Shown here: piece by piece, positions 1 through 64,000 of the stretch
How the letters are laid out: every line of letters starts with the position of its first letter
How positions within the stretch are numbered: the first letter of the stretch is position 1
From: Myxococcus dinghuensis
Lineage (GTDB): Bacteria; Myxococcota; Myxococcia; Myxococcales; Myxococcaceae
DNA: 64,000 nt
Direction of reading: 5' to 3'
Assembly (NCBI RefSeq): GCF_024198235.1
Contig: NZ_JAKCFB010000017.1
Location: 124,001 to 188,000 of the forward strand
Translations under genes and position numbers: made by a program
The notes under the pieces: model-generated
What the model was told of the DNA's origin: nothing
Seen by the model: the letters and a program-made list of their open reading frames with translations, nothing else
The model's database searches: none

Positions 1-161
1 CGACTCCCACATCCCCTGGCGCCCGGAGGGGCGCTCCATGCCGGCCCGCGTGGAGGGTTCCAGCCTAGTTCTTTCCACCCCGCCGCGCTCCTCGGGCGAT
101 GGCCGGGAGGTGTGCGTCGTTGGACGCGAGGCCCGCCCTGCATGCCTGCTAACCTCGGGGC

Positions 162-773
162 ATGGTGCTCAAGATCGTCCAGGCAGGAGAGCCGGTCCTG
201 CGTCAGAAAGCCCGAGACCTGACGCCCGAGGAGATTGGAAGCCCCGAGGTGCAGCGCCTCATCGTGCTGATGCGGGACACGATGCGGGATGCGCCGGGGG
301 TCGGACTGGCCGCGCCGCAGGTGGGCGTGGGGGTGCGACTCGTGGTCGTCGAGGACCGCGCCGAGTACCAGGCCGGCGTGCCTCCCGCGGACCTCGCGGC
401 GCGCGAGCGGTCGCCGGTTCCCTTCCACGTCCTCATCAACCCGCGCCTCGTCGTGGAGGACGCCACTCCGGCCGAGTTCCACGAGGGCTGCCTCAGTGTC
501 ACGGGCTTCACGGCGCTGGTGGCGCGGGCTCGGAGCGTGAGGGTGGAGGCGCTGGACGAGAGGGGACAGCCCGTGACGGTGCGCGGAACGGGCTGGTACG
601 CGCGCATCCTCCAGCACGAGCTGGACCACCTGGACGGCACGCTCTACCTGGACCGGATGGAGACGCGCAGCTTCGCGACGCTGGAGAACCACCGTCGCTA
701 CTGGGCGGGGCGCTCCACGGCCGACGTGCGGGAGGCGCTGGGGCTGGCCACGTCCCCCGGGACGAAACGCTGA
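162..773 (+). CDS. def: Peptide deformylase
   Basis: This enzyme removes the N-formyl group from the initiator methionine of new proteins in the cytoplasm, using a metal ion. All three family motifs are intact: GVGLAAPQ at residues 46-53, EGCLS at 108-112 (metal ligand Cys110), and HELDH at 152-156 (ligands His152 and His156, catalytic Glu153). At 203 residues it is slightly longer than the usual 165-190. The extra length is an insertion near residues 65-87 between motifs 1 and 2 and a short C-terminal tail. The ATG at 162 has only a weak G-rich stretch upstream and no canonical Shine-Dalgarno. It is followed on the same strand by an ene-reductase 160 bp away, so it is probably its own unit. 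The family call is secure; whether it is the only deformylase of the genome cannot be seen here. Confidence 0.96.
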
Positions 774-888
774 CGCGTTCCGGAGCCGCCCACCCATCGC
801 GTTCCGGACAGGACGCGCCCCTGGGCGCGCGCACCATCTGACAGTGGTGGTGACTTCGCGCGACGTCGCCTGGAGGCCGCCCGCATGA

Positions 889-2001
<1,113 letters not shown>

Positions 2002-2057
2002 GCGGCCGGCGCCGCGGGGTTGCGACGGGGGCGCCGCTCGCGCGATAAGCGGCGGCG

Positions 2058-2906
2058 ATGCTCAACGAAGTCCAGGCCGGTCCCTATACCGTTCGAGGAA
2101 TCTCCGTGGGAGGCGTGTACACCTCCCTCCAGGTGCCGGAGCTGGACGTCGTGCTCGACGCGGGGATCCCCATCCGCTCCTTCGCGGGCACCGAGCGCAT
2201 CTTCCTCAGTCACGCCCATCCGGACCACGCCAGCGGGCTGGGCTCGCTGCTCGGCATCCGCCGGTTGCTGGGGAAGGGCGCGCCCCAGCTCTTCCTCCCC
2301 GCGGAGCTCGAGTCCTCCGTGAAGGAGGCGCTCCAGGTCCTGGGTCGGCTGCACCACACCTCCATGGAGGTGCACACCGTCCCGATGCTCCCGGGGGACG
2401 TGCGGCCGCTCGGTCACGACCTGCATGTCCGCGCCTTCCGGACGCACCACCCGGTGCCCTCGCTGGGCTACCAGTTCATCCGCCGTGTCACGAAGCTGCG
2501 GCCCGAGTTCCACGACCTGCCACCCCAGGAGATCGCCCGGCGCCGCAAGGCGGGCGAGGACATCTTCGCGGCGCGGGAGCACCTCGAGCTCGCCTACGCC
2601 ACGGACTCCCTGGCGAAGGTGCTGGAGACGGAGCCCGGGCTGTTCGACTCGCGGGTGCTCGTCATCGAGTGCACCTTCGTGGACCCGAAGCGCTCCGTGC
2701 AGGACGCGAGGGATCGCGCCCACCTGCACCTGGACGAGCTCATCGCGCAGGCCGAGCGCTTCCGCAACGAGGCCATCGTGTTGATGCACTTCAGCCAGTC
2801 GCTCGGGCCGCAGGAGGTCCGGGCGCTCCTCGACGCGCGACTGCCGCCCGGGCTGCGTGAGCGCGTCCGGGTCCTCGCGCCCGACGCGGGGCGCTGGTTC
2901 GGCTGA
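2058..2906 (+). CDS. MBL-fold metallohydrolase, RNase Z-like
   Basis: This is a metallo-beta-lactamase-fold hydrolase of 282 residues. The zinc-binding signature HAHPDH lies at residues 52-57 within FLSHAHPDHASG, and further conserved His/Asp positions follow (for example the THH segment near 132-134, and YATDS and LMHFSQ downstream). The spacing and the TDS...IECTF pattern resemble ribonuclease Z/ElaC-like proteins rather than glyoxalase II or lactamases, but I cannot see the exosite needed to call tRNA 3' processing. The ATG at 2058 has no obvious Shine-Dalgarno. The gene ends 8 bp from the stop of a convergent HD-domain gene with no room for a terminator, so the two transcripts must overlap at their 3' ends. 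The substrate is not predictable. Confidence 0.85.
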   Translation: MLNEVQAGPYTVRGISVGGVYTSLQVPELDVVLDAGIPIRSFAGTERIFLSHAHPDHASGLGSLLGIRRLLGKGAPQLFLPAELESSVKEALQVLGRLHHTSMEVHTVPMLPGDVRPLGHDLHVRAFRTHHPVPSLGYQFIRRVTKLRPEFHDLPPQEIARRRKAGEDIFAAREHLELAYATDSLAKVLETEPGLFDSRVLVIECTFVDPKRSVQDARDRAHLHLDELIAQAERFRNEAIVLMHFSQSLGPQEVRALLDARLPPGLRERVRVLAPDAGRWFG

Positions 2907-2914
2907 GCCGCGCG

Positions 2915-3508
2915 TCAGTCCGGGCGCAGCGCTTCCAGCTCCGCGAGGAGCGCTCGCAGCGCCGGGGCTTCGAGGGCCCGGTCCACGGAGGCGAAGAACT
3001 CCGACAGGTCACCCATCCCCTGGTGCTCGTAGACGCAGGCCTGGAGGCCCATCTCCAACCGGTCCACCTGCTTCACGAGCCGCGCCTCGAACGAGGCCCC
3101 GCGCTCGTACTCATCCCAGAGCGCCAGGTACTCCGCGCCACGGGGCAGCTTGCCGACCAGTTGCTCCATCGCCCGGCGCTCCCGCGCGTGCTTGTCCTCC
3201 TGGCCCACGCCGTCGTGCGGGGTGAGGTCTCCCACGTACGCCTCGCCCAGGTCGTGGAGCAGCGCGAGGCGCACCGCGCGGGCCGCGTCGGCCTGGGGGA
3301 AGTGGGTGTCGGCGAGGAACAGGGTCAGCAGCGCGACGAAGAGCGAGTGCTCGGCGACGCTCTCGCACCGCTCGGGGCTCACGCCCACGCGCAGCCAGCC
3401 CTGTCGGAAGAGCTGCTTGAGGTGGTTCAGCTCGAAGTAGGTCTCGATGAGCGGGTGGGTCGCGCGGCCCTTCAGCAGGGCGATGGGCGGGGAAGCCTTG
3501 GTCTGCAT
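2915..3508 (-). CDS. HD-domain hydrolase (YfbR/5'-nucleotidase-like)
   Basis: This is a 197-residue HD-superfamily phosphohydrolase. The metal-binding pattern is clear: His54 in VAEHS, the His85-Asp86 pair in LLHDLGEA, and Asp94 in VGDLTPHD. This order, H...HD...D in an all-helical protein of about 200 residues, matches the YfbR/YGK1 group, whose studied members dephosphorylate deoxyribonucleoside monophosphates. The N-terminal segment ELNHLKQLFRQGWLRVGV is also typical of that group. The ATG at 3508 was taken as the start. It is convergent with the preceding MBL gene. Substrate specificity for dNMPs is inferred from the family, not visible in the sequence. Confidence 0.85.
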   Translation of the reverse strand: MQTKASPPIALLKGRATHPLIETYFELNHLKQLFRQGWLRVGVSPERCESVAEHSLFVALLTLFLADTHFPQADAARAVRLALLHDLGEAYVGDLTPHDGVGQEDKHARERRAMEQLVGKLPRGAEYLALWDEYERGASFEARLVKQVDRLEMGLQACVYEHQGMGDLSEFFASVDRALEAPALRALLAELEALRPD

Positions 3509-3586
3509 GGGGCGAACGTATACCGCCCGGACGGGAAGGGCCTGGAGGTCCTCCCGCCTCCAGGCGCTCCCGGCGCGTCGACACGC

Positions 3587-5146
3587 TCAGAGTCCCGCGA
3601 CCTTCGACGAGAGCGACAGCGTGTAGACCAGCGTCAGCTCCTGTTGCGAGCGAGGCGGCGCGGTCATCTCGAACCGGACGATGCCATCGGGGCTCACCTT
3701 CGTCGGGGCCGGCTTCGTGGCGTCCTTCAGCAAATGGACGCTCACCGAGTCGACCTCGGAGACGGGGATGCGCTCCTCCAGCGCGACGGGCGTCGCGGTG
3801 GCGCCCATGTTGGAGAGGAACAGCCGCACGTGGTGCGTCTTCACCTTGCGACCGGTGAGCCGGCTCGACTCCTCCTCGACCTGGGACTGGCGGGCCACGC
3901 GCAGCGAGTCCTCGCTACCGAAGCCCAGGCGCACGGACTCACCCCGGCCGGTGAAGCGCAGGTTCGAGCGGCCGACGTGGCCGCTGCCACGCACCAGGTC
4001 CACCGGGCCCGCGAGCAGCACCGCCGGCCCCGTGTTCTCGAAGCGGGCCACGCGATGCACCAGCGGCGACTGCTCGGGCGCCACCACCAGCTCCGAGGTC
4101 GCCGGCGCGGTGAAGTGGAACAGCGGGACGCGGTGGGCCTCGCCATCCGGGGGCACGCTCGCCCGGTGCGGGGCCGCCAGCGTCAGCGGCTCGCCGCCGT
4201 CATCCATGCCGGGCAGCTCCTGGTCGCGCCGGGCCGTGCCGCCGTCCCCCGTGGTCTGGATGACCTCCTCGCGGACGGCGATCTCCACCACCTGCTTCTC
4301 CCGCTCCGTCCGCTCGCGCAGCCACAGCCAGTCCTCCTCCAGGCGCGGCGGTGAGGCGCCGAGCGTGGGGCGCGCGGTGGAGAAGGCCAGCTCCACGTCC
4401 TTCCAATCCTCCTCGGTGCGCTGCCAGACGACGGCCTCGCACTCCAGGCGCACCGCGAGGGTGTTGTGGGCGCCTGGCTCGAGCGTCGCGCGGTAGGCCG
4501 GGCGCCACGCGGCGCAGGGCACCAGGTAGCTGATGGACAACAGCGCCGTTCCACCGGCCGGGTGACCCACCTCCAGCTCGGCGAACGTGTCGAGCGTCGG
4601 CGGGGCGTCCTCCGTCCTCGCCTGCGCGCTCCGGGCCTGAGCGAGCTGCTGTTGCACCCGCCCCACCTCGTGCAGCGCCTTGCGCTCGTGGGTGGCCGTC
4701 GCCTCCTGCTCCTTGCGGACGGTGTCGAGCTGGTGCTTCCAGGTGTCGATGGAGGCCTTGCCGGCGCCGGCCTGCTCGGAGATGGCGCGGTAGACGTCCG
4801 CGTGGGCCGTGTCGAGCAGCGTCTTGCGCGCGCGCAGCCGCTCCAGGTCCGCCAGCGCCTTGCGCTCCTGCTGCTCCAGCTCCGCCACGCGGCGCCCGAG
4901 CTCCGTGCGGTGCTCTCGCAGGGCCTCGGGGCGATGGGGCTTGCGCGTGCGTCGGATGCGCGCCTGCGACACCGTCCCTCCGGCCAGCTTCGCCTGGAGC
5001 GAGCGATCCACCGCGAGCGGGGACATGCCGGAGAGGACGAGCCGCTGCGCGCCCGGCACGAGCGGCACCTCGCCGCGGCGCTCCACCAGCGCGCGGTCCT
5101 CGAGGAGGGTGACCTTGACCACCGGGAGGGTGAGGGGCGTGTTCAT
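3587..5146 (-). CDS. MuiA family protein (DUF4139/DUF4140), copy A
   Basis: This 519-residue protein belongs to the mucoidy-inhibitor MuiA family. It has an N-terminal DUF4140-like beta region (VTLLEDRALVERRGEVPL), a central helical coiled coil rich in Glu/Arg/Leu (residues about 75-190), and a C-terminal DUF4139 beta domain starting at the SYLVPCAAWRPAYRA motif. The biochemical role of the family is unknown; the name comes from a gene affecting mucoid colony appearance. The ATG at 5146 is preceded by GGAGGA and overlaps the stop codon of copy B by one base (TGATG), so translation of the two is coupled. I see no signal peptide or membrane segment. Being the shorter copy without an insert, it is close to the usual family length. 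Confidence 0.88.
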   Translation of the reverse strand: MNTPLTLPVVKVTLLEDRALVERRGEVPLVPGAQRLVLSGMSPLAVDRSLQAKLAGGTVSQARIRRTRKPHRPEALREHRTELGRRVAELEQQERKALADLERLRARKTLLDTAHADVYRAISEQAGAGKASIDTWKHQLDTVRKEQEATATHERKALHEVGRVQQQLAQARSAQARTEDAPPTLDTFAELEVGHPAGGTALLSISYLVPCAAWRPAYRATLEPGAHNTLAVRLECEAVVWQRTEEDWKDVELAFSTARPTLGASPPRLEEDWLWLRERTEREKQVVEIAVREEVIQTTGDGGTARRDQELPGMDDGGEPLTLAAPHRASVPPDGEAHRVPLFHFTAPATSELVVAPEQSPLVHRVARFENTGPAVLLAGPVDLVRGSGHVGRSNLRFTGRGESVRLGFGSEDSLRVARQSQVEEESSRLTGRKVKTHHVRLFLSNMGATATPVALEERIPVSEVDSVSVHLLKDATKPAPTKVSPDGIVRFEMTAPPRSQQELTLVYTLSLSSKVAGL

Positions 5147-7413
5147 CAGGTCCTCCGGTTGCCGCCGTTGAGCATCTTGTTGGCGGGAATCTTCACGGTC
5201 CATGTCGCCTTCAGCGTCTGCGCCTCACCCGGCTGGAGCACCACGCGCCACGCACGCTCGCCCTCGACGGGTTGTTCTCCCGGCAGGGGGATGCGCTTCT
5301 GCCAGGCGGGGGCGATCTCCGCCTCCTCCACCTTGATGTCCTTCTCCGTGCCCGTGGGGACTGCGGGGATGCGCTCGCAGACCTCCACCAGGACGCGGTT
5401 GTGGAGCCGGTTGGCCAGCTCCACGGAGACCTGGTGCGTGAGCATCGTCGAGCCGAAGAGGCCACCGGCGACCTCGTCGAAGCGCGTGTTGCGCGCGACC
5501 TTGATGGACTCCTCGACGCCCAAGCCCAGGCGCTGCGTGGCGCCGGGCGGCAGGGTGGGCAACGGCGACGTCATGAGGAACTCGTCGCCGAGCGTGACGT
5601 CCACGGGGCCGGCCAGGAGCGGGTAGGGCGTCCGGTTCTCCAGCCGCACCGTGCGGAACGCGCGGGACTCGACGGACGGGACGCAGACGTACTCGGCGGA
5701 GATGCCCATGGGGACGACGAGGACCGGCAGCGTGTGCCACGCCGCGTCCGAGGGCACGTCGGCGCGGGACTCCAGGTCGAAGCGCGCGTCGAAGTGCATC
5801 GCGGACTCGCGCGGCGCGATGCCCCACGCGGGCAGCGGCGCGTTCCAGATGGTGGAGACCTCCTGCTCGCACACCGCGATGAGCGTCAGGATGTCGACCT
5901 GGACGTGGACGGCCTGCAACGCGAGCAGCTCGCGGGTGACGTGCGAGGGCCGGGGTCGCAGGCGTCCGCGGTGCGCCTTGTCCTGCGCGGGGGCCAGCTC
6001 CAGCCGGTCGTAGTCGAGCAGCGAGTCCGTGGGCTCCAGGCTCGACGGCACCTGGGGGGATTCGTCCCGGTTCGCCGCCCCGCCACCACCGACGGCCAGC
6101 CCGTCGTCCATGTCCGCCTCGGGGGCCTCCAGCTCCATCTCCATCGGCGCCGAGGCTCGCGGGGCGGCGGAGGGCCTGATCCCGCCGAAGCTGGCGGCGC
6201 TCGCGGCGCGCAGCTTCGAGCGCTTGGGCGACGGCATCGAGGCGCTGGGCACGTCCTCGGATGGTGGGGTGCTCGGCATTCCTCCTGGTGCCTGGGGCTT
6301 GCGCGGCATGGCGCCCGCGGACGAAGGGGGCCGGCCCCGGCGCGCGAGGTCCATCGAGCGGCCCTCCTCGAGGGCTTCCTCCTCGGGAGCCTCGTACGCC
6401 GGCGCGGGAGGAGGCGGCGCGAACATGACCGGCTCGTTGCGCGGGGCGGCGGGCATGGGCGGCGGCGGAGGCGGTGGGGGCGGGGCCCGCAGCGTGTCGA
6501 AGCCCGCGAACAGCTCATCCAGGCCGGGGGGCGGCTCGCGCCAGCCGGAGCGGGGAGGCGGCGGTTGGCGGCGGCCGATGCGCAGGGCCTTCAGCTCCGG
6601 GACCTCCGCCTTCCGGTCGAGCGTGGCCGTGGAGACGGCGACCTTCACGTTCGTCCAGTCCTCGCCCGTGCGCTGGAGCACGGAGGCGCGCATGCGCAGC
6701 GTGCCTTCCTCCAGCGTGCGTGGCAGCCGCAGGTCGTACGTCGGCACCCAGCGCGCGCCGGGCACCGCGTACTCCAGCGCGATGAGGGCGGGCTGCTCGC
6801 GAGGCCACGGGTTGCCGGACAGCCGCAGCACGGCCGCGCGATAGACGCGCGCGCGCTCGCCACGCACGGAGGAGGACGCCTCGTGGATGCGCTGGCGGCG
6901 CACGCGGATGTCGTCCTCGGTGTCGCGCTTGCGCCGCTCCAGCTCCAGCTTCCGTGCATGCAGGGCGGCGAGCTCCGAGTCCACGAAGGACGCCAGCGCG
7001 AGCATCGCCTCCACCGGGGCCTCGTGAGGGGCCGGCGCGTCCGGCTTCTGCGGCAGGAAGGTCGGCTCCAGGGCGCCGAGCGTGCCCAGCTCCTGCTCCA
7101 GGGCCTCCAGCCGGGCCGTCACGTCCAACAGGCGCTCGAGCGCTTCCTCCAGGGCGCGGTGCTCCTGGGGCACGTCGACCTCGGGTGGGAGCTGCACGTC
7201 GAACGTCGCGCGCAGGTCCCGGACCTGGAGGCCGGGAGGTCCCTGGTGCACGAAGGCGCGCATCGTGCCGGGGCGCAGGGACAGCGGCAGGCCGTTGATT
7301 CGAATCTCGTTGGGGACGCGGTCCTCCTCGAGTCTGAGCGTGGCCAGGCGCGTGCAAAGCGCGCCCTCCGCGTAGACGGTGACGGCGTCCAACATGGATG
7401 GCACGACGAGCAT
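5146..7413 (-). CDS. MuiA family protein (DUF4139/DUF4140), copy B with Pro-rich insert
   Basis: This 755-residue paralogue of the downstream gene shares its plan: an N-terminal DUF4140-like region (VTVYAEGALCTR), a helical coiled coil (about residues 85-190), and a DUF4139 domain opening with LEYAVPGARWVPTYDLR. It differs by a low-complexity insert of about 200 residues (roughly 290-490) containing a nine-proline run, then Ala/Pro/Met/Glu-rich sequence ending in a short Gly run. The insert splits the DUF4139 half. The open frame reaches a TTG at 7443, but the ATG at 7413 has a GAGGGGG ribosome site at good distance and is preferred. It is the first gene of a two-gene operon with a TGATG junction to copy A, suggesting that the two proteins act together, perhaps as a heteromer. 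Function is unknown. Confidence 0.85.
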   Translation of the reverse strand: MLVVPSMLDAVTVYAEGALCTRLATLRLEEDRVPNEIRINGLPLSLRPGTMRAFVHQGPPGLQVRDLRATFDVQLPPEVDVPQEHRALEEALERLLDVTARLEALEQELGTLGALEPTFLPQKPDAPAPHEAPVEAMLALASFVDSELAALHARKLELERRKRDTEDDIRVRRQRIHEASSSVRGERARVYRAAVLRLSGNPWPREQPALIALEYAVPGARWVPTYDLRLPRTLEEGTLRMRASVLQRTGEDWTNVKVAVSTATLDRKAEVPELKALRIGRRQPPPPRSGWREPPPGLDELFAGFDTLRAPPPPPPPPPMPAAPRNEPVMFAPPPPAPAYEAPEEEALEEGRSMDLARRGRPPSSAGAMPRKPQAPGGMPSTPPSEDVPSASMPSPKRSKLRAASAASFGGIRPSAAPRASAPMEMELEAPEADMDDGLAVGGGGAANRDESPQVPSSLEPTDSLLDYDRLELAPAQDKAHRGRLRPRPSHVTRELLALQAVHVQVDILTLIAVCEQEVSTIWNAPLPAWGIAPRESAMHFDARFDLESRADVPSDAAWHTLPVLVVPMGISAEYVCVPSVESRAFRTVRLENRTPYPLLAGPVDVTLGDEFLMTSPLPTLPPGATQRLGLGVEESIKVARNTRFDEVAGGLFGSTMLTHQVSVELANRLHNRVLVEVCERIPAVPTGTEKDIKVEEAEIAPAWQKRIPLPGEQPVEGERAWRVVLQPGEAQTLKATWTVKIPANKMLNGGNRRT

Positions 7414-7509
7414 GCGCCCCCTCGGTGCGGGAAAGAGCGGCAACGCTAGTCGAGATCGCCCCCCGGAATCATGCCCCCACCTCGGTCGAGGGCGGAGGCT
7501 CGCCCCGAC

Positions 7510-7980
7510 TCAGGGCCACATCCGGATGTGGCCCCCCGGTAGCCGGAGCGCCACCAGGATTTGCCGCGCCGCGCCTTCGCGCCGGACCAGGAGCATGGGC
7601 CCCCGTCGCGCGCGGACCTCGCCCTCCTGGGCGGGGCGCCAGCGGATGTCGAAGGCGAGCCGGGCCCGGGCGACGTCGGGGGGCAGCGGTCCCTCGGCGC
7701 GCAGGGACTCCACGAACGCGCGTCCGTCCACCAGCGGCCGGGGCTCCACCGTCATGGGATGGAGGCGGGCCCAGGCATCGAACCGCGTGGCGAACGTCGC
7801 GCCCAGGCCGGTCACCAGGGAGGGCCAGGTCTTCGCGACCAGCCGTCGTCGCTTGTCGAGCAGCGCGCGTGCGGCGGCCTCCACCCGTCCCGGGTCGAAG
7901 CCCGCGGGGACCGGCGCTCCCGTGCCGAGTGCCCGGACCAGGTCGGCCTGCGCCTGGGCGAGGTGCGCTCGCGCGCTCAT
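7510..7980 (-). CDS. Small partner of the DUF692 enzyme (SCO6045-like)
   Basis: This 156-residue protein has an N-terminal helical segment (AHLAQAQADLVRALGTG) followed by a conserved-looking core with the pattern PAGFD...A.ALL.KRRR..AKTWPSL...LG..F..RF.AWAR. That pattern resembles the SCO6045-like proteins I recall beside DUF692 genes in Streptomyces. The C-terminal half (residues about 75-156) is Arg/Pro-rich and predicted beta. There is no signal peptide and no cysteine. Its ATG at 7980 overlaps the stop of the DUF692 gene in an ATGA junction, so the two are translationally coupled. By analogy with the DUF2063-type partners of other DUF692 enzymes, it may recognise or deliver the substrate protein; that is inference. 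It is the last gene of the cassette. Confidence 0.72.
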   Translation of the reverse strand: MSARAHLAQAQADLVRALGTGAPVPAGFDPGRVEAAARALLDKRRRLVAKTWPSLVTGLGATFATRFDAWARLHPMTVEPRPLVDGRAFVESLRAEGPLPPDVARARLAFDIRWRPAQEGEVRARRGPMLLVRREGAARQILVALRLPGGHIRMWP

Positions 7981-8831
7981 GGGTGGGCCTCGTGGGTGGC
8001 CGTGACGCGGGGACCGGCGCCGCGCGCGACGGCGTCACGCAGGGAGGCCAGCTCGGCGAGCAGGACGTCCTCGGGTGGGAAGTGGTCGTCACGCTCGAGC
8101 ATCACCGGCACCGGGCCCAGCCTCGCGGCGAGCGCCCCGAGCAGTCGCAGGGGGCCCTCGGGCACCGGGTGCGCGTGGGTGTCGTGATACAGCCCGTCAT
8201 GGCGCACTCCGCCCGCGACGTGGACGTAGGCCAGCCGCTCCCTCGGGACGATGTCGAGCACCGCGTCCGCGTCCGTCCCGTGGTTGAGCACGTGGGAGTA
8301 GAGGTTGGCCACGTCGAGCAGCAGCGACGCGCGCGTCCGGGTGAGCACGGCCCGCAGCAGCTCCGCCTCCGGGAAGGCGGGGTCGGGCCACTCGAACAGG
8401 GAGGCCACGTTCTCCAGCGCGAGCGGCACGGGCAGCGCCGCCTGCGCCAGGTGGATGTTCTCCTCCAGGACCTCCAGCATGAGGTCCGACCGGGGCACGG
8501 GCAGCAGGTGCCCCGACTCGATGCCCGCCGCGCGGACGAAGGCCAGGTGCTCGCTGATGCACACCGCGCCCAGCCGCTCGGCCAGCCGCGCGAGCCACTC
8601 CAGGCGCTTGGGCGAGGGGGGCTCCGCCGAACCCAACCCCAGCGAGACGGCGTGCAGGACGATGGGGACACCCCGCTCGCGCAGTCGGAGCAGGGGCGTG
8701 GGCACGGGGCCGGCGGGAGGCAGGTGCTCGGCGAGCACCTCGATGAAGCCCAGGTCCGGCATCCGGTCGATGACGTGCGCCAGCTCGCGTCGCCACCCGA
8801 TGCCGACGCCCTGGAGCCCGGGGATGCTCAC
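7977..8831 (-). CDS. DUF692 / MNIO-family multinuclear iron oxidase
   Basis: This is a TIM-barrel enzyme of the DUF692 family (MNIO: MbnB, TglH and relatives), which bind two or three iron ions and oxidatively remodel cysteine residues of ribosomal peptides. With the GTG at 8831 as start (284 aa), the expected ligand motifs are present: His60 in LHAVSLGLGS, SEHL at 93-96, Glu140-Asn141, DVANLYSHVLNHG at 173-185, His204 in YVHVAGG, DTHAHPV at 217-223, and Glu246 in LERDD. The GTG has GGAGGG upstream and overlaps the TGA of the membrane-protein gene (GTGA), which fixes the start. No separate precursor peptide gene is visible. The Cys/Gly-rich tail of the coupled upstream membrane protein is the most likely substrate, by inference. 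Confidence 0.9.
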   Translation of the reverse strand: MSIPGLQGVGIGWRRELAHVIDRMPDLGFIEVLAEHLPPAGPVPTPLLRLRERGVPIVLHAVSLGLGSAEPPSPKRLEWLARLAERLGAVCISEHLAFVRAAGIESGHLLPVPRSDLMLEVLEENIHLAQAALPVPLALENVASLFEWPDPAFPEAELLRAVLTRTRASLLLDVANLYSHVLNHGTDADAVLDIVPRERLAYVHVAGGVRHDGLYHDTHAHPVPEGPLRLLGALAARLGPVPVMLERDDHFPPEDVLLAELASLRDAVARGAGPRVTATHEAHP

Positions 8832-9715
8832 GAGCACCCTCCGCAGCCGCCGCCACCACAACCGCCACCGCCACCGCCGCAGCTTCCGCCTCCATCACCC
8901 GAGGAACCCGACGAGTCCGAGGCGGAGTGGACGTTGAGGTGTCGGTTCAGCAGTTGGAAGTCGGCGACCGCGACCGTGCCGAGCCCGTAGAGGCCGACGG
9001 ACACCGCCAGGTCGTCGAGGCCGAGCGCGCCGAGGCTGCTCGCGCTCTGCGCGGCCAGCTTCACGGGCTCCTGCTGGTCGCGGAACCGCGCGAGGACCGC
9101 GTCGCCGTGGAGGGTCCGCCACGAAGGCCGTACCCGGATGAAGAGGACGATGGCGCAGCCGACCAGCAGCAGCCCCAGGAAGCCCACGGGCTTGTCTCGT
9201 GAGAGGCCGTGAACCATCCGCGCCACCAGCGCCATCATCAGGATGACGAGCGGCAGCGCGGGGATCCACCGGGAGAAGAACGCCTGGTTCTCGTCGAGGA
9301 GCCAGCCTCGCTCCACCAGGGGCTGCTTGAGCGATTCGATGGACGCGTCGGCCGCGCGCTCCAGCTTCGCGGTCTCCATCACTCCCTGGCTGACGGCGTG
9401 ATACACGGCGCGCTCGATGCGTGGGGCGCCGGCCGGGAGGCCCGCGGCGGTCTCGAGGCGCCCCGGATCGAGGCGGATGGCGCCCTGGTGGAGCAACCGC
9501 GCCAGCGCCGTCTCGATGATGGAGGACGGCCCCGCGAGCGTCGCCACCAGGTACGGGTCCGGTCGCCGGGGAAGGTCCTCGTCGCGGTGGGTGTCATGGC
9601 GCGTGCCCCGGCGGAGCAGCCGGTTCAGCACGACGCCCAGGATGATGCAGCCGATGAAGGCGGCGACTGCGTACAGCAGGAACTCCGGGCCTGAGATGCG
9701 GTGCGTCGGATTCAT
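8828..9715 (-). CDS. TIGR04222-like membrane protein with Cys/Gly-rich C-terminal tail
   Basis: This 295-residue protein starts at the ATG at 9715, which has a very strong AAAGGAGGT ribosome site. It has an N-terminal membrane helix (about residues 10-32), a cytoplasmic region opening with the DPYLVATLAG motif typical of the TIGR04222 group and predicted to be winged-helix-like, two further membrane helices (about 170-192 and 196-214), and a tail (residues about 268-295) made almost only of Gly, Ser and four Cys, ending GGCGGCS-like at the very C-terminus. The gene is fused by a GTGA overlap to the DUF692 enzyme. Such tails are a hallmark of these proteins in DUF692 neighbourhoods. I infer that the tail cysteines are the enzyme's substrate, giving a membrane-anchored modified peptide, perhaps for metal binding or redox use. 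Confidence 0.82.
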   Translation of the reverse strand: MNPTHRISGPEFLLYAVAAFIGCIILGVVLNRLLRRGTRHDTHRDEDLPRRPDPYLVATLAGPSSIIETALARLLHQGAIRLDPGRLETAAGLPAGAPRIERAVYHAVSQGVMETAKLERAADASIESLKQPLVERGWLLDENQAFFSRWIPALPLVILMMALVARMVHGLSRDKPVGFLGLLLVGCAIVLFIRVRPSWRTLHGDAVLARFRDQQEPVKLAAQSASSLGALGLDDLAVSVGLYGLGTVAVADFQLLNRHLNVHSASDSSGSSGDGGGSCGGGGGGCGGGGCGGCS

Positions 9716-9830
9716 CGTCGTGACCTCCTTTCGATTCGATTCAGTCCAGCCGGTTCGCTCCCTTCTGGGGAATTCGTCAGAAGAGGTTACAGCGGCGGAT
9801 TGTGTCATCCGTGTGACGACCTGGGGTCTT

Positions 9831-11972
<2,142 letters not shown>

Positions 11973-11988
11973 GGGGCGCGGCGCTCCG

Positions 11989-12717
11989 TCAGCCCAGCGC
12001 GGCGAGGAGGTAGCGCAGCTCCGCCTCCACGGCGTCGTCGCTCTCGACGGTGAGGGAGATCTCCTCGTGGAGCGCGGCCCGGTAGCGCTGGCGCAGCCGG
12101 TGGACGGTGACCTTGACGTTGTTCCCGGTCAGCCCGAAGTCGGCGGCGATGGCCTGGTAGGACGTCAGCTCGAGGTCGCTGGTGAGGCAGCCCGCGAGCC
12201 GCTCGAAGAGGGCGGACTTCCCCATCCGCCGCCACTCCTCGCGCACCGCCGCCAGCGCGCGCTCCAGCAGGGACAGGGCCCAGTGCCGCTCGAAGAGGCG
12301 CTCCGGCGTCACGTCGTGGGACAGCTCGAGCAGGTTGTACTGGCTCTCCGCCGCGTCCGCGTCGATGGACAGGTGGGGCGCGCCCCCTCCGCGCTTCTGC
12401 GCCTGCTCGCGGCGCCAGTCGTGGACCAGGTGGTGCTTGAGCGCGGCGAGCAACCACGAGCGGAAGCGGCCCCGCTCCCGGTCCACGCGGGAGAGGTCGT
12501 CGCCCTCCAGGAGCCGCGTGAAGAAGCCCTGGGTGAGGTCCAGCGCCGCGTCCGCGTCGTGGCCGTTCCTGCGCACGAAGGCGTAGCAAGGAGGCCAGTA
12601 CACCTCGCAGAGCGTCGCGAGCGCCGCGCGCGCGTCCTCACCACCCGTCGCCGCGGCGATGAGGCTCCAGCGCGTGGTGATGAACTTCTGGCCGGGATTG
12701 CGGACGCTCACACCCAC
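11989..12717 (-). CDS. ECF-type RNA polymerase sigma factor, kinase-linked group
   Basis: This 242-residue protein is a sigma-70 family ECF factor. Region 2 is seen as [23 protein letters not shown] with the following [23 protein letters not shown]. Region 4 is the helix-turn-helix [28 protein letters not shown] near residues 190-220. The N-terminal FITTRWSLI motif is a mark of the ECF groups found next to Ser/Thr kinases. No anti-sigma factor gene is adjacent; the kinase gene follows by 16 bp, which suggests control by phosphorylation rather than by sequestration. The reading frame opens with GTG at 12717, with a second in-frame GTG at 12711; neither has a clear ribosome site, so the exact start is uncertain. 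Confidence 0.9.
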
Positions 12718-12768
12718 ATCATAGCGGCCCGGCCACCCGGACGGGGAGTCCTGGCCGCTGGGGACACG

Positions 12769-13311
12769 TCAACTGGGGGCGTTCTCCACCACGGGGGGCG
12801 CCTCGCGCTCGACGGGGCGCCCCAGGCAATCCTCGCCCGCGAGCGGAGGGAGGGTGGTGCGGGGGCTGTACTCCCAATGCCACGGCTCGGAGCGCACCGT
12901 CCGCCGGAAGCCGAACCGACAGGCGTTGGCGGCCAGCCACTCGAAGCGCTGCGACGTCGCGGGACCGACGATGAGGTCCACCGCGAGGCCGCGCTGGTGG
13001 TTGGACCGGCCAGGCCTCGCGGCCTTGTTGCCCTTTCCCTTCCGGTACTGTTCGTAGAGCCACCGCTGCTCCCGCGGCGAGCGGTAGCCGCTGGTGACGC
13101 GCAGGCGCACGCCGTCCGTTTCGGCCGCCTGGGCCATGCGCTGGTAGGCGAGCGCCGCGTCGCGATGGAGTCGTTCACCGCCGGGCAGGCGCACGAGCTT
13201 CGACGTCTTCACCTTGGGTCGACGCGCCCGCTCCGTCTCCGTGGCGAGCGCGTCGCACGCGAGCAGGCACAGGAGGAGCAGCAGACTCCAGCGAGGCAGC
13301 GAGAGAGGCAT
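12769..13311 (-). CDS. M15-family (VanY-like) D-Ala-D-Ala carboxypeptidase, probable lipoprotein
   Basis: This 180-residue exported peptidase has the LAS-family zinc signature: SNHQRGLAVDL (ligands His and Asp of the SxHxxGxAxD motif) and the C-terminal EPWHWEY (catalytic Glu/third ligand in the WHWE motif). TSGYRSPREQRWLYEQY upstream matches the conserved SGYRS element. The N-terminus is a hydrophobic signal (LLLLLCLLAC) ending in a plausible lipobox LLAC with Asp at +2, a residue associated with inner-membrane retention in E. coli; whether this holds here is unknown. The ATG at 13311 is preferred over an upstream in-frame codon because the signal peptide begins there. The role is probably trimming of peptidoglycan stem peptides. 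It stands alone between the sigma factor and a DNA-repair-type gene on the same strand. Confidence 0.88.
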   Translation of the reverse strand: MPLSLPRWSLLLLLCLLACDALATETERARRPKVKTSKLVRLPGGERLHRDAALAYQRMAQAAETDGVRLRVTSGYRSPREQRWLYEQYRKGKGNKAARPGRSNHQRGLAVDLIVGPATSQRFEWLAANACRFGFRRTVRSEPWHWEYSPRTTLPPLAGEDCLGRPVEREAPPVVENAPS

Positions 13312-13410
13312 GGTGGCTTCCCGGCCGTCGGACCGGGACATGACTCTCGCGCTTCTATTCCCGCGTTCAAGCAGCCGGGGAGCCGGGCCCTCGTCGGCGT
13401 GGCCCGTCGC

Positions 13411-13806
13411 TCAGAACAGCGTGAGCTGCGCTTGCGGCGGCTTCCGAGGCAGGGGCTGGAAGCCGTGCGCGCGGACCCAGTCCTCGCTGGGGCCGCTCCA
13501 GTGATGCGTGTCCATGCGCGCATGTCCCTTCTCATCGAAGGACACGCCCTCCGCCTCGAGGATCTCCCGCTGGCCGTGGCCGGAGGTGCTGATGCCGCCG
13601 GTGCGGTTGATGATGCGCTGCCATGGCACCGTCGCGGCGCGCGCGCCCATCGACCCCAGGGCGTGGCCCACGACGCGGGCGTCGCAGCCGTCACCGACGA
13701 TGGCCGCGATGTCGCCGTAGGTGGCCACCTTCCCGAGCGGGACCTGCTCGACGACCGTGTAGATGCGTTCGTAGTACTCGTGCTCGTCGCGTGGCTGCGT
13801 GGACAT
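13411..13806 (-). CDS. Alkyltransferase-like protein (ATL, MGMT family without the acceptor Cys)
   Basis: This 131-residue protein has the DNA-binding half of O6-alkylguanine-DNA alkyltransferases: VPLGKVATYGDIAAIVG, the helix-turn-helix, and the arginine-finger-like RVVGHALGSM. At the active-site position, the PCHR motif of true alkyltransferases is replaced by PWQR (VPWQRIINRTGGIS), so the acceptor cysteine is a tryptophan and no alkyl transfer is possible. ATL proteins of this kind bind O6-alkylguanine and flag it for nucleotide excision repair. ATLs usually carry PWHR, so the Gln is a small variation. The C-terminal extension ends in QLTLF and has no match I recognise. It is monocistronic by appearance, with an ATG start at 13806. 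Confidence 0.9.
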   Translation of the reverse strand: MSTQPRDEHEYYERIYTVVEQVPLGKVATYGDIAAIVGDGCDARVVGHALGSMGARAATVPWQRIINRTGGISTSGHGQREILEAEGVSFDEKGHARMDTHHWSGPSEDWVRAHGFQPLPRKPPQAQLTLF

Positions 13807-13844
13807 GGAGAGGTCGTGTGGCTGCGAGGCACCGTTGGCAAGGA

Positions 13845-14375
13845 CTACCCGCTGCGCGAGCCCATGCCCGTCGCGTCGCCCGCACGCAGGCGCTCGTGCA
13901 GCGTCTTCGCCGTCAGGTACCAGAACTGGACGTTGCCGAAGCTGAGGATGTCGCCGTCGCGCACGGGCGCTTCCCGGGTCGCCAGCGTGGAGGCGTTGAG
14001 GAACGTACCGTTGGTCGAGCCCAGGTCCCGCACGGTGCAGCGCTGCTGGGCTTCGTTCCAGCGCAGCTCCGCGTGCAACTTGGAGACGGAGGCGTCGTCG
14101 ATGACGAGGTCGCAGTCCATGCGCCGGCCGATGGTCAGTCGCTCCGTGGCGTGCAGGGGCGGCAATGTGGCCACCAGCAGGTGTTCGAATTCGAACAGGA
14201 GGGTCATCATGCCCAGCCCGATGTCCTCGGGGTCGGCCATGCGGGTGGGGGCGAGGACCGCCGCCGAGGCTTCCGACGGGGGACGTTGGATGAGGGCGAA
14301 GGGCCCCAACTGCCGCTCGAAGGACTCGGAGGGCAGTGACGCGGCGAGGGCGCGCAGTTCCTGGACGGACAACAC
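13845..14375 (-). CDS. FHA-domain protein
   Basis: This 176-residue protein has one forkhead-associated domain in its C-terminal two thirds: TIGRRMDCDLVIDDASVSKLHAEL (GR..., S..H) and DLGSTNGTFLNA, with all phosphothreonine-binding positions (Arg, Ser, His, Asn-Gly) kept. The N-terminal 70 residues (ALAASLPSESFERQLGPFALIQRP) are a myxobacteria-type segment of unknown role. FHA domains read phosphothreonine, so this protein is a likely output of Ser/Thr kinases, but no kinase is adjacent; the nearest is 2 kb away. The start is a GTG at 14375. The gene is divergent from greA, and the 185-bp gap holds the greA promoter. Confidence 0.88.
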   Translation of the reverse strand: MLSVQELRALAASLPSESFERQLGPFALIQRPPSEASAAVLAPTRMADPEDIGLGMMTLLFEFEHLLVATLPPLHATERLTIGRRMDCDLVIDDASVSKLHAELRWNEAQQRCTVRDLGSTNGTFLNASTLATREAPVRDGDILSFGNVQFWYLTAKTLHERLRAGDATGMGSRSG

Positions 14376-14442
14376 GTGCGGCAGCCTAGCGGGTCACCCC
14401 GCGTGCGCCCAGCGGCTCCAGCAGTGCCATGTACGGGTTTCG

Positions 14443-14472
14443 TTGACCTGCACGACACGGGTTCCCTACATT
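14443..14472 (+). promoter_or_regulatory. Sigma-70-type promoter of greA
   Basis: TTGACC at 14443-14448 and TACATT at 14467-14472 are separated by 18 bp. They match the housekeeping consensus at 5/6 and 4/6 positions. The predicted start of transcription near 14479 leaves a leader of about 80 nt before the greA ATG. Confidence 0.55.
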
Positions 14473-14560
14473 GAGCGCTTCATGGTGGGGGCCGGGCTCC
14501 GCGAGGAGTGCCGGCCCTCACTCTTTCTTGAACCAGGGAGTGGTGGAAGGAGCTGTGTCG

Positions 14561-15079
14561 ATGGCTAGCGGGAGCGACAACATCCCGATGACCCCCTCCG
14601 GGCTGCGCAAGCTCAAGACGGAGCTGAAGCATCTTCAGAGCGTCGAGCGCGGCAAGATTTCGCGGGAGATCGAGGTCGCCCGGGCCCACGGGGACCTCCG
14701 CGAGAACGCCGAGTACCACGCGGCCAAGGAGAAGCAGTCGCACATCGAGGGCCGCATCCTGGACCTCAATGACTGGATTGCGCGCGCGGAGGTCATCGAC
14801 CCGTCGAAGCTGGGCGGCGACAAGGTCATCTTCGGTGCCACGGTGGACCTGCTGGACACGGAGACGGACAAGCCGGTCTCCTACCGCATCGTCGGCGAGC
14901 TGGAGGCCGACCTGAAGAAGCGGTGGATCGCCGTGACGTCCCCGGTGGCCCGGGCGCTGATCGGCAAGCGCGTGGGCGACGTCGCCACCGTGCAGAGCCC
15001 CGGCGGCGTGCGCGAGCTGGAGATCCAGGAGATCCGCTTCGAGGATCCGGAGCCCGACGAGCCGGCGGCGGAAGGCTGA
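14561..15079 (+). CDS. greA: Transcription elongation factor GreA
   Basis: GreA rescues backtracked RNA polymerase by stimulating transcript cleavage. The 172-residue product shows the N-terminal coiled coil (residues about 10-80) with the acidic tip HGDLRENAEYHAAKE that reaches the polymerase active site, followed by the C-terminal FKBP-like domain (VTSPVARALIGKRVGDVATVQSPGG). The ATG at 14561 has GGAAGGA upstream; an in-frame GTG two codons earlier is possible. The C-terminus has a short acidic extension (EDPEPDEPAAEG) beyond the usual end. It has its own promoter and is followed after 94 bp by recG on the same strand. Confidence 0.96.
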   Translation: MASGSDNIPMTPSGLRKLKTELKHLQSVERGKISREIEVARAHGDLRENAEYHAAKEKQSHIEGRILDLNDWIARAEVIDPSKLGGDKVIFGATVDLLDTETDKPVSYRIVGELEADLKKRWIAVTSPVARALIGKRVGDVATVQSPGGVRELEIQEIRFEDPEPDEPAAEG

Positions 15080-15173
15080 GCGCCGACAGACGGACGAAGA
15101 GCCAGCGGGGGGGCGGGCCACGGCTCGCTCCCCCGAACTCGTTTTCTGGGAGACGTCACCCCCGTTCCGTAGG

Positions 15174-18100
15174 ATGGATGGGCCTGAATCCCGCGTGAAC
15201 CATCCGCTCGCCAGCCTCGTTGGACCCCTGCGGTACGCGTGCCAGCGTGACTTCGCCATGCTCGCCACCGTCAAGGGCCTGCGCACCGTCGTGGAGCGCG
15301 CCCTGGCCGGGGCCAGCGGCGTGGACGCCGAGGCGTTGGGACACCTGCGCGCGGCGCTGCCCTACGTGGACCACGCGGACCCGGAGCGTCGCAAGGCGGC
15401 GCTGCGGCGCGTGGTGGTGGGGCTCAAGCTCGGGGGCGTGAGCCTCCCCTCGGAGCTGGAGGGGCTCGCCGCGACGAGCCCGGGCCCAGGGCCGGCCGCC
15501 GCGCGGAGGGCCGCGCCGGACGAGGCGCCGCAGGGGGGGCAACGTCCTTCGGACACGAGGGGCGCGCCGTCCGGTGAGGAGCGCGCGTCGCCCTCCCTTC
15601 GCGCACCGACTTCGACCGGCCTCCTGTTCGACGCATCTCCGGTGGAGCGCCCCGAGCCGCGCGGGGGGGGCCGGGCGGTGGCGCGGGAGCCCTCCTCGGG
15701 CGCACGCACTCCGCCCCAGGACGGTGGCGCGCGGCCCGCGGCGCCACCGACTTCGCGGGGCGACCGCTCGGCGGAGTCGCGTGGGATGGCCCCCGGCGCG
15801 GCGTCTCCGCTCCAGGGGAACCGCCCCCAGACGGGGGAAGGTCCCGGACGGGGTGCGGTACCCGGTGCCTCCGGCGCGGGTCGTGCCCCGTCAGGAGGCC
15901 CCGCGCGCACTCAGGGGCCGCGGAGCCCTGGCGCTGTCATGGGGACGGGCCCCGTGGGGAACCGCGCGCGGCCCCCGGTCGAGGGCGCCCCCGTCAAGGA
16001 GGGGCTGCTGGCGCCCGTGGGTCGTCCTCGCTCCCGTGGGGTGATGGGGCAGGGGGCTCCGGATGGAACGGCGGACGTCCGGCCTCCGCCTGGCTACGTC
16101 CAGGTCCCCACCTGGAAGTCGGGCGAGACGGCGCCTCCCGCGCCACGCGCGAAGGTCCCCGGGCCCCGGTCGGCGGCGGTGGCCCCGGGAGCGGCGACCC
16201 AGGAGAAGAAGGACAAGGCCCAGCGCAAGAAGAAGCGCGCGGTGGCGGCGGAGGCGTCGCGCTCGGAGGCGAAGCTCCTGTCCATCGCGCCTCGCTCGGG
16301 GCCGCTGTCGTCGCCGCTCAAGACGTTGGGCAAGCGCCTGGGGCCGCGCCTCATCTCCGCGCTGGACAAGAAGGGCCTGCGCCGGATGGGGGACATCCTC
16401 TTCCTGTTGCCTCGCTGCTACGAGGACCGCAGGCGCCTGCGCACCATCGCGGAGCTGGAGCCGGGGGAGCGGGGCGTCACGGTGGGGACGGTGAAGGTCG
16501 CGGACTTCGTCCCGGGCAAGACGGGGCGTCGCATGTTCCGCGCGGTGGTGGGGGATCGCTCGGGGAGCATCGCGGCGACGTACTTCAACGCGGGGCCGTG
16601 GCTGAAGAGCCGGTTCACGGTGGGCAAGCGCCTGGTCCTCTCCGGTGAGGTCCGCGCCACCATGAGCGGCCGGGAGATGGCGCACCCGGAGATCGAACCG
16701 GCGGACGACCTGGACTCGGTCGGCTCGGTGCACTTCAACCGCATCGTCCCGGTGTACCCGGGCTTCGAGCGTGGTGAGCAGCGCTCGTTCCGGGAGCTGG
16801 CCTCGCGCGTCGGCGAGCAGTACGCGCACGCGCTGGAGGACCCGCTGCCCGGGGACCTGCGCCGGCGGCTGGAACTGATGGGGTTGCCGGAGGCGCTGCG
16901 GTTCATCCACTTCCCGCCGGACGCCGCCGACCTGGAGGCGCTGGACGCGCACCAGAGCCCGGCGCACCGGCGCCTCGCGTTCGACGAGCTGTTCTTCCTC
17001 CAGTTGGGCATGGCGCTCAAGCGTCAGGGCGTCAAGGCGGAGGTGGGCGTCTCCTTCGACGTCACCTCGCCCCGCATGGAGAAGGCGCGCTCGGCGCTGC
17101 CCTTCCAGCTCACCGGCGCGCAGGCCCGGGTGGTGGACGAGCTGTCGGGCGACATGGCCCGCCCCGAGCCGATGAACCGGCTGGTGCAGGGGGACGTGGG
17201 CAGCGGCAAGACGGCGGTCGCGATGGTCGCCGCGCTGCTGGCGTTGCAGGACGGCTACCAGGTGGCGGTGATGGCGCCGACGGAGATCCTCGCGGAGCAG
17301 CACGAGCGGAACTTCCGCAAGGTGCTCGGCCCGCTGGGGTTCCAGGTGGGGCTGGTGAGCGCGTCCGGCACGGCGAAGGCGAAGCGGAAGGTGCGTGACG
17401 CGGTGGCGCGCGGCGACATCCACCTCGCGGTGGGGACACACGCGCTCATCCAGGAGGACATCGCGTTCGCGAAGCTGGGGCTCGCGGTCATCGACGAGCA
17501 GCACCGCTTCGGCGTGCTCCAGCGCCACTCGCTGATGAGCAAGGGACCCAAGCCGGACGTGCTGGTGATGACGGCCACGCCCATCCCCCGCACGCTGGCG
17601 ATGACGCTCTACGGGGACCTGGACCTGTCCATCATCGACCAGCTCCCGCCGGGCCGCACGCCCATCACCACGCGGGTCTTCAACGACAAGCAGCGCGGGC
17701 GCGTCTACACCGCCATCGCGGCGGAGCTGGAGAAGGGCCACCAGGCCTACGTCGTGTATCCGCTGGTGGAGGAGTCGGAGAAGCTGGACCTGGAGGACGC
17801 GACGCGCGGCGTGGAGAAGCTGCGACAGGCGTTCCCGCAGGCCCAGGTGGGCCTGCTGCACGGGCGGATGAAGGCGGAGGAGAAGGACGCGGTGATGGAG
17901 GACTTCCGCGAGAAGCGCCTGAACATCCTCGTGTGCACCACGGTGGTGGAGGTGGGGGTCGACGTGCCCAACGCGTCGGTGATGGTGGTGGAGGCGGCGG
18001 AGCGCTTCGGCCTGTCGCAACTGCACCAGCTCCGGGGCCGCGTGGGGCGCGGCGCCGCGGCGAGCTACTGCTTCCTGGTGGCGAGCAGCGCGCGCTCGTG

Positions 18101-18395
18101 GGAGTCCACCGAGCGGCTCGCGGTGATGGAGCAGAGCAGCGACGGCTTCGTCATCGCGGAGAAGGACCTGGAGATTCGCGGGCCGGGCGAGTTCCTCGGC
18201 ACGCGACAGAGCGGCCTGCCCGAACTGGCCGTGGCCAACCTCGCGCGCGACGGCGACCTGCTCTCCATGGCGCAGGTGGAGGCGCGGCGCATCCTCGCCA
18301 GGGACCCGGAGATGAAGTCCCCGGAACATCAGGGCCTCGTGAAGGCGCTCGACGAGCGGTGGGAAGGCCGCCTCGCGCTCGCACGGGTCGGATGA
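15174..18395 (+). CDS. recG: ATP-dependent DNA helicase RecG with long N-terminal extension
   Basis: RecG reverses stalled replication forks and processes Holliday junctions. From about residue 380 the protein is a standard RecG: wedge/OB domain (LKTLGKRLGPRLI..., DRSGSIAATYFNAGPWL), Walker A GDVGSGKT near residue 673, DEQH box at 774-777, and the C-terminal helicase motif VVEVGVDVPNASVMVVE with QLHQLRGRVGRG. Total length is 1073 residues against about 690 in the family. The first 90 residues look folded (NHPLASLVGPLRYACQRDFAM), and residues about 90-375 are Pro/Gly/Arg/Ala-rich and probably disordered. The reading frame has ATG at 15174 and GTG at 15195; the GTG (VNHPLASL) may be the real start since neither has a good Shine-Dalgarno. 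Confidence 0.95.
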   Translation: MDGPESRVNHPLASLVGPLRYACQRDFAMLATVKGLRTVVERALAGASGVDAEALGHLRAALPYVDHADPERRKAALRRVVVGLKLGGVSLPSELEGLAATSPGPGPAAARRAAPDEAPQGGQRPSDTRGAPSGEERASPSLRAPTSTGLLFDASPVERPEPRGGGRAVAREPSSGARTPPQDGGARPAAPPTSRGDRSAESRGMAPGAASPLQGNRPQTGEGPGRGAVPGASGAGRAPSGGPARTQGPRSPGAVMGTGPVGNRARPPVEGAPVKEGLLAPVGRPRSRGVMGQGAPDGTADVRPPPGYVQVPTWKSGETAPPAPRAKVPGPRSAAVAPGAATQEKKDKAQRKKKRAVAAEASRSEAKLLSIAPRSGPLSSPLKTLGKRLGPRLISALDKKGLRRMGDILFLLPRCYEDRRRLRTIAELEPGERGVTVGTVKVADFVPGKTGRRMFRAVVGDRSGSIAATYFNAGPWLKSRFTVGKRLVLSGEVRATMSGREMAHPEIEPADDLDSVGSVHFNRIVPVYPGFERGEQRSFRELASRVGEQYAHALEDPLPGDLRRRLELMGLPEALRFIHFPPDAADLEALDAHQSPAHRRLAFDELFFLQLGMALKRQGVKAEVGVSFDVTSPRMEKARSALPFQLTGAQARVVDELSGDMARPEPMNRLVQGDVGSGKTAVAMVAALLALQDGYQVAVMAPTEILAEQHERNFRKVLGPLGFQVGLVSASGTAKAKRKVRDAVARGDIHLAVGTHALIQEDIAFAKLGLAVIDEQHRFGVLQRHSLMSKGPKPDVLVMTATPIPRTLAMTLYGDLDLSIIDQLPPGRTPITTRVFNDKQRGRVYTAIAAELEKGHQAYVVYPLVEESEKLDLEDATRGVEKLRQAFPQAQVGLLHGRMKAEEKDAVMEDFREKRLNILVCTTVVEVGVDVPNASVMVVEAAERFGLSQLHQLRGRVGRGAAASYCFLVASSARSWESTERLAVMEQSSDGFVIAEKDLEIRGPGEFLGTRQSGLPELAVANLARDGDLLSMAQVEARRILARDPEMKSPEHQGLVKALDERWEGRLALARVG

Positions 18396-18416
18396 CGGTA
18401 AACCGGCTTGTTTTGA

Positions 18417-18465
18417 CTTTCGGGTTTGACGGAGACAGCCTGGATGGGCTGTTCCTACCCGAAAG
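18417..18465 (+). promoter_or_regulatory. Leader hairpin overlapping the Shine-Dalgarno of the Cys-rich lipoprotein gene
   Basis: A perfect 9-bp stem pairs CTTTCGGGT (18417-18425) with ACCCGAAAG (18457-18465). Inside it a 6-bp stem pairs ACAGCC (18435-18440) with GGCTGT (18447-18452) around a 6-nt loop, extended by GGA/TCC next to a bulge. The right outer arm contains the AAAG of the AAAGGA ribosome site (18462-18467) for the ATG at 18475, so the folded RNA would hide part of it. There is no T-run, so it is not a typical terminator for recG. Confidence 0.5.
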
Positions 18466-18474
18466 GACCTGACG

Positions 18475-18885
18475 ATGAAGGCAGCGAGGGTGCTGTTCGC
18501 GGTCGTGACGATGTGCCTGCTGGGCGCGTGCGGGGCGATGCAGGAGTCGGACGGTGAGGTCTCCGAGCCGTTCGGCCAGAGCGAGGCCTCTCTGAACACC
18601 TGCACGAACGACTGTATCGGCACGGGCGGCCCGGCCATCAGTTGTTCGGGCAACACGTGCAGCTCGGCGGGCAACTACGTGGTCTGCGATGGCGTCTTCA
18701 CCTATTGCCAGACGCCCCCGCAGCCGAACCCCTGCGACACGTTCTCCATCCGTTGCCCCAACGGCTCCACGCTGCGGTGCCGCGCCAACACGCAGTCGTG
18801 CGAGCAGTGGACGACGTGCTCCATCATGTGCGACGGCGTGGAGCGCAAGTGCGCCACGCCGCCCGGTCAGGTCTGCGCGCTCTGA
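18475..18885 (+). CDS. Small cysteine-rich lipoprotein
   Basis: The 136-residue product has a signal peptide and lipobox LLGAC at residues 15-19, followed by a mature domain with 14 further cysteines in about 100 residues. They are spaced in pairs (TCTNDC, CSGNTC, CDGVFTYC, CPNGSTLRC, CSIMCDG), enough for seven disulfides. I do not recognise the fold; similar short Cys-rich secreted proteins are common in myxobacteria. The second residue after the lipid Cys is Gly, giving no inner-membrane retention signal of the E. coli type. The start ATG has AAAGGA seven bases upstream, partly buried in the leader hairpin. It is separate from recG (79 bp gap). Function is unknown; a structural surface role or a binding domain are possible. 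Confidence 0.8.
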   Translation: MKAARVLFAVVTMCLLGACGAMQESDGEVSEPFGQSEASLNTCTNDCIGTGGPAISCSGNTCSSAGNYVVCDGVFTYCQTPPQPNPCDTFSIRCPNGSTLRCRANTQSCEQWTTCSIMCDGVERKCATPPGQVCAL

Positions 18886-19213
18886 CGAGGCGGAGGCACG
18901 GCGTCACGTGGCGCCGTGCCGCGCTTCACGGAAGCGCCGAGCGCGTGTCTTTCGCTGCCGTCCTCGGCGGCGATGCACTCGGCTCAACGTCCCCGGGCTC
19001 TAGGCGTCGGGTTCGGGGGCGCAGGGCTCACGGGTCAGCGGCGTCCGGGCAGGGCTTTTCGAGCCCGGTCTCCAGTCGGGGTATGGCGGGACCGGCGCGA
19101 CATTGGAGTCTGGTTTGTGATTGCACCGGCGGTATTCGAACCCGGACTCCCGAGGGGCGGGCGTGAAGCCGGCGCGACAGGCAAAGTGACTCCGCCGTGC
19201 CTATGGATTGGGG
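18886..19213. other. Non-coding gap with structured sequence before pcm
   Basis: This 328-bp gap has no convincing gene. It holds a weak hairpin (CCGGGC near 19046 with GCCCGG near 19063) that may end the lipoprotein transcript, an inverted pair GGAGTC (19105-19110)/GACTCC (19188-19193), and between them a tRNA-like remnant on the minus strand. Confidence 0.5.
19122..19175 (-). other. Possible truncated tRNA-like remnant
   Basis: Read on the minus strand, a 7-bp acceptor-like stem pairs GCGCCGG (19175-19169) with CCGGTGC (19129-19123), followed by a single A. Next to it lies a T-loop-like GGTTCGAATACC with only three good stem pairs. D and anticodon arms are missing, so this is not a working tRNA. 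It may be a degraded tRNA, an attachment-site scar or a chance pattern. Confidence 0.25.
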
Positions 19214-19855
19214 ATGGGCGATTGGAGTCGAGCCGACTATCTGTCGAGGCAGGGCATCCGGGATCGGCGTGTGCTGGAGGCGATGGCGGCGCTGACCCGC
19301 GCGGACTTCGTGCCGGAGGAGGCAAAGGCCGGTGCGGGTGCCGACACGCCCATTCCCATCGGCTACGGGCAGACCATCAGCCAGCCCTACATCGTGGCGC
19401 TGATGACGGAGGCGCTCCAGCTCGAGGGGCACGAGCGCGTGCTGGAGGTCGGCACGGGCTCCGGCTACCAGACGGCGGTGCTGGCGATGCTGTGCCGCGA
19501 GGTCTTCACGGTGGAGATCGTCCCGGAGCTTGCCCGCTCGGCCCGTGAGCGGCTGACGGCCTCGGGCTTCACGAACGTGCGCTTCCTCCTGGCGGATGGC
19601 TCCAGGGGGTGGCCCGAGCAGGCACCCTTCGACGCCATCCTCGTCACCGCGGCGCCCTCGGAGGTCCCGCCCGCGTTGCTCGGACAGCTCTCCCGGGGCG
19701 GCCGGATGGTCGTCCCCGTGGGGCCCACCGCCCACTCCCAGGTGCTGCTCCGCATCCGCCGTGCGCTGGAGCCGGGCCTGCTCCCCACCGTCGAGTCCCT
19801 GCTGCCGGTCCGCTTCGTCCCGCTGACGGGCGAGTCCGACCCGACACGGCCGTGA
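19214..19855 (+). CDS. pcm: Protein-L-isoaspartate O-methyltransferase
   Basis: This SAM-dependent enzyme methylates L-isoaspartyl residues in aged proteins and starts their repair. The 213-residue product has the family's QTISQPYIVALMTEAL substrate motif, the SAM-binding VLEVGTGSGYQTAVLA (about residues 79-94), the acidic end of the second strand VFTVEIVPEL, and the DAILVTAA motif. The ATG at 19214 is used here; a TTG two codons upstream is in frame, and no strong ribosome site helps the choice. The C-terminus (VRFVPLTG) is typical. It stands alone, with 126 bp to the next gene on the same strand. Confidence 0.94.
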   Translation: MGDWSRADYLSRQGIRDRRVLEAMAALTRADFVPEEAKAGAGADTPIPIGYGQTISQPYIVALMTEALQLEGHERVLEVGTGSGYQTAVLAMLCREVFTVEIVPELARSARERLTASGFTNVRFLLADGSRGWPEQAPFDAILVTAAPSEVPPALLGQLSRGGRMVVPVGPTAHSQVLLRIRRALEPGLLPTVESLLPVRFVPLTGESDPTRP

Positions 19856-19981
19856 GGCCGCACCCGGTCTCCCGAGTTCCGTCAAGCACGGAAGTGGGAT
19901 CCGGCCCCGCATGCCTGCACGCCGTCGGGAGGCGCGCGGGCGCGTTGCCCCCGAGCGTGGCGGCCCGCTAACGTCGCGCGC

Positions 19982-20545
19982 ATGATCATCTGTCCGGTCT
20001 GTGACCACGTACAGCCCGAGGGAACCGAGTGTGACGTCTGTGGCAAGCGCTTCCCCAGCGACGTCGCGACGGCGGCCCCCGTCGTGGCCACGCTGCCCGA
20101 GCTGGAGCTGACGCCTCACTCGGGAGGGCGGGACGCCGTCGAGGCCGCGCCGCTCCCCGAGCTGGACCTGACGCGTCTGCGCAGCGGACCGGACCTCCCC
20201 GCGCAGTTGGTGCCCGACCTGGAGTTGACCCAGAACGGCGCGACCGGAGCCGTGCCGGTGGAGCAACTGGCGGAGCTGGACACGGGCCGGGCCCAGGATG
20301 ACGGCGTGCGCACCGCCGCCGTCGTGGGCTCCGTCGTCTGCCGTTACTGTCGCAACGTCCAGGCTGCGGGGCTGCTCTGCGACAACTGCGGCATGCGCCT
20401 GCCCCGGACCCGCGCGGCGGCGCCAGCGGCGGTCCAGGCCGTGGGCGGCGACGACGACTGGAAGCCATGTCCGACATGCCATACGCCCATGCGCCCCGGC
20501 CGGGTCTGCGGCGAGTGCGGCGTGCGCGACAGGGGGGAGGAATGA
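19982..20545 (+). CDS. Zinc-ribbon protein with three Cys4 modules
   Basis: This 187-residue protein has three CxxC...CxxC zinc modules: CPVC/CDVC at residues about 4-20, CRYC/CDNC at about 120-136, and CPTC/CGEC at about 163-179. Between the first and second is an acidic linker with the repeated LPELELT/LPELDLT/VPDLELT/LAELDTG motif, four copies spaced 20-25 residues, which looks like a short linear interaction motif. No enzyme domain is seen. Its stop overlaps the threonine-synthase start (ATGA), so the two are co-translated, though no functional link is known. It may be a protein- or nucleic-acid-binding adaptor. The name of the gene is not known to me. Confidence 0.75.
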   Translation: MIICPVCDHVQPEGTECDVCGKRFPSDVATAAPVVATLPELELTPHSGGRDAVEAAPLPELDLTRLRSGPDLPAQLVPDLELTQNGATGAVPVEQLAELDTGRAQDDGVRTAAVVGSVVCRYCRNVQAAGLLCDNCGMRLPRTRAAAPAAVQAVGGDDDWKPCPTCHTPMRPGRVCGECGVRDRGEE

Positions 20546-21879
20546 GCACCGTGGGGCCTGTCTTCCGGGCGGAGTTCGCGTGCAGCGAGGGCTGTGATTT
20601 CCGGGCGTCGCTCCTCGACGTCGTCTACCGCTGTCCGAAGTGCGAGGGCCTGCTCGAGGTCTGGCACGACGTGGCCGCGCTGAAGGCCGTGTCCGCGAAG
20701 GAGTGGAAGCAGCGCTTCGAGACGCGCTTCGGCTCGGCGCGACTGCCGGACGGCTCCGGCGTCTGGGGCAAGCGCGAGTGGGCGCTGCCCGAGCTGCCCG
20801 TGGAGGACATCGTCTCGCTGGGCGAGGGCCGCGTGCCCCTCAAGCCCCTGCCGCGCATGGCCTCCGAGCTGGGGCTCGCGGCGCTGGACCTGAAGGAATG
20901 CGGCGTGTCGCCGACGGGGAGCTTCAAGGACTGGGGCATGACGGTCCTCGTCTCGGCCGTGAAGCACATGCGCGCCCGGGGCGTGCCCCTGCGCGCCGTG
21001 GCGTGCGCGTCCACGGGGGATACGTCCGCGGCCCTGTCCGCCTACTGCGCCGCCGCGGGCATCCCCGCGGTGGTGTTCCTGCCGCGGGACAAGGTGTCGC
21101 TCGCCCAGTTGGTGCAGCCCATCTCCAACGGGGCCCGGGTGCTGTCGCTCGACACGGACTTCGATGGCTGCATGCGGCTGGTGCAGGCGGTGACGGCCGA
21201 CAAGGGCCTCTACCTGGCCAACTCGATGAACTCGCTGCGCATCGAGGGGCAGAAGATGGTCGCGGTGGAGCTGTGCCAGGACCTGGGCTGGGAGCCGCCG
21301 GACTGGGTGGTGATTCCGGGCGGGAACCTCGGCAACGCCAGCGCCCTGGGCAAGGGCTTCGAGTTGATGCTGGAGCTGGGGCTCATCTCCCGCCGGCCGC
21401 GCATCGCCGTGGCGCAGGCCCAGCGCGCCAATCCCCTGGCCCGGGCGTTCCGGGGCGGCTTCCGCGAACTGGTGCCCATGCAGGCCGAGCGCACCCTCGC
21501 GTCCGCCATCCAGATCGGCAATCCCGTCTCGTTCAAGCGCGCGGTGCGCATCCTGAAGGCCTTCGACGGCGTGGTGGAGGAGGCGACCGAGTCCGAGTTG
21601 GCCAACGCCGCCGCCCGCGCGGACCGCGAGGGGACCTTCACCTGCCCGCAGACGGGCGTGGCGCTGGCGGCGCTGGAGAAGCTCGTCGCCCAGGGCATCA
21701 TCGAGAAGGGCGCGCGCGTGGCGGTCATCTCCACCGCGCACGGCCTGAAGTTCGCGGACTTCAAGGTGGGCTACCACCGGAACGAGCTGGCCGACGTCAC
21801 CAGCCGCTACGCGAACCCGCCGGTGCAACTGCCCGCGAGCCTGGACGCCGTGCGCGGCGCGCTGGCCGACCTGGGCTGA
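20542..21879 (+). CDS. thrC: Threonine synthase
   Basis: Threonine synthase converts O-phosphohomoserine to threonine with pyridoxal phosphate, the last step of threonine synthesis. The 445-residue product has an N-terminal zinc-ribbon-like segment (CSEGCDFRASLLDVVYRCPKC), seen in many long threonine synthases, the PLP-binding lysine in GSFKDWG, the CASTGDTSAALSAY phosphate-binding motif, and the IPGGNLGNASA glycine loop. The ATG at 20542 overlaps the upstream stop (ATGA) and has GGGAGG in front. Myxobacterial aspartokinase is encoded 17 kb away in this window, so the pathway genes are scattered. Specificity for threonine rather than another PLP fold-II reaction is based on overall resemblance. 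Confidence 0.93.
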   Translation: MSTVGPVFRAEFACSEGCDFRASLLDVVYRCPKCEGLLEVWHDVAALKAVSAKEWKQRFETRFGSARLPDGSGVWGKREWALPELPVEDIVSLGEGRVPLKPLPRMASELGLAALDLKECGVSPTGSFKDWGMTVLVSAVKHMRARGVPLRAVACASTGDTSAALSAYCAAAGIPAVVFLPRDKVSLAQLVQPISNGARVLSLDTDFDGCMRLVQAVTADKGLYLANSMNSLRIEGQKMVAVELCQDLGWEPPDWVVIPGGNLGNASALGKGFELMLELGLISRRPRIAVAQAQRANPLARAFRGGFRELVPMQAERTLASAIQIGNPVSFKRAVRILKAFDGVVEEATESELANAAARADREGTFTCPQTGVALAALEKLVAQGIIEKGARVAVISTAHGLKFADFKVGYHRNELADVTSRYANPPVQLPASLDAVRGALADLG

Positions 21880-21933
21880 CGGAGCCCGCCTGGGCGCGCG
21901 GCGTGCGCGCCCGGGTGTGAGCCTTCGCGAGGC

Positions 21934-22338
21934 TCAGCCGACGACCGCGGTGGCTTCGACCTCGACGAGGATGCCCGGCTCGAAGAGGACGGAGACGCCG
22001 ATCAGCGAAGCGGGGGCAGGCACGAACCGCACCTCCTGGGCGACCCGCTCGATGCCGGCGACGAAGGCGGGCATCTGCTCGCGCTTCCAATCGACGACGT
22101 AGAACGTGAGCCGGACGACGTCGCTGAACGTGGCCCCCGCGGCGGTGAGCGCCGTGGCGACGTTGCGCAGCGCCTGGGCCACCTGTCCCGCCAGGTCTCC
22201 AGGCGCGACGAGCCGGCCCTCCGTGTCGTAGGCGACCTGTCCTGCGACGTGGACCTGCCGCGAGCCGGTGGCGATCGCCACCTGGTGGTACGCGTCGGGC
22301 TTCATGAGTCCAGCGGGGTTGAGCAGGGTGAGCGGCAT
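21934..22338 (-). CDS. RidA family enamine/imine deaminase
   Basis: RidA proteins hydrolyse reactive enamines and imines formed by PLP enzymes such as threonine dehydratase. The 134-residue product has the family pattern VHVAGQVAYDTEGRLVAPGDLAGQVAQALRN and the C-terminal LFEPGILVEVEATAVV. The catalytic Arg position near residue 105 of classic RidA (RxxVxxxLP) appears changed (VRFVPAPASLIGVSVL has no such Arg), placing it among the Rid subfamilies whose deaminase activity is not certain. The ATG at 22338 has GGAG eight bases upstream; in-frame ATG codons further upstream are less likely. It is divergent from a LysR regulator, with repeated sequence in the 107-bp gap, which suggests control by it. 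Confidence 0.85.
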   Translation of the reverse strand: MPLTLLNPAGLMKPDAYHQVAIATGSRQVHVAGQVAYDTEGRLVAPGDLAGQVAQALRNVATALTAAGATFSDVVRLTFYVVDWKREQMPAFVAGIERVAQEVRFVPAPASLIGVSVLFEPGILVEVEATAVVG

Positions 22339-22356
22339 GGCGGGCTCCAGAGCGAG

Positions 22357-22397
22357 ATTGGCGAAAGCTCGACTCATATAGCGAGGACATTGGCGAA
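22357..22397. promoter_or_regulatory. Candidate LysR operator between ridA-like and lysR-like genes
   Basis: The 9-mer ATTGGCGAA occurs twice in direct orientation, at 22357-22365 and 22389-22397, each just after an AGCGAG hexamer (22351-22356 region and 22380-22385). The copies are 32 bp apart, about three helical turns, and flank an AT-rich CATATA step. They sit in the divergent gap next to a LysR gene. Confidence 0.4.
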
Positions 22398-22445
22398 TGC
22401 TGTTCCCCACTCCAGCGATGGGGGCGCTACAATCGGGGGTGGGCC

Positions 22446-23351
22446 ATGAAGCGCGCCAACCTCGATGAGATCTTCGCCTTCATGTCCGTCGTCGACGCGG
22501 GCAGCTTCGTGGCCGGAGGGCGGACCCTGGGGCTGACGCGCTCCGCTGCGGGCAAGTCCCTGGCTCGGTTGGAGTCCCGGCTCGGAGTGCGCCTGCTCAA
22601 TCGGACGACCCGGCACGTGAGCCTCACCGACGAAGGCCGCGTCTTCTACGAGAACTGCCTGCAGGTCCTGGCGGCCCTGGATGAAGCGGAGGCCAGCGTC
22701 GGGCAGCACACGGGGACACCTCGCGGCGTCTTGCGGCTCACCGTGCCTGGGGCCTTCGGCCGGCTGTGGGTCCTGCCCTTGCTCCGGGAATACTTGAGGC
22801 GCTGGCCCGACGTGCAGGTGGAGGTGAGCTTCAGCGATCGCGTCGCGGACGTCATCGAGGAGGGCTACGACCTCGCCGTGCGCATCAACGCGTCCCACGC
22901 GGATACACGACTGGTGTCCAGGCTCGTGGCGGAGTTCCGCGCCATCCTCTGCGCGGCCCCGAGCTACCTCGAGGCGCGTGGTGTCCCCGAAAGGGTGGAG
23001 GACCTCGCGGCGCATGACTGCCTGTTCTTCAGCAGCCGGGCGCGGCGCCAGCGTTGGCGTCTGCGCGAGAAGGGCGGGGCGTGGGTGGCGGTGGAAGGCC
23101 GCAGCCGCCTGCGGCTCGACAGCGGAGAGGCCCTCCGGGACGCGGCGGTCGCGGGGATGGGCATCGCCTTCCTGCCCGGCTTCCTCGTCGACCCGGAGCT
23201 GGCGCGCGGTCGCCTCGCGGCGCTGCTGCCGTCCTGCGAGACGGGCACGGTCCGCATCACCGCGCTCTATCCGAGCAAGAGCTACCTGCCCGCGAAGGTG
23301 CGGCGCTTCATCGACCTGATGGTCGAGACGTGGAATCCGCCATCCCGTTGA
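22446..23351 (+). CDS. LysR-type transcriptional regulator
   Basis: The 301-residue product has the N-terminal LysR helix-turn-helix (residues about 1-65: FAFMSVVDAGSFVAGGRTLG, SAAGKSLARLESRLGVRLLNRTTR, SLTDEGRVFYE), a linker helix, and a periplasmic-binding-like effector domain (GVLRLTVPGAFGRLWVLPLL..., AGMGIAFLPGFLVD). The family usually binds a small effector and controls the divergent gene, here a RidA protein. The ATG at 22446 is preceded by a G-rich stretch, and a TACAAT hexamer lies at 22428-22433, so a very short leader is possible. The inducer is not predictable. Confidence 0.93.
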   Translation: MKRANLDEIFAFMSVVDAGSFVAGGRTLGLTRSAAGKSLARLESRLGVRLLNRTTRHVSLTDEGRVFYENCLQVLAALDEAEASVGQHTGTPRGVLRLTVPGAFGRLWVLPLLREYLRRWPDVQVEVSFSDRVADVIEEGYDLAVRINASHADTRLVSRLVAEFRAILCAAPSYLEARGVPERVEDLAAHDCLFFSSRARRQRWRLREKGGAWVAVEGRSRLRLDSGEALRDAAVAGMGIAFLPGFLVDPELARGRLAALLPSCETGTVRITALYPSKSYLPAKVRRFIDLMVETWNPPSR

Positions 23352-23390
23352 GCGCGCCCACCGCGTGGGGAGCGGGCGCGCCGGACGCGC

Positions 23391-24554
23391 TCAGTCCGCC
23401 AGCAGCGGGACGCGCTTGTCGATGGTGAGGCCGAAGCCCGCGAGGCCCCGGTAGGTGATGTCCGTGTTGGTCATCACCTGGAGCGAGCGCACGCCCAGGT
23501 CGTTGAGGATCTGGCAGCCCATGCCCAGGTCGCGCGTCTCCTGCGGCCCGCCGCGCAGGTCGCTGCTGCCGTCCGCGTGGCGCTTGTGGTGGATGCCGAA
23601 GTCGTCCCCGTGCATGCCGGGCAGGTACACCAGCACGCCGGTGCCCTCGCGCGCGATGCGGGCGAGCGACTGGTCCAGGAGCGCGTTGCAGTGGCAGGTG
23701 GGCGAGCCGAACACGTCACCCATGGCGCAGGCGGCGTGCAGCCGCACCAGCGCGCTCGGGCGCGCCGCGGGGTCGCCCTTCACCAACACCAGCGACTTCG
23801 CGTTGTCCGGCAGCCAGGTGTAGGTCAGCGCCGTGAACTCGCCGTAGCGCGTGGTGACGGTGTGCTGCCCCGGCTCGCGGCGCACCAGCCGGTCCTTGCG
23901 GCGCCGGTACTCGATGAGGTCCGCGATGGTGATGACGCGCAGGTCGTGCTCGCGCGCGAAGGCCTTCAGGTCCGGCATCCGCATCATGGTGCCGTCGTCC
24001 TTCACCAGCTCGCAGAGGATGCCGGACGGGGCCAGCCCGGCCAGGCGGGCGAGGTCCACGGTGGCCTCGGTGTGGCCCGCGCGGCGCAGCACGCCGCCCT
24101 CGCGGTAGCGCAGCGGGAAGATGTGGCCGGGGCGCAGGAAGTCGTCCGCCTTGCTCGTCGGGTCCACCAGCGCGCGGATCGTCTTCGCGCGGTCCGCCGC
24201 CGACACGCCCGTGGACGTTCCGTGCCGGAAGTCCACGGAGACGGTGAAGGCGGTGCGGTGGGACTCCGTGTTGTCCGCCACCATCTGCGGCAGCCGCAGC
24301 GCGTCCAGCCGGTCCGCCAGCATGGGCTGGCAGACGATGCCGCTCGTGTGGCGCACCATGAAGGCCAGGTGCTCCGGCGTCACCATCTCCGCCGCCATGA
24401 TGAGGTCGCCCTCGTTCTCCCGATCCTCGTCGTCCGCGACGATGACGAACTTGCCCTCGCGGATGTCGGTGATGGCGTCCTCGATGGAGGACAACTGGGG
24501 GTCGTGGCTCATGGAGGCGTCGGTCCGCGAGTGGGTCTGCATGTCCTCGCGCAT
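23391..24554 (-). CDS. RibBA-type protein: DHBP synthase with degenerate GTP cyclohydrolase II domain
   Basis: The N-terminal half (to about residue 220) is an intact 3,4-dihydroxy-2-butanone-4-phosphate synthase of riboflavin synthesis, with ADDEDRENEGDL, the RHTSG motif and RRAGHTEATVDLA. The C-terminal half resembles GTP cyclohydrolase II and keeps the three zinc cysteines (HAACAMGDVFGSPTCHC) but lacks the EGRGIG loop (here HGDDFG). The segment around the catalytic Tyr is about ten residues shorter, and NNP is replaced by NTD. It is therefore likely to have only the first activity, like the RibBX hybrids. The frame opens at ATG 24554; ATGs at 24542 and 24512 are also possible, and the domain proper begins near the last. 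No FMN riboswitch is visible upstream. Total length is 387 aa. Confidence 0.88.
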   Translation of the reverse strand: MREDMQTHSRTDASMSHDPQLSSIEDAITDIREGKFVIVADDEDRENEGDLIMAAEMVTPEHLAFMVRHTSGIVCQPMLADRLDALRLPQMVADNTESHRTAFTVSVDFRHGTSTGVSAADRAKTIRALVDPTSKADDFLRPGHIFPLRYREGGVLRRAGHTEATVDLARLAGLAPSGILCELVKDDGTMMRMPDLKAFAREHDLRVITIADLIEYRRRKDRLVRREPGQHTVTTRYGEFTALTYTWLPDNAKSLVLVKGDPAARPSALVRLHAACAMGDVFGSPTCHCNALLDQSLARIAREGTGVLVYLPGMHGDDFGIHHKRHADGSSDLRGGPQETRDLGMGCQILNDLGVRSLQVMTNTDITYRGLAGFGLTIDKRVPLLAD

Positions 24555-24747
24555 GTAGCGTCAAGGGTCCGCACTGGCAAGCCAACCCGCTCCCAGGTGT
24601 GCGTCCCGGTGATGGCCTGGATGAGCCTGTCCCCTTGCTCCTGGTTGCCGTGAGGGCGGAAATTCGTTGGTGCGCCGAGCGTGTGCCTGGGCGCGGGCGG
24701 GTGACTCGACGCATGCGGCGGGCTGCTGTAGGGTGCTCGGTCCCGAG

Positions 24748-25086
24748 ATGAGCGCCAACACCCAGGACTTGAGGACCCAGCTCGATCAGTTGCAGGAGAG
24801 CCTGGCCGTCCGGCAGAGCACCACCCACTTCGCCCACACGGGCGTGTCCACCATGGCGGCCCTGCTGCTCGCCGGGGCGGCGGGCAAGCTGTTCTACGAC
24901 TCCCTCCGCACCCCGCTGCTCGCCTGGGGCGTGGCGGCCCTGTCGCTCGGCTTGCTGGTCCACGCGTTCCGTCGCTACGTCCTGGGCCGCCGCGCGCTGT
25001 CCGAGGAGCTGAAGCGCTTCCACGCGATGCTGGAGCTGCGCAGCCAGCTACGTCTCGACGACCCCTCCGCGATGCTTCCCCGGTGA
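24748..25086 (+). CDS. Small membrane protein upstream of tmk
   Basis: This 112-residue protein begins with a helical stretch (TQDLRTQLDQLQESLAVRQ), followed by two adjacent membrane helices (about residues 37-55 and 58-77) separated by a short turn, and a charged helical C-terminal tail (LSEELKRFHAMLELRSQL). The start ATG at 24748 was chosen because the upstream in-frame codons lack a ribosome site and the conserved-looking part starts here. Its stop overlaps the GTG of thymidylate kinase (GTGA), so the two are translationally coupled. I do not recognise a family, and a link to nucleotide metabolism is not implied by the sequence. Confidence 0.7.
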   Translation: MSANTQDLRTQLDQLQESLAVRQSTTHFAHTGVSTMAALLLAGAAGKLFYDSLRTPLLAWGVAALSLGLLVHAFRRYVLGRRALSEELKRFHAMLELRSQLRLDDPSAMLPR

Positions 25087-25742
25087 GCGGCGCGCGTCGG
25101 AAGGCCGTCCGGAAGGGGCGGTTCATCGTCCTCGAGGGACTGGATGGGGCGGGCACCACCACGCAGGCGGAGCGCCTGGCCGCGGCGCTCCGCGCGGAGG
25201 GCCACGCCGTCGTCACCACGCGCGAGCCCTCGGACGGGCCCGTGGGGACGATGATTCGTCAGGCCCTCACGGGGCGACTGGGGCTGCCGCACGGCGCGGG
25301 ACCGCTGTCCCCGGAGACGCTCGCGCTGCTGTTCGCCGCGGACCGGACGGACCACCTCGCGGCCCGGGTGCTCCCGGCGTTGGAGGAGGGGAAGATCGTC
25401 CTCTGCGACCGGTACGTGTTGTCGTCCCTGGCGTACCAGGGGGCCTCGCTGCCCATGGACTGGGTGGAGGCGGTGAACACGCACGCCGTGTCCCCGGACC
25501 TGACGCTGTTCGTCGGCGTGGCGCCCGAGGTGGCGGCGCGCAGGCGCGCGGTGCGAGGTGGGGCGCAGGAGCTGTTCGAGGCGGACGAGGCGCAGCGGCG
25601 CATCGCGAAGCAGTACCTCGCGGCCATCCGGCGCCGGGAGAAGCGCGAGCGCATCGTCCACATCGACGGTGAGCAGGGCATCGAGGCGGTGACGCAGGCC
25701 TCGATGGTCCACCTCCGCAAGCTGCTCGCACGCAAGCGCTGA
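25083..25742 (+). CDS. tmk: Thymidylate kinase with altered P-loop
   Basis: Thymidylate kinase phosphorylates dTMP to dTDP. The 219-residue product has the overall TMK plan: P-loop region FIVLEGLDGAGTTTQ at residues 14-28, the dTMP-binding TREPSDGPVG, the catalytic DRYVLSSLAYQG motif, and a C-terminal helical region with QRRIAKQYL. The Walker A lysine (GAGKTT in most TMKs) is replaced by Thr (GAGTTT). I recall this GTTT form from some other bacterial TMK-like proteins, so it is more likely a subfamily trait than a mutation. The GTG start at 25083 overlaps the previous stop. Another canonical tmk may exist elsewhere in the genome. Confidence 0.87.
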   Translation: MSGARRKAVRKGRFIVLEGLDGAGTTTQAERLAAALRAEGHAVVTTREPSDGPVGTMIRQALTGRLGLPHGAGPLSPETLALLFAADRTDHLAARVLPALEEGKIVLCDRYVLSSLAYQGASLPMDWVEAVNTHAVSPDLTLFVGVAPEVAARRRAVRGGAQELFEADEAQRRIAKQYLAAIRRREKRERIVHIDGEQGIEAVTQASMVHLRKLLARKR

Positions 25743-25757
25743 AGCGTTCGGCGCCCC

Positions 25758-26411
25758 TCAGCGCCGGACCTCGAAGTCCAGGTGGGACTCGGTGTCCCCG
25801 CCCGGGCACCCGGCGGTGGAGCCCCGGGTCGTCAGGTCCAGGTGCCCCCGCAGGTGGGTGTCGTCGTTCGCCGTGAGCACCAACGTCCCGCGGATCTCCT
25901 GGGTCACCGCGTCCTCCGGCGGGATGCAGTTGAGGCTGATGCTCGCGAAGGCGGTGCGCACCCCGGCGGTGTGGGTCGGCCCCGGGACGAACGTCGTGTT
26001 GGACGCGTGCCTCGGAGGCACGGTGACGCTCCCGTCGAGGGTCAGCGTCATGGGGCCCGCCCCGAGCACCGAGCGCTCCAACTGGAGGATGAGCGTGATG
26101 TCCGTCTCGTCGTCGACGGCCTCGGGAATCGGGTCGTTGTGTCCCCAGAAGACGAGCTCCGCCGGGGCGCCCCGGTCCAGCGTGACGTTGCGCCGCAGGT
26201 CGAAGTCGATCCACGCGCCGCCGAAGTTCTTCATCCGCAGCGTGCCGCTGGGGTTGTCGCCGGTTTCGGAGACCTCGTCCTTGTCCACCTCCCCGGTCCG
26301 GAGGGCCCCTTCGTCGGCCTTGTTGCAGCCCACGAGCAGCGGAGGAACCAGGACGAGTGAGGAGAGCAGGGCGGCGCGGACCAGCGTTCGGGCGCGGGAG
26401 GAGGGGCTCAT
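25758..26411 (-). CDS. Hypothetical lipoprotein
   Basis: This 217-residue protein has a signal peptide with lipobox LVGC (lipid Cys at residue 29) and a mature part predicted to be all beta: alternating hydrophobic stretches such as LRMKNFGGAWIDFDLRRNVTL, TDITLILQLE, MTLTLDGSVTV and HLRGHLDLTTRG. Two cysteines (SLNCIPPE and AGCPGGD) could form one disulfide. I see no enzyme motif. The ATG at 26411 starts the signal peptide and has a GGGGG stretch upstream. It is convergent with tmk and divergent from the CinA-like gene; the gap to the latter has a direct repeat that may be an operator. Confidence 0.75.
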   Translation of the reverse strand: MSPSSRARTLVRAALLSSLVLVPPLLVGCNKADEGALRTGEVDKDEVSETGDNPSGTLRMKNFGGAWIDFDLRRNVTLDRGAPAELVFWGHNDPIPEAVDDETDITLILQLERSVLGAGPMTLTLDGSVTVPPRHASNTTFVPGPTHTAGVRTAFASISLNCIPPEDAVTQEIRGTLVLTANDDTHLRGHLDLTTRGSTAGCPGGDTESHLDFEVRR

Positions 26412-26522
26412 GGCCCCCGGATTCAGCAAACTCCGTGCCTCACGGGAGAGCCAGGGAAGGAGGTGCACCGGGGCTGCGGGGGACCCGCCCGGTGGGGCCG
26501 GGGGCGGGACAGGGGCGCCCGG

Positions 26523-26552
26523 ATTTCGAGGACCTCCCTCAGAATTTCGAGG
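26523..26552. promoter_or_regulatory. Direct repeat in divergent gap, possible operator
   Basis: ATTTCGAGG occurs at 26523-26531 and again at 26544-26552, a centre spacing of 21 bp or two helical turns. It lies between a lipoprotein gene and a CinA-like gene read in opposite directions, a typical place for a regulator site. No regulator is identified. Confidence 0.3.
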
Positions 26553-26687
26553 TGCGACGGGCCTCCGCGCCCGTGTGCGCCGCCGTCTCGGGGGGCGAAC
26601 CGGGCCCGCTCCCCGGCCGCGTGGGGCCGAGCGGGCGCGTCCGCTCCCGACGGATCTCCACGCCGATGGGCTAGAGTCCGCGGCTCC

Positions 26688-27425
26688 ATGAACCGCACCG
26701 GCGCGGCCGCAATCATCATCGGGAACGAGGTCCTGACCGCGAAGGTCCAGGACCAGAATGGTCCGCACCTCATCAAGCGGCTGCGGGAGGTGGGCATCCC
26801 CCTGCGGTCGGTGGAGATGGTGCTCGACGAGGTCGACGACATCGTCGACGCGATGAACCGCGCGCGCTCCCGGGCCCGGTATGTCTTCACCAGCGGCGGC
26901 ATCGGTCCCACCCATGACGACGTCACGGTGCGCGCGGTGGCGCTCGCGCTGGGGCGGCCCGTGGTGCGGCTGCCGGAGATGGTGTCGCTCATCGAGGCGC
27001 GTGCCCCGGGTGGCAAGGTCACCCCGGAGGGCATGCGGCTGGCGGATGCCCCCGAGGGCGCCGTCCTCCTGCCGCAGGCGGGCTCCTGGTTCCCCGTCCT
27101 GACGGTGGGCGACGTGTACCTGCTCCCCGGGGTCCCGCAGTTGTTCCGCATGCAACTGGAGACGGTGCTCGCGCGCCTGAGCGGCAGCCCGGTGGTGTTG
27201 CACAGCCTCTACCTGCGCCTGGGCGAGAGCGAGATCGCCGCCGTGTTGGACCGCGTCGCCCTGGACATGCCCCACGTGGCCATCGGCTCCTACCCGGAGT
27301 TCGATCCGAGCAAGGACTTCCGCGTGAAGATCACCGTGGAGTCCGCGGACCTCGCCCCCGTCCAGGAGGCCGCGGAGCGCATCGTCCGGGGCCTCCCCGC
27401 GGGGGCGGTGGTGCGGCGGGAGTAG
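26688..27425 (+). CDS. CinA N-terminal (molybdopterin-binding-like) domain protein
   Basis: This 245-residue protein corresponds to the N-terminal half of CinA, the MoCF/COG1058 domain that acts as a nucleotide pyrophosphatase in studied members (ADP-ribose, FAD-like substrates). The motifs IIIGNEVLTAKVQDQNG and YVFTSGGIGPTHDDVT (Gly/Thr/Asp of the phosphate-binding loop) and LLPGVPQLFRMQLE are present. The C-terminal nicotinamide-nucleotide amidohydrolase domain of full CinA (about 160 residues) is absent; the protein stops soon after a short KITVESADLAPVQEAAERI ferredoxin-like segment. Stand-alone forms are common, so this is not evidence of truncation. The ATG at 26688 is preferred; the frame is open upstream without a ribosome site. 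Confidence 0.88.
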   Translation: MNRTGAAAIIIGNEVLTAKVQDQNGPHLIKRLREVGIPLRSVEMVLDEVDDIVDAMNRARSRARYVFTSGGIGPTHDDVTVRAVALALGRPVVRLPEMVSLIEARAPGGKVTPEGMRLADAPEGAVLLPQAGSWFPVLTVGDVYLLPGVPQLFRMQLETVLARLSGSPVVLHSLYLRLGESEIAAVLDRVALDMPHVAIGSYPEFDPSKDFRVKITVESADLAPVQEAAERIVRGLPAGAVVRRE

Positions 27426-27452
27426 GGCTCCCGCCGCGGCGTCGCGGGGCGA

Positions 27453-30400
27453 CTACAGCGCCAGCCCCAGCCGCTGACGCAGCCGGAAGAAGTCGTCCGT
27501 GAAGGACCAGGCGAGGAGGGTGCGCAGCCGCTCGCCCTCGCGCACCGCCTGGAGCATGGGGTCCGGGGAATCCAGCCGGACGCCCGCGAAGTTCGGGTCC
27601 TCGCGCAGCACCATGCCCAGGGCCACGGCGATGTCGGCCGCCATCAGCAGGCCCGCCCGGTCCGCGGAGAAGTCCAGCGCGTCCAGCCACGGGCCCAGCT
27701 CCATCCTCTGCACGTCGCCCAGCGCCAGCGCGGGGCCCTCCAGCGCCTTGATGGCCTTGCGGGAGAAGGCCTTGCGCAACTGCTTCACCGTCTCGTCGTT
27801 GCGCCGGCCCAGCGCGGCGAACTGCTGCGCGTGGATGCGGACGGTGTTGCCGAAGAGGTCCGCCGTCTCGCCCTGGGACAGCTTCTCCAGCACCGCCGCC
27901 TTGTTGAGCAGGCCCATCGCCGCGCGGCCGAGCAGGAACTTCTGCTCCCGCGCGTTGAAGCGCCGGACGACGTCCTGGCCGATGCACACCGACAAGGGCT
28001 CGGTCGTCTCCAGCACCGTCAGGCCTCGCCGCGCCTGGTACGCGTCGAACTCCTCCACGCCGAACACCTGCGCCACGGCGCGGATGGCCTTGTAGACGGC
28101 GCTGTCCGGCTTGAGCTTGTCCGCCTTCGGGTTGACGCCGACGATGTCGAAGTTCGGCGGGTAGATCTTCTCGAGCTGATCCCCCATGGCCCGCAGCACC
28201 TCCAGCAGCGGACCCCGGGCGGTCGGGTGGATGAGGACGGCGTCCACGTCCGTGGAGGTGAGCCCCTCCTTGGGCTCCGGCGACAGGCGCGAGCGCCCCT
28301 CCATGTAGAAGGCCAGCTCCACCTCGTTGGCCGAGCGCAGGAACTGGAGGATGGCGGCCACGCAGAAGGCCTTGTCGAGCTGCTTCTGGCCCTCCCACAG
28401 CTTGAACAGCGCGTGCAGGCTGTCCACCCTCGTCGGGTCCTGGCGGAGGATCTGCCGGTGCTCCTCGATGGCCAGCGGCACGGAGGACGTGTCGCGGGCG
28501 TACAGGCCCGCCAGCGCGAAGCGCGCCGCCAGGTTGGCGCCGTCGCTCTCCACCACCGCGCGGTAGAGCGCGGTGGCGCGGGCGGGCTCGGACAGCGGCC
28601 CGGCGTACAGCTCCGCCACGCGGGTGCGCAGCGTCGCCCCGCGGCGCGGGTCCGACGAGGCCGTCGACTGCGCCTGGGCCTCCAGCATCTGCGCCAGCTC
28701 CGGCAGGTTGCGCGCGCGCTCGTACAGCACGACGAGCCGGTCCACCAGCGCCGGGTCCCCGGGCGACAGCTCCAGCGCGCGGCGGTACAGCGGCGTGGCC
28801 GCGGCGGCGTCCCCCAGCCCCTCGTCGTACGTGCGCGCCAGCTCCAGCGTGAAGCGCGCGCGGGACTCCTGGGGCAGCTCCTGCTGGAGGAGCTTGTGCA
28901 GGCAGTCCACCGCGCCCGTCCAGTTGCGGCCGTGCAGGTGGATGGAGGCCAGCCGCTCCAGGGCCTCCAGGTGGCGGGGCTGCGTCGCCAGCACCATCAT
29001 CAGGTGCGAGCTGGCGCGACCGGGGTCGTTCAACTGCGTCTGGTACAGCGTGCCCAGCGTGAGGTGGAACTGGGCCAGGGTGCGCGGATCGCCGCCCTGC
29101 TGCACCCGCTGGCTCAGCATGGTCGCGGCCTCCGCGTACTGCTGTGACTCCAGCAGCAGCGTGGCGCGAAGCTCCAGCGCGTCCACGTTGCCGGGCTGGG
29201 CCACCAGCGCCCGCTCCAGCAGCGTCACCGCGCGCGCCTTGTCACCCAGGGCGGCGTGGTGCAGGCGCGCCGCGCTCACGAACGCCGTCGCCGCGGCGGG
29301 GCCGTCCTTCTGCGCCAGCTTCGCCTCGGCGCGGCGCTCGTGCAGCGCCGCCATGTCCGCGGAGCCGCCGCGCTGGGCGAGCAGCTCCTCCAGGCCCGCC
29401 TGGGCGCCCGGGTGCAGCGGGTCGCGCTCCAGCGCCTGCTTGTACAGCGCCGCCGCGCCCTCCACGTCCTTCTGCACCAGCGCGGCCAGCCGCGCCGCGC
29501 CGATGAACGCCTCGATGGCCCCGCGAGGATCCTTGCTGACGCGGGCCTCGGCCTCCAGGGCCGCGCGCGCCGTCGCCGCGTCACCGCGACGCATCGCCAC
29601 GCGCCGGGTGCCCTGCAGCGCGGGCAGGCCCTGCGGCTGCAGCTCCATCGCCTGGCGGTAGAGCGCGGCGGCCCGCTCCAGGTCTCCGAAGCGCGTCTCC
29701 GCCAGCTCCGCCGTGCGCAGGAGCATCTCCAGCGCCTCCTCGGCGTCCCGCGCGTTCGTCAGCCGCAGGGTGTACAGCCGGGCGAGGCCCGCCATGTCGC
29801 CGGCCTGCTTGAGCGCGCGCTCCAGCGCGAACGCCAGCCGCGCGTCCGCGGGGTCCGCCTCGAAGGCGCGCTTGTAGGCCTCCAGCGTTCCATCGGAGGG
29901 GCCCTTGTCCAGGTCCACAGCGGCGGACAGGCGCAGCGCGGTGGCCAGGCGGGGGTCGCTCACGCGCTCGGCGATGCGCTGACGCAGCTCCGCGCGCCGG
30001 GGCCGGTCCGACGCCCGGATGCGCTCCAGCAGGGTGAGGGCGGTGAGGTTGCCCGTGTCCAGGCCCAGCACCGCCTCGCAGCACAGCGCCGCGCGCGACG
30101 GCTCCTGGAAGCGGTCCAGGTACAGGCGCGCCAGCTTCAGGTACGCGGTCACCTTGGCCATGGGCGTGCCGCCCACCTGCGTCTCGCGGTCCAGGATGGC
30201 CACCAGCTCCTTCATGTTCTCCTGGGCGAGGAACAGCCGCTCCAGGGCGCGCAGCGTGGCGGCGTGGCCCGGCGTCAGCCGCAGCACCTCCTGGTAGGTC
30301 TCGATGGCCAGCTCCGGGCGCTGGAGCGAGTCCTCCCAGATGACGGCGGCCTGGAACAGCGCGTTGGCGCGCTCCATGGGGTCGGTGCGGTTGGCGGCCT

Positions 30401-32531
30401 CCGAGCGCAGCACCTCCACCAGGCTCTCCCACGCACCCTGGGCCCGGTAGATTCGGGCCAGCGCGCGCAGCGCCGGGAAGTAGCTGGGCGCCAGCATCAG
30501 CGCCTCCTGGTACGAGGCGATGGCCTCGTTCTCCTGCGACAGCCGCTGCTCGTACAGCTCGCCGATCTTGTAGATGAGCGCGGCGGCCTGCTCGGTGGAG
30601 GCGGAGCTCTCCGACTCCGCCCGGTACATGTCCACCAGCTTCTCCCAGCGCCCGTCCTGCGCGTACAGCCGCCCCAGCGCCTTGAGCGCGGGCAGGTACG
30701 ACGGTGACAGCGCGAGCACCCGCTCGTAGGCGGTGATGGCGCCCGCGCGGTCCTTCAGGTTCTCGTCGAGGATCTCCGCGTTGCGGTGCAGGAGCGACAG
30801 CACCTGCTTGGTGTCACCCGCGAGCGACGCCTCCAGGTCGTGTGTCTCCAGCAGCTCCCGGTACCGGCCCGCGCGCTCGTACAGCCGCGCCAGGTTGCGG
30901 ATGGTGGGCAGGTGGTCCGACGCCAGGTCGAGGATGCGCTTCATGCACTCGATGGCGTGGTCCAGGTCGCCCAGCCGGTCCTCGTACACGCCGGCCATCT
31001 TGTTGAGCGTGGTGATGAGCTGATCGCGGTCCGACGTCTGGAGCAGGTCCTGCTCGAACATGGCCACCAGCTCCGCGAAGCGGCCCTGGCGCTCGTAGAG
31101 GCGGGTGAGGGCCTTCTGCGCGGGCAGGTACCCCGGCTGCAACTGGAGGCAGGCGTTGTAGCGGGAGATGGCGTCCTCCTGCCGCCCCAGCCGCTCCTCC
31201 AGGATTTCGGCCGCCTTGTACATGCGGGCCGCCTTCTGCTTGGCGTCCTCGGCGGCGGCGACCTCCGCGTCGAACACGGAGACCAGGCCCTCCCAGTTCT
31301 GCATGCGGTAGTACAGCTTGCCCAGGCCCGCGAGCGCCGCCGAGTGGCCGGGGATGCGCGCGACGATGGCCTGGTAGCGCGCCGCCGCGTCCGCCTCGCG
31401 CTTGAGTACCTCCTCGTAGAGCGCGGCCAGCCGCAGGTTGGTGGCGACCAGCTCGCTCTCGTCGTTGAGCGAGCCCACGCGCGCCAGCAGCACGTCCGCC
31501 AGCTCCTCGAAGCGGCCCTGCGTCTCGTAGATGCCCGCCAGCTCGCTGAGCACCAGCGGCTCGTTGGGCGCCGCGCGCCGGCCGGCCAGCAGCGCCGCGA
31601 GCGCGTCGTCCTTGCGGCCCAGCCGCTCGTAGACCTTGGCGATCTGCAGATAGGCGGGCGCCGCCTGCGGGCCCAGCGCGGTGGCCTCCGCGGCGAGCGC
31701 CGCGAGCAGCTCGTCCGTGCGACCCTCGCGCTCCGCCACGCGCTTGAGCGCGGCGAGCAGCTGGAGGTCGGAGCGATCCAACGCGAACGCCTCGCGGTAG
31801 AGCGAGGAGGCGGCCTCGCGCTGCTTGAGGCGCTCCTCGAGGAGCAGGCCCGCGGCGGTGAGGTAGTGCGCGCGCAGCGACGGCTGCTGCATGGTCACCG
31901 ACAGCAGCCGGTAGACCTCCACCAGCGCGGCGGCGTCGTTGCGCGCGGCGTAGACGGACTCCAACTGCGTGAGCACCACCACGTCCGTGGGACGGCGCTC
32001 CAGGCACTGGCGCAGGCAGGCCGTGGCGTCGTCGTCGCGCGACAGCCGCTCCTGGAGGACGATGCCCTTCTCGAAGAGCAGGGCCGCCTGGTGGCGCGCG
32101 TCGTCGGTGGCGGCCAGCTCCGCGTCGAGCAACTGGATGACCATCTGCCAGTTGCCCACGTCCGCGAAGAGGCGGCGCGCGGCGCGGATGTTGACGAGGT
32201 AGCGAGGCGCCAGCTTGTACGCGTTCTGGAAGGCCACCGCCGCGTTGCGCGGGTTCTTCAGTGGCTCCTCCCACAAGAGGCCCACCTCGTGGAAGAGCAG
32301 GGCGGCGGTCGCCGCGTCCGTCGCGCTCAGGGCGCGGGCCTCGCGCTCCAGCGAGGCGATGCGCTCGCGCGCCTCGTCCTCGGTGCTGGTGGGCGCGGTC
32401 GGAGCGGGCGTGGCCTGCACGGACTGGCTCAAGGTCTCCGTCGCGGACGGTGTGGTCCTCGCGGGCGCTCCAGCTTGCGGAAGTGGGGCCGCGGCGGCGG
32501 AGGGCCGCGGGACATCATTGCGCTCGCTCAT
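27453..32531 (-). CDS. Giant TPR scaffold protein with M48-like C-terminal region
   Basis: The 1692-residue protein has a Pro/Ala/Thr-rich N-terminal segment (about 1-55), then at least 25 TPR-like repeats to about residue 1330 with recurring patterns such as A...YEE.L.R..DA...Y...L...P....AL..L..LY...G.WE.L, and a different C-terminal region of about 350 residues. That region contains a helical stretch and the motif LDFSADRAGLLMA near 1617, which resembles the ExxADR segment of M48 metallopeptidases, but there is no HEXXH (RIHAQQFAAL occupies a similar place). There is no signal peptide, so it is probably cytoplasmic. Giant TPR proteins in myxobacteria scaffold motility and polarity complexes; which, if any, applies here is unknown. 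It is separated by a terminator-like hairpin from the next gene upstream. Confidence 0.85.
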   Translation of the reverse strand: MSERNDVPRPSAAAAPLPQAGAPARTTPSATETLSQSVQATPAPTAPTSTEDEARERIASLEREARALSATDAATAALLFHEVGLLWEEPLKNPRNAAVAFQNAYKLAPRYLVNIRAARRLFADVGNWQMVIQLLDAELAATDDARHQAALLFEKGIVLQERLSRDDDATACLRQCLERRPTDVVVLTQLESVYAARNDAAALVEVYRLLSVTMQQPSLRAHYLTAAGLLLEERLKQREAASSLYREAFALDRSDLQLLAALKRVAEREGRTDELLAALAAEATALGPQAAPAYLQIAKVYERLGRKDDALAALLAGRRAAPNEPLVLSELAGIYETQGRFEELADVLLARVGSLNDESELVATNLRLAALYEEVLKREADAAARYQAIVARIPGHSAALAGLGKLYYRMQNWEGLVSVFDAEVAAAEDAKQKAARMYKAAEILEERLGRQEDAISRYNACLQLQPGYLPAQKALTRLYERQGRFAELVAMFEQDLLQTSDRDQLITTLNKMAGVYEDRLGDLDHAIECMKRILDLASDHLPTIRNLARLYERAGRYRELLETHDLEASLAGDTKQVLSLLHRNAEILDENLKDRAGAITAYERVLALSPSYLPALKALGRLYAQDGRWEKLVDMYRAESESSASTEQAAALIYKIGELYEQRLSQENEAIASYQEALMLAPSYFPALRALARIYRAQGAWESLVEVLRSEAANRTDPMERANALFQAAVIWEDSLQRPELAIETYQEVLRLTPGHAATLRALERLFLAQENMKELVAILDRETQVGGTPMAKVTAYLKLARLYLDRFQEPSRAALCCEAVLGLDTGNLTALTLLERIRASDRPRRAELRQRIAERVSDPRLATALRLSAAVDLDKGPSDGTLEAYKRAFEADPADARLAFALERALKQAGDMAGLARLYTLRLTNARDAEEALEMLLRTAELAETRFGDLERAAALYRQAMELQPQGLPALQGTRRVAMRRGDAATARAALEAEARVSKDPRGAIEAFIGAARLAALVQKDVEGAAALYKQALERDPLHPGAQAGLEELLAQRGGSADMAALHERRAEAKLAQKDGPAAATAFVSAARLHHAALGDKARAVTLLERALVAQPGNVDALELRATLLLESQQYAEAATMLSQRVQQGGDPRTLAQFHLTLGTLYQTQLNDPGRASSHLMMVLATQPRHLEALERLASIHLHGRNWTGAVDCLHKLLQQELPQESRARFTLELARTYDEGLGDAAAATPLYRRALELSPGDPALVDRLVVLYERARNLPELAQMLEAQAQSTASSDPRRGATLRTRVAELYAGPLSEPARATALYRAVVESDGANLAARFALAGLYARDTSSVPLAIEEHRQILRQDPTRVDSLHALFKLWEGQKQLDKAFCVAAILQFLRSANEVELAFYMEGRSRLSPEPKEGLTSTDVDAVLIHPTARGPLLEVLRAMGDQLEKIYPPNFDIVGVNPKADKLKPDSAVYKAIRAVAQVFGVEEFDAYQARRGLTVLETTEPLSVCIGQDVVRRFNAREQKFLLGRAAMGLLNKAAVLEKLSQGETADLFGNTVRIHAQQFAALGRRNDETVKQLRKAFSRKAIKALEGPALALGDVQRMELGPWLDALDFSADRAGLLMAADIAVALGMVLREDPNFAGVRLDSPDPMLQAVREGERLRTLLAWSFTDDFFRLRQRLGLAL

Positions 32532-32774
32532 GGAAGGCCGGCTCCGGGCCAGGACGAGATATTGAGAAAAGGATTGGCCCAGACCGGTCGTAACACGCGC
32601 TTGGCCGGTCCCTCAACTTCCCGTCTTTCCTCGCGATTTGGGTGTCTGGATACCCGGGGATCGAGCGGACGGGCCCGGCGCCGCCCCGAGGGCCCGCCGG
32701 GCGTCCGGGCGCCGGGGACCAGCGGGCTTCGTCCAGGTTCACCGCCGCGGTCCGGACGAGCTGGTAAACCCGGG

Positions 32775-32803
32775 GAGCCGCGCCTCGTGTCACGGCGCGG
32801 CTC
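32775..32803 (-). terminator. Terminator-like hairpin after the cytochrome/propeller gene
   Basis: GAGCCGCGCC (32775-32784) pairs with GGCGCGGCTC (32794-32803), a 10-bp stem with a short loop, 25 bp past the stop of the minus-strand cytochrome gene. The following minus-strand sequence has only a short T-run (GGTTTACC), so it may work weakly or need Rho. Confidence 0.45.
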
Positions 32804-32827
32804 CTGTGAGTCGAGGGGACCGTCCGC

Positions 32828-35635
32828 TCAGCGCGCGGGCGTCATCGACAGGGGCTCGGGCGCCGTGACGTCGAACCTCCCGCCGGGCTCGTCACCGTCG
32901 AGGACTCCATCGAGGTCCCGGTCGAGGCCGATGCGCTGGCCCGAGCCCAGGGGCACGCAGGTGAACGTGAGCTGCCCGTTCGCGGAGAGCGTGGCGCCTC
33001 GCAGGGTCGCGGTCGGAATCGGCGGGACACCGCTCCGGTCCGACACGAAACGGCCGTTGCCCACGTAGAGGAAGCCCACGTCGTAGCCGCCGAGCCGCCC
33101 CTTCGCCACCATGTCGCACTCGCCCGCGTTCGCCCGGGCGATGAGCAGGTCGATGCGCGTCCCCACGGCGGAGGCGTTCGACGCCGTCAGCGTCACCTGC
33201 TGTCCGACGATGGGCGCCAGGTTGGAGTCGAAGGCGAGCATGAACTGCTCCATGTCGAGCTTCGCCTGGTGGCCCTCGGGGGTGAGGGGGATGCCCACCG
33301 GGTTGAAGATGGGATCGAAGTCGAAGCCGTGGATGAACGTGAGCAGCGTGGGGATGGAGCCGTCGCTGTTGAAGCCGAAGCCGCGGATCTGGTCTCCGAG
33401 GAACGGATCCTCCGGCTGCTTCCCGGCCGCGAACGGCGCTCCGAACATGCCGACCTTCTGGTACAGGTTGCGCATGTGCGGCACCTTGGGGAACTGCGTC
33501 GTCACGTCGAACGACGACCGCCCATCCGAGCCGAAGAAACCCTTGAACGCGCCTTCACCCGGGTTCGCGTTCGGGTTCAACACGTGGCACGAGCCGCAAG
33601 GGCCGTGGAAGAACGTGGTCGTCCCCAGGAAGAAGTCCTTGCCCGCCTGCTGCCGCGGCGTGAGGGAGTTGTCGAGCTGGCGGATGGGGTTGGGCGGGTA
33701 GACGATCTGGAGCGCGAAGTCGGTGAACTTCTGGAGCTGCTGCGGCGTCAGTTGCGCGCCGCGGCCCAGCAGGTCCTGGAAGGCCGGGTTGAACTGCTTG
33801 AAGGCCGCCGCCTCGTCGTACGAGCCGTTGTTGGGCTGGGCGCTCACCCCGTCGAAGCCGCCGTTGCGATCTCCCCGCCAGTGCATGGGGCCGTGGTTGG
33901 CCATGCCGCGCAGGCTCTGGGTCGACATGGGGCCCTTCATCGGGTGGAACGCGGTGCTCTGCCCGAAGGTCGGGTCATCGCCGAACTCGGGGGGGATGGG
34001 CACCACCGGGCTGGGGTTGTTCTTCACCACCGCGTCCGGGTTGCCCAGGTTCCAGGACAGGCTGTCGAAGTCGCCGAAGATGTGACAACTGGCGCAGGAC
34101 GAGTCTCCGTGACTGGAGCTGTTGCGTGCGTCGTAGAGGAACGGACGCCCCTCCACCACGCTCGCCGGCTCCGGGTTGTACATGCGCACGTGGCCCACCT
34201 CCGCGCGGGTCGACGTGTTGACCACGGAGATGCCGTTGTCGAAGCGCGTCAGCACGTAGAGGCGCCGGCGGGCCTCGTCCAGCACGACGCCCGTGGGGCC
34301 TCCGCCGGTGAGCTCGATTTGATTCGCGGTGCTGGGGACGAAGGTGTCCGTCTCCAGCGCGGCCGTGGCGTACACGCCCAGCTTCGAGGACCCGAACGCG
34401 GCGACGTACAGCGTGGCGCCGTCGGACGTCACGGCCATGCCCAGCGGCTGCGCGAGGCTCCTCTCGCTCTCCGGGTTGGGCGTGGGCGCGCAGCAGGTGC
34501 CGTAGTCGATGTGCTTGTTGAGGTGCCGCGGCGTCACGGTGGACGGGCCCAGGACGGTGATGCGGCTCTCGTGCAGGTGGCCCCGGAGGCTCGTGCCCGC
34601 GAAGGTGCCGGGGCCCTCGAAGCGCAGGTCGTTCCGGGCCTCGGTGTTGCTCACGTAGACCTTCCCGCTGACCGGGTTGACGGCCATGTTGAACAGGATG
34701 GTGCCCACGCCGGAGTAGACGCTGCCGGCGCCCGTGGCGGCCCGGGGCGGGTTGGCGGTGGCGTCGATGGCGAAGACGTCCTTGTCCGGCAGGGTGAACT
34801 TCACCTTCTGCGTCCAGGACCGGTTGAGGACGTCGACCCAGTCCTGGCCGTTGTGCTTGAGGATGACGCCCGTCTCCGGCGCGCGGACCCCCGCGGCGTT
34901 GGTGTTGGGCCCCGGGACGCCGCCCGCCGCCTCGCCGCCGTCGGGGACCGCGGCCTCGTTGAGCACCGTGGTGCGGTTGCCGGAGTGGAACGCCGCCGCA
35001 TACACGCGCGCGCCGTCCGGCGTCGCCGCGAGCGCGCGGGGCGTGTCCGCGAAGAAGGTGAGGCGCGTCAAGGGCGTGCCGCCCAGCGTCATGCCCAGTT
35101 GGTCCGCGTCGAATACCCAGACATCCGCGCGCCCCACGCCCGGCGTGGTGAGCTGTGGGTCGAACGGCGCGTTCTGTCCCCGGTGCGCGGCGGTGATGAA
35201 GGCGCGCCGCCGGCCGTGGCCCGCGAAGACGATGTCGCGGGGTTCGTCACCGACGAGCAACGTCCGGGTCACGACGCCGCCGCGACCGTCCGCGTCGACG
35301 CGCACGATGCTCACACTGTCGGACAGATGGTTGACGACCCAGACCTCGTCGTTCGTCCTCGCCGCGACGGCGACAGGCTCCAGTCCCACCGGTACCGAGC
35401 CTTGATGGGTGAGACCGTTATTGCCCGTGCGAAAGATTTCCAGACGGTTGTCTGGCGTATTGAGGGCGAAGAGCAGTCTTCCGTCGGGGGAGAGGGCCAG
35501 CGGACGCACCTGGCCGCTCTCGAAGAGGGTGAAGGGCGCCGCAGAGGCGCCAGGGCCCGTCGTGACGACGGCGAGCACCAGGGCGGCGAGGATGGCTTTC
35601 GAGACGCCAGGTCTGACTGGGGTGTACGTGCTCAA
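32828..35635 (-). CDS. Secreted beta-propeller protein with two c-type heme sites
   Basis: This 935-residue exported protein has a signal peptide ending in ASA-AP, a seven-bladed-type propeller (about residues 35-500) with repeats such as PLALSPDGRLLFALNTPDNRLEIF and VAVTSDGATLYVAAFGSSKLGVY (YVTN-like), then a di-heme-like region with CASCH near 513-517 and CGSCH near 680-684, related to cytochrome c peroxidase/MauG-type or parallel-beta-barrel redox proteins. A C-terminal all-beta domain ends in DRDLDGVLDGDE, a calcium-loop-like motif. No heme ligand assignment beyond the two CxxCH sites is safe. The start appears to be TTG at 35635 with CTGGAGA upstream. Likely role: periplasmic or surface electron transfer or oxidation; substrate unknown. 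Confidence 0.87.
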   Translation of the reverse strand: MSTYTPVRPGVSKAILAALVLAVVTTGPGASAAPFTLFESGQVRPLALSPDGRLLFALNTPDNRLEIFRTGNNGLTHQGSVPVGLEPVAVAARTNDEVWVVNHLSDSVSIVRVDADGRGGVVTRTLLVGDEPRDIVFAGHGRRRAFITAAHRGQNAPFDPQLTTPGVGRADVWVFDADQLGMTLGGTPLTRLTFFADTPRALAATPDGARVYAAAFHSGNRTTVLNEAAVPDGGEAAGGVPGPNTNAAGVRAPETGVILKHNGQDWVDVLNRSWTQKVKFTLPDKDVFAIDATANPPRAATGAGSVYSGVGTILFNMAVNPVSGKVYVSNTEARNDLRFEGPGTFAGTSLRGHLHESRITVLGPSTVTPRHLNKHIDYGTCCAPTPNPESERSLAQPLGMAVTSDGATLYVAAFGSSKLGVYATAALETDTFVPSTANQIELTGGGPTGVVLDEARRRLYVLTRFDNGISVVNTSTRAEVGHVRMYNPEPASVVEGRPFLYDARNSSSHGDSSCASCHIFGDFDSLSWNLGNPDAVVKNNPSPVVPIPPEFGDDPTFGQSTAFHPMKGPMSTQSLRGMANHGPMHWRGDRNGGFDGVSAQPNNGSYDEAAAFKQFNPAFQDLLGRGAQLTPQQLQKFTDFALQIVYPPNPIRQLDNSLTPRQQAGKDFFLGTTTFFHGPCGSCHVLNPNANPGEGAFKGFFGSDGRSSFDVTTQFPKVPHMRNLYQKVGMFGAPFAAGKQPEDPFLGDQIRGFGFNSDGSIPTLLTFIHGFDFDPIFNPVGIPLTPEGHQAKLDMEQFMLAFDSNLAPIVGQQVTLTASNASAVGTRIDLLIARANAGECDMVAKGRLGGYDVGFLYVGNGRFVSDRSGVPPIPTATLRGATLSANGQLTFTCVPLGSGQRIGLDRDLDGVLDGDEPGGRFDVTAPEPLSMTPAR

Positions 35636-35912
35636 GACAATCTCCAGGGGTGAACGGGCCTTGCCTCGGTTGCCAGGCTGGAGAGAAGGTCAGGACAAGG
35701 GGGCTCGAATCCTGCGCCCCTCGGCACGGGCTGTAAATCCAAACAAGACAGCGTGTCCGTCATGCAAGGCAATGGCGTGAGGACTTGACGTCGGGCCGTT
35801 CTTCTCCCTCGCCTCCCGCGCGAAGGGAGGGCAGTCTCTGGAGCGGTCGGAGGGTCCGGACGTGCTCGATGGGAGCCGTCGCCGGACATTGAACCAGAAG
35901 GAGCGTGAGCGG

Positions 35913-36860
35913 ATGGCCTGGAAGATGCCCGAGGAACCCTATGTCGACGCGGAGCCCGGCTCCGCGCTGGAAACCGTCATCGTGCCGCGCACGAGGGACC
36001 TGGGAGATGGCTTCGAGGTCCGGCGAGCGCTGCCGTCCTCGCGGCGGAGGATGGTGGGCCCCTTCATCTTCCTGGACCAGATGGGACCCGCGGTCATCCA
36101 GGCGGGCAAGGGGCTCGACGTCCGTCCCCATCCGCACATCGGCCTGGCCACGGTGACCTATCTCTTCGAGGGGGAGATCCTCCACCGTGACTCGCTGGGG
36201 ATGGTGCAGGCCATCCAGCCCGGCGCGGTGAACTGGATGGTCGCCGGCCGAGGCATCGTCCACTCGGAGCGCACGCCCCAGGAGCGCCGCGTCGCGAGCA
36301 ACCGCATGTTCGGCATGCAGTTCTGGGTCGCGCTCCCCGGCAAGCACGAGGAGGACGCGCCCTCGTTCGTCCACACGCCCCAGGCGGCGCTGCCCGTCAT
36401 CCAGGACCAGGGCGTGGAGGTGCGGCTCATCGCGGGCGGCTTGTTCGGCGAGCGCTCGCCGGTGCGCACGCAGTCGGACCTCTTCTACGCGGACGTGAAG
36501 CTCGACGTGGGCGCCCGCATCCCCATGCCCAAGGAGTTCGAGGAGCGCGCCATCTTCGTCGCCGAGGGCATCGTCGACGTGGGCGGCGAGAGCTTCGGCG
36601 CGGGGCAGTTGCTCGTGCTGCGGCCCGGCGCGGACGTCGTCGCCCGGGGCGCGGCGAGCGGCCGCGCGCGGATGCTCATGTTCGGCGGCGAGCCCATGGA
36701 TGGGCCGCGCCACATCTGGTGGAACTTCGTCTCCAGCTCCCTGGAGCGCATCGAGCAGGCGAAGGAGGATTGGAGGGCGGGGCGCATCGGGAAGGTCCCC
36801 GGCGAGACGGAGTTCATCCCGCTGCCGGAGCCGGAGCTCCCCATCCCTCGCTACCCCTGA
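35913..36860 (+). CDS. Pirin family protein
   Basis: This 315-residue bicupin has the pirin metal site [26 protein letters not shown] (His-x-His and Glu/His ligands) and the downstream IVHSERTP motif. The C-terminal cupin includes [18 protein letters not shown]. Pirins bind iron and some have quercetin 2,3-dioxygenase activity or regulate protein partners. The start ATG at 35913 was chosen because GAAGGAG lies 10 bases upstream; the open frame extends further. It is slightly longer than the usual 290 residues because of the N-terminal [12 protein letters not shown] segment. It is convergent with hutH over a bidirectional terminator. Confidence 0.93.
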
Positions 36861-36897
36861 GCCGCGTCGCGCTGTCTGGGATTGCGCGCCGGACGAG

Positions 36898-36934
36898 ACG
36901 GCCCGCCTCCGGATGTGACGCCGGGGCGGGCCGT
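36898..36934. terminator. Bidirectional terminator between pirin and hutH genes
   Basis: ACGGCCCGCC (36898-36907) pairs perfectly with GGCGGGCCGT (36925-36934), with a further CCGG/CCGG stem inside. It lies in the 100-bp gap between convergent genes. A short GTGTTT follows on the plus strand. Confidence 0.65.
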
Positions 36935-36960
36935 GGTGTTTCCCGAGACGCGCGGGGAGC

Positions 36961-38490
<1,530 letters not shown>

Positions 38491-38535
38491 TGGGGCTCCA
38501 AGGGGTGTGTGGTCGGTCGACTGCGGCCCGGGGGC

Positions 38536-38564
38536 TTTACACCCGGGAGCGGGGCTCGTATAGC
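38536..38564 (+). promoter_or_regulatory. Sigma-70-type promoter of aspartokinase gene
   Basis: TTTACA at 38536-38541 and TATAGC at 38559-38564 are separated by 17 bp, close to the housekeeping consensus (5/6 and 4/6). The start of transcription would be near 38571, about 27 nt before the GTG start. No lysine riboswitch fits in so short a leader. Confidence 0.6.
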
Positions 38565-38597
38565 TCCGCGCGACCGAACAGGGAGGTCACGGGGCCC

Positions 38598-39875
38598 GTG
38601 GCACTGATCGTCCAGAAGTACGGCGGTACCTCCGTTGGTGACACCGAACGGATGAAGAACGTGGCGCGCCGGTGTCTGGCCGCCCAGCGAGCGGGCAACG
38701 ACGTGGTGGTGGTGGTCTCCGCCATGTCGGGCGAGACCAACCGGTTGCTCAAACTCGTGGCGCAGATCACCGACCGGCCCGACGAGCGCGAGCAGGACGT
38801 GGTGGTCGCCACCGGCGAGCAGGTCTCCATCGGCCTGGTGGCGATGGCCATCCAGGCCCAGGGCGGCAAGGCGACGAGCTTCCTGGGGCATCAGGTGCGC
38901 ATCGTCACCGACAGCACCTTCTCCAAGGCGCGCATCAAGAGCATCGACGCGCAGCCCATCCGCGCCGCGCTCTCCAAGGGCCACATCGTCGTGGTGGCGG
39001 GCTTCCAGGGCGTGGACGACGAGGGCAGCGTCACGACGCTGGGGCGTGGTGGCTCGGACACCACGGCGGTGGCGGTGGCCGCGGCCCTCCAGGCGGATGC
39101 GTGTGAGATCTACACGGACGTGGATGGTGTCTACACCACGGACCCCAACATGGTCCCCGCGGCGCGCAAGCTGGACCGCATCACCTACGAGGAGATGCTG
39201 GAGCTGGCGAGCGTGGGCGCGAAGGTGCTGCAGATCCGCTCCGTCGAATTCGCCATGAAGTACAAGGTGCCGCTCTGGGTGAAGTCGTCCTTCACCAGCG
39301 ATCCCGGCACCCTCGTGTGTGAGGAGGACAAGTCCATGGAGGACGTGCTGGTCCGCGGAGTGGCCTACGACCGGAACGAGGCGAAGATCACCGTCTGCGG
39401 CGTGCCGGACGTGCCGGGCATCGCGGCGAAGATCTTCGGCCCGCTCGACGAGAAGCACATCGTGGTGGACCTCATCGTCCAGAACCCCTCGCGGGATGGG
39501 CGTACGGACCTGACCTTCACGGTGGGCAAGTCGGACTTCGTCAAGGCGCAGGAGGTGGTGCGTCAGGTGGCGCGCGACATCCAGGCGACGGGCATCGAGA
39601 CGGACGACAACGTCGCCAAGGTCTCCATCGTCGGCGTGGGCATGCGCAACCACTCGGGCGTGGCGGCGCGGATGTTCACGGCGCTGTCCGCCGAGGGCAT
39701 CAACATCCAGATCATCTCCACGTCGGAGATCAAGGTCTCGTGCCTGGTGCACTCCAAGTACACGGAGCTGGCGGTCCGCGCACTGCACACGGCGTTCGGC
39801 CTGGACCAGCCGCTGCCCCCCGAGGGCGCGGCGACCGTGTCGGAGTCGGCGGCGCTCAAGGGCGAGAAGGTCTGA
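38598..39875 (+). CDS. lysC: Aspartate kinase
   Basis: Aspartokinase makes aspartyl phosphate for lysine, threonine and methionine synthesis. The 425-residue product has the N-terminal KYGGTSVG, the kinase core ([37 protein letters not shown]) and two C-terminal ACT domains (about residues 265-425), the second with [13 protein letters not shown] and SEIKVSCLV. The start is GTG at 38598; GGAGG is 11 bases upstream. Tandem ACT domains indicate allosteric feedback by lysine and/or threonine. It is 4 bp upstream of a ComEA-like HhH gene, so the two are probably co-transcribed, without a known functional link. Confidence 0.95.
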
Positions 39876-39879
39876 CCCG

Positions 39880-40296
39880 GTGACGGGGCGCACGGGCGCG
39901 CTCGCCGTCGTCGCGCTGGCGGTGATGGGCGTGGGGGCGGTGGCGCGGTGGCGGTGGCCAGACCCGGCGCCGGTGTTGGCGTGTCCTCCGGAGCAGGTCC
40001 GTTTCCGTCCGGACGGCGTGGCCACCTGTGGGGACGGAGAGGTGCCCGTCGGTGCGCAGGCCCTGGCGCTGGGGCACCGGCTGGACCTCAACGCGGCGAC
40101 GGAGAAGGAGCTCGCCCTCCTGCCCGGCGTGGGGCCATCGCTGGCGCGGCGGCTCGTCGAGGCGCGCGACGCGGCGAACGGATTCTCCACCTGGGAGCAG
40201 GTGGACGCCGTGGCTGGCGTGGGTGCTGCCAAGTTGAAGACCCTCCAGGCGGCCACCGTGCTGGGGGCGCCTCCGGACGCGGGGCCCGTGTGGTAA
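39880..40296 (+). CDS. ComEA-like helix-hairpin-helix membrane protein
   Basis: This 138-residue protein has an N-terminal membrane helix (about residues 6-22), a short extracytoplasmic segment with two Cys (LACPPEQ and ATCGDG), and a C-terminal double helix-hairpin-helix: LDLNAATEKELALLPGVGPSLARRLVE and WEQVDAVAGVGAAKLKTLQ. The LNxAxxxEL...PGIG pattern is that of ComEA, the DNA receptor of transformation. The GTG start follows the aspartokinase stop by 4 bp. ComEA function needs a matching DNA-uptake machinery, which is not in this window; the domain also occurs in proteins of other roles. The two Cys could form a disulfide. Confidence 0.82.
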   Translation: MTGRTGALAVVALAVMGVGAVARWRWPDPAPVLACPPEQVRFRPDGVATCGDGEVPVGAQALALGHRLDLNAATEKELALLPGVGPSLARRLVEARDAANGFSTWEQVDAVAGVGAAKLKTLQAATVLGAPPDAGPVW

Positions 40297-40305
40297 GCAC
40301 CTGAC

Positions 40306-42621
40306 GTGCAGATCGCCTGCCCTCAGTGCTCGATGCAGTACGACCTCGACCCCCGGCTGCTGCCGCCAAGCGGCGTGCCGGTGCAGTGCATGCGCTGCAA
40401 GCACGTGTTCCTGGCTTCGCCGAACGGGCCGCTCCCGCTGCCCGCTCCGGGCTCCTCCCCCCCCGTGCCAGGCGCATCCCAGGGGGCGACACTGCCGCAG
40501 TCGAGCATGATGCGGACCCAGTTGTTCGGAGGGGCGGCGTCGACCCCGGTTCCGAATACGACGCAGACCTTCGGCGCGGTGGGGTCGGGGCAGACGCCCG
40601 TGCCGAATACGACGCAGACCTTCGGCGCGGTGGGGTCGGGGCAGGCGCCCGTGCCGAACGCGACGCAGACCTTTGGCGCGGTGGGTTCGGGACAGCAGGC
40701 CCCGGTTTCGAACATGACGCAGACGTTCGGCGCGGTGGGAGCAGGGCAGACGCCCGTGCCGAACGCGACGCAGACCTTTGGCGCGGTGGGGGTAGGACAG
40801 CAGGCCCCGGAATCGAACACGACGCAGACCTTCGGCGCGGTGGGTTCAGGGCAGGCTCCGGTTTCGAACGCGACGCAGACCTTCGGCGCGGTGGGTTCAG
40901 GGCAGGCTCCGGTTTCGAACGCGACGCAGACCTTTGGCGCGGTGGGTTCGGGGCAGCAGGCCCCAGTGCCGAACACGACGCAGGCGTTCGGCGCGGTGCC
41001 GCCCGTCGCGGGAATCTCGGAGCCGACCCCGGCCTTCGGGAGCGTCCTGCCCGCGCAGGGAGGCTCGCGGCCCGCGAGCGCGTCCTTGTCGAACGCGACG
41101 CAGGCGTTCGGTGTGGTGCCTGCCGTGGCGCCGCGGCCGGATGTCACGGCGGGGCGCACGCAGTCCCCGGTGTTCGGCGCGGCGTCGACGGTGAACGCCC
41201 CCACGCCTCCGTCGATTGCGCCCATGGCGGCGGTCGGTCAGCCCGTCGGCAACGAAGCGCCGGCGCCGCTCGGGAGGTCGCTGACGTTCAGCGCCGTGTC
41301 CTCTCCCGATTCCTCCAACCCGGTGGGCTCGACCCGCCTGTTCGGTGCGGTCGCCGCGGTGCAGGACGGGCCCGACCAGGGGCCGACGCTGACGCTCCCG
41401 CCCGAGCGCGAGGCCCCCGCTGTCGGCGCGCTTTCGCCGCGTGGAGTCGCAGACGCCGCCCAGCCCGCTGGTGGCGCGTCCACGCCCGACCTGGTGAACC
41501 GCAAGACGGCCCCGTACGGTGTCCAGCCCTCTGGCTCCACGGGGGGGGGACTCGAGCTTCCTCCGGAGGCACCTGGAGACGCCCCGGCAGGGGGCGGACC
41601 GGGGCTCAAGGGAGGCGGGCTGTCCCCGGCCAGTGGTGCTCCGCTCCGTGGCCCCTTGTCGTTGCCTCCGGAGTTGGTCGCGGCGAGCCGGGAGCGACGC
41701 GACACCGGCCCCAAGACATCGGACGGGGGTTCTCGCAACGTCCTCGTGGGTGTGCTCGTGGGCTTGGGAATCCTCCTGGCCGGCGTGCTTGCCTACCCGG
41801 CGTGGCGGGACCGGGCGTTGGACGTCCCCCCGGCCGCGGTGGCGGAGAAGGATCGCGCGTCGGTGACCCTGCGCCGGGACGACGCGGCCTCGCGCCAGCA
41901 GATCATCCAGACCCTGCGGGGACTGGTCGCCAGTCACCCCCGCTTCGTCGAGGCCCAGGCGGAGCTGGTGGTGGCCCTCTCGCTGCAACTGGCGGATCTC
42001 GACGCGGAGACGGAGTCGCTGCGCGTGAGCGATGAGCGCCTGCGCCGCGAGGTGGAGGTGCTCGAGCGGACCCATGAGCCCATCCATTGGGCGGCTCGCG
42101 TCGCCGAGAAGCAGGCCGAGCTGACCGATATCGCTCGCGTGCGTGCCCCGGCGCGCGAAAGGGCGGATCAGGTTCGCAAGGCGCTGGATGCCCAGGTGGC
42201 TCCGCTCCTGAAGGACCCGGAGGTGGAGCCTGCGTCCGCGCGGGCCGCGCGCGTGAAGGCCCGGGCCCTGTATGCCGCGGTGACGGCGGCCCCGGACGCG
42301 CTCGCGCTCGCGGAGTGGCTGCGCAATGTCGAGAGCGGCCCGAGGGCCTGGAGCGTCGTGGCCCGGGCCGAGTACGCGCTCAGCGCGGGCTCCCCCCCGG
42401 ACTCGCTCCTCGATGCGGCCGGCAGCCTGGAGTCCCTCCGCCAGGAGGATCAGACGCTGCTGCGGGCCTACGTCCTGGGCGCAAGGCTGGCCATCCGGCA
42501 GAAGGAGCCGGAGGTGGCCCGTTCACTGCTGGACGATGTCCTCGCGCTCAACCCCAACCACGAACTGGCGCGCAAGCTGCTGAAGGAACTCGACGCTCGC
42601 AAGCCCGCTCCCGCGCCCTGA
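40306..42621 (+). CDS. MJ0042 zinc-ribbon protein with FGAV tandem repeats, membrane helix and TPR-like domain
   Basis: The 771-residue protein starts (GTG at 40306) with an MJ0042-type zinc ribbon: CPQC at residues 5-8 and CMRC at 28-31. Then come a low-complexity region with eight near-identical 17-18-residue repeats (N-T/A-TQTFGAVGSGQ...; residues 84-222) and several decayed copies to about 300, a Pro/Gly/Ala-rich stretch to about 470, one membrane helix (LVGVLVGLGILLAGVLAY, about 478-496), and a C-terminal helical TPR-like domain (about 520-771). The order zinc ribbon - disordered linker - TM - periplasmic domain is like that of the motility protein GltJ/AgmX, but GYF and TonB domains are not seen. 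The zinc ribbon would face the cytoplasm. Function is unknown. Confidence 0.82.
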   Translation: MQIACPQCSMQYDLDPRLLPPSGVPVQCMRCKHVFLASPNGPLPLPAPGSSPPVPGASQGATLPQSSMMRTQLFGGAASTPVPNTTQTFGAVGSGQTPVPNTTQTFGAVGSGQAPVPNATQTFGAVGSGQQAPVSNMTQTFGAVGAGQTPVPNATQTFGAVGVGQQAPESNTTQTFGAVGSGQAPVSNATQTFGAVGSGQAPVSNATQTFGAVGSGQQAPVPNTTQAFGAVPPVAGISEPTPAFGSVLPAQGGSRPASASLSNATQAFGVVPAVAPRPDVTAGRTQSPVFGAASTVNAPTPPSIAPMAAVGQPVGNEAPAPLGRSLTFSAVSSPDSSNPVGSTRLFGAVAAVQDGPDQGPTLTLPPEREAPAVGALSPRGVADAAQPAGGASTPDLVNRKTAPYGVQPSGSTGGGLELPPEAPGDAPAGGGPGLKGGGLSPASGAPLRGPLSLPPELVAASRERRDTGPKTSDGGSRNVLVGVLVGLGILLAGVLAYPAWRDRALDVPPAAVAEKDRASVTLRRDDAASRQQIIQTLRGLVASHPRFVEAQAELVVALSLQLADLDAETESLRVSDERLRREVEVLERTHEPIHWAARVAEKQAELTDIARVRAPARERADQVRKALDAQVAPLLKDPEVEPASARAARVKARALYAAVTAAPDALALAEWLRNVESGPRAWSVVARAEYALSAGSPPDSLLDAAGSLESLRQEDQTLLRAYVLGARLAIRQKEPEVARSLLDDVLALNPNHELARKLLKELDARKPAPAP
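40555..40971 (+). repeat. Coding tandem repeat, 51/54-bp unit, eight copies
   Basis: Eight units encode N-(T/A/M)-TQTFGAVGSGQ plus a 4-5-residue linker (TPVP, APVP, QAPVS and variants). Units are nearly identical in DNA, so unequal crossing-over or slippage could change copy number without a frameshift. More decayed copies follow to about 41,190. Confidence 0.9.
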
Positions 42622-42789
42622 AACGAAGGCGGTGCGCGGCGTGCGCGGGGCTGGAGAAAGTCCAGTCCGAGGGGGCGTTCCCGGCAGGTCCCCCTCGCTC
42701 CCGAGGGCTGCGTCCTCGCGCTGATCGAGGCATGCCTCTTGCTGGACCCAGGTCGGATTCGAGGACTGGGTCTTGGGGAGGCATGGTCG

Positions 42790-43977
42790 ATGGCGGAGGT
42801 CTTCTTCTGGTGTGCGGCGTTGCTGCTCGCACATACGTACTTTCTCTACCCCCTGAGCCTGTTCGCGCTGGAGGGTGTGGCGCAGGTGGCGCAGAACCTC
42901 CGGGCGATGCGCGGCGGGGAGGCGGGCAGGCGGGCCACGCGGGCGCGTGAGTCGCGTCCCTCGGTGAGCCTGGTGGTGGCCGCGTACAACGAGGCGTCCT
43001 GCATCGAGCAGAAGCTGGAGAACAGCCTGGCGCTGGCGTACCCGGCGGACCGCTTCGAGGTGGTCATCGGTTCGGACGGCTCCTCGGATGGCACGGACGA
43101 GAAGGTCCGCGAGTGTCCGGACGCGCGCGTGCGCCTGTCTCCGGCGCCTCGCGCGGGGAAGACGACGGTGCTCAACCGATGCATCCCCACGGCGAAGGGC
43201 GACATCGTGGTGCTCTCGGACGCGAACACGATGATCGAACCGGACGCCGTCGAGAAGCTCGTGCGTCACTTCGACGACCCGGAGGTGGGGGCCGTGTGCG
43301 GCAAGCTGCGGCTCTACAACCCGACGAAGCAGGACTACGAGGAGAGCGCCTACTGGAGCTACGAGTCGCTCATCAAGTTGTACGAGGGGCGGCGAGGGGC
43401 GGTGGTGGGGGCCAACGGCGGGCTGTACGCCATCCGCCGCACGCTCTTCACCCAACTGCCGCCGTCCACCATCGTGGATGACTTCGTGATTCCGCTGCGC
43501 ATCCTCGAGAAGGGCTACAAGGTCGCCTACGAGGAGGAGGCCGTCGCGCACGAGGAGACGACGGAGGACTACGACAAGGAGTTCGGCCGTCGCGCGCGCA
43601 TCGCCGCGGGCAACTTCCAGAGCCTGCGCATGGTGCCGGGGTTGCTCCTGCCCACGGCGGGCTTCCCCGCCTTCGCCTTCTGGTCCCACAAGCTCTTGCG
43701 CTGGTGCGCGCCCGCGTTGATGGGCATCGCCCTGGTGGCGAACCTGTTCCTGCTCGACAGCCTGTTCTACCGCTTCACGCTCCTGGGACAGGCGCTGTTC
43801 TACGCGCTGGCGTACCTGGGCAAGCTGGGCGCGCTGAAGCGGGGCACCGCGAAGCGGGTGGCCTCGGTGGCGTACTACTTCGTCACCATGAACCTGGCCA
43901 TCGTCGTGGGCTTCTGGCGCTTCCTGCGCAACTCTCAGCGCGCGGCGTGGGACCGCACCGCGCGCGCCCCTTCCTGA
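42790..43977 (+). CDS. Membrane glycosyltransferase, GT2 family
   Basis: This 395-residue GT2 enzyme has an N-terminal membrane helix (FFWCAALLLAHTYFLYPL), the catalytic domain with LVVAAYNE, SDGSSDGT, the DxD-like SDANTM and the acceptor-binding EEEAVAHEETTEDY region, and three C-terminal membrane helices (about 300-380). The QxxRW signature of processive synthases is replaced by EFGRRARIAAGNFQ, so it may be non-processive or transfer to a lipid carrier. The ATG at 42790 has GGGGAGG nine bases upstream. Neighbours are a TPR-like protein upstream and a convergent NlpC/P60 lipoprotein gene; no polysaccharide genes flank it. Sugar and acceptor are not predictable. Confidence 0.9.
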   Translation: MAEVFFWCAALLLAHTYFLYPLSLFALEGVAQVAQNLRAMRGGEAGRRATRARESRPSVSLVVAAYNEASCIEQKLENSLALAYPADRFEVVIGSDGSSDGTDEKVRECPDARVRLSPAPRAGKTTVLNRCIPTAKGDIVVLSDANTMIEPDAVEKLVRHFDDPEVGAVCGKLRLYNPTKQDYEESAYWSYESLIKLYEGRRGAVVGANGGLYAIRRTLFTQLPPSTIVDDFVIPLRILEKGYKVAYEEEAVAHEETTEDYDKEFGRRARIAAGNFQSLRMVPGLLLPTAGFPAFAFWSHKLLRWCAPALMGIALVANLFLLDSLFYRFTLLGQALFYALAYLGKLGALKRGTAKRVASVAYYFVTMNLAIVVGFWRFLRNSQRAAWDRTARAPS

Positions 43978-43992
43978 GGCGCGGGGGCGCCG

Positions 43993-44862
43993 TCAGCGGA
44001 GCGCCACCGGCACGGGGGCGGGCTTCTTCGCCGGGGGGCGCGGGGGCAGCACGCTCCCGAACGCCGCGAAGAGCTGTCCGGTCAGCACCGGGTCCTTCTG
44101 GGGCCCCGGGCTGCGCAGGAGGTCGTTGAGCACCTCGCCCGTCTTCGGGTCGCGGGGGAGGTGGGGGCGCTCGAGGTTCATGCGGTAGCGCACCACGCCC
44201 CGGCGCACCCGGTGGATGACGGTGACGGTGCCCTGGTCATCCACGTCGTCGACGATGCCCACGTGGGTGAGGCCGTCGTTGCGCCGCCCATCCCGGTTCT
44301 GGTCGTACGTCTCGCGGAAGAACACGAGGTCGCCCGGCACGGGGCGCCCGTCCGTGTAGACCCGGCCATGCGCCTGGGCGAAGCGGTAGAGGGCGGTGAC
44401 GCCGTTGTCGCCGGGCTTCACCGTCCCCTTGAAGGACACGCCGGCCTGGGCATAGACGCCCTCGATGAGGCCGGTGCAGTCGCCCGGGTACGTGCGTCCG
44501 CCCAGGGAGACCTGCGGCTTGCCCACCAGGGAGCGGGCCGAGCTGATCACCGTGCCGCGGGCCTCCACCGGCCCCTTCGCGGCGGTGCGAGCCACCGGCG
44601 CCGGCGCCTTCGCCGTGCGCGCCGCCGGGCTCGCGGGGCGCGAGGCCGCCCGCGCCGTCGTCGCCTTCGGAGGGGCCTTCTTCGCGGGAGGCTCCGTGCG
44701 GGCCGCCAGCGGGCTGGACAGCGACTCGCGAGGGAAGGCCGGCGGCGACGCCGAGCGGTAGCGCAGGGCGTACGAGTCCAGCCAGGGCTCCAGGCGTCCG
44801 GACGGGGTGGCACAGCCTGTCGCCAGCACCGCGAGGATTCCCACCAGCATGGCCAACCGCAT
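43993..44862 (-). CDS. NlpC/P60-like cell-wall hydrolase lipoprotein
   Basis: This 289-residue protein has a signal peptide with lipobox ATGC (lipid Cys17), a Pro/Ala/Lys-rich linker (about 40-100), and an NlpC/P60-like papain-fold domain with Cys129 in YPGDCTGLIEGVY, His200 in THVGIVDDV and His217 in TVIHR as candidate catalytic triad. The Cys is preceded by GD rather than the usual DCSG, and CTG follows, so it is a divergent member. Linker composition suggests anchoring in the outer or inner membrane and reaching to peptidoglycan. The ATG at 44862 has GGGAGG upstream. Activity is inferred from the fold. Confidence 0.8.
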   Translation of the reverse strand: MRLAMLVGILAVLATGCATPSGRLEPWLDSYALRYRSASPPAFPRESLSSPLAARTEPPAKKAPPKATTARAASRPASPAARTAKAPAPVARTAAKGPVEARGTVISSARSLVGKPQVSLGGRTYPGDCTGLIEGVYAQAGVSFKGTVKPGDNGVTALYRFAQAHGRVYTDGRPVPGDLVFFRETYDQNRDGRRNDGLTHVGIVDDVDDQGTVTVIHRVRRGVVRYRMNLERPHLPRDPKTGEVLNDLLRSPGPQKDPVLTGQLFAAFGSVLPPRPPAKKPAPVPVALR

Positions 44863-44998
44863 GGAGCGACCTCCCTGTAGCGTCCTGAGGCAGCCATGGT
44901 CGCCCCGGTGGGGTGTGTCGTCAAAAAACCTACCCAGCCAACCGGCCATGGCGGCTCGGGTTTCCGGGGGAGCGCTGGTGCGGTATTGCTCGGGGCGC

Positions 44999-46693
44999 AT
45001 GGGTTTCCTCCGCCGAGCTCTCATCGTCCTCCCGTTGTTGGCCACTGGCTGCATGCCGTCCCCGTACGAGCGGGCCGCCAAGGTCGATACCGTGGAGGCG
45101 TACCGCGGCTTCCTGCGCACCTACCCCGAGCACCCGGACACCGACGCGGCCGAGGCGCGGGTGGAGGAGCTGGAGTTCGAGGAGGCGAAGCGGCTGCACA
45201 CGGTGATCGCCTACAAGCGCTTCCTGGAGTCGTACCCGGAAGGCGTCCACTCGCGCACGGCGCGCACGCTGCTGGAGGGCCTGCGCTTCAACGCGGCGAA
45301 GGAGGCGGACACGGTGGCCGGCTGGCGCCAGTTCCTCCAGGAGCACCCGGACGGGGCCCAGAAGGACGAGGCGAAGCGGCTGATGATGGAGGCGGAGTCG
45401 CGCGAGGTGTCCACGACGCAGGACCCCCAGCGGCTGGCGGAGTACCTCCGTGAGCGGCCGGATGATCCGCGCCGCCTGGAGGTGGAGACCCGCCTGGACG
45501 GCCAGGCGTTCGCGCAGGCCCGGACGGAGGGCGCCGCGAAGCTCTTCGCGTACCTCAAGGACTTCCCCGCGGGTGCGCACCGCGAGGAGGCGCGGGTGCT
45601 GCTCCTGGAGTTGGAGGTGGAGGGGCTGCTCGTCTCCGGCCTGGTCGACGAGGCCGAGGCGCGCGTGAAGGGCCACCCCCTGGGCGTGAAGCTCACCGGC
45701 TTCCCGGCGCGGCTGGCGCGGGCCCGCGCGGAGCGGTCCGCGCTGGCGCGTCCGGAGCCGCTCGCCCAGGCGTCCCACGTGGGGCACTACCTGCGGGACA
45801 TCGAGGACCTCAAGCGCGCGCTCGTCGCGCCGGACGCGCTGGACCGGTGGCAGGCGGCGGAGGAGCTGGGGCAGCACGTGTCCGTGCGGGTGGTGGATCC
45901 ACTGCTGGACACGCTGCGGGCCGCCCGCAACCCGTTGATCCGCCAGAACGCGCTGGCGTCGCTGCGCACGGTGCTTTCGGCGCTGCCCCGCCCGGTGGCG
46001 GAGTACGAGGTGGCCTCGCGCCTGGATGCCCTGCGCGAGCGCGCCAGCAGCGCGGAGATGTACCTGACGGTGGCGGTGCTGCTGGACCTGTCCGGGCACC
46101 TCGCGCAGGCGTCGACGGAGTACCAGCGGGCCTTCGACGCGGGCGTGCCGGACCCCGTGGTGCTACGCCGGTGGGTGGACATCCGCGAGTCGCGCAAGCA
46201 GCCGTTCTCCGCGGCCGTCGCCGCGCGGCAACTGGCCATGTGGGCGCTCACCGTGGCGCGCGAGGAGTCGGGGGCGGAGGAGGGGAGGGCGCCGCTCGCG
46301 TCCGCGCGGCAGTTGTGCGCCGCGGCCGTCAACGCCCGCTTCGCCGCCGAGGCCATCGCCCGCTCCCGCGCCGCGTCCACGGAGTTCCCGGAGGACCTCG
46401 CCGAGTTCGAGCGCCGCGCCGAGGAGGCCCGCCGGCTGGCCGAGGCCCGCCTCGCCGACGCGGAGCTGGTCCTGCGCGAGCAGAACCCGGGGGCCCGCAC
46501 CTGCGCGGACCGGGGCGTCAGCGAGCGGCTGGAGGGCGCGGTGAAGGAGCGCACCGCGGCGCTGGAGGCGGTGGGCTCCAAGCTGCCCCAACTGGCGCGG
46601 TTGCTCCTGGAACTGGCGATGGAGCGCGACCCCTCCCCGCAGGTCCGACAAGTCGCCTCCGCCCGGTTGACCGCGCTGAAGCCCGCGCCCTGA
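44999..46693 (+). CDS. HEAT/TPR-like lipoprotein
   Basis: This 564-residue protein begins with a signal peptide and lipobox LATGC (Cys at about residue 18). The mature part is all-helical: an N-terminal array with the repeated motif A.Y..FL..YPE......A...LE.L.F..A (about 27-240, five units), an HEAT-like segment (RVVDPLLDTLRAARNPLIRQNALASLR near 290-330), and a Glu/Ala/Arg-rich coiled-coil C-terminus. It is likely a periplasmic or outer-membrane scaffold. The ATG at 44999 was chosen because the signal peptide begins there. It is divergent from the NlpC/P60 gene over 136 bp. Function is unknown. Confidence 0.78.
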   Translation: MGFLRRALIVLPLLATGCMPSPYERAAKVDTVEAYRGFLRTYPEHPDTDAAEARVEELEFEEAKRLHTVIAYKRFLESYPEGVHSRTARTLLEGLRFNAAKEADTVAGWRQFLQEHPDGAQKDEAKRLMMEAESREVSTTQDPQRLAEYLRERPDDPRRLEVETRLDGQAFAQARTEGAAKLFAYLKDFPAGAHREEARVLLLELEVEGLLVSGLVDEAEARVKGHPLGVKLTGFPARLARARAERSALARPEPLAQASHVGHYLRDIEDLKRALVAPDALDRWQAAEELGQHVSVRVVDPLLDTLRAARNPLIRQNALASLRTVLSALPRPVAEYEVASRLDALRERASSAEMYLTVAVLLDLSGHLAQASTEYQRAFDAGVPDPVVLRRWVDIRESRKQPFSAAVAARQLAMWALTVAREESGAEEGRAPLASARQLCAAAVNARFAAEAIARSRAASTEFPEDLAEFERRAEEARRLAEARLADAELVLREQNPGARTCADRGVSERLEGAVKERTAALEAVGSKLPQLARLLLELAMERDPSPQVRQVASARLTALKPAP

Positions 46694-46748
46694 AGGGGCG
46701 CTGATCCGTTCGTCGCCGGCGGCCGGGGCGGTTAGAGTCCGCACCCCC

Positions 46749-48830
46749 ATGGCCCGCCAGCCCTCCTCGCTGCGCATCGACGATCCGCCGGCCGCCGCCT
46801 CCCAGCTCGACTACGCCGCGCTCCTCAACGAGGAGCAGTTGCGGGCGGTCGAGGCGGGGGATGGACCGGTGCTGGTCATCGCCGGCGCGGGCTCCGGCAA
46901 GACGCGCACCCTGACCTTCCGCGTGGCGCGCCTGCTCGAGCGGGGCGTCCCTCCGGACGGCATCCTGCTCCTGACGTTCACCAACAAGGCCGCCCGGGAG
47001 ATGACCCGGCGGGTGGTGGAGCTGGCCGGGGGCCTCGCCGACGTGCGACGCATCCTCGGGGGCACGTTCCACCACGCCGCGCACGTCCTCCTGCGCCAGC
47101 ATGCCGGGGCGCTCGGCTACTCGGAGCGCTTCACCGTGCTGGACCGAGAGGACGCGCGCGACCTGATGGTGACGTGCCTGGCCGAGCGCAAGCTGCGCAG
47201 CGACAAGCGCTTCCCCCGGCCCGACCTGGTGCTGGACCTCGTGTCCCTGGCGACGAACCTCCAGCAGCCGGTGTCCCAGGTCCTGGTGGACCGCCGCCCC
47301 CAGCTCCTGCCCCTGGCGCCGGAGATCCTCGCCACCGCCACCCGCTACCGTCAGCGCAAGGCCCAGTTGCAGGTGATGGACTTCGACGACCTGCTGCTCA
47401 ACCTGAAGCGGCTGCTCACCGAGCACGCCGACCTCCGCGAGCAGCTCACCCACCGTTTCCAGCACCTCCTCGTGGACGAGTACCAGGACACCAACCGCCT
47501 CCAGGGCGACGTGGTGGACCTGCTCGCGGGCGCGCACCGCAACCTGACCGTGGTGGGGGACGACTGCCAGTCCATCTACGGTTTCCGGGGGGCGGACTTC
47601 TCCAACATCCTCGAGTTCCCCGAGCGCTACCCCGGGTGCGCCCGCTTCACGCTGACGCGCAACTACCGCTCCACGCCCGGCATCCTCGGGCTGGCCAACG
47701 CCTCCATCGCCCACAACACGCGGCAGTTCCCCAAGGCGCTGGAGGCCGCGCGCGCCCCCGGCCCGCGCCCCACGCGCGTCAGCACCCTGGACGCGACCGA
47801 GCAGGCCACCTATGTGGCGCGCCGCATCATCGAGCTGAGGGACGCGGGGCAGTCCCTGGACGCCATGGCAGTGCTGTACCGGGCCCACAGCCACGCCCTG
47901 GAGCTGCAGCTCGAGCTGGCGCGACAGGGCCTCGCCTTCCGGGTCCGCTCCGGCGTGCGCTTCTTCGAACAGCGCCACGTCAAGGACGTCCTCGCCCACC
48001 TGCGGCTGGTGAACAATCCCGCCGACGAGCTCGCCTTCAAGCGGGTGGTGCGCGCGGTGCCGGGGGTGGGCGCCACCACGGCCGAGCACCTGTGGACGTC
48101 GCTGCGCGCGCTCCCGGCGGGCGTGTCCCTGGCGGAGGGGCTGGCGCGGGACGAGGTCCAGGTCCACCTGTCGCGCCGCTCCCGGCCGGCCTTCGAGCGG
48201 TTCGCCCGGCTGATGGCGCGGCTGGAGCGCCCGGAGCGGTTGCGGGCTCCCGGGACGCTCATCGAGGACGTGCTCGAGGGCGGCTACGCGGAGGTCCTCG
48301 CCGCGGAGGCCTCGCCCGAGGACGGGGCGGGGGAGGACCTGCGGCAGCTCGCCGAGTTCGCCCGGCGGTTCGAGGACCTGCCCCGCTTCCTCTCGGAGAT
48401 TTCGCTGGTGGCGGAGTTCGCCGCCGAGGAGGCCCTGGGCGCGGACGCCGCCGACGGGGTCCTCACCCTCTCCACCGTCCATCAGGCCAAGGGGCTGGAG
48501 TGGAGCGCCGTGTTCGTCCTGTGGCTGGTGGACGGGCGGTTCCCCCTGTCCCAGGCCGCCCGGTCGGCGGAGGAGGAAGAGGAGGAGCGGCGCCTGTTCT
48601 ACGTGGCCGTCACCCGGGCACGGGACCTGCTGACCCTGGTTCACCCCGTGTCCGTGCTGCCCCGTGAAGGGGAGCGAATCCTCCTGCGCCCGTCCCGGTT
48701 CCTGGACGAGCTGCCGGGGGGCGAGGGGGCGCCCTATGATCGGGTCGTCCTGGCCTCCGCGGAGGCGGCGTGTCCAGGACCCCCGGTGGGGCCGGAAGGT
48801 CCCGGGACGCCCGGGCCGGAAGAGGGCTGA
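46749..48830 (+). CDS. UvrD/Rep/PcrA-family ATP-dependent DNA helicase
   Basis: The 693-residue superfamily 1A helicase has motif Q (LNEEQLRAVEA), Walker A AGAGSGKT (about residues 46-53), motif Ia TFTNKAAREM, DEYQDTN (motif II), VGDDCQSIYGFRGAD (motif III), LTRNYRST (motif IV), and motifs V-VI LSTVHQAKGLEW and LFYVAVTRARD. This order is that of UvrD/PcrA/Rep, with 3'-5' unwinding in repair or replication restart. The C-terminal Tudor-like tail of UvrD is not seen, so the exact paralogue is not fixed. The ATG at 46749 starts just before the conserved region. The Hsp70 gene follows 93 bp downstream. Confidence 0.93.
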   Translation: MARQPSSLRIDDPPAAASQLDYAALLNEEQLRAVEAGDGPVLVIAGAGSGKTRTLTFRVARLLERGVPPDGILLLTFTNKAAREMTRRVVELAGGLADVRRILGGTFHHAAHVLLRQHAGALGYSERFTVLDREDARDLMVTCLAERKLRSDKRFPRPDLVLDLVSLATNLQQPVSQVLVDRRPQLLPLAPEILATATRYRQRKAQLQVMDFDDLLLNLKRLLTEHADLREQLTHRFQHLLVDEYQDTNRLQGDVVDLLAGAHRNLTVVGDDCQSIYGFRGADFSNILEFPERYPGCARFTLTRNYRSTPGILGLANASIAHNTRQFPKALEAARAPGPRPTRVSTLDATEQATYVARRIIELRDAGQSLDAMAVLYRAHSHALELQLELARQGLAFRVRSGVRFFEQRHVKDVLAHLRLVNNPADELAFKRVVRAVPGVGATTAEHLWTSLRALPAGVSLAEGLARDEVQVHLSRRSRPAFERFARLMARLERPERLRAPGTLIEDVLEGGYAEVLAAEASPEDGAGEDLRQLAEFARRFEDLPRFLSEISLVAEFAAEEALGADAADGVLTLSTVHQAKGLEWSAVFVLWLVDGRFPLSQAARSAEEEEEERRLFYVAVTRARDLLTLVHPVSVLPREGERILLRPSRFLDELPGGEGAPYDRVVLASAEAACPGPPVGPEGPGTPGPEEG

Positions 48831-48923
48831 GGGGCGCGGGCGCCCAGAAACGCGCGCGCGAAACCGCGACGTGATACAGAGTGGAACGGGGTGCGCGTCC
48901 GTTGGCCCGTGCCCGTGAACTTC

Positions 48924-50543
48924 ATGGCGGACAGACCTCGCATCGTCGGGATTGACCTGGGCACCACGAACACGCTGGTGGCGTCCGTGCGCAACCGCAT
49001 CCCGAAGATCGTCCCCACGGACCGAGGCAACCTCATCCTGCCCTCCGTGGTGGCGCTGTCGGCCAAGGGCGACCTGCTCGTCGGTGGCGTGGCCAAGGAC
49101 CAGATGGTCACCAACCCCCGCAACACGCTGTGGGGGACCAAGCGCCTCATCGGCCGCAAGTACCACTCGAAGTCGGTGGAGGACCTCAAGGGGGCCTTCC
49201 CATACGACATCGTCGAGGGGACCAACGGCGACGCCGCGGTGATGATGGGCGGCAAGCTCTACTCGCTGCCCCAGGTCTCCAGCTTCGTGCTGTCGCAGTT
49301 GAAGACCATCGCGGAGCAGTTCCTGGGCGGCCCCATCGACGCGGCCGTCATCTCCGTCCCGGCCTACTACAACGACAACCAGCGCCAGGCGGTGAAGGAG
49401 GCCGGGCGGCTGGCGGGCTTCGACGTCAAGCGCATCGTCAACGAGCCCACCGCGGCGGCGCTGGCCTACGGCTTCAACCGCGGCCTGGACCAGAAGGTCC
49501 TCGTCTACGACCTGGGCGGCGGCACGTTCGACGTCTCCGTGCTCCACCTGGCGGGCAACGTCTTCGAGGTCCTCGCCACCGGCGGCGACACCTTCCTGGG
49601 CGGCGCGGACTTCGACAACCGCATCATGGAGTACGTGCTGGAGCGCTTCCGGGAGGAGACCAAGGTCGACCTCACCGAGAACCCCATCGCCCTCCAGCGC
49701 ATCAAGAACGCCGCCGAGGCGGCGAAGATCGACCTGACGCTCATCCCCAACGTCGTCATCGACCTGCCCTTCATCGACGAGCGCAAGGGCAAGCCGCTCG
49801 ACCTGCGCATCCCCCTGACGCGCGAGTTCCTCAACAGCCTCACCGGCGACCTCGTGGACCGCACGTTCGAGATCTGCGACCGGGTGCTGGAGGAGAAGGG
49901 CATCTCCCGCTCGGAGATCGACGAGATCATCCTGGTGGGTGGCCAGAGCCGCATGCCGCTCGTGCAGCAGAAGATCCAGGCGCACTTCGGCAAGCCGCCG
50001 CGCAAGGGCGTGCACCCGGACGAGTGCGTGGCGCTGGGCGCCGCGCTGCTGGGCGACTCGCTGGGCACCATCGACGCGGTGACGCTGCTCGACGCGGTGT
50101 CCATGCCCATCGGCTACGCGCTGCCCAACGGCCGCGTGAAGCGCATCATCGACAAGAACTCGCTCATCCCCATGGTGAAGAGCTTCCGGCTCCCGCCTCC
50201 GCGGGATCCGGGCTCGCCCTACATCGAGCTGGACATCTTCCAGGGTGACAGCGACCTGATGGTGGACAACGAGTACCTGGGCACGGTGCGAGTCCCCGCC
50301 GCCGCCGCCGGACGGAAGATCGACTTCCGGCTGACCGAGGAGTGTCTGCTCCAGGTCAACGTGGAGGAGGCCAACGGCATGCGGAAGGTCGACCTGGCCA
50401 CCCGCGACACGCCGGAGCAGCTCAAGCGCGCGCTCCAGGAAGTGGCGTCCCGCAACGCCCAGCAGCCCGCCGCCAGCGCGGGCGGCGCGAGCGACGACCG
50501 GGGCCTCTTCTCCAGCATCAAGAGCATCTTCCGCAGAGGGTAG
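48924..50543 (+). CDS. Hsp70/DnaK-like protein with short C-terminus
   Basis: This 539-residue Hsp70 homologue has a complete ATPase domain (IGIDLGTTNT-like VGIDLGTTNTLVAS, DLGGGTFDVSVL, ILVGGQSRMP) and a substrate-binding beta domain, but the helical lid is reduced to a short segment and a Ser/Ala/Gln-rich tail ending FSSIKSIFRRG, against about 610-640 residues in DnaK. It is therefore a specialised paralogue and not the main DnaK. No GrpE or DnaJ is adjacent. The ATG at 48924 or the GTG at 48915 could be the start; neither has a strong ribosome site. It is followed in an operon by an SCP2 protein (6-bp gap) and a small coiled-coil protein. Confidence 0.9.
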   Translation: MADRPRIVGIDLGTTNTLVASVRNRIPKIVPTDRGNLILPSVVALSAKGDLLVGGVAKDQMVTNPRNTLWGTKRLIGRKYHSKSVEDLKGAFPYDIVEGTNGDAAVMMGGKLYSLPQVSSFVLSQLKTIAEQFLGGPIDAAVISVPAYYNDNQRQAVKEAGRLAGFDVKRIVNEPTAAALAYGFNRGLDQKVLVYDLGGGTFDVSVLHLAGNVFEVLATGGDTFLGGADFDNRIMEYVLERFREETKVDLTENPIALQRIKNAAEAAKIDLTLIPNVVIDLPFIDERKGKPLDLRIPLTREFLNSLTGDLVDRTFEICDRVLEEKGISRSEIDEIILVGGQSRMPLVQQKIQAHFGKPPRKGVHPDECVALGAALLGDSLGTIDAVTLLDAVSMPIGYALPNGRVKRIIDKNSLIPMVKSFRLPPPRDPGSPYIELDIFQGDSDLMVDNEYLGTVRVPAAAAGRKIDFRLTEECLLQVNVEEANGMRKVDLATRDTPEQLKRALQEVASRNAQQPAASAGGASDDRGLFSSIKSIFRRG

Positions 50544-50549
50544 GAGGCC

Positions 50550-50975
50550 ATGCCGAAGTTCCCGTCGAAGGAGTGGCTGGACGAAGCTGTCCGGCTCACG
50601 AACGAGGACCCCGAGTGTGTCGTCGCGGGGAAGGGCTGGAAGGGTGACTTCGGGGCGGTGGTGGAGGCCGAGCCCGGCAAGCTGGCGAAGTCCTTCGTCG
50701 TGCATGTCGTCCCGGGCGACTGCCGCATCGAGAAGGCCCGCGTGCTCGCGGACCCGGACGACCTCGACGAGCTCGAGCCCGTCTACCTCGCGCGCGCCCC
50801 GTACACCGTCTGGAAGCAGCTCCTGAAGGGGACGCTGGACCCCGTGGAGGCGGTGCTCAAGCGCCGCATCTCCATGAAGGGCGACCTGCAGCCCCTCATC
50901 GAACGCATGAAGTACAAGGGCATCGCCGACCGCGTCTTCTCGCAGCTCCAGACGCAGTTCATCGACGAGCCATAG
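50550..50975 (+). CDS. SCP2 sterol-transfer-like protein
   Basis: This 141-residue protein looks like the SCP2 (sterol carrier protein 2) lipid-binding fold: FPSKEWLDEAVRLTNEDPE, then VVVEAEPGKLAK-like beta strands, and a C-terminal helix with SMKGDLQPLIERMKYKG, the region homologous to the SCP2 segment that lines the lipid tunnel. Length and all-alpha/beta pattern fit. Its ATG is 6 bp after the Hsp70 stop, and the GGAGG ribosome site overlaps that stop region. Lipid transfer or binding of a hydrophobic ligand is inferred from the fold. Partnering with an Hsp70 paralogue is unusual. Confidence 0.78.
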   Translation: MPKFPSKEWLDEAVRLTNEDPECVVAGKGWKGDFGAVVEAEPGKLAKSFVVHVVPGDCRIEKARVLADPDDLDELEPVYLARAPYTVWKQLLKGTLDPVEAVLKRRISMKGDLQPLIERMKYKGIADRVFSQLQTQFIDEP

Positions 50976-50989
50976 CCGGGGGGACGTCC

Positions 50990-51259
50990 ATGGGTATCCG
51001 TGAAGACTTGAAGAAGCAGGCGCTGGGCATGTCCAGCAAGGCCGTGGAGAAGCTCATGGCGGACGAGAAGCGCGCCATGGCCATCGCCAACGCCATCGGC
51101 AAGGTCCAGCGGGGCAAGCAGGCCCTGGACCGCGGGCAGGAGGAGCTGATGAAGGCCTTCCACTTCGCGCCGCGCAGCGAGTTCAAGGCCGTGGGCAAGC
51201 AGCTCTCCGGCCTCAAGCGGCGTCTGCGGGAGCTCGAAGAAAAGCTCGACGCGCTGTAG
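50990..51259 (+). CDS. Small helical protein of the Hsp70-SCP2 operon
   Basis: This 89-residue protein is predicted all-helical, with an N-terminal amphipathic helix (GIREDLKKQALGM), a middle helix, and a C-terminal coiled-coil (LSGLKRRLRELEEKLDAL). There is no signal peptide and no Cys. I do not recognise the family; phasin-like or coiled-coil adaptor proteins are possible comparisons. It starts 14 bp after the SCP2 gene and is the last gene of the operon, just before tRNA-Val. Confidence 0.65.
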   Translation: MGIREDLKKQALGMSSKAVEKLMADEKRAMAIANAIGKVQRGKQALDRGQEELMKAFHFAPRSEFKAVGKQLSGLKRRLRELEEKLDAL

Positions 51260-51270
51260 TCGAAAATGCG

Positions 51271-51308
51271 TTGACACCCGCGGGGGCAAAGTGGCATTTA
51301 CCCCCGCG
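51271..51308 (+). promoter_or_regulatory. Promoter of tRNA-Val with overlapping inverted repeat
   Basis: A perfect -35 TTGACA lies at 51271-51276; 17 bp later is GCATTT (51294-51299), a weak -10. An 8-bp inverted repeat CGCGGGGG (51279-51286)/CCCCCGCG (51301-51308) surrounds the -10 region and may double as a terminator for the operon upstream. Confidence 0.5.
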
Positions 51309-51338
51309 TTCGTCGCGACTCGGTGGCACACGAAGCGC

Positions 51339-51410
51339 GGGCGTATAGCTCAGCGGTAGAGCACTGCCTTCACACGGCAGGGGTCGCAGGTTCAAACCCT
51401 GCTGCGCCCA
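51339..51410 (+). tRNA. tRNA-Val (anticodon CAC)
   Basis: The 72-nt cloverleaf is complete: acceptor GGGCGTA (51339-51345) pairs with TGCGCCC (51403-51409) with one G-U, D arm GCTCAGCGGTAGAGC, anticodon stem CTGCC/GGCAG around loop TTCACAC (anticodon CAC, reading valine GUG), variable loop of 5, and T arm GCAGG-TTCAAAC-CCTGC. The discriminator is A, and CCA is not encoded. It has its own promoter and a strong terminator downstream. Confidence 0.97.
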
Positions 51411-51415
51411 ACGAA

Positions 51416-51468
51416 GAAGAGGCCGTGAGTCCGGGAGAAATCCCAAGACTCACGGCCTCTTCGCTTTT
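51416..51468. terminator. Strong intrinsic terminator after tRNA-Val
   Basis: A 16-bp perfect stem pairs GAAGAGGCCGTGAGTC (51416-51431) with its complement at 51447-51462; the inside forms a GGGA-GAAA-TCCC tetraloop hairpin. On the plus strand it is followed by GCTTTTCT. It probably ends the tRNA transcript and, read from the other side, that of the convergent terC. Confidence 0.85.
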
Positions 51469-51558
51469 CTGGGCTCGGCGCCCCTTCGTCCCTGGAACGA
51501 CAGCGGGGCGACGGGAGTGCTCCCGCCGCCCCGGACGTCCTCGCCCACCGTCGAAACG

Positions 51559-52536
51559 TCAGCCCTCGGCCTTGGACAGCGGCTCACCCTGTGCGGGCGC
51601 GGCCGGCGGCGCGTTGCGGGCCTTGATGAGGGACGCGACGATGCTGCTGCCCAGCAGGGCGGCGATGACGCCCAAAGACACCGCCGGGTGGAGCTTCACG
51701 AAGTCGACGAGCGCCATCTTCGCGCCCACGAAGACGAGCACGCCCGCCAGGCCCACCTTCAGGTAGCTGAACTTCTCCACCGCCCCGGCCAGCAGGAAGA
51801 ACAGCGAGCGCAGGCCGAGGATGGCGAAGATGTTGGACGTGAAGACGATGAAGGGATCCCGCGTCACCGCGAAGATGGCCGGGATGGAGTCGAGCGCGAA
51901 CAGGATGTCCGACGCCTCCACCAGGATGAGCGCCATCAACAGCGGCGTGGCCAGCCGGCGCCCGTTCTCCTTCGTGAAGAAGTGATGCCCGTCGAAGCGG
52001 GGGGTGGACGGAATCGTCCGCCGCACCAGCCGCATCACCGCGCTCTCCTCCGGGTGGTCCTCCTTGTTGCGCTGGATGAAGAGCTTCAGCCCCGTGAGGA
52101 TGAGGAACGCGCCGAAGACGTAGATGAGCCAGTGGAAGCGCTCCAGCATCGCCACGCCGGCGAAGATCATGATGGCGCGCAGCACCAGCGCGCTGAGGAT
52201 GCCCCAGAAGAGCACCCGGTGCTGGTACAGGGCCGGAATCCGCAGCGACGAGAAGATGACGACGAAGACGAAGATGTTGTCGACGGAGAGCGACTTCTCG
52301 ATGAGGTAGCCGGTCAGGAACTCCACGCCGGGCCCCGCGCCGAACTTCCACCACAAGCCCGCGTTGAAGAGCAGCGCCAGGCTGATCCACACCGTGCTCC
52401 AGCCCAGCGCCTCCTTGAAGCCCACCGTGTGTGCCTTGCGGTGGAACACGCCCAGGTCGAGCGCCAGCATGGCGATGACGAAGGCGATGAAGCCCAACCA
52501 CAGCGCGGGACTGCCCACCGTTCCTAGAGAATCCAT
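51559..52536 (-). CDS. TerC-family integral membrane protein
   Basis: This 325-residue protein has about nine hydrophobic membrane helices and the TerC/Alx motifs: EKSLSVDNIFVFVVIF (acidic SLSVDN), the second acidic ILVEASDILFALDSIPAIFAVT, and a cytoplasmic loop with ENGRRLATPL. TerC/Alx/MeeF proteins are linked to tellurite resistance, manganese export and metalation of secreted proteins. The ATG at 52536 fits the first membrane helix. The 336-bp gap upstream does not show a convincing manganese riboswitch (yybP-ykoY), although it has a stable hairpin. The metal is therefore not predicted from context. Confidence 0.93.
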   Translation of the reverse strand: MDSLGTVGSPALWLGFIAFVIAMLALDLGVFHRKAHTVGFKEALGWSTVWISLALLFNAGLWWKFGAGPGVEFLTGYLIEKSLSVDNIFVFVVIFSSLRIPALYQHRVLFWGILSALVLRAIMIFAGVAMLERFHWLIYVFGAFLILTGLKLFIQRNKEDHPEESAVMRLVRRTIPSTPRFDGHHFFTKENGRRLATPLLMALILVEASDILFALDSIPAIFAVTRDPFIVFTSNIFAILGLRSLFFLLAGAVEKFSYLKVGLAGVLVFVGAKMALVDFVKLHPAVSLGVIAALLGSSIVASLIKARNAPPAAPAQGEPLSKAEG

Positions 52537-52872
52537 GAGTGGGGCTCAGATAAGAGTCCGCTATCTCTTCGACAAATAGGGTTTCCAGGGGCGCTCCATC
52601 GAAAAAACCGAAGGATGGGGTGTCGCACCCCTCCTGGCCGGTCCACGAGCGGCCCTGGGAGCGGCGCGCGGGTGGCCTTCCCTGGGTTGGGGAAGGGTTG
52701 CGCGCGAGGGGTGGTTGGGCCCCCACCGGTTGAAACCTGACAGTCCACCGGCTCGACGAGACCAACCAGGCGTTCGCGCCCCGGGGCATTGCTGGCCCTG
52801 AGCGGCGTGGGCGCGGTGAGGCCCCGCCCGCGATGGGCGTGCGTGGGGCCCGCTCCTCTCGTGGCCCCCTGA
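52537..52872. other. Divergent intergenic region upstream of terC and a lipoprotein gene
   Basis: No gene is seen in these 336 bp. The best structure is a GGGGTG/CACCCC triloop hairpin at 52617-52631, followed on the minus strand after nine bases by six T (52602-52607). It could act as a leader terminator for terC. The strand also carries a CCATC/GATGG pairing that would exclude it. Confidence 0.4.
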
Positions 52873-54009
52873 ATGAAGGACCCCCGCTTGACCCGGAACC
52901 GACTCCTCGCCTCGCTTTGCGGCGCCTTGTTGGCGCTGTCCGCCTCCGGTTGCAACGCCGACACGGGCTCCGGCGACTCGGCCACGCCCGAGCCGGCCCC
53001 TCCGTCCACCGAGCAGCCGCAGGTCCCCTCGACCCCCGAGACGACCCCCCCGGAGACCACGACCCCCGAGACGACTCCCCCCGAGACGACTCCCCCCGAG
53101 ACGACTCCCCCAGAGACGACTCCTCCAGAGACGACTCCTCCGGAGACCACCCCCCCCGAGACGACTCCCCCGGAGACGACTCCTCCGGTGATCGTCACGC
53201 CCGAGCCCACGCCGGACCCGACGCCGAGCCCCGCGAAGGTGGACCGCTTCGGCGTGACGATGCTCTATCCGACGAAGTCGGGTGGGGAGACGTGGGCGCT
53301 CTCGGACAACCCCACGTCCGACCCGCGGTTCGATCCTCAGAACACCATCACCCGCAACGCGGATGGCTCCTGGAAGATGAAGAGCAACCAGGTGCGCATG
53401 GGCGTCACCACGTCCACGGGCTACTCGGCCGCGAAGATCCCCACGTATGACCGCGACGTGCTGGCCAGCCGCGGCTACATGCAGTCGCCCAACGACTGGA
53501 AGAACGTGGAGATGACGGGCTTCGTGAAGCTCAACGCCACGTCGGACACCACGGACAACTTCGACTGGTACGCCCGCGGCGGCAAGCACAACGACAAGAA
53601 CTCCGGCTGCGAGGGCAGCAGCTACAAGGCGGGTCTGCACTACGATGGCCGCGCGCGCTGGCAGAAGGAGACGTGGCACGTGTCGTACGAGCAGGCGCCG
53701 TACAAGCCCGCGACCTCGGCGCTCAAGGGCCGTTGGGTGGGCTTCAAGGCGGTGATGCGCAACACCACCGTCAACGGCAAGGAGGCCGTGCGGCTGGAGA
53801 TGTACGTGAACGAGAACGCGGACAAGGTCACCTGGAAGAAGGTGGATGACCGCGTGGACGCGGGGGACTGGGGCGGTGATGCCCAGCACTGCGGCGGCTC
53901 CACCGGCCCCATGCCCATCACCTGGGGTGGGCCCATCGCCACGTTCCGTTGGGACAGCGCCTCGGACGCGGACTTCAAGTGGCTGTCCGTGCGCGAAATC
54001 CAGCCTTGA
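52873..54009 (+). CDS. Lipoprotein with PETTP tandem repeats and a jelly-roll-like C-terminal domain
   Basis: The 378-residue protein has a signal peptide with lipobox SASGC (Cys at about residue 27), a Thr/Pro/Glu stalk with ten PETTP-type units (residues about 55-104), and a C-terminal domain of about 250 residues. That domain contains DWKNVEMTGFVKLN, FDWYARGGKHNDKNSGCEG, WHVSYEQAPYKPATS and a final ATFRWDSASDADFKWLSVREIQP pattern, and looks like a concanavalin-type beta sandwich, similar to secreted proteins I recall from Nitrososphaerota and other microbes. The ATG at 52873 has no ribosome site. An in-frame TTG at 52888 follows GAAGGA at a good distance and may be the true start. Function is unknown; carbohydrate binding or a lyase role is possible. 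Confidence 0.78.
   Translation: MKDPRLTRNRLLASLCGALLALSASGCNADTGSGDSATPEPAPPSTEQPQVPSTPETTPPETTTPETTPPETTPPETTPPETTPPETTPPETTPPETTPPETTPPVIVTPEPTPDPTPSPAKVDRFGVTMLYPTKSGGETWALSDNPTSDPRFDPQNTITRNADGSWKMKSNQVRMGVTTSTGYSAAKIPTYDRDVLASRGYMQSPNDWKNVEMTGFVKLNATSDTTDNFDWYARGGKHNDKNSGCEGSSYKAGLHYDGRARWQKETWHVSYEQAPYKPATSALKGRWVGFKAVMRNTTVNGKEAVRLEMYVNENADKVTWKKVDDRVDAGDWGGDAQHCGGSTGPMPITWGGPIATFRWDSASDADFKWLSVREIQP
53035..53184 (+). repeat. PETTP coding repeat, 15-bp unit, ten copies
   Basis: Ten imperfect copies of CCC-GAG-ACG-ACT-CCC and variants encode a Pro/Glu/Thr stalk. A change of copy number would keep the reading frame. It separates the lipid anchor from the folded domain. Confidence 0.9.
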
Positions 54010-54242
54010 TGGACGCATGAAGTCGTGAGGGCGCGGGGGGCATGGGCGCCTCCCGCGCCCTCGTCATTTCGACGGCCGCGCGCGCGGTGTCGCCGCTCGC
54101 ACGGGGGCTCGCACCCCGAGGCAGGTGGCCGGTGCCCGTGGTGGTTCCCAGCCTTCCTCGCGCCGTCGAGGCCGGGAGTGGCCGGAGGGACGGGCCGGAC
54201 GCGGCGCTCCTGCTGGTCCGCTTCGCACGAGGGCCGACCTTC

Positions 54243-55862
54243 ATGCAGATCATGTTCCTGGGCCATGCGGGCTTCGCCGTGGAGACCGCGGGGAGCGTCG
54301 TCGTCATGGACCCGTGGCTGACGGCGCGAGGCGCGTTCGACTCGGCGTGGATGCAGTTGCCCCGCAACCACCACCTCGCGCCGCGCGTGCGCGAGCTGTT
54401 GGAGACGCCGGGCAAGGAGCGCTTCCTCTACGTCAGCCACGAGCACAAGGACCACTTCGACCCGGAGTTCCTCGCCACGCTCCAGCGGCGCGACTTCACG
54501 GTGTTGATTCCGCGCTTCCAGCGCTCGGAGCTGCAGGACGTCTTCGCGAAGTACGGCTGCAAGCGCGTCATCGCCTGCGAGGACGGCCGCGAGGTGCCCA
54601 TCAAGGGCGGCTACATCAAGCTCTTCGTCTCCGAGCAGGGGACGAACCGGGACTCGGGAGTGATGGTGCGCGGCGAGCACCACTGCTTCGTCAACATCAA
54701 CGACTGCAAGCTGCATGATCGGCTGGCGCGCATCGCGGAGGAGGAGGGCCCCATCGACCTGTTCGCGGCCCAGTTCTCCGGCGCCATCTGGCACCCCACC
54801 TGTTACGAGTATCCCCCGGAGACCTACGCGGCCATCTCCCTGAAGAAGCGCGACAGCAAGTTCGAGGCGGTGGCGCGCGCGCTGGAGGTCGTGAAGCCCC
54901 GCGCGTACCTCGCGTCCGCGGGGCCCGCGTGCTTCCTGGACCCGGCGCTGCTGCACCTCAACTTCGAGAAGGTGAACATCTTCCCCAACGCCACCACGCT
55001 CTTCTCCTTCCTGGAGAAGCGGCTGCCGACGCTGGGCGCGCGCTACCTGGAGCCCATGCCCGGGGACGTGATCGACGCGCGCACGCTCGAGTTCACCACC
55101 CGCGTCGAGGAGCGGCTGACGCCCGAGTCCCTCGAACCGTACCTGCGCACCTACGCGGCGGACCTGGCGCACCTCTTCCGCGACCGGCGCCGCAACCTGA
55201 TGCGCGCGGAGGTGGATGAGATCCACGAGCGGCTGCGTGTGGAGTTCCAGCGCAAGCTGGACCTGCTCGACCTGCACGACCGGGTGGGCATGCCGCTGTA
55301 CGTGGAGCTGACGGAGCTGCCGGACCGGCTGCTGCGCGTGGACTTCAAGGGCCGCCGGGTGGACGTCGTGCCGGAGATTCGGGAGGCGACGCGCTACGCG
55401 ATGAAGGCGAGCGCGGCGGACGTGGTCCGGGTGCTCGACCGGAAGCTGACGTGGGAGGACTTCCTCCTGTCGTTCCGGCTGCGCCTGAGCCGCCACCCGG
55501 ACGTCTACGAGCCCATCGTCCACGGCTTCCTGGGCGTGGAGATCGAGGACATGCGCGCCTTCTGCCAGGGCGTACGCTCGACGGAGGGGCGCCGGGAGCG
55601 CGCGGTGGTGGAGGCGGGCGGGCGGCGCTTCTCCGTCCAGCGCTTCTGTCCCCACCAGGGCGCGGACCTGTCCGAGGGCTGGGTGGAGGAGGGGCGCTAC
55701 CTGGTGTGCCCCCGCCACCGCTGGCGCTTCGACCTGGAGGATGGGGGCCGCTGCCCGACGAACGGCTCCACCCTGTGCGCGGAACCCGTGGCGGAGGGCG
55801 AGCGCGAGTCGACCGAGAAGTCGCCCGCGCCCACCCCGGACGTCGCGCCACGGGTCCCGTGA
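54243..55862 (+). CDS. MBL-fold/Rieske oxygenase-like protein (CMAH/NamH type)
   Basis: The 539-residue protein has an N-terminal metallo-beta-lactamase fold with zinc site SHEHKDH (His66, His68, Asp70, His71) and the downstream NDCK and SGAIWHPTCYEYP segments, a helical middle region, and a C-terminal Rieske [2Fe-2S] domain with CPH and CPRH motifs separated by about 16 residues (residues about 468-492). This pairing is characteristic of CMP-N-acetylneuraminate hydroxylase and mycobacterial UDP-MurNAc hydroxylase NamH. The protein is probably a sugar-nucleotide N-acyl hydroxylase, though the substrate is not shown. The start ATG at 54243 (MQIMFLGHAG) has no strong ribosome site. It has no obvious operon partner. 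Confidence 0.85.
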   Translation: MQIMFLGHAGFAVETAGSVVVMDPWLTARGAFDSAWMQLPRNHHLAPRVRELLETPGKERFLYVSHEHKDHFDPEFLATLQRRDFTVLIPRFQRSELQDVFAKYGCKRVIACEDGREVPIKGGYIKLFVSEQGTNRDSGVMVRGEHHCFVNINDCKLHDRLARIAEEEGPIDLFAAQFSGAIWHPTCYEYPPETYAAISLKKRDSKFEAVARALEVVKPRAYLASAGPACFLDPALLHLNFEKVNIFPNATTLFSFLEKRLPTLGARYLEPMPGDVIDARTLEFTTRVEERLTPESLEPYLRTYAADLAHLFRDRRRNLMRAEVDEIHERLRVEFQRKLDLLDLHDRVGMPLYVELTELPDRLLRVDFKGRRVDVVPEIREATRYAMKASAADVVRVLDRKLTWEDFLLSFRLRLSRHPDVYEPIVHGFLGVEIEDMRAFCQGVRSTEGRRERAVVEAGGRRFSVQRFCPHQGADLSEGWVEEGRYLVCPRHRWRFDLEDGGRCPTNGSTLCAEPVAEGERESTEKSPAPTPDVAPRVP

Positions 55863-55871
55863 AGCCGTCGG

Positions 55872-57023
55872 CTAGGGCGCCGTGCTCAGCTCACCCGGTG
55901 CCCGGCTGATGTCGGAGGCCCGCCCCGGGAACAGGGTGTTCAACACCCCGGGCATGCGCCGGGCCCAGGTGGGCTCGGTGTGGTAGCCGCCTTCCTCGTA
56001 GACGTACTCGAGGGACGTGCCATCCACGTACCCCACGGACCGGAACGCATCCGTGAGCGCGAGCGCGTAGACCGCGCCTTCGTTCGCCCCCTCGTCGACG
56101 TAGACGCGGGCGAAGGACTGCGGGGCGGGGCTCGCGTTGACGGCGCCGATGATGAACCGGTTGCCCCAGAAGACGGAGGGTGACAGCGCTCCCACGCGGC
56201 CGAAGACCTGCGGGTAGCGCAGGGCCGTGTACACGGAGATGAGCCCGCCCAGCGACGAGCCGACGATTCCCGTGTTGGCGGCGTCCGTCCGTGTGCGCAG
56301 CGTGGTGTCGATCCGCGGCTTCAGCTCCTCCACCAGCATCCGCGCGTAGAGGTCCCCCAGCGGCGTGACGCCGGGGAAGTTGGGGTCGGAGACCGGGGTG
56401 TACTCGGACTGTCGTTGGGCGGTGCGGTCCACGAAGACGACGATGGCCTCCGCGACCTTGCCGCTGGCGATGCCCGCGTCCACCGCCTCGTCCACCTCCC
56501 ACTCGTCGCCCGTGATGGACAGGGCGGCGTCGAAGAGGTTGCGACCGTCATGCATGTAGATGACCGGGTAGCGCTGGAGGGGATTCTCCGTGTACCCGGC
56601 CGGCAGCCACGCCCAGATGGTGCGGTCGTTGTCGAGCAGGTTGGAGTGGAACGCCGGGAACACCGTCATGAGCTGCCCGGCGTCCGTGGTGAAGTACGGA
56701 TACGTGTCGATCGTCGCGCCCCGGTCCACGGGATACATCGCGCCCCGGGAGGCGAGCTCGTTCCGGTAGAGCCGGACCTGGAGCTTCTTCGTCGCGTTGC
56801 TGATCGGGACGAACGCGCAGAACAGGCCGGTGTACTTCTCGCTGGTGTCGGTGTCCTGGACCCACTCCTGGGCCGGGCTGCTCTTGAGCTTCACCACGTC
56901 TGCCCGGGTGAAGGGGTAGTGCACCCGGACGACGGTCCGCTCGGTGTTGGGCGGCGCAGGGTCGTTGTTCGTGCAGACGCCCGAGAGGGTGGTCGCGAGC
57001 GCCAGGGTCAGCAGGGGAGTCAT
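55872..57023 (-). CDS. Secreted esterase, enterochelin-esterase (Fes)-like
   Basis: This 383-residue alpha/beta hydrolase has an N-terminal signal (MTPLLTLALATTLSG), a beta-rich segment, and the esterase core: IYMHDGRNLFD, the nucleophile elbow GSSLGG, and His in EGGYHTEPTWARRMP as catalytic base. This pattern is that of the Fes/IroD-type and related esterase-D-like proteins. A propeller-like N-terminal CBM-type region, as in classic Fes, is not evident. The ATG at 57023 overlaps the stop of the ELWxxDGT gene in an ATGA junction, so the two are co-translated. The substrate may be a siderophore or a carbohydrate ester. Confidence 0.85.
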   Translation of the reverse strand: MTPLLTLALATTLSGVCTNNDPAPPNTERTVVRVHYPFTRADVVKLKSSPAQEWVQDTDTSEKYTGLFCAFVPISNATKKLQVRLYRNELASRGAMYPVDRGATIDTYPYFTTDAGQLMTVFPAFHSNLLDNDRTIWAWLPAGYTENPLQRYPVIYMHDGRNLFDAALSITGDEWEVDEAVDAGIASGKVAEAIVVFVDRTAQRQSEYTPVSDPNFPGVTPLGDLYARMLVEELKPRIDTTLRTRTDAANTGIVGSSLGGLISVYTALRYPQVFGRVGALSPSVFWGNRFIIGAVNASPAPQSFARVYVDEGANEGAVYALALTDAFRSVGYVDGTSLEYVYEEGGYHTEPTWARRMPGVLNTLFPGRASDISRAPGELSTAP

Positions 57024-59698
57024 GGGGTCACCTCGTCGATGCGCCACAGCTCGGTGCCATGGGCGCCGTCGTTCGCGGACAGCAGCAGTTGGTGGTCGTT
57101 GATGCGCACGGGACGCCCGGGAGCCCCATCGAGCTTCCCCGGCGCGAAGTCGTAGGCGAGGCGCGTGTTGCCGGCCGTCAGGTCCGAGTACCAGAGCTCC
57201 CGGCCCTCGTTGGCCGAGTCCTGGGTGAAGTAGACGCGGTCCTTCTCCGCCTGCACCCACGAATACGAATCCATGCGGGAGCTGGAGAGACGGGTCGTCC
57301 CGGCGCGGGTGAGGTCGGAGCTCCAGAGGCCGATGCCCATCGTCCCGTTGCCGCCGACGAAGACCAGCTTGCCGTCGAACATGGCGAAGAGCGGCTCGGG
57401 CTCGTAGAGGTTGGACGGCGCGGCGAGCGAGAGCAGGCGTCGGTTGCCGGGCGTGCCGTTGGTGGCGTGGATCACCCCGTTGCCCGTGAGGATGACGTCG
57501 GTCCCGGAGATGAAGAGGTCCCGGTAGGATCCTCCGGCGACGAACACCGTGCCCTGGGGTGTGCCGTCCGTCGACCACAGCCCGCCTGGGAAGGCGCTGG
57601 GAACGCCCATGGCGGCGTAGGCGAGGAAGTACACCTTGCCCTGGTTGCGCACCATCTTGGTGACGGTGAGGTTCTCGGGAGACAACTGGATGGGCGGGCT
57701 CCCCGGCGTGAGGGCGTGAATCGAGCGGAGGAACTGCGCGTTGATGCCGGTGAAGAGCACGACGTTGCCGAAGCTGAGCGGAGCGGGGTCGGGTGTCACG
57801 CCGTTGGCGATCCCCGGCGCGAGGTCCGTCAGTCGCTTCGTGCCGTTCTCGGTCCCGTCCGTCCGCCACAGCTCGAGCCCCGTCTGGCCATCATTGGCGA
57901 TGAAGTACAGGTCCGCGCCATGGACCGTGGCGTAGGTCCGGGGGATTCCATCCAGCGCTCCGACACCGGGGTCGGGGTGGAGGTCCGCGAGCATGCGTGT
58001 CCCCTTCGGGGTGCCGTCGGAGATCCACAGCTCGCTGCCGTGCTCGGGCGTCTTCCCCGCGAACGCGACCTGCTCCCCGAAAACATAGAGCTGGCCGGTG
58101 ACGCCATCGGCGATGCCCGGACTCAGGTCGGTCAGCCGCTGCGTCCCGGCGGCGGTGCCGTCCGTCACGTACAGCTCCCGTCCGGTGAAGCCGTCATGGG
58201 CCGTGAAGAACGCCCGCCCCTGGGGCGTGGCGACCAGCCATGAGGGCGCGGAGGGCGCCGTCCCCACTCCAGGCAGGAACAACCGACGCGTGCCCGGGCC
58301 GGTCCCGTCGGTATCACACAGGTCGTTGACGCCCAGGGGCGTGGTGCAGGCGAAGTAGGCGCGCGTGCCCGCGACCCACACGGCCAGCCTGTCCGAGCCG
58401 GAGCGGGAGCCTGGATAGAGGTCGGTGACCAGTTGGGTTCCCGCGGTCTGCCCGTTGGAGAACCACAGCTCGTTGCCATGGGTGCCGTCGTTGGCGAAGA
58501 AGAGCACGCCGGTGCCGAAGGGCGTGTACCCGCCCGACACGCTGCGCCCCGCTCCAGGCTGGATGTCGCGCAGGAGGACCGTCCCCGCCGCGGTCCCGTC
58601 GGACGTCCAGGGCTCTCCGGCCGAGGCACCCAGGTTCGCGGTGAAGAAGATGCGCCCGTTGGAGTGGGTCACGTAGGCCGGTGCGGTGCCGGCCGTGCCG
58701 GGATTGGCGTCGGCCACCATGACGGTCCCCGCGGCCGTCCCGTCCGACTTCCAGAGCTCGTCTCCGTGGATGCCGTCGTTCGCGGCGAAGAAGAACGTGG
58801 AGCCCATCGCCGCCACCCGGATCCGGACCAGGCTGGACATGGAGGACGCGGGGCCCGTCCGCACGTCCTTGACCAGGAAGGTGCCGGCGGTGGTCCCATC
58901 GGTGACCCAGGGCTCCGCGCCGTCAGTGCCGTTGTCGGCGAAGAAGAAGACCCGTGAACCCACCACGGTCAGCGCCTGGGGCGATGACGAACCCGTGGGA
59001 TGGATGTCCTTGAGGCGCCGCGTCCCCGCCACCGTGCCATCGCTGACCCAGAGCTCCGCATCCAGGGTGGAGGAGTTGGCGAAGAGGATGCGCTGTCCCA
59101 GGGCGACGGGCGTTCCGAACACGGGCTCGCTCGTGAGTCGCGTGGTCTGTCCGTTGGCGTCGAGCCGGAAGAGGACGACGTCCTGGCCGCGCAGGGCCGT
59201 GAGGATGAGCGCGTCCCCCAGTTGCGCCACCATCGTGGCGTTGCTCGACCCCGTGGCGGGGTTGAGGTCCGTGACCCGCCGGGTGCCCGCGCTCGTGCCA
59301 TCCGAGAACCACAGCTCGGTTCCGGTGTTCGGCTCGGTCGCGCTGAACACCAGCAGGTCCGCCGGGCTGCCCGCGGGGCGGTAGATTCCCTGGGGCGTGG
59401 GCGCCACGCCGCCGGGGAACGTGGAGACGACCGTCGACACGCCCGTCGAGGGATCCAGGCCGTAGAGCGCGGTGCCCGCCGCGTGCATCCCTCCGAAGTA
59501 GACGCGCTGGTGCGCCGCCACGAAGGACCCGGGCATCGTGCCCAGGCTCTCCGCGTTGATGTCCTTGACCAGCGAGAACGTGGGGACTGTGAGCGCCGCT
59601 CGCTGTGTCTCGGGTGGCTTCTCGTACTCCGACTCGATGTTGTTCGATTCGCAGGCTCCAAGAAACAGAGCCAGCGAGCCAACGACCAGACGTCGCAT
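57020..59698 (-). CDS. ELWxxDGTxxGT-repeat lipoprotein
   Basis: The 892-residue lipoprotein (lipobox LGAC, Cys16) is built from about 17 repeats of 45-50 residues, each with the signature ELWxSDGTxxGTxxxxDIxPG and its near forms (ELWFSDGTSAGTRRVTDL, EPWVTDGTTAGTFLV, ELWKSDGTAAGTVMV). The pattern predicts a beta-propeller or beta-superhelix. The family is common in myxobacteria and is usually surface-exposed; function unknown. The ATG at 59698 has AGAAGGGGG upstream. It is the first gene of a two-gene operon with an esterase (ATGA overlap), suggesting that a surface scaffold and an enzyme are made together. Confidence 0.9.
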   Translation of the reverse strand: MRRLVVGSLALFLGACESNNIESEYEKPPETQRAALTVPTFSLVKDINAESLGTMPGSFVAAHQRVYFGGMHAAGTALYGLDPSTGVSTVVSTFPGGVAPTPQGIYRPAGSPADLLVFSATEPNTGTELWFSDGTSAGTRRVTDLNPATGSSNATMVAQLGDALILTALRGQDVVLFRLDANGQTTRLTSEPVFGTPVALGQRILFANSSTLDAELWVSDGTVAGTRRLKDIHPTGSSSPQALTVVGSRVFFFADNGTDGAEPWVTDGTTAGTFLVKDVRTGPASSMSSLVRIRVAAMGSTFFFAANDGIHGDELWKSDGTAAGTVMVADANPGTAGTAPAYVTHSNGRIFFTANLGASAGEPWTSDGTAAGTVLLRDIQPGAGRSVSGGYTPFGTGVLFFANDGTHGNELWFSNGQTAGTQLVTDLYPGSRSGSDRLAVWVAGTRAYFACTTPLGVNDLCDTDGTGPGTRRLFLPGVGTAPSAPSWLVATPQGRAFFTAHDGFTGRELYVTDGTAAGTQRLTDLSPGIADGVTGQLYVFGEQVAFAGKTPEHGSELWISDGTPKGTRMLADLHPDPGVGALDGIPRTYATVHGADLYFIANDGQTGLELWRTDGTENGTKRLTDLAPGIANGVTPDPAPLSFGNVVLFTGINAQFLRSIHALTPGSPPIQLSPENLTVTKMVRNQGKVYFLAYAAMGVPSAFPGGLWSTDGTPQGTVFVAGGSYRDLFISGTDVILTGNGVIHATNGTPGNRRLLSLAAPSNLYEPEPLFAMFDGKLVFVGGNGTMGIGLWSSDLTRAGTTRLSSSRMDSYSWVQAEKDRVYFTQDSANEGRELWYSDLTAGNTRLAYDFAPGKLDGAPGRPVRINDHQLLLSANDGAHGTELWRIDEVTP

Positions 59699-59848
59699 AC
59701 GTGGTGACCCCCTTCTGTTGAACTTCAGTCAGGGGACGGCTGAGAGGAATTTCCATTTCTGCCTGCATTTCGGCGGGAATGACCATTGCCAGTCATCATC
59801 CCGGACGCGAAAGGCGTGGGCGCTCCAGGGCGGACGTCCCCGAGGAGG

Positions 59849-60535
59849 TCAGGGGTTCGCGACCAGGAGTCTCAGCACCAGGCGGAGGTTGTCCGAGCGC
59901 ATGCCGACGGGGCCATCGAATGAGAGGGCTGCGTCGGGGAGTGTTCCCTCCCAGGCCAGGGCCTCATCCGCCCAGACGCGGAGCCGGGGTCCTTCCAGGC
60001 GGGCGCGCAAGACATGCGCCGTGTTCCTCGAAGGCGCATCCACCCGCGTGGGGTGTGAGGGTTTCACGACGGTGTAGCCCTGGTTGCCGCAGTCGGCGCT
60101 GCGGTGCTGGTCGGGGTTGCGCTTGTAGTTGACGACGATCCCCGGCTTCGGCGTCACGCGCCACATCACGTAGACGAGGTTGCAGCCGTCCTTCGCGCGG
60201 AGCTTGAGGCCCACCTGTTGCCGCGGGGCGCCGGAGGCGAGGGGCTGCTGGACCTCCGAGGGACCCAGGACGGTGAAGCGCAGCTCCACCTGTCGCGCCA
60301 GCCATCCCGGGGCCACGGCCCTCATCCGGGGCCCGTCGCTCAGGAGTCCCCCGTCCGGCTGTTCCACCAGTCGTCCCTCGGTCACCTGGAGGCGGGCGAG
60401 CGGCACGGAGGCCAGGGGCGTCATTCGTCGCTCCTGGGGTGGGCCCCGGCGCGGAGGCGAGGCGGAGGAGGGCGGGGCGGGCAGCAGCGCGCCCGCGAGC
60501 AGCAGGGCCTTCGCCGCGGACCACCGCGGGCTCAC
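59849..60535 (-). CDS. Secreted lectin/jelly-roll-like protein of the polysaccharide operon
   Basis: This 228-residue protein has an N-terminal signal (AKALLLAGALLPAPPSSASP) and a beta-rich mature domain with VELRFTVLG, VGLKLRAKDGCNLVYVMWRVTPKPGI and HVLRARLEGPRLRVWADEAL, which is the strand pattern of concanavalin/LamG-like (3-keto-disaccharide hydrolase-like) proteins. Two Cys (DGCN and DCGN) may form a disulfide. The start is GTG at 60535, overlapping the stop of the upstream gene (GTGA). It is the last gene of the operon. Binding or hydrolysis of the polysaccharide made by the upstream synthase is a reasonable inference. Confidence 0.75.
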   Translation of the reverse strand: MSPRWSAAKALLLAGALLPAPPSSASPPRRGPPQERRMTPLASVPLARLQVTEGRLVEQPDGGLLSDGPRMRAVAPGWLARQVELRFTVLGPSEVQQPLASGAPRQQVGLKLRAKDGCNLVYVMWRVTPKPGIVVNYKRNPDQHRSADCGNQGYTVVKPSHPTRVDAPSRNTAHVLRARLEGPRLRVWADEALAWEGTLPDAALSFDGPVGMRSDNLRLVLRLLVANP

Positions 60536-61662
60536 TGCGTGCCTTCGTCCAGGAAGCGCTTGAGCGACTCGACGTGGGCGCCCAGGTACGCGCGCTCGGC
60601 GCGCAGCCGCGCCAGCTCCAGCAGCAGGTAGTCCCGGAAGCGCCGCACCTCGCGCGTCTGCATCGACTCGACCTCACGCAACTGGCCCTCCAGGTCGGAG
60701 ACGAGGGTGATGACCTCCCGGAGCCGGAGCTCCTCGGACCGCTGGCGGGCGCGCAGCTCCCCCAGCAGTTCGGCCACCTGCTGCGGCACACCGTCGACCT
60801 CCTCCATCAGCGAGCGTCGTCGGCCTTGTCTCGCGCGCTCGTTGGCGGAGCCCTGCCAGAGATTGCCCAGGTCATACGTCAGCATGATCTGCCCGAAGAG
60901 CGGCACGTCCTGGTCGATGTCGAAGACCTCGTCGTAGCCTCCCCGGACGCTCAGCTCCCACGCCTGGGCGCGGCGGAGGTTGCCCGCGTGGGCCTCGACC
61001 GCGTCGTCCGCGGACCGCAGCTCCGCGAGCAGCGCCTCGAGCTTCTGCCCGGAGGGGAGCTTGGGGCGCGCGGCCAGTCGCTCGCGCGCGAGCGCGGTGT
61101 CCGCGTGCAGCGAGCGCAGGTGGTCCAGGCGGACCTGGACGGCGTTGAGCTCCTCCAGGGTGGCGCGTCCCTCCTGGAGGTCCGAACGGAGGCTCGTGAT
61201 GAGCTGCTCCGCGCGTGGCAGCGCCTCCTGGAGCGCGGCGGCGCGAGCCTCCAGCGCGGCCTCCTCACCCAGGCCCGTTCCCTGTCGCACGGCGGCCTGG
61301 AGCGAGGAGAGCGCCTGGTGTCGCCGGCACTGGGCCTGCGCGTGTCGACGCAACGTGCGTCCCCGGTAGAGGCCGACGAAGTCGTAGCTCACGCCCGCCG
61401 TCGCGCGCAGCTTGGGCTTGCCCAGGGCCGTGCCGCCCTCGGCCTCCCCGGTGTTCACGGCGCCGAAGCTGCCGAAGACCTCCGGGGCCAGCTCCAGGGC
61501 CGCCTCGGCGTCGCCGATTCCCCGGACCAGCTCGCAGTACCCCGCGGCGCGCTCCTCCACCGTGTCGACGGGGGAGGGCTGGTCGACGGGGTCCGCCGAG
61601 AGGGCGGGGGCTGTCCGCGTGGCGAGCCACCAGAGCACGCCGCGAGTGAGTGTCTTTCGCAT
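60532..61662 (-). CDS. TolC-like coiled-coil exported protein
   Basis: The 376-residue protein has a weak N-terminal signal (WLATRTAPALSA) and is mostly helical coiled coil (about residues 100-370), with a pattern like outer-membrane factor (TolC-type) proteins: long helices, a VSYDFVGLYRG strand and another at QIMLTYDLGNLWQ, and repeated Leu/Ala/Arg heptads (LEELNAVQVRLDHLRSLHADTALARERL). TolC proteins have about 430-490 residues, so it is a short or divergent version. The ATG at 61662 has GGAGAAG upstream. It sits between an HlyD-like protein and a lectin-like protein in one operon, in keeping with an envelope-spanning export channel. Confidence 0.7.
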   Translation of the reverse strand: MRKTLTRGVLWWLATRTAPALSADPVDQPSPVDTVEERAAGYCELVRGIGDAEAALELAPEVFGSFGAVNTGEAEGGTALGKPKLRATAGVSYDFVGLYRGRTLRRHAQAQCRRHQALSSLQAAVRQGTGLGEEAALEARAAALQEALPRAEQLITSLRSDLQEGRATLEELNAVQVRLDHLRSLHADTALARERLAARPKLPSGQKLEALLAELRSADDAVEAHAGNLRRAQAWELSVRGGYDEVFDIDQDVPLFGQIMLTYDLGNLWQGSANERARQGRRRSLMEEVDGVPQQVAELLGELRARQRSEELRLREVITLVSDLEGQLREVESMQTREVRRFRDYLLLELARLRAERAYLGAHVESLKRFLDEGTQ

Positions 61663-61693
61663 CGAGCTTCTCCGGGGCTCCAGGGGCCGGCCT

Positions 61694-62794
61694 CTAGAAG
61701 AACAAGGGAGGACGGCCGAGGTGCAGCAGGTCTTCGCGGGCCGAGATGGGGTCGCTGAGCTTCACCTCCACCATCACCCCTCGCAGCAGGTACTGGCGGA
61801 TGGGGTGCTTGAGCGTCACCTCGCCATCCAACACACGCCCCACGACGCCCACCTCTCGACACCAGAAGACCTCCAACGCGCACGCGAACAGCGGGGCGCC
61901 CTCGCCGGAGTTCCCCAGGTTCTCGTAGGGGACGAAGGCCACCGTGAGGTTCTTCTCGAGGGCGAGCAGGTAGGGCGAGGCGCGCATCGTGTCGATGAGG
62001 GCCTCGTACCGCTCCTGCATGCCGTCCAGGGCCTCCAGGTCCTCCTCCAGGCTCTTGAGCGTCGCCTCCGCGCGGGCCTGCTCCAGCACGGAGTGCGTGT
62101 AGTTGCGCTCCAGCAGCAGCACGTCCGACGTCATGCCCTCGGGCGCGGCCTCCTTGCCCAGGCCGGAGTGCACGGCGGCCAGGCCCGCGATCTCCCGCTG
62201 GAGCCCGTCCACGCGCGTCTCCAGGTCCACCGTGGTGTGGGCCAGCGACAGGTTGCTCTGCGCGAGCTGCGCGAGGTGGTGGTTGATGGTGAGCTTCTCC
62301 TCCTGGGCCATGAGGCGCGCGCCGACGAGCGCGTCGGTCCGCTCGCGCGACAGGCCGGCGAAGGCGCGGTTGGACTGGAGGATCTCCGCGCGGGCCCGGC
62401 CGTACTCGTTGCGCAGGGAGGAGAGGCGGTGCGCCGCGCGCCCCTTGGCCTCGCGCTCTCCCCGGAGGGCGACCAGGAAGCGCTTCTGGAACGAGCGCTC
62501 GGCGAAGAGCGTGCGACGGGCGTCCTGGATGCGGTCCTCCACGGCGCGGCGCTCGGCGGCCACGTGGTCCCGGGCGGACGTCTGCGAGGCGAGCTGGGCG
62601 TTGAGGGTGAGGACCTGCGGGTCCGTGGGGGACACCACGGTGGGCGTCACCCAACTGCGACTCAACAGGAAGAATCCCTGGACGCCGAGGAAGGACGCCA
62701 GCGCCAGGAGGATGAGGCCCAGGAACACCGACCCCATGAACTTGTACGACGAGACGGCGACGGCGTTGATGCGGTTGGCGACCTGGAGATTCAT
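61694..62794 (-). CDS. HlyD/Alg44-like membrane coiled-coil protein
   Basis: This 366-residue protein has one N-terminal membrane helix (VFLGLILLALASFLGVQGFFLL, about residues 23-44), a long periplasmic coiled coil (about 60-270), and a C-terminal beta segment with TVAFVPYENLGNSG and LKHPIRQYLLRGVMVEVKLSDP, similar to the end domain of membrane-fusion (HlyD-type) and Alg44-like proteins. Cytoplasmic PilZ is absent. The ATG at 62794 overlaps the stop of the GT2 gene (ATGA). The place between a synthase and a TolC-like protein supports a role in linking polymer synthesis to export. Confidence 0.75.
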   Translation of the reverse strand: MNLQVANRINAVAVSSYKFMGSVFLGLILLALASFLGVQGFFLLSRSWVTPTVVSPTDPQVLTLNAQLASQTSARDHVAAERRAVEDRIQDARRTLFAERSFQKRFLVALRGEREAKGRAAHRLSSLRNEYGRARAEILQSNRAFAGLSRERTDALVGARLMAQEEKLTINHHLAQLAQSNLSLAHTTVDLETRVDGLQREIAGLAAVHSGLGKEAAPEGMTSDVLLLERNYTHSVLEQARAEATLKSLEEDLEALDGMQERYEALIDTMRASPYLLALEKNLTVAFVPYENLGNSGEGAPLFACALEVFWCREVGVVGRVLDGEVTLKHPIRQYLLRGVMVEVKLSDPISAREDLLHLGRPPLFF

Positions 62795-63999
62795 GACATG
62801 CCCTCGCCGGCGTGGTCGGGCGGCAGGCCGGTGGTGCTCTTGGCCGGGGCCGCGCTGGGAACGGTGTTGACGCTGCCCCGCGTCTCCCAACTGCCGGAGT
62901 CGAGCGTGAGCAGCGCCAGGGGCGTGAAGAGCGCGTACGTCACCGGCATGAGCAGGGCCATGGGCAGGAAGCACGCGCCATGGACGCGTCGATCCTCGGG
63001 CAGGTGTCGCGTCTCCAGCCGGTAGATGAAGCCGAGCAGGCCGATGACCAGGAAGTGGAACACGAGGATGTCCATGAACTCTCCCGTGACGACGTTGTGG
63101 ACGATGACCACCGGATAGGAGAGCAGCAGCGCGAGCTGTGCGACGTAGTGGATGGTGACGAGCGGGTGCAGTCGCCACGCGTGGGACAACCCTCCCAGCA
63201 GGTCCACCAGGTTGGAGCGCCTCCAGCGCAGTTGCTGGGAGAAGTACCCGGCCAGCGTGGCGGGGGCGGCGGTGAAGCAGAAGGCGTCGAGCGTGTAGAC
63301 CGTCTCGTAGCGGTGCTTGACGATCTGCCGCGTGAGGAAGCGGTCCTCGCCGTACTTGATGGGCACCCCGGCGATGGAGCGCGACTCCAGGATGGGCTCC
63401 AGCTCCAGCAGCACGTGGCGGCGGTACGCGGTGAGGCAGCCGGACAGGCACATCACCTGCCGGAAGCTGCGCTCCAGGTCCTTGAGCCACTCCTGCGCGA
63501 AGTGGAACTTGATCTCCACCATGCGCGTCAGCCAGTTCTGGTGGCGGTTGGTGACGTACGTGCGCCCGCCCACCGCGGCGATGCGAGGACTGACGAAGCG
63601 GCGGATGAGGTGGCGCACGGCGGCCTTGTCGACGACGACGTCGGAGTCCACCGACACGATGATCTCCGCCTCCTCGGCGGCCTTGACGGCCCGGTTGATG
63701 CCCTTGCGCTTGCCCAGGTTCTCCGGGTTGCGCATCACCAGGACGTTGCTGTGTCCCTCGGCGGCGCGCAGCGCCCACGCGTAGCTGTCGTCCGTGGAGC
63801 AGTCATCCACCACGACGATCTGCAGCAGGTGTGCAGGGTAGTCCTGTTCGAGGAGGCTTCGGACTGCCTGGAAGATGCCTTTGCCCTCGTTGAAGAGGGG
63901 GATGACGATGGCCACCCGGGGCAGGTACGTCTCGTCGACGCGGTCGAGCGTCTCTTCCCGCACCCGTCGGAGGAAGGGGCCGAGAATGTAGCGGTTCAT
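62791..63999 (-). CDS. Processive glycosyltransferase, GT2 family (partial at right edge)
   Basis: At least 402 residues of a GT2 synthase are present: VAIVIPLFNEGKG, the first Asp pair in VVDDCSTDDS, SVDSDVVV (DxD), GEDRFLTRQ, and QQLRWRRS (Q-x-x-R-W), the full D,D,D,Q(Q/R)XRW signature of processive synthases such as hyaluronan, chitin, cellulose or alginate polymerases, followed by four C-terminal membrane helices. An ATG at 63999 could be the start, but the usual N-terminal membrane helices are missing, so the gene most likely continues beyond the window. It heads a tightly coupled operon (ATGA, 31-bp gap, GTGA) with HlyD-like, TolC-like and lectin-like genes. The polymer is not predictable. 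Confidence 0.9.
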   Translation of the reverse strand: MNRYILGPFLRRVREETLDRVDETYLPRVAIVIPLFNEGKGIFQAVRSLLEQDYPAHLLQIVVVDDCSTDDSYAWALRAAEGHSNVLVMRNPENLGKRKGINRAVKAAEEAEIIVSVDSDVVVDKAAVRHLIRRFVSPRIAAVGGRTYVTNRHQNWLTRMVEIKFHFAQEWLKDLERSFRQVMCLSGCLTAYRRHVLLELEPILESRSIAGVPIKYGEDRFLTRQIVKHRYETVYTLDAFCFTAAPATLAGYFSQQLRWRRSNLVDLLGGLSHAWRLHPLVTIHYVAQLALLLSYPVVIVHNVVTGEFMDILVFHFLVIGLLGFIYRLETRHLPEDRRVHGACFLPMALLMPVTYALFTPLALLTLDSGSWETRGSVNTVPSAAPAKSTTGLPPDHAGEGMS

Positions 64000-64000
64000 C

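Follow-up and report, generated by a model that had tools for sequence, protein, structure and literature searches.

A myxobacterial gene cassette unites a Cys-tailed TIGR04222 membrane protein, an MNIO enzyme and a partner protein, with the tail as candidate substrate

The window, that is, the whole stretch of 64,000 nucleotides of Myxococcus dinghuensis DNA that was analyzed, carries a compact cassette of three minus-strand genes encoding a membrane protein, an MNIO (DUF692) enzyme and a small partner protein (Table 1). The positions, the overlapping gene ends and the strong ribosome site AAAGGAGGT given in a preliminary description of the sequence were all confirmed. The ATG at 9715, downstream of this site, starts the membrane protein, whose TGA (8828-8830) is joined in a GTGA overlap to the GTG start of the MNIO gene, and the TGA of the latter (7977-7979) is joined in an ATGA overlap to the ATG of the partner gene at 7980. 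The cassette is separated by about 115 bp from the stop of a kinase gene and by 66 bp from the next listed open frame, so that neither side leaves room for a precursor gene longer than about 38 codons; the preliminary description, too, saw no free precursor peptide here.

Table 1. Features of the cassette (positions in the window)
Feature	Coordinates	Strand	Basis and remarks
TIGR04222 membrane protein, 295 aa	8828..9715	(-)	NCBIfam TIGR04222, 134.8 bits; AlphaFold model
Gly/Ser tail, residues 262-295	8831..8932	(-)	translation; proposed modification site; ends CGGCS
MNIO (DUF692/PF05114) enzyme, 284 aa	7977..8831	(-)	PF05114, 245.6 bits; motifs; matches to 3bww, TglH and MbnB
Partner, 156 aa, PME-type-2-like	7510..7980	(-)	AlphaFold model; VIA-align rows; Streptomycetales fusions
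Shine-Dalgarno AAAGGAGGT	9723..9731	(-)	sequence; single strong ribosome site for the whole cassette

Genes for a Ser/Thr kinase and an ECF sigma factor lie upstream of the cassette and two DUF4139 genes downstream. When 36 related myxobacterial loci were compared, the DUF4139 genes had matches at eleven in addition to L072, the nearest relative, and the kinase together with the sigma factor at five, L072 included; any functional tie of the cassette to these neighbors is putative. A promoter and terminator scan of positions 7300-10000 found none, although such a scan says little for a GC-rich myxobacterium. The same genome contains a separate MNIO gene (locus L074) that adjoins an 86-residue lipoprotein-like frame with GSCG, AGCG and HGCG motifs and thereby resembles captophorin clusters.

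The membrane protein matches the NCBIfam family TIGR04222 over residues 17-248, far above the family cut-off of 43 bits. It is built of a first transmembrane segment (TM1), a soluble winged-helix-like domain, a TM2/TM3 hairpin, a C-terminal segment and a Gly/Ser/Cys tail; the AlphaFold model of the window protein (mean pLDDT 90) comprises residues 1-255 only, with the tail left out. As described earlier, the tail holds four Cys (residues 279, 286, 291, and 294), and the remaining two Cys of the protein lie inside predicted membrane segments. All 38 intact myxobacterial Cys tails have a CGGC within 20 residues of the C-terminus, around which the tail length and the other Cys are variable. A fold search with the TIGR04222 model returned helical-bundle noise and no informative match, yeast Vps74 (Z 6.5, 136 residues) not standing out from the other rows, and a PDB sequence search with the TIGR04222 alignment gave four chains with E of 0.14-1.2 and no clear meaning. 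No match was found for the TIGR04222 membrane domain among plasmid records.

The assignment of the second gene to the DUF692/MNIO enzymes was likewise borne out, its PF05114 score standing against a cut-off of 25 bits. It contains the motifs SEHL, GHLLP, LENV, LDVANL, YVHVAGG, DTHAH, and LERDD, the positions of which are mostly invariant or nearly so across 17 aligned sequences and among which we presume the iron-binding residues to be. A multi-iron cofactor and an oxidative activity are predicted for this enzyme. Among 102 distinct open frames matching MNIO, some of them partial, 89 show SEH at the first motif and one SDH, the latter being found also in 3bww and MbnB, and in 12 the motif as written is absent. 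Of the NCBIfam models, BufB (187.1 bits, cut-off 310) and HvfB (144.8 bits, cut-off 360) fit the window enzyme best, both scoring under their equivalog cut-offs; sequence matches were obtained to 3bww, TglH, and MbnB, with low similarity to TglH and MbnB. Moreover, the proposed catalytic Asp249 of FonB and its Arg15/Arg16 (PMC13097082) seem to have their counterparts in Asp248 and Arg14/Arg15 of the window enzyme, at positions that are invariant or nearly so, an equivalence that was drawn through the 3bww alignment and not from the FonB sequence itself. At the position following the Arg pair, MNIO groups are reported to differ, one having Phe and another Asp (PMC13097082), and it is Asp in 17/17 of our aligned sequences.

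A C-terminal Asp closes 29 of the 38 intact myxobacterial Cys tails, and the MNIO enzyme ApyH is known to convert a C-terminal Asp in a reaction that requires a Cys which is left unmodified (PMC10635010); by the same logic the target might be a non-Cys residue of the tail, such as this Asp, the Cys being needed only for enzyme action. However, the window protein ends in Ser (CGGCS), even though its enzyme shares 67-76% identity with the majority of the aligned enzymes, which mostly adjoin Asp-ended tails, a C-terminal Asp is rare outside myxobacteria (two of the counted tails from other phyla), and the ApyH model gives the window enzyme 100.5 bits against a cut-off of 400. We consider an ApyH-like target highly improbable, and as a general MNIO target the C-terminal Asp was rejected, since it is common in the myxobacterial homologs only and absent from the window protein.

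The 156-residue product of the third gene had been labeled SCO6045-like. This label was not confirmed: searches of NCBIfam gave no match and searches of Pfam none above cut-off, DUF2063 included. A lead to function may lie in SCO6045 of Streptomyces coelicolor, which has been reported to be 3-fold up under peroxide, alongside cysteine-synthesis genes (PMC4991794). The accompanying suggestion that the small protein is a partner of the MNIO enzyme fared better. It has the features of a "PME-type 2" partner, as it carries no DUF2063 signature and its gene overlaps the stop of the preceding MNIO gene; moreover, MNIO and partner are found within one open frame at 20 Streptomycetales loci. Its AlphaFold model (mean pLDDT 89) consists of N-terminal helices and a C-terminal beta part, and its five best VIA-align rows are TglI (Z 7.7 and 7.5), NGO1945/3dee (6.6), and MbnC (6.1 and 5.1), with unrelated rows beginning at Z 4.8, just under these five; the top TglI row covers 145 residues with an rmsd of 3.9. 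A Foldseek search with the model gave no match at E 0.001 (the best being TglI, E 0.14), and a PDB sequence search with the partner alignment returned no chain. On account of its gene position, the natural fusion and the modest fold resemblance, the partner likely belongs to the PME-type 2 group (PMC12452194).

The gene set recurs widely. Within the order, 37 of 145 genomes have a TIGR04222 match, which exceeds the family cut-off in 30, and within the phylum 42 of 195 have one, with 32 above that value; TIGR04222 genes were found in 90 of 119 genomes sampled from one Streptomyces-containing order. At the 36 related myxobacterial loci, which were collected from the TIGR04222 matches, an MNIO match is present in 27 and a partner match in 27, which excludes chance. 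The three-gene set extends across Myxococcota and Actinomycetota, Streptosporangiales included, and four planctomycetal TIGR04222 genes have an adjacent MNIO gene, one of the four also with a partner match. Overall, 92 of 102 TIGR04222 genes with an adjacent MNIO gene have a partner match, and five of the ten misses are actinomycete rows, three of these five with less than 800 bases of flank. Variations of the arrangement were observed as well: at one locus (L039), four tandem TIGR04222 genes, one of them tail-less, are followed by a single MNIO and a single partner gene, and in two genomes (G045 and G048) the set is split over two loci, one with the membrane protein and MNIO and no partner match, the other with the membrane protein and partner and no MNIO match.

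A comparison of profiles connects the membrane protein to a second family. The myxobacterial TIGR04222 profile aligned by hhalign with that of eight DUF2207 proteins over 196 columns (96.4% probability, E 1.3e-9), from the end of TM1 to beyond TM3, and both DUF2207 domains were verified with Pfam in four scanned proteins, YciQ among them. Judged from this alignment, the TIGR04222 domain and the C-terminal half of DUF2207 proteins are homologs. The window protein itself has no PF09972 match and gives 15.1 bits for PF20990 against a cut-off of 33, so that Pfam does not class it as DUF2207. A PF20990 search of 60 genomes of the order yielded one match, below cut-off; because of this near-absence the DUF2207 relatives were drawn from Actinomycetota, Planctomycetota, and E. 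coli.

This relationship bears on the side of the membrane at which the tail lies, since DUF2207 proteins are predicted to carry their N-terminus outside the cell and their Gly/Ser-rich C-terminus inside it (PMC10457818). Lys and Arg are denser on the side that would be inside in 145 of 154 TIGR04222 open frames, with 6 ties and 3 frames showing the reverse, and likewise in 12 of 12 DUF2207 proteins; start codons were set by rule, and the pseudogene L041 may be among the myxobacterial frames counted. These are per-residue densities, which were added together with an equal-length version because the first charge counts had compared 30 with about 20 residues; the equal-length comparison is weak for myxobacteria (20 greater, 17 equal, 4 less). 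From the charge pattern and the DUF2207 homology, the tail of TIGR04222 proteins is probably cytoplasmic, contrary to the published periplasmic view. For the latter Antoine et al. relied on a predicted topology (PMC12452194); their methods section names no topology program. If it holds, the Cys tail would still be the MNIO substrate, yet exposed to the periplasm as a membrane-anchored, bufferin-like chelator of excess copper. A fourth hydrophobic stretch before the tail would, if membrane-spanning, place the tail outside; it is borderline in myxobacteria (median 1.66; window protein 1.27) and strong in a single protein from a proteobacterial MAG (2.17), but weak in Actinomycetota (median 1.10), Planctomycetota (1.24), and DUF2207 proteins (0.36). 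Moreover, the TM2/TM3 loop holds 2.88 Lys and Arg per 12 columns in myxobacteria versus 0.40 in Actinomycetota, and this positive charge makes the cytoplasmic case weaker for the window protein itself. With the charge density and the DUF2207 homology pointing inside, we regard a periplasmic tail acting as a bufferin-like chelator as unlikely.

The protein families, the logic of the operon and the proposal of the preliminary description that the Cys tail is the substrate of the MNIO enzyme are plausible. A survey of the co-occurrence of tail and DUF692 gene, which that description had suggested, gave counts both for and against this proposal. An MNIO gene lies within 3 kb of 99 of the 124 TIGR04222 genes with at least two tail Cys, but also of 18 of the 29 tail-less or Cys-poor genes (at most one Cys), the gene distances having been read off longer stretches with approximate gene lengths and rows left out of a first count having been included; with short-flank rows removed, the counts are 99/106 and 18/23. 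The link between tail Cys and a nearby MNIO gene is weaker than a first count had suggested (96/113 versus 6/23, Fisher p 5e-8, from 178 open frames minus 29 dropped, with 13 DUF2207 proteins set apart), the contrast of which was largely made by 1.5-kb Streptomycetales flanks, so that it is not used as evidence. In the tree, only three supported independent pairs of tail Cys and adjacent MNIO were found, about two of them agreeing.

The exceptions might be explained if the tail were a plain thiol- or metal-binding Cys version of the DUF2207 tail and the MNIO enzyme acted on another substrate or on a different region of the TIGR04222 protein. Among the 18 tail-less cases near an MNIO gene, nine share their cluster with a Cys-tailed copy (L039, L089, L093, L168, L169, L172, L175, L176, and L190), but in eight Streptomycetales loci the longer stretches show no TIGR04222 gene other than a tail-less one near the fused MNIO-partner frame, which favors such an explanation. 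So do some Cys-tailed genes: among the 25 with no MNIO gene seen within 3 kb, the flanks are too short to tell in 18, and seven have none within this distance on either side. Of the genomes concerned, G043, G044, G073, and G074 have MNIO genes elsewhere, and G038, 98% complete, has no PF05114 match. Against a plain tail stand the gene overlaps and the recurring set, the scan for Cys-rich frames beside the eight Streptomycetales loci, which gave no convincing precursor candidate, and the fact that known MNIO enzymes act mostly on Cys (PMC10635010). Taken together, we consider this reading rather doubtful.

The reading that we prefer, and to which we give about an even chance, is that the cassette encodes a resident inner-membrane protein, the cytoplasmic Gly/Ser tail of which is oxidatively modified at Cys by the MNIO enzyme and the partner; the gene families, the conserved set, the fusion of enzyme and partner, the DUF2207 homology and the charge pattern are observed, whereas the modification, its chemistry and its function are what we infer. 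The TIGR04222 domain would represent the C-terminal half of a DUF2207-type protein minus the outer domain. TM1 would insert with the N-terminus out, TM2/TM3 would form a hairpin, and the winged-helix-like domain and the tail would face the cytoplasm, where the flexible tail would remain in reach of a cytosolic enzyme assisted on the tail by the PME-type 2 partner; with the tail on this side, a leader peptide, export and cleavage would be unnecessary. By analogy with the nearest characterized MNIO enzymes, the product would probably be a Cys-derived 5-thiooxazole or a similar group, and the modified tail, tethered to the membrane, might buffer copper(I) or redox state at the inner face, a function which is proposed because of the nearest MNIO systems (PMC13097082). 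In that work an absorbance near 305 nm served as a sign of thiooxazole. On these analogies, the most likely outcome seems to be an oxidation of Cys, perhaps to thiooxazole, by which the tethered tail would act as a buffer for copper or redox state. The wider scenario is more tentative and possible rather than probable: a DUF2207-type Gly/Ser tail might have gained Cys and come under the action of an MNIO enzyme and its partner, to become a tethered, cytoplasm-facing metal or redox buffer of the thiooxazole type that is never exported or cleaved and does not belong to a natural-product pathway. Should the tails indeed be modified in the cytoplasm, MNIO chemistry would act also on a resident membrane protein, beyond the making of secreted peptides, and buffering of copper or redox state at the inner face would be new among its roles.

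The idea of the tail as substrate has already been published: Antoine et al. (2025) proposed Cys tails of TIGR04222 proteins as MNIO substrates with PME-type 2 partners, the family making up 40% of those proteins encoded before MNIO genes that contain Cys and lack a signal peptide (PMC12452194), and TIGR04222 is named also in a paper of 2016 (PMC5183585). A search of the open-licence full-text literature, a scope that leaves most subscription journals outside, found no experimental test of this proposal. The cassette of the window is a further member of these clusters, to which our work adds the recurrence across phyla and the enzyme-partner fusion, the DUF2207 homology, the evidence for a cytoplasmic tail and the CGGC kept in all intact myxobacterial Cys tails. 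It shares with the clusters of Antoine et al. the membrane protein with a Ser/Gly/Cys tail, the MNIO enzyme and the short partner without DUF2063 signature; those clusters, as described there (PMC12452194), are mostly from Actinomycetota with a tail taken as periplasmic, whereas the present one is myxobacterial, and our comparisons give evidence that its membrane protein is related to DUF2207 and has its tail in the cytoplasm.

Among other known systems, the bufferin and captophorin clusters (BufABC, HvfABC, and FonABC) likewise combine an MNIO enzyme with a partner acting on Cys, but beside the window cassette no small secreted precursor was seen, and its partner gave no DUF2063 match. TglHI and MbnBC are similar in pairing an MNIO enzyme with a partner, and the modeled fold of the window partner bears a modest resemblance to those of TglI and MbnC; their substrates and chemistry are other than those proposed here. 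DUF2207 proteins such as E. coli YciQ share the apparently homologous C-terminal half with its TM hairpin and, in the actinobacterial and planctomycetal members seen, a Gly/Ser-rich tail; they differ in having an N-terminal PF09972 domain, at most one tail Cys in 13 of the 13 counted, and no MNIO gene in flanks of about 1.1-1.5 kb.

The gene set is divided between two loci in each of two genomes (L034/L050 and L035/L057), where one TIGR04222 gene lies with an MNIO and without a partner match, and the other with a partner and without an MNIO match. These split sets suggest action in trans. At another locus (L039), a tandem of four TIGR04222 genes, one of them without the Cys tail, is followed by a single MNIO and a single partner. 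In Streptomycetales loci L233-L237 and L244-L246, MNIO and partner are fused in one frame and the sole nearby TIGR04222 gene is a tail-less copy.

SEH was found in 89 of the 102 distinct MNIO open frames of the compared loci, at the position occupied by SDH in 3bww and MbnB, and may represent a sequence marker of this MNIO clade.

The DUF4139/DUF4140 gene pair remains close to the cassette in many loci of the genus. The window genome also harbors a captophorin-like cluster (L074), separate from the TIGR04222 cassette, and, on a different contig (L041), a second TIGR04222 gene whose coding sequence is broken by a TGA in frame. The 10.5 kb retrieved for L041 contain no MNIO match, and this gene looks like a pseudogene.

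Features near the cassette and at L074, both in the window genome
Feature	Location	Positions	Strand
Two DUF4139/DUF4140 genes, after cassette	window	3587-7443	minus
86-residue lipoprotein-like frame, GSCG/AGCG/HGCG motifs	L074	6388-6648	minus
MNIO gene of captophorin-like cluster	L074	5422-6375	minus
Further gene, in partner position after MNIO	L074	4700-5566	minus

Asp is the last residue in 29 of the 38 intact Cys tails from the myxobacterial loci (L021-L079); a C-terminal Asp is the target of ApyH-type MNIOs.
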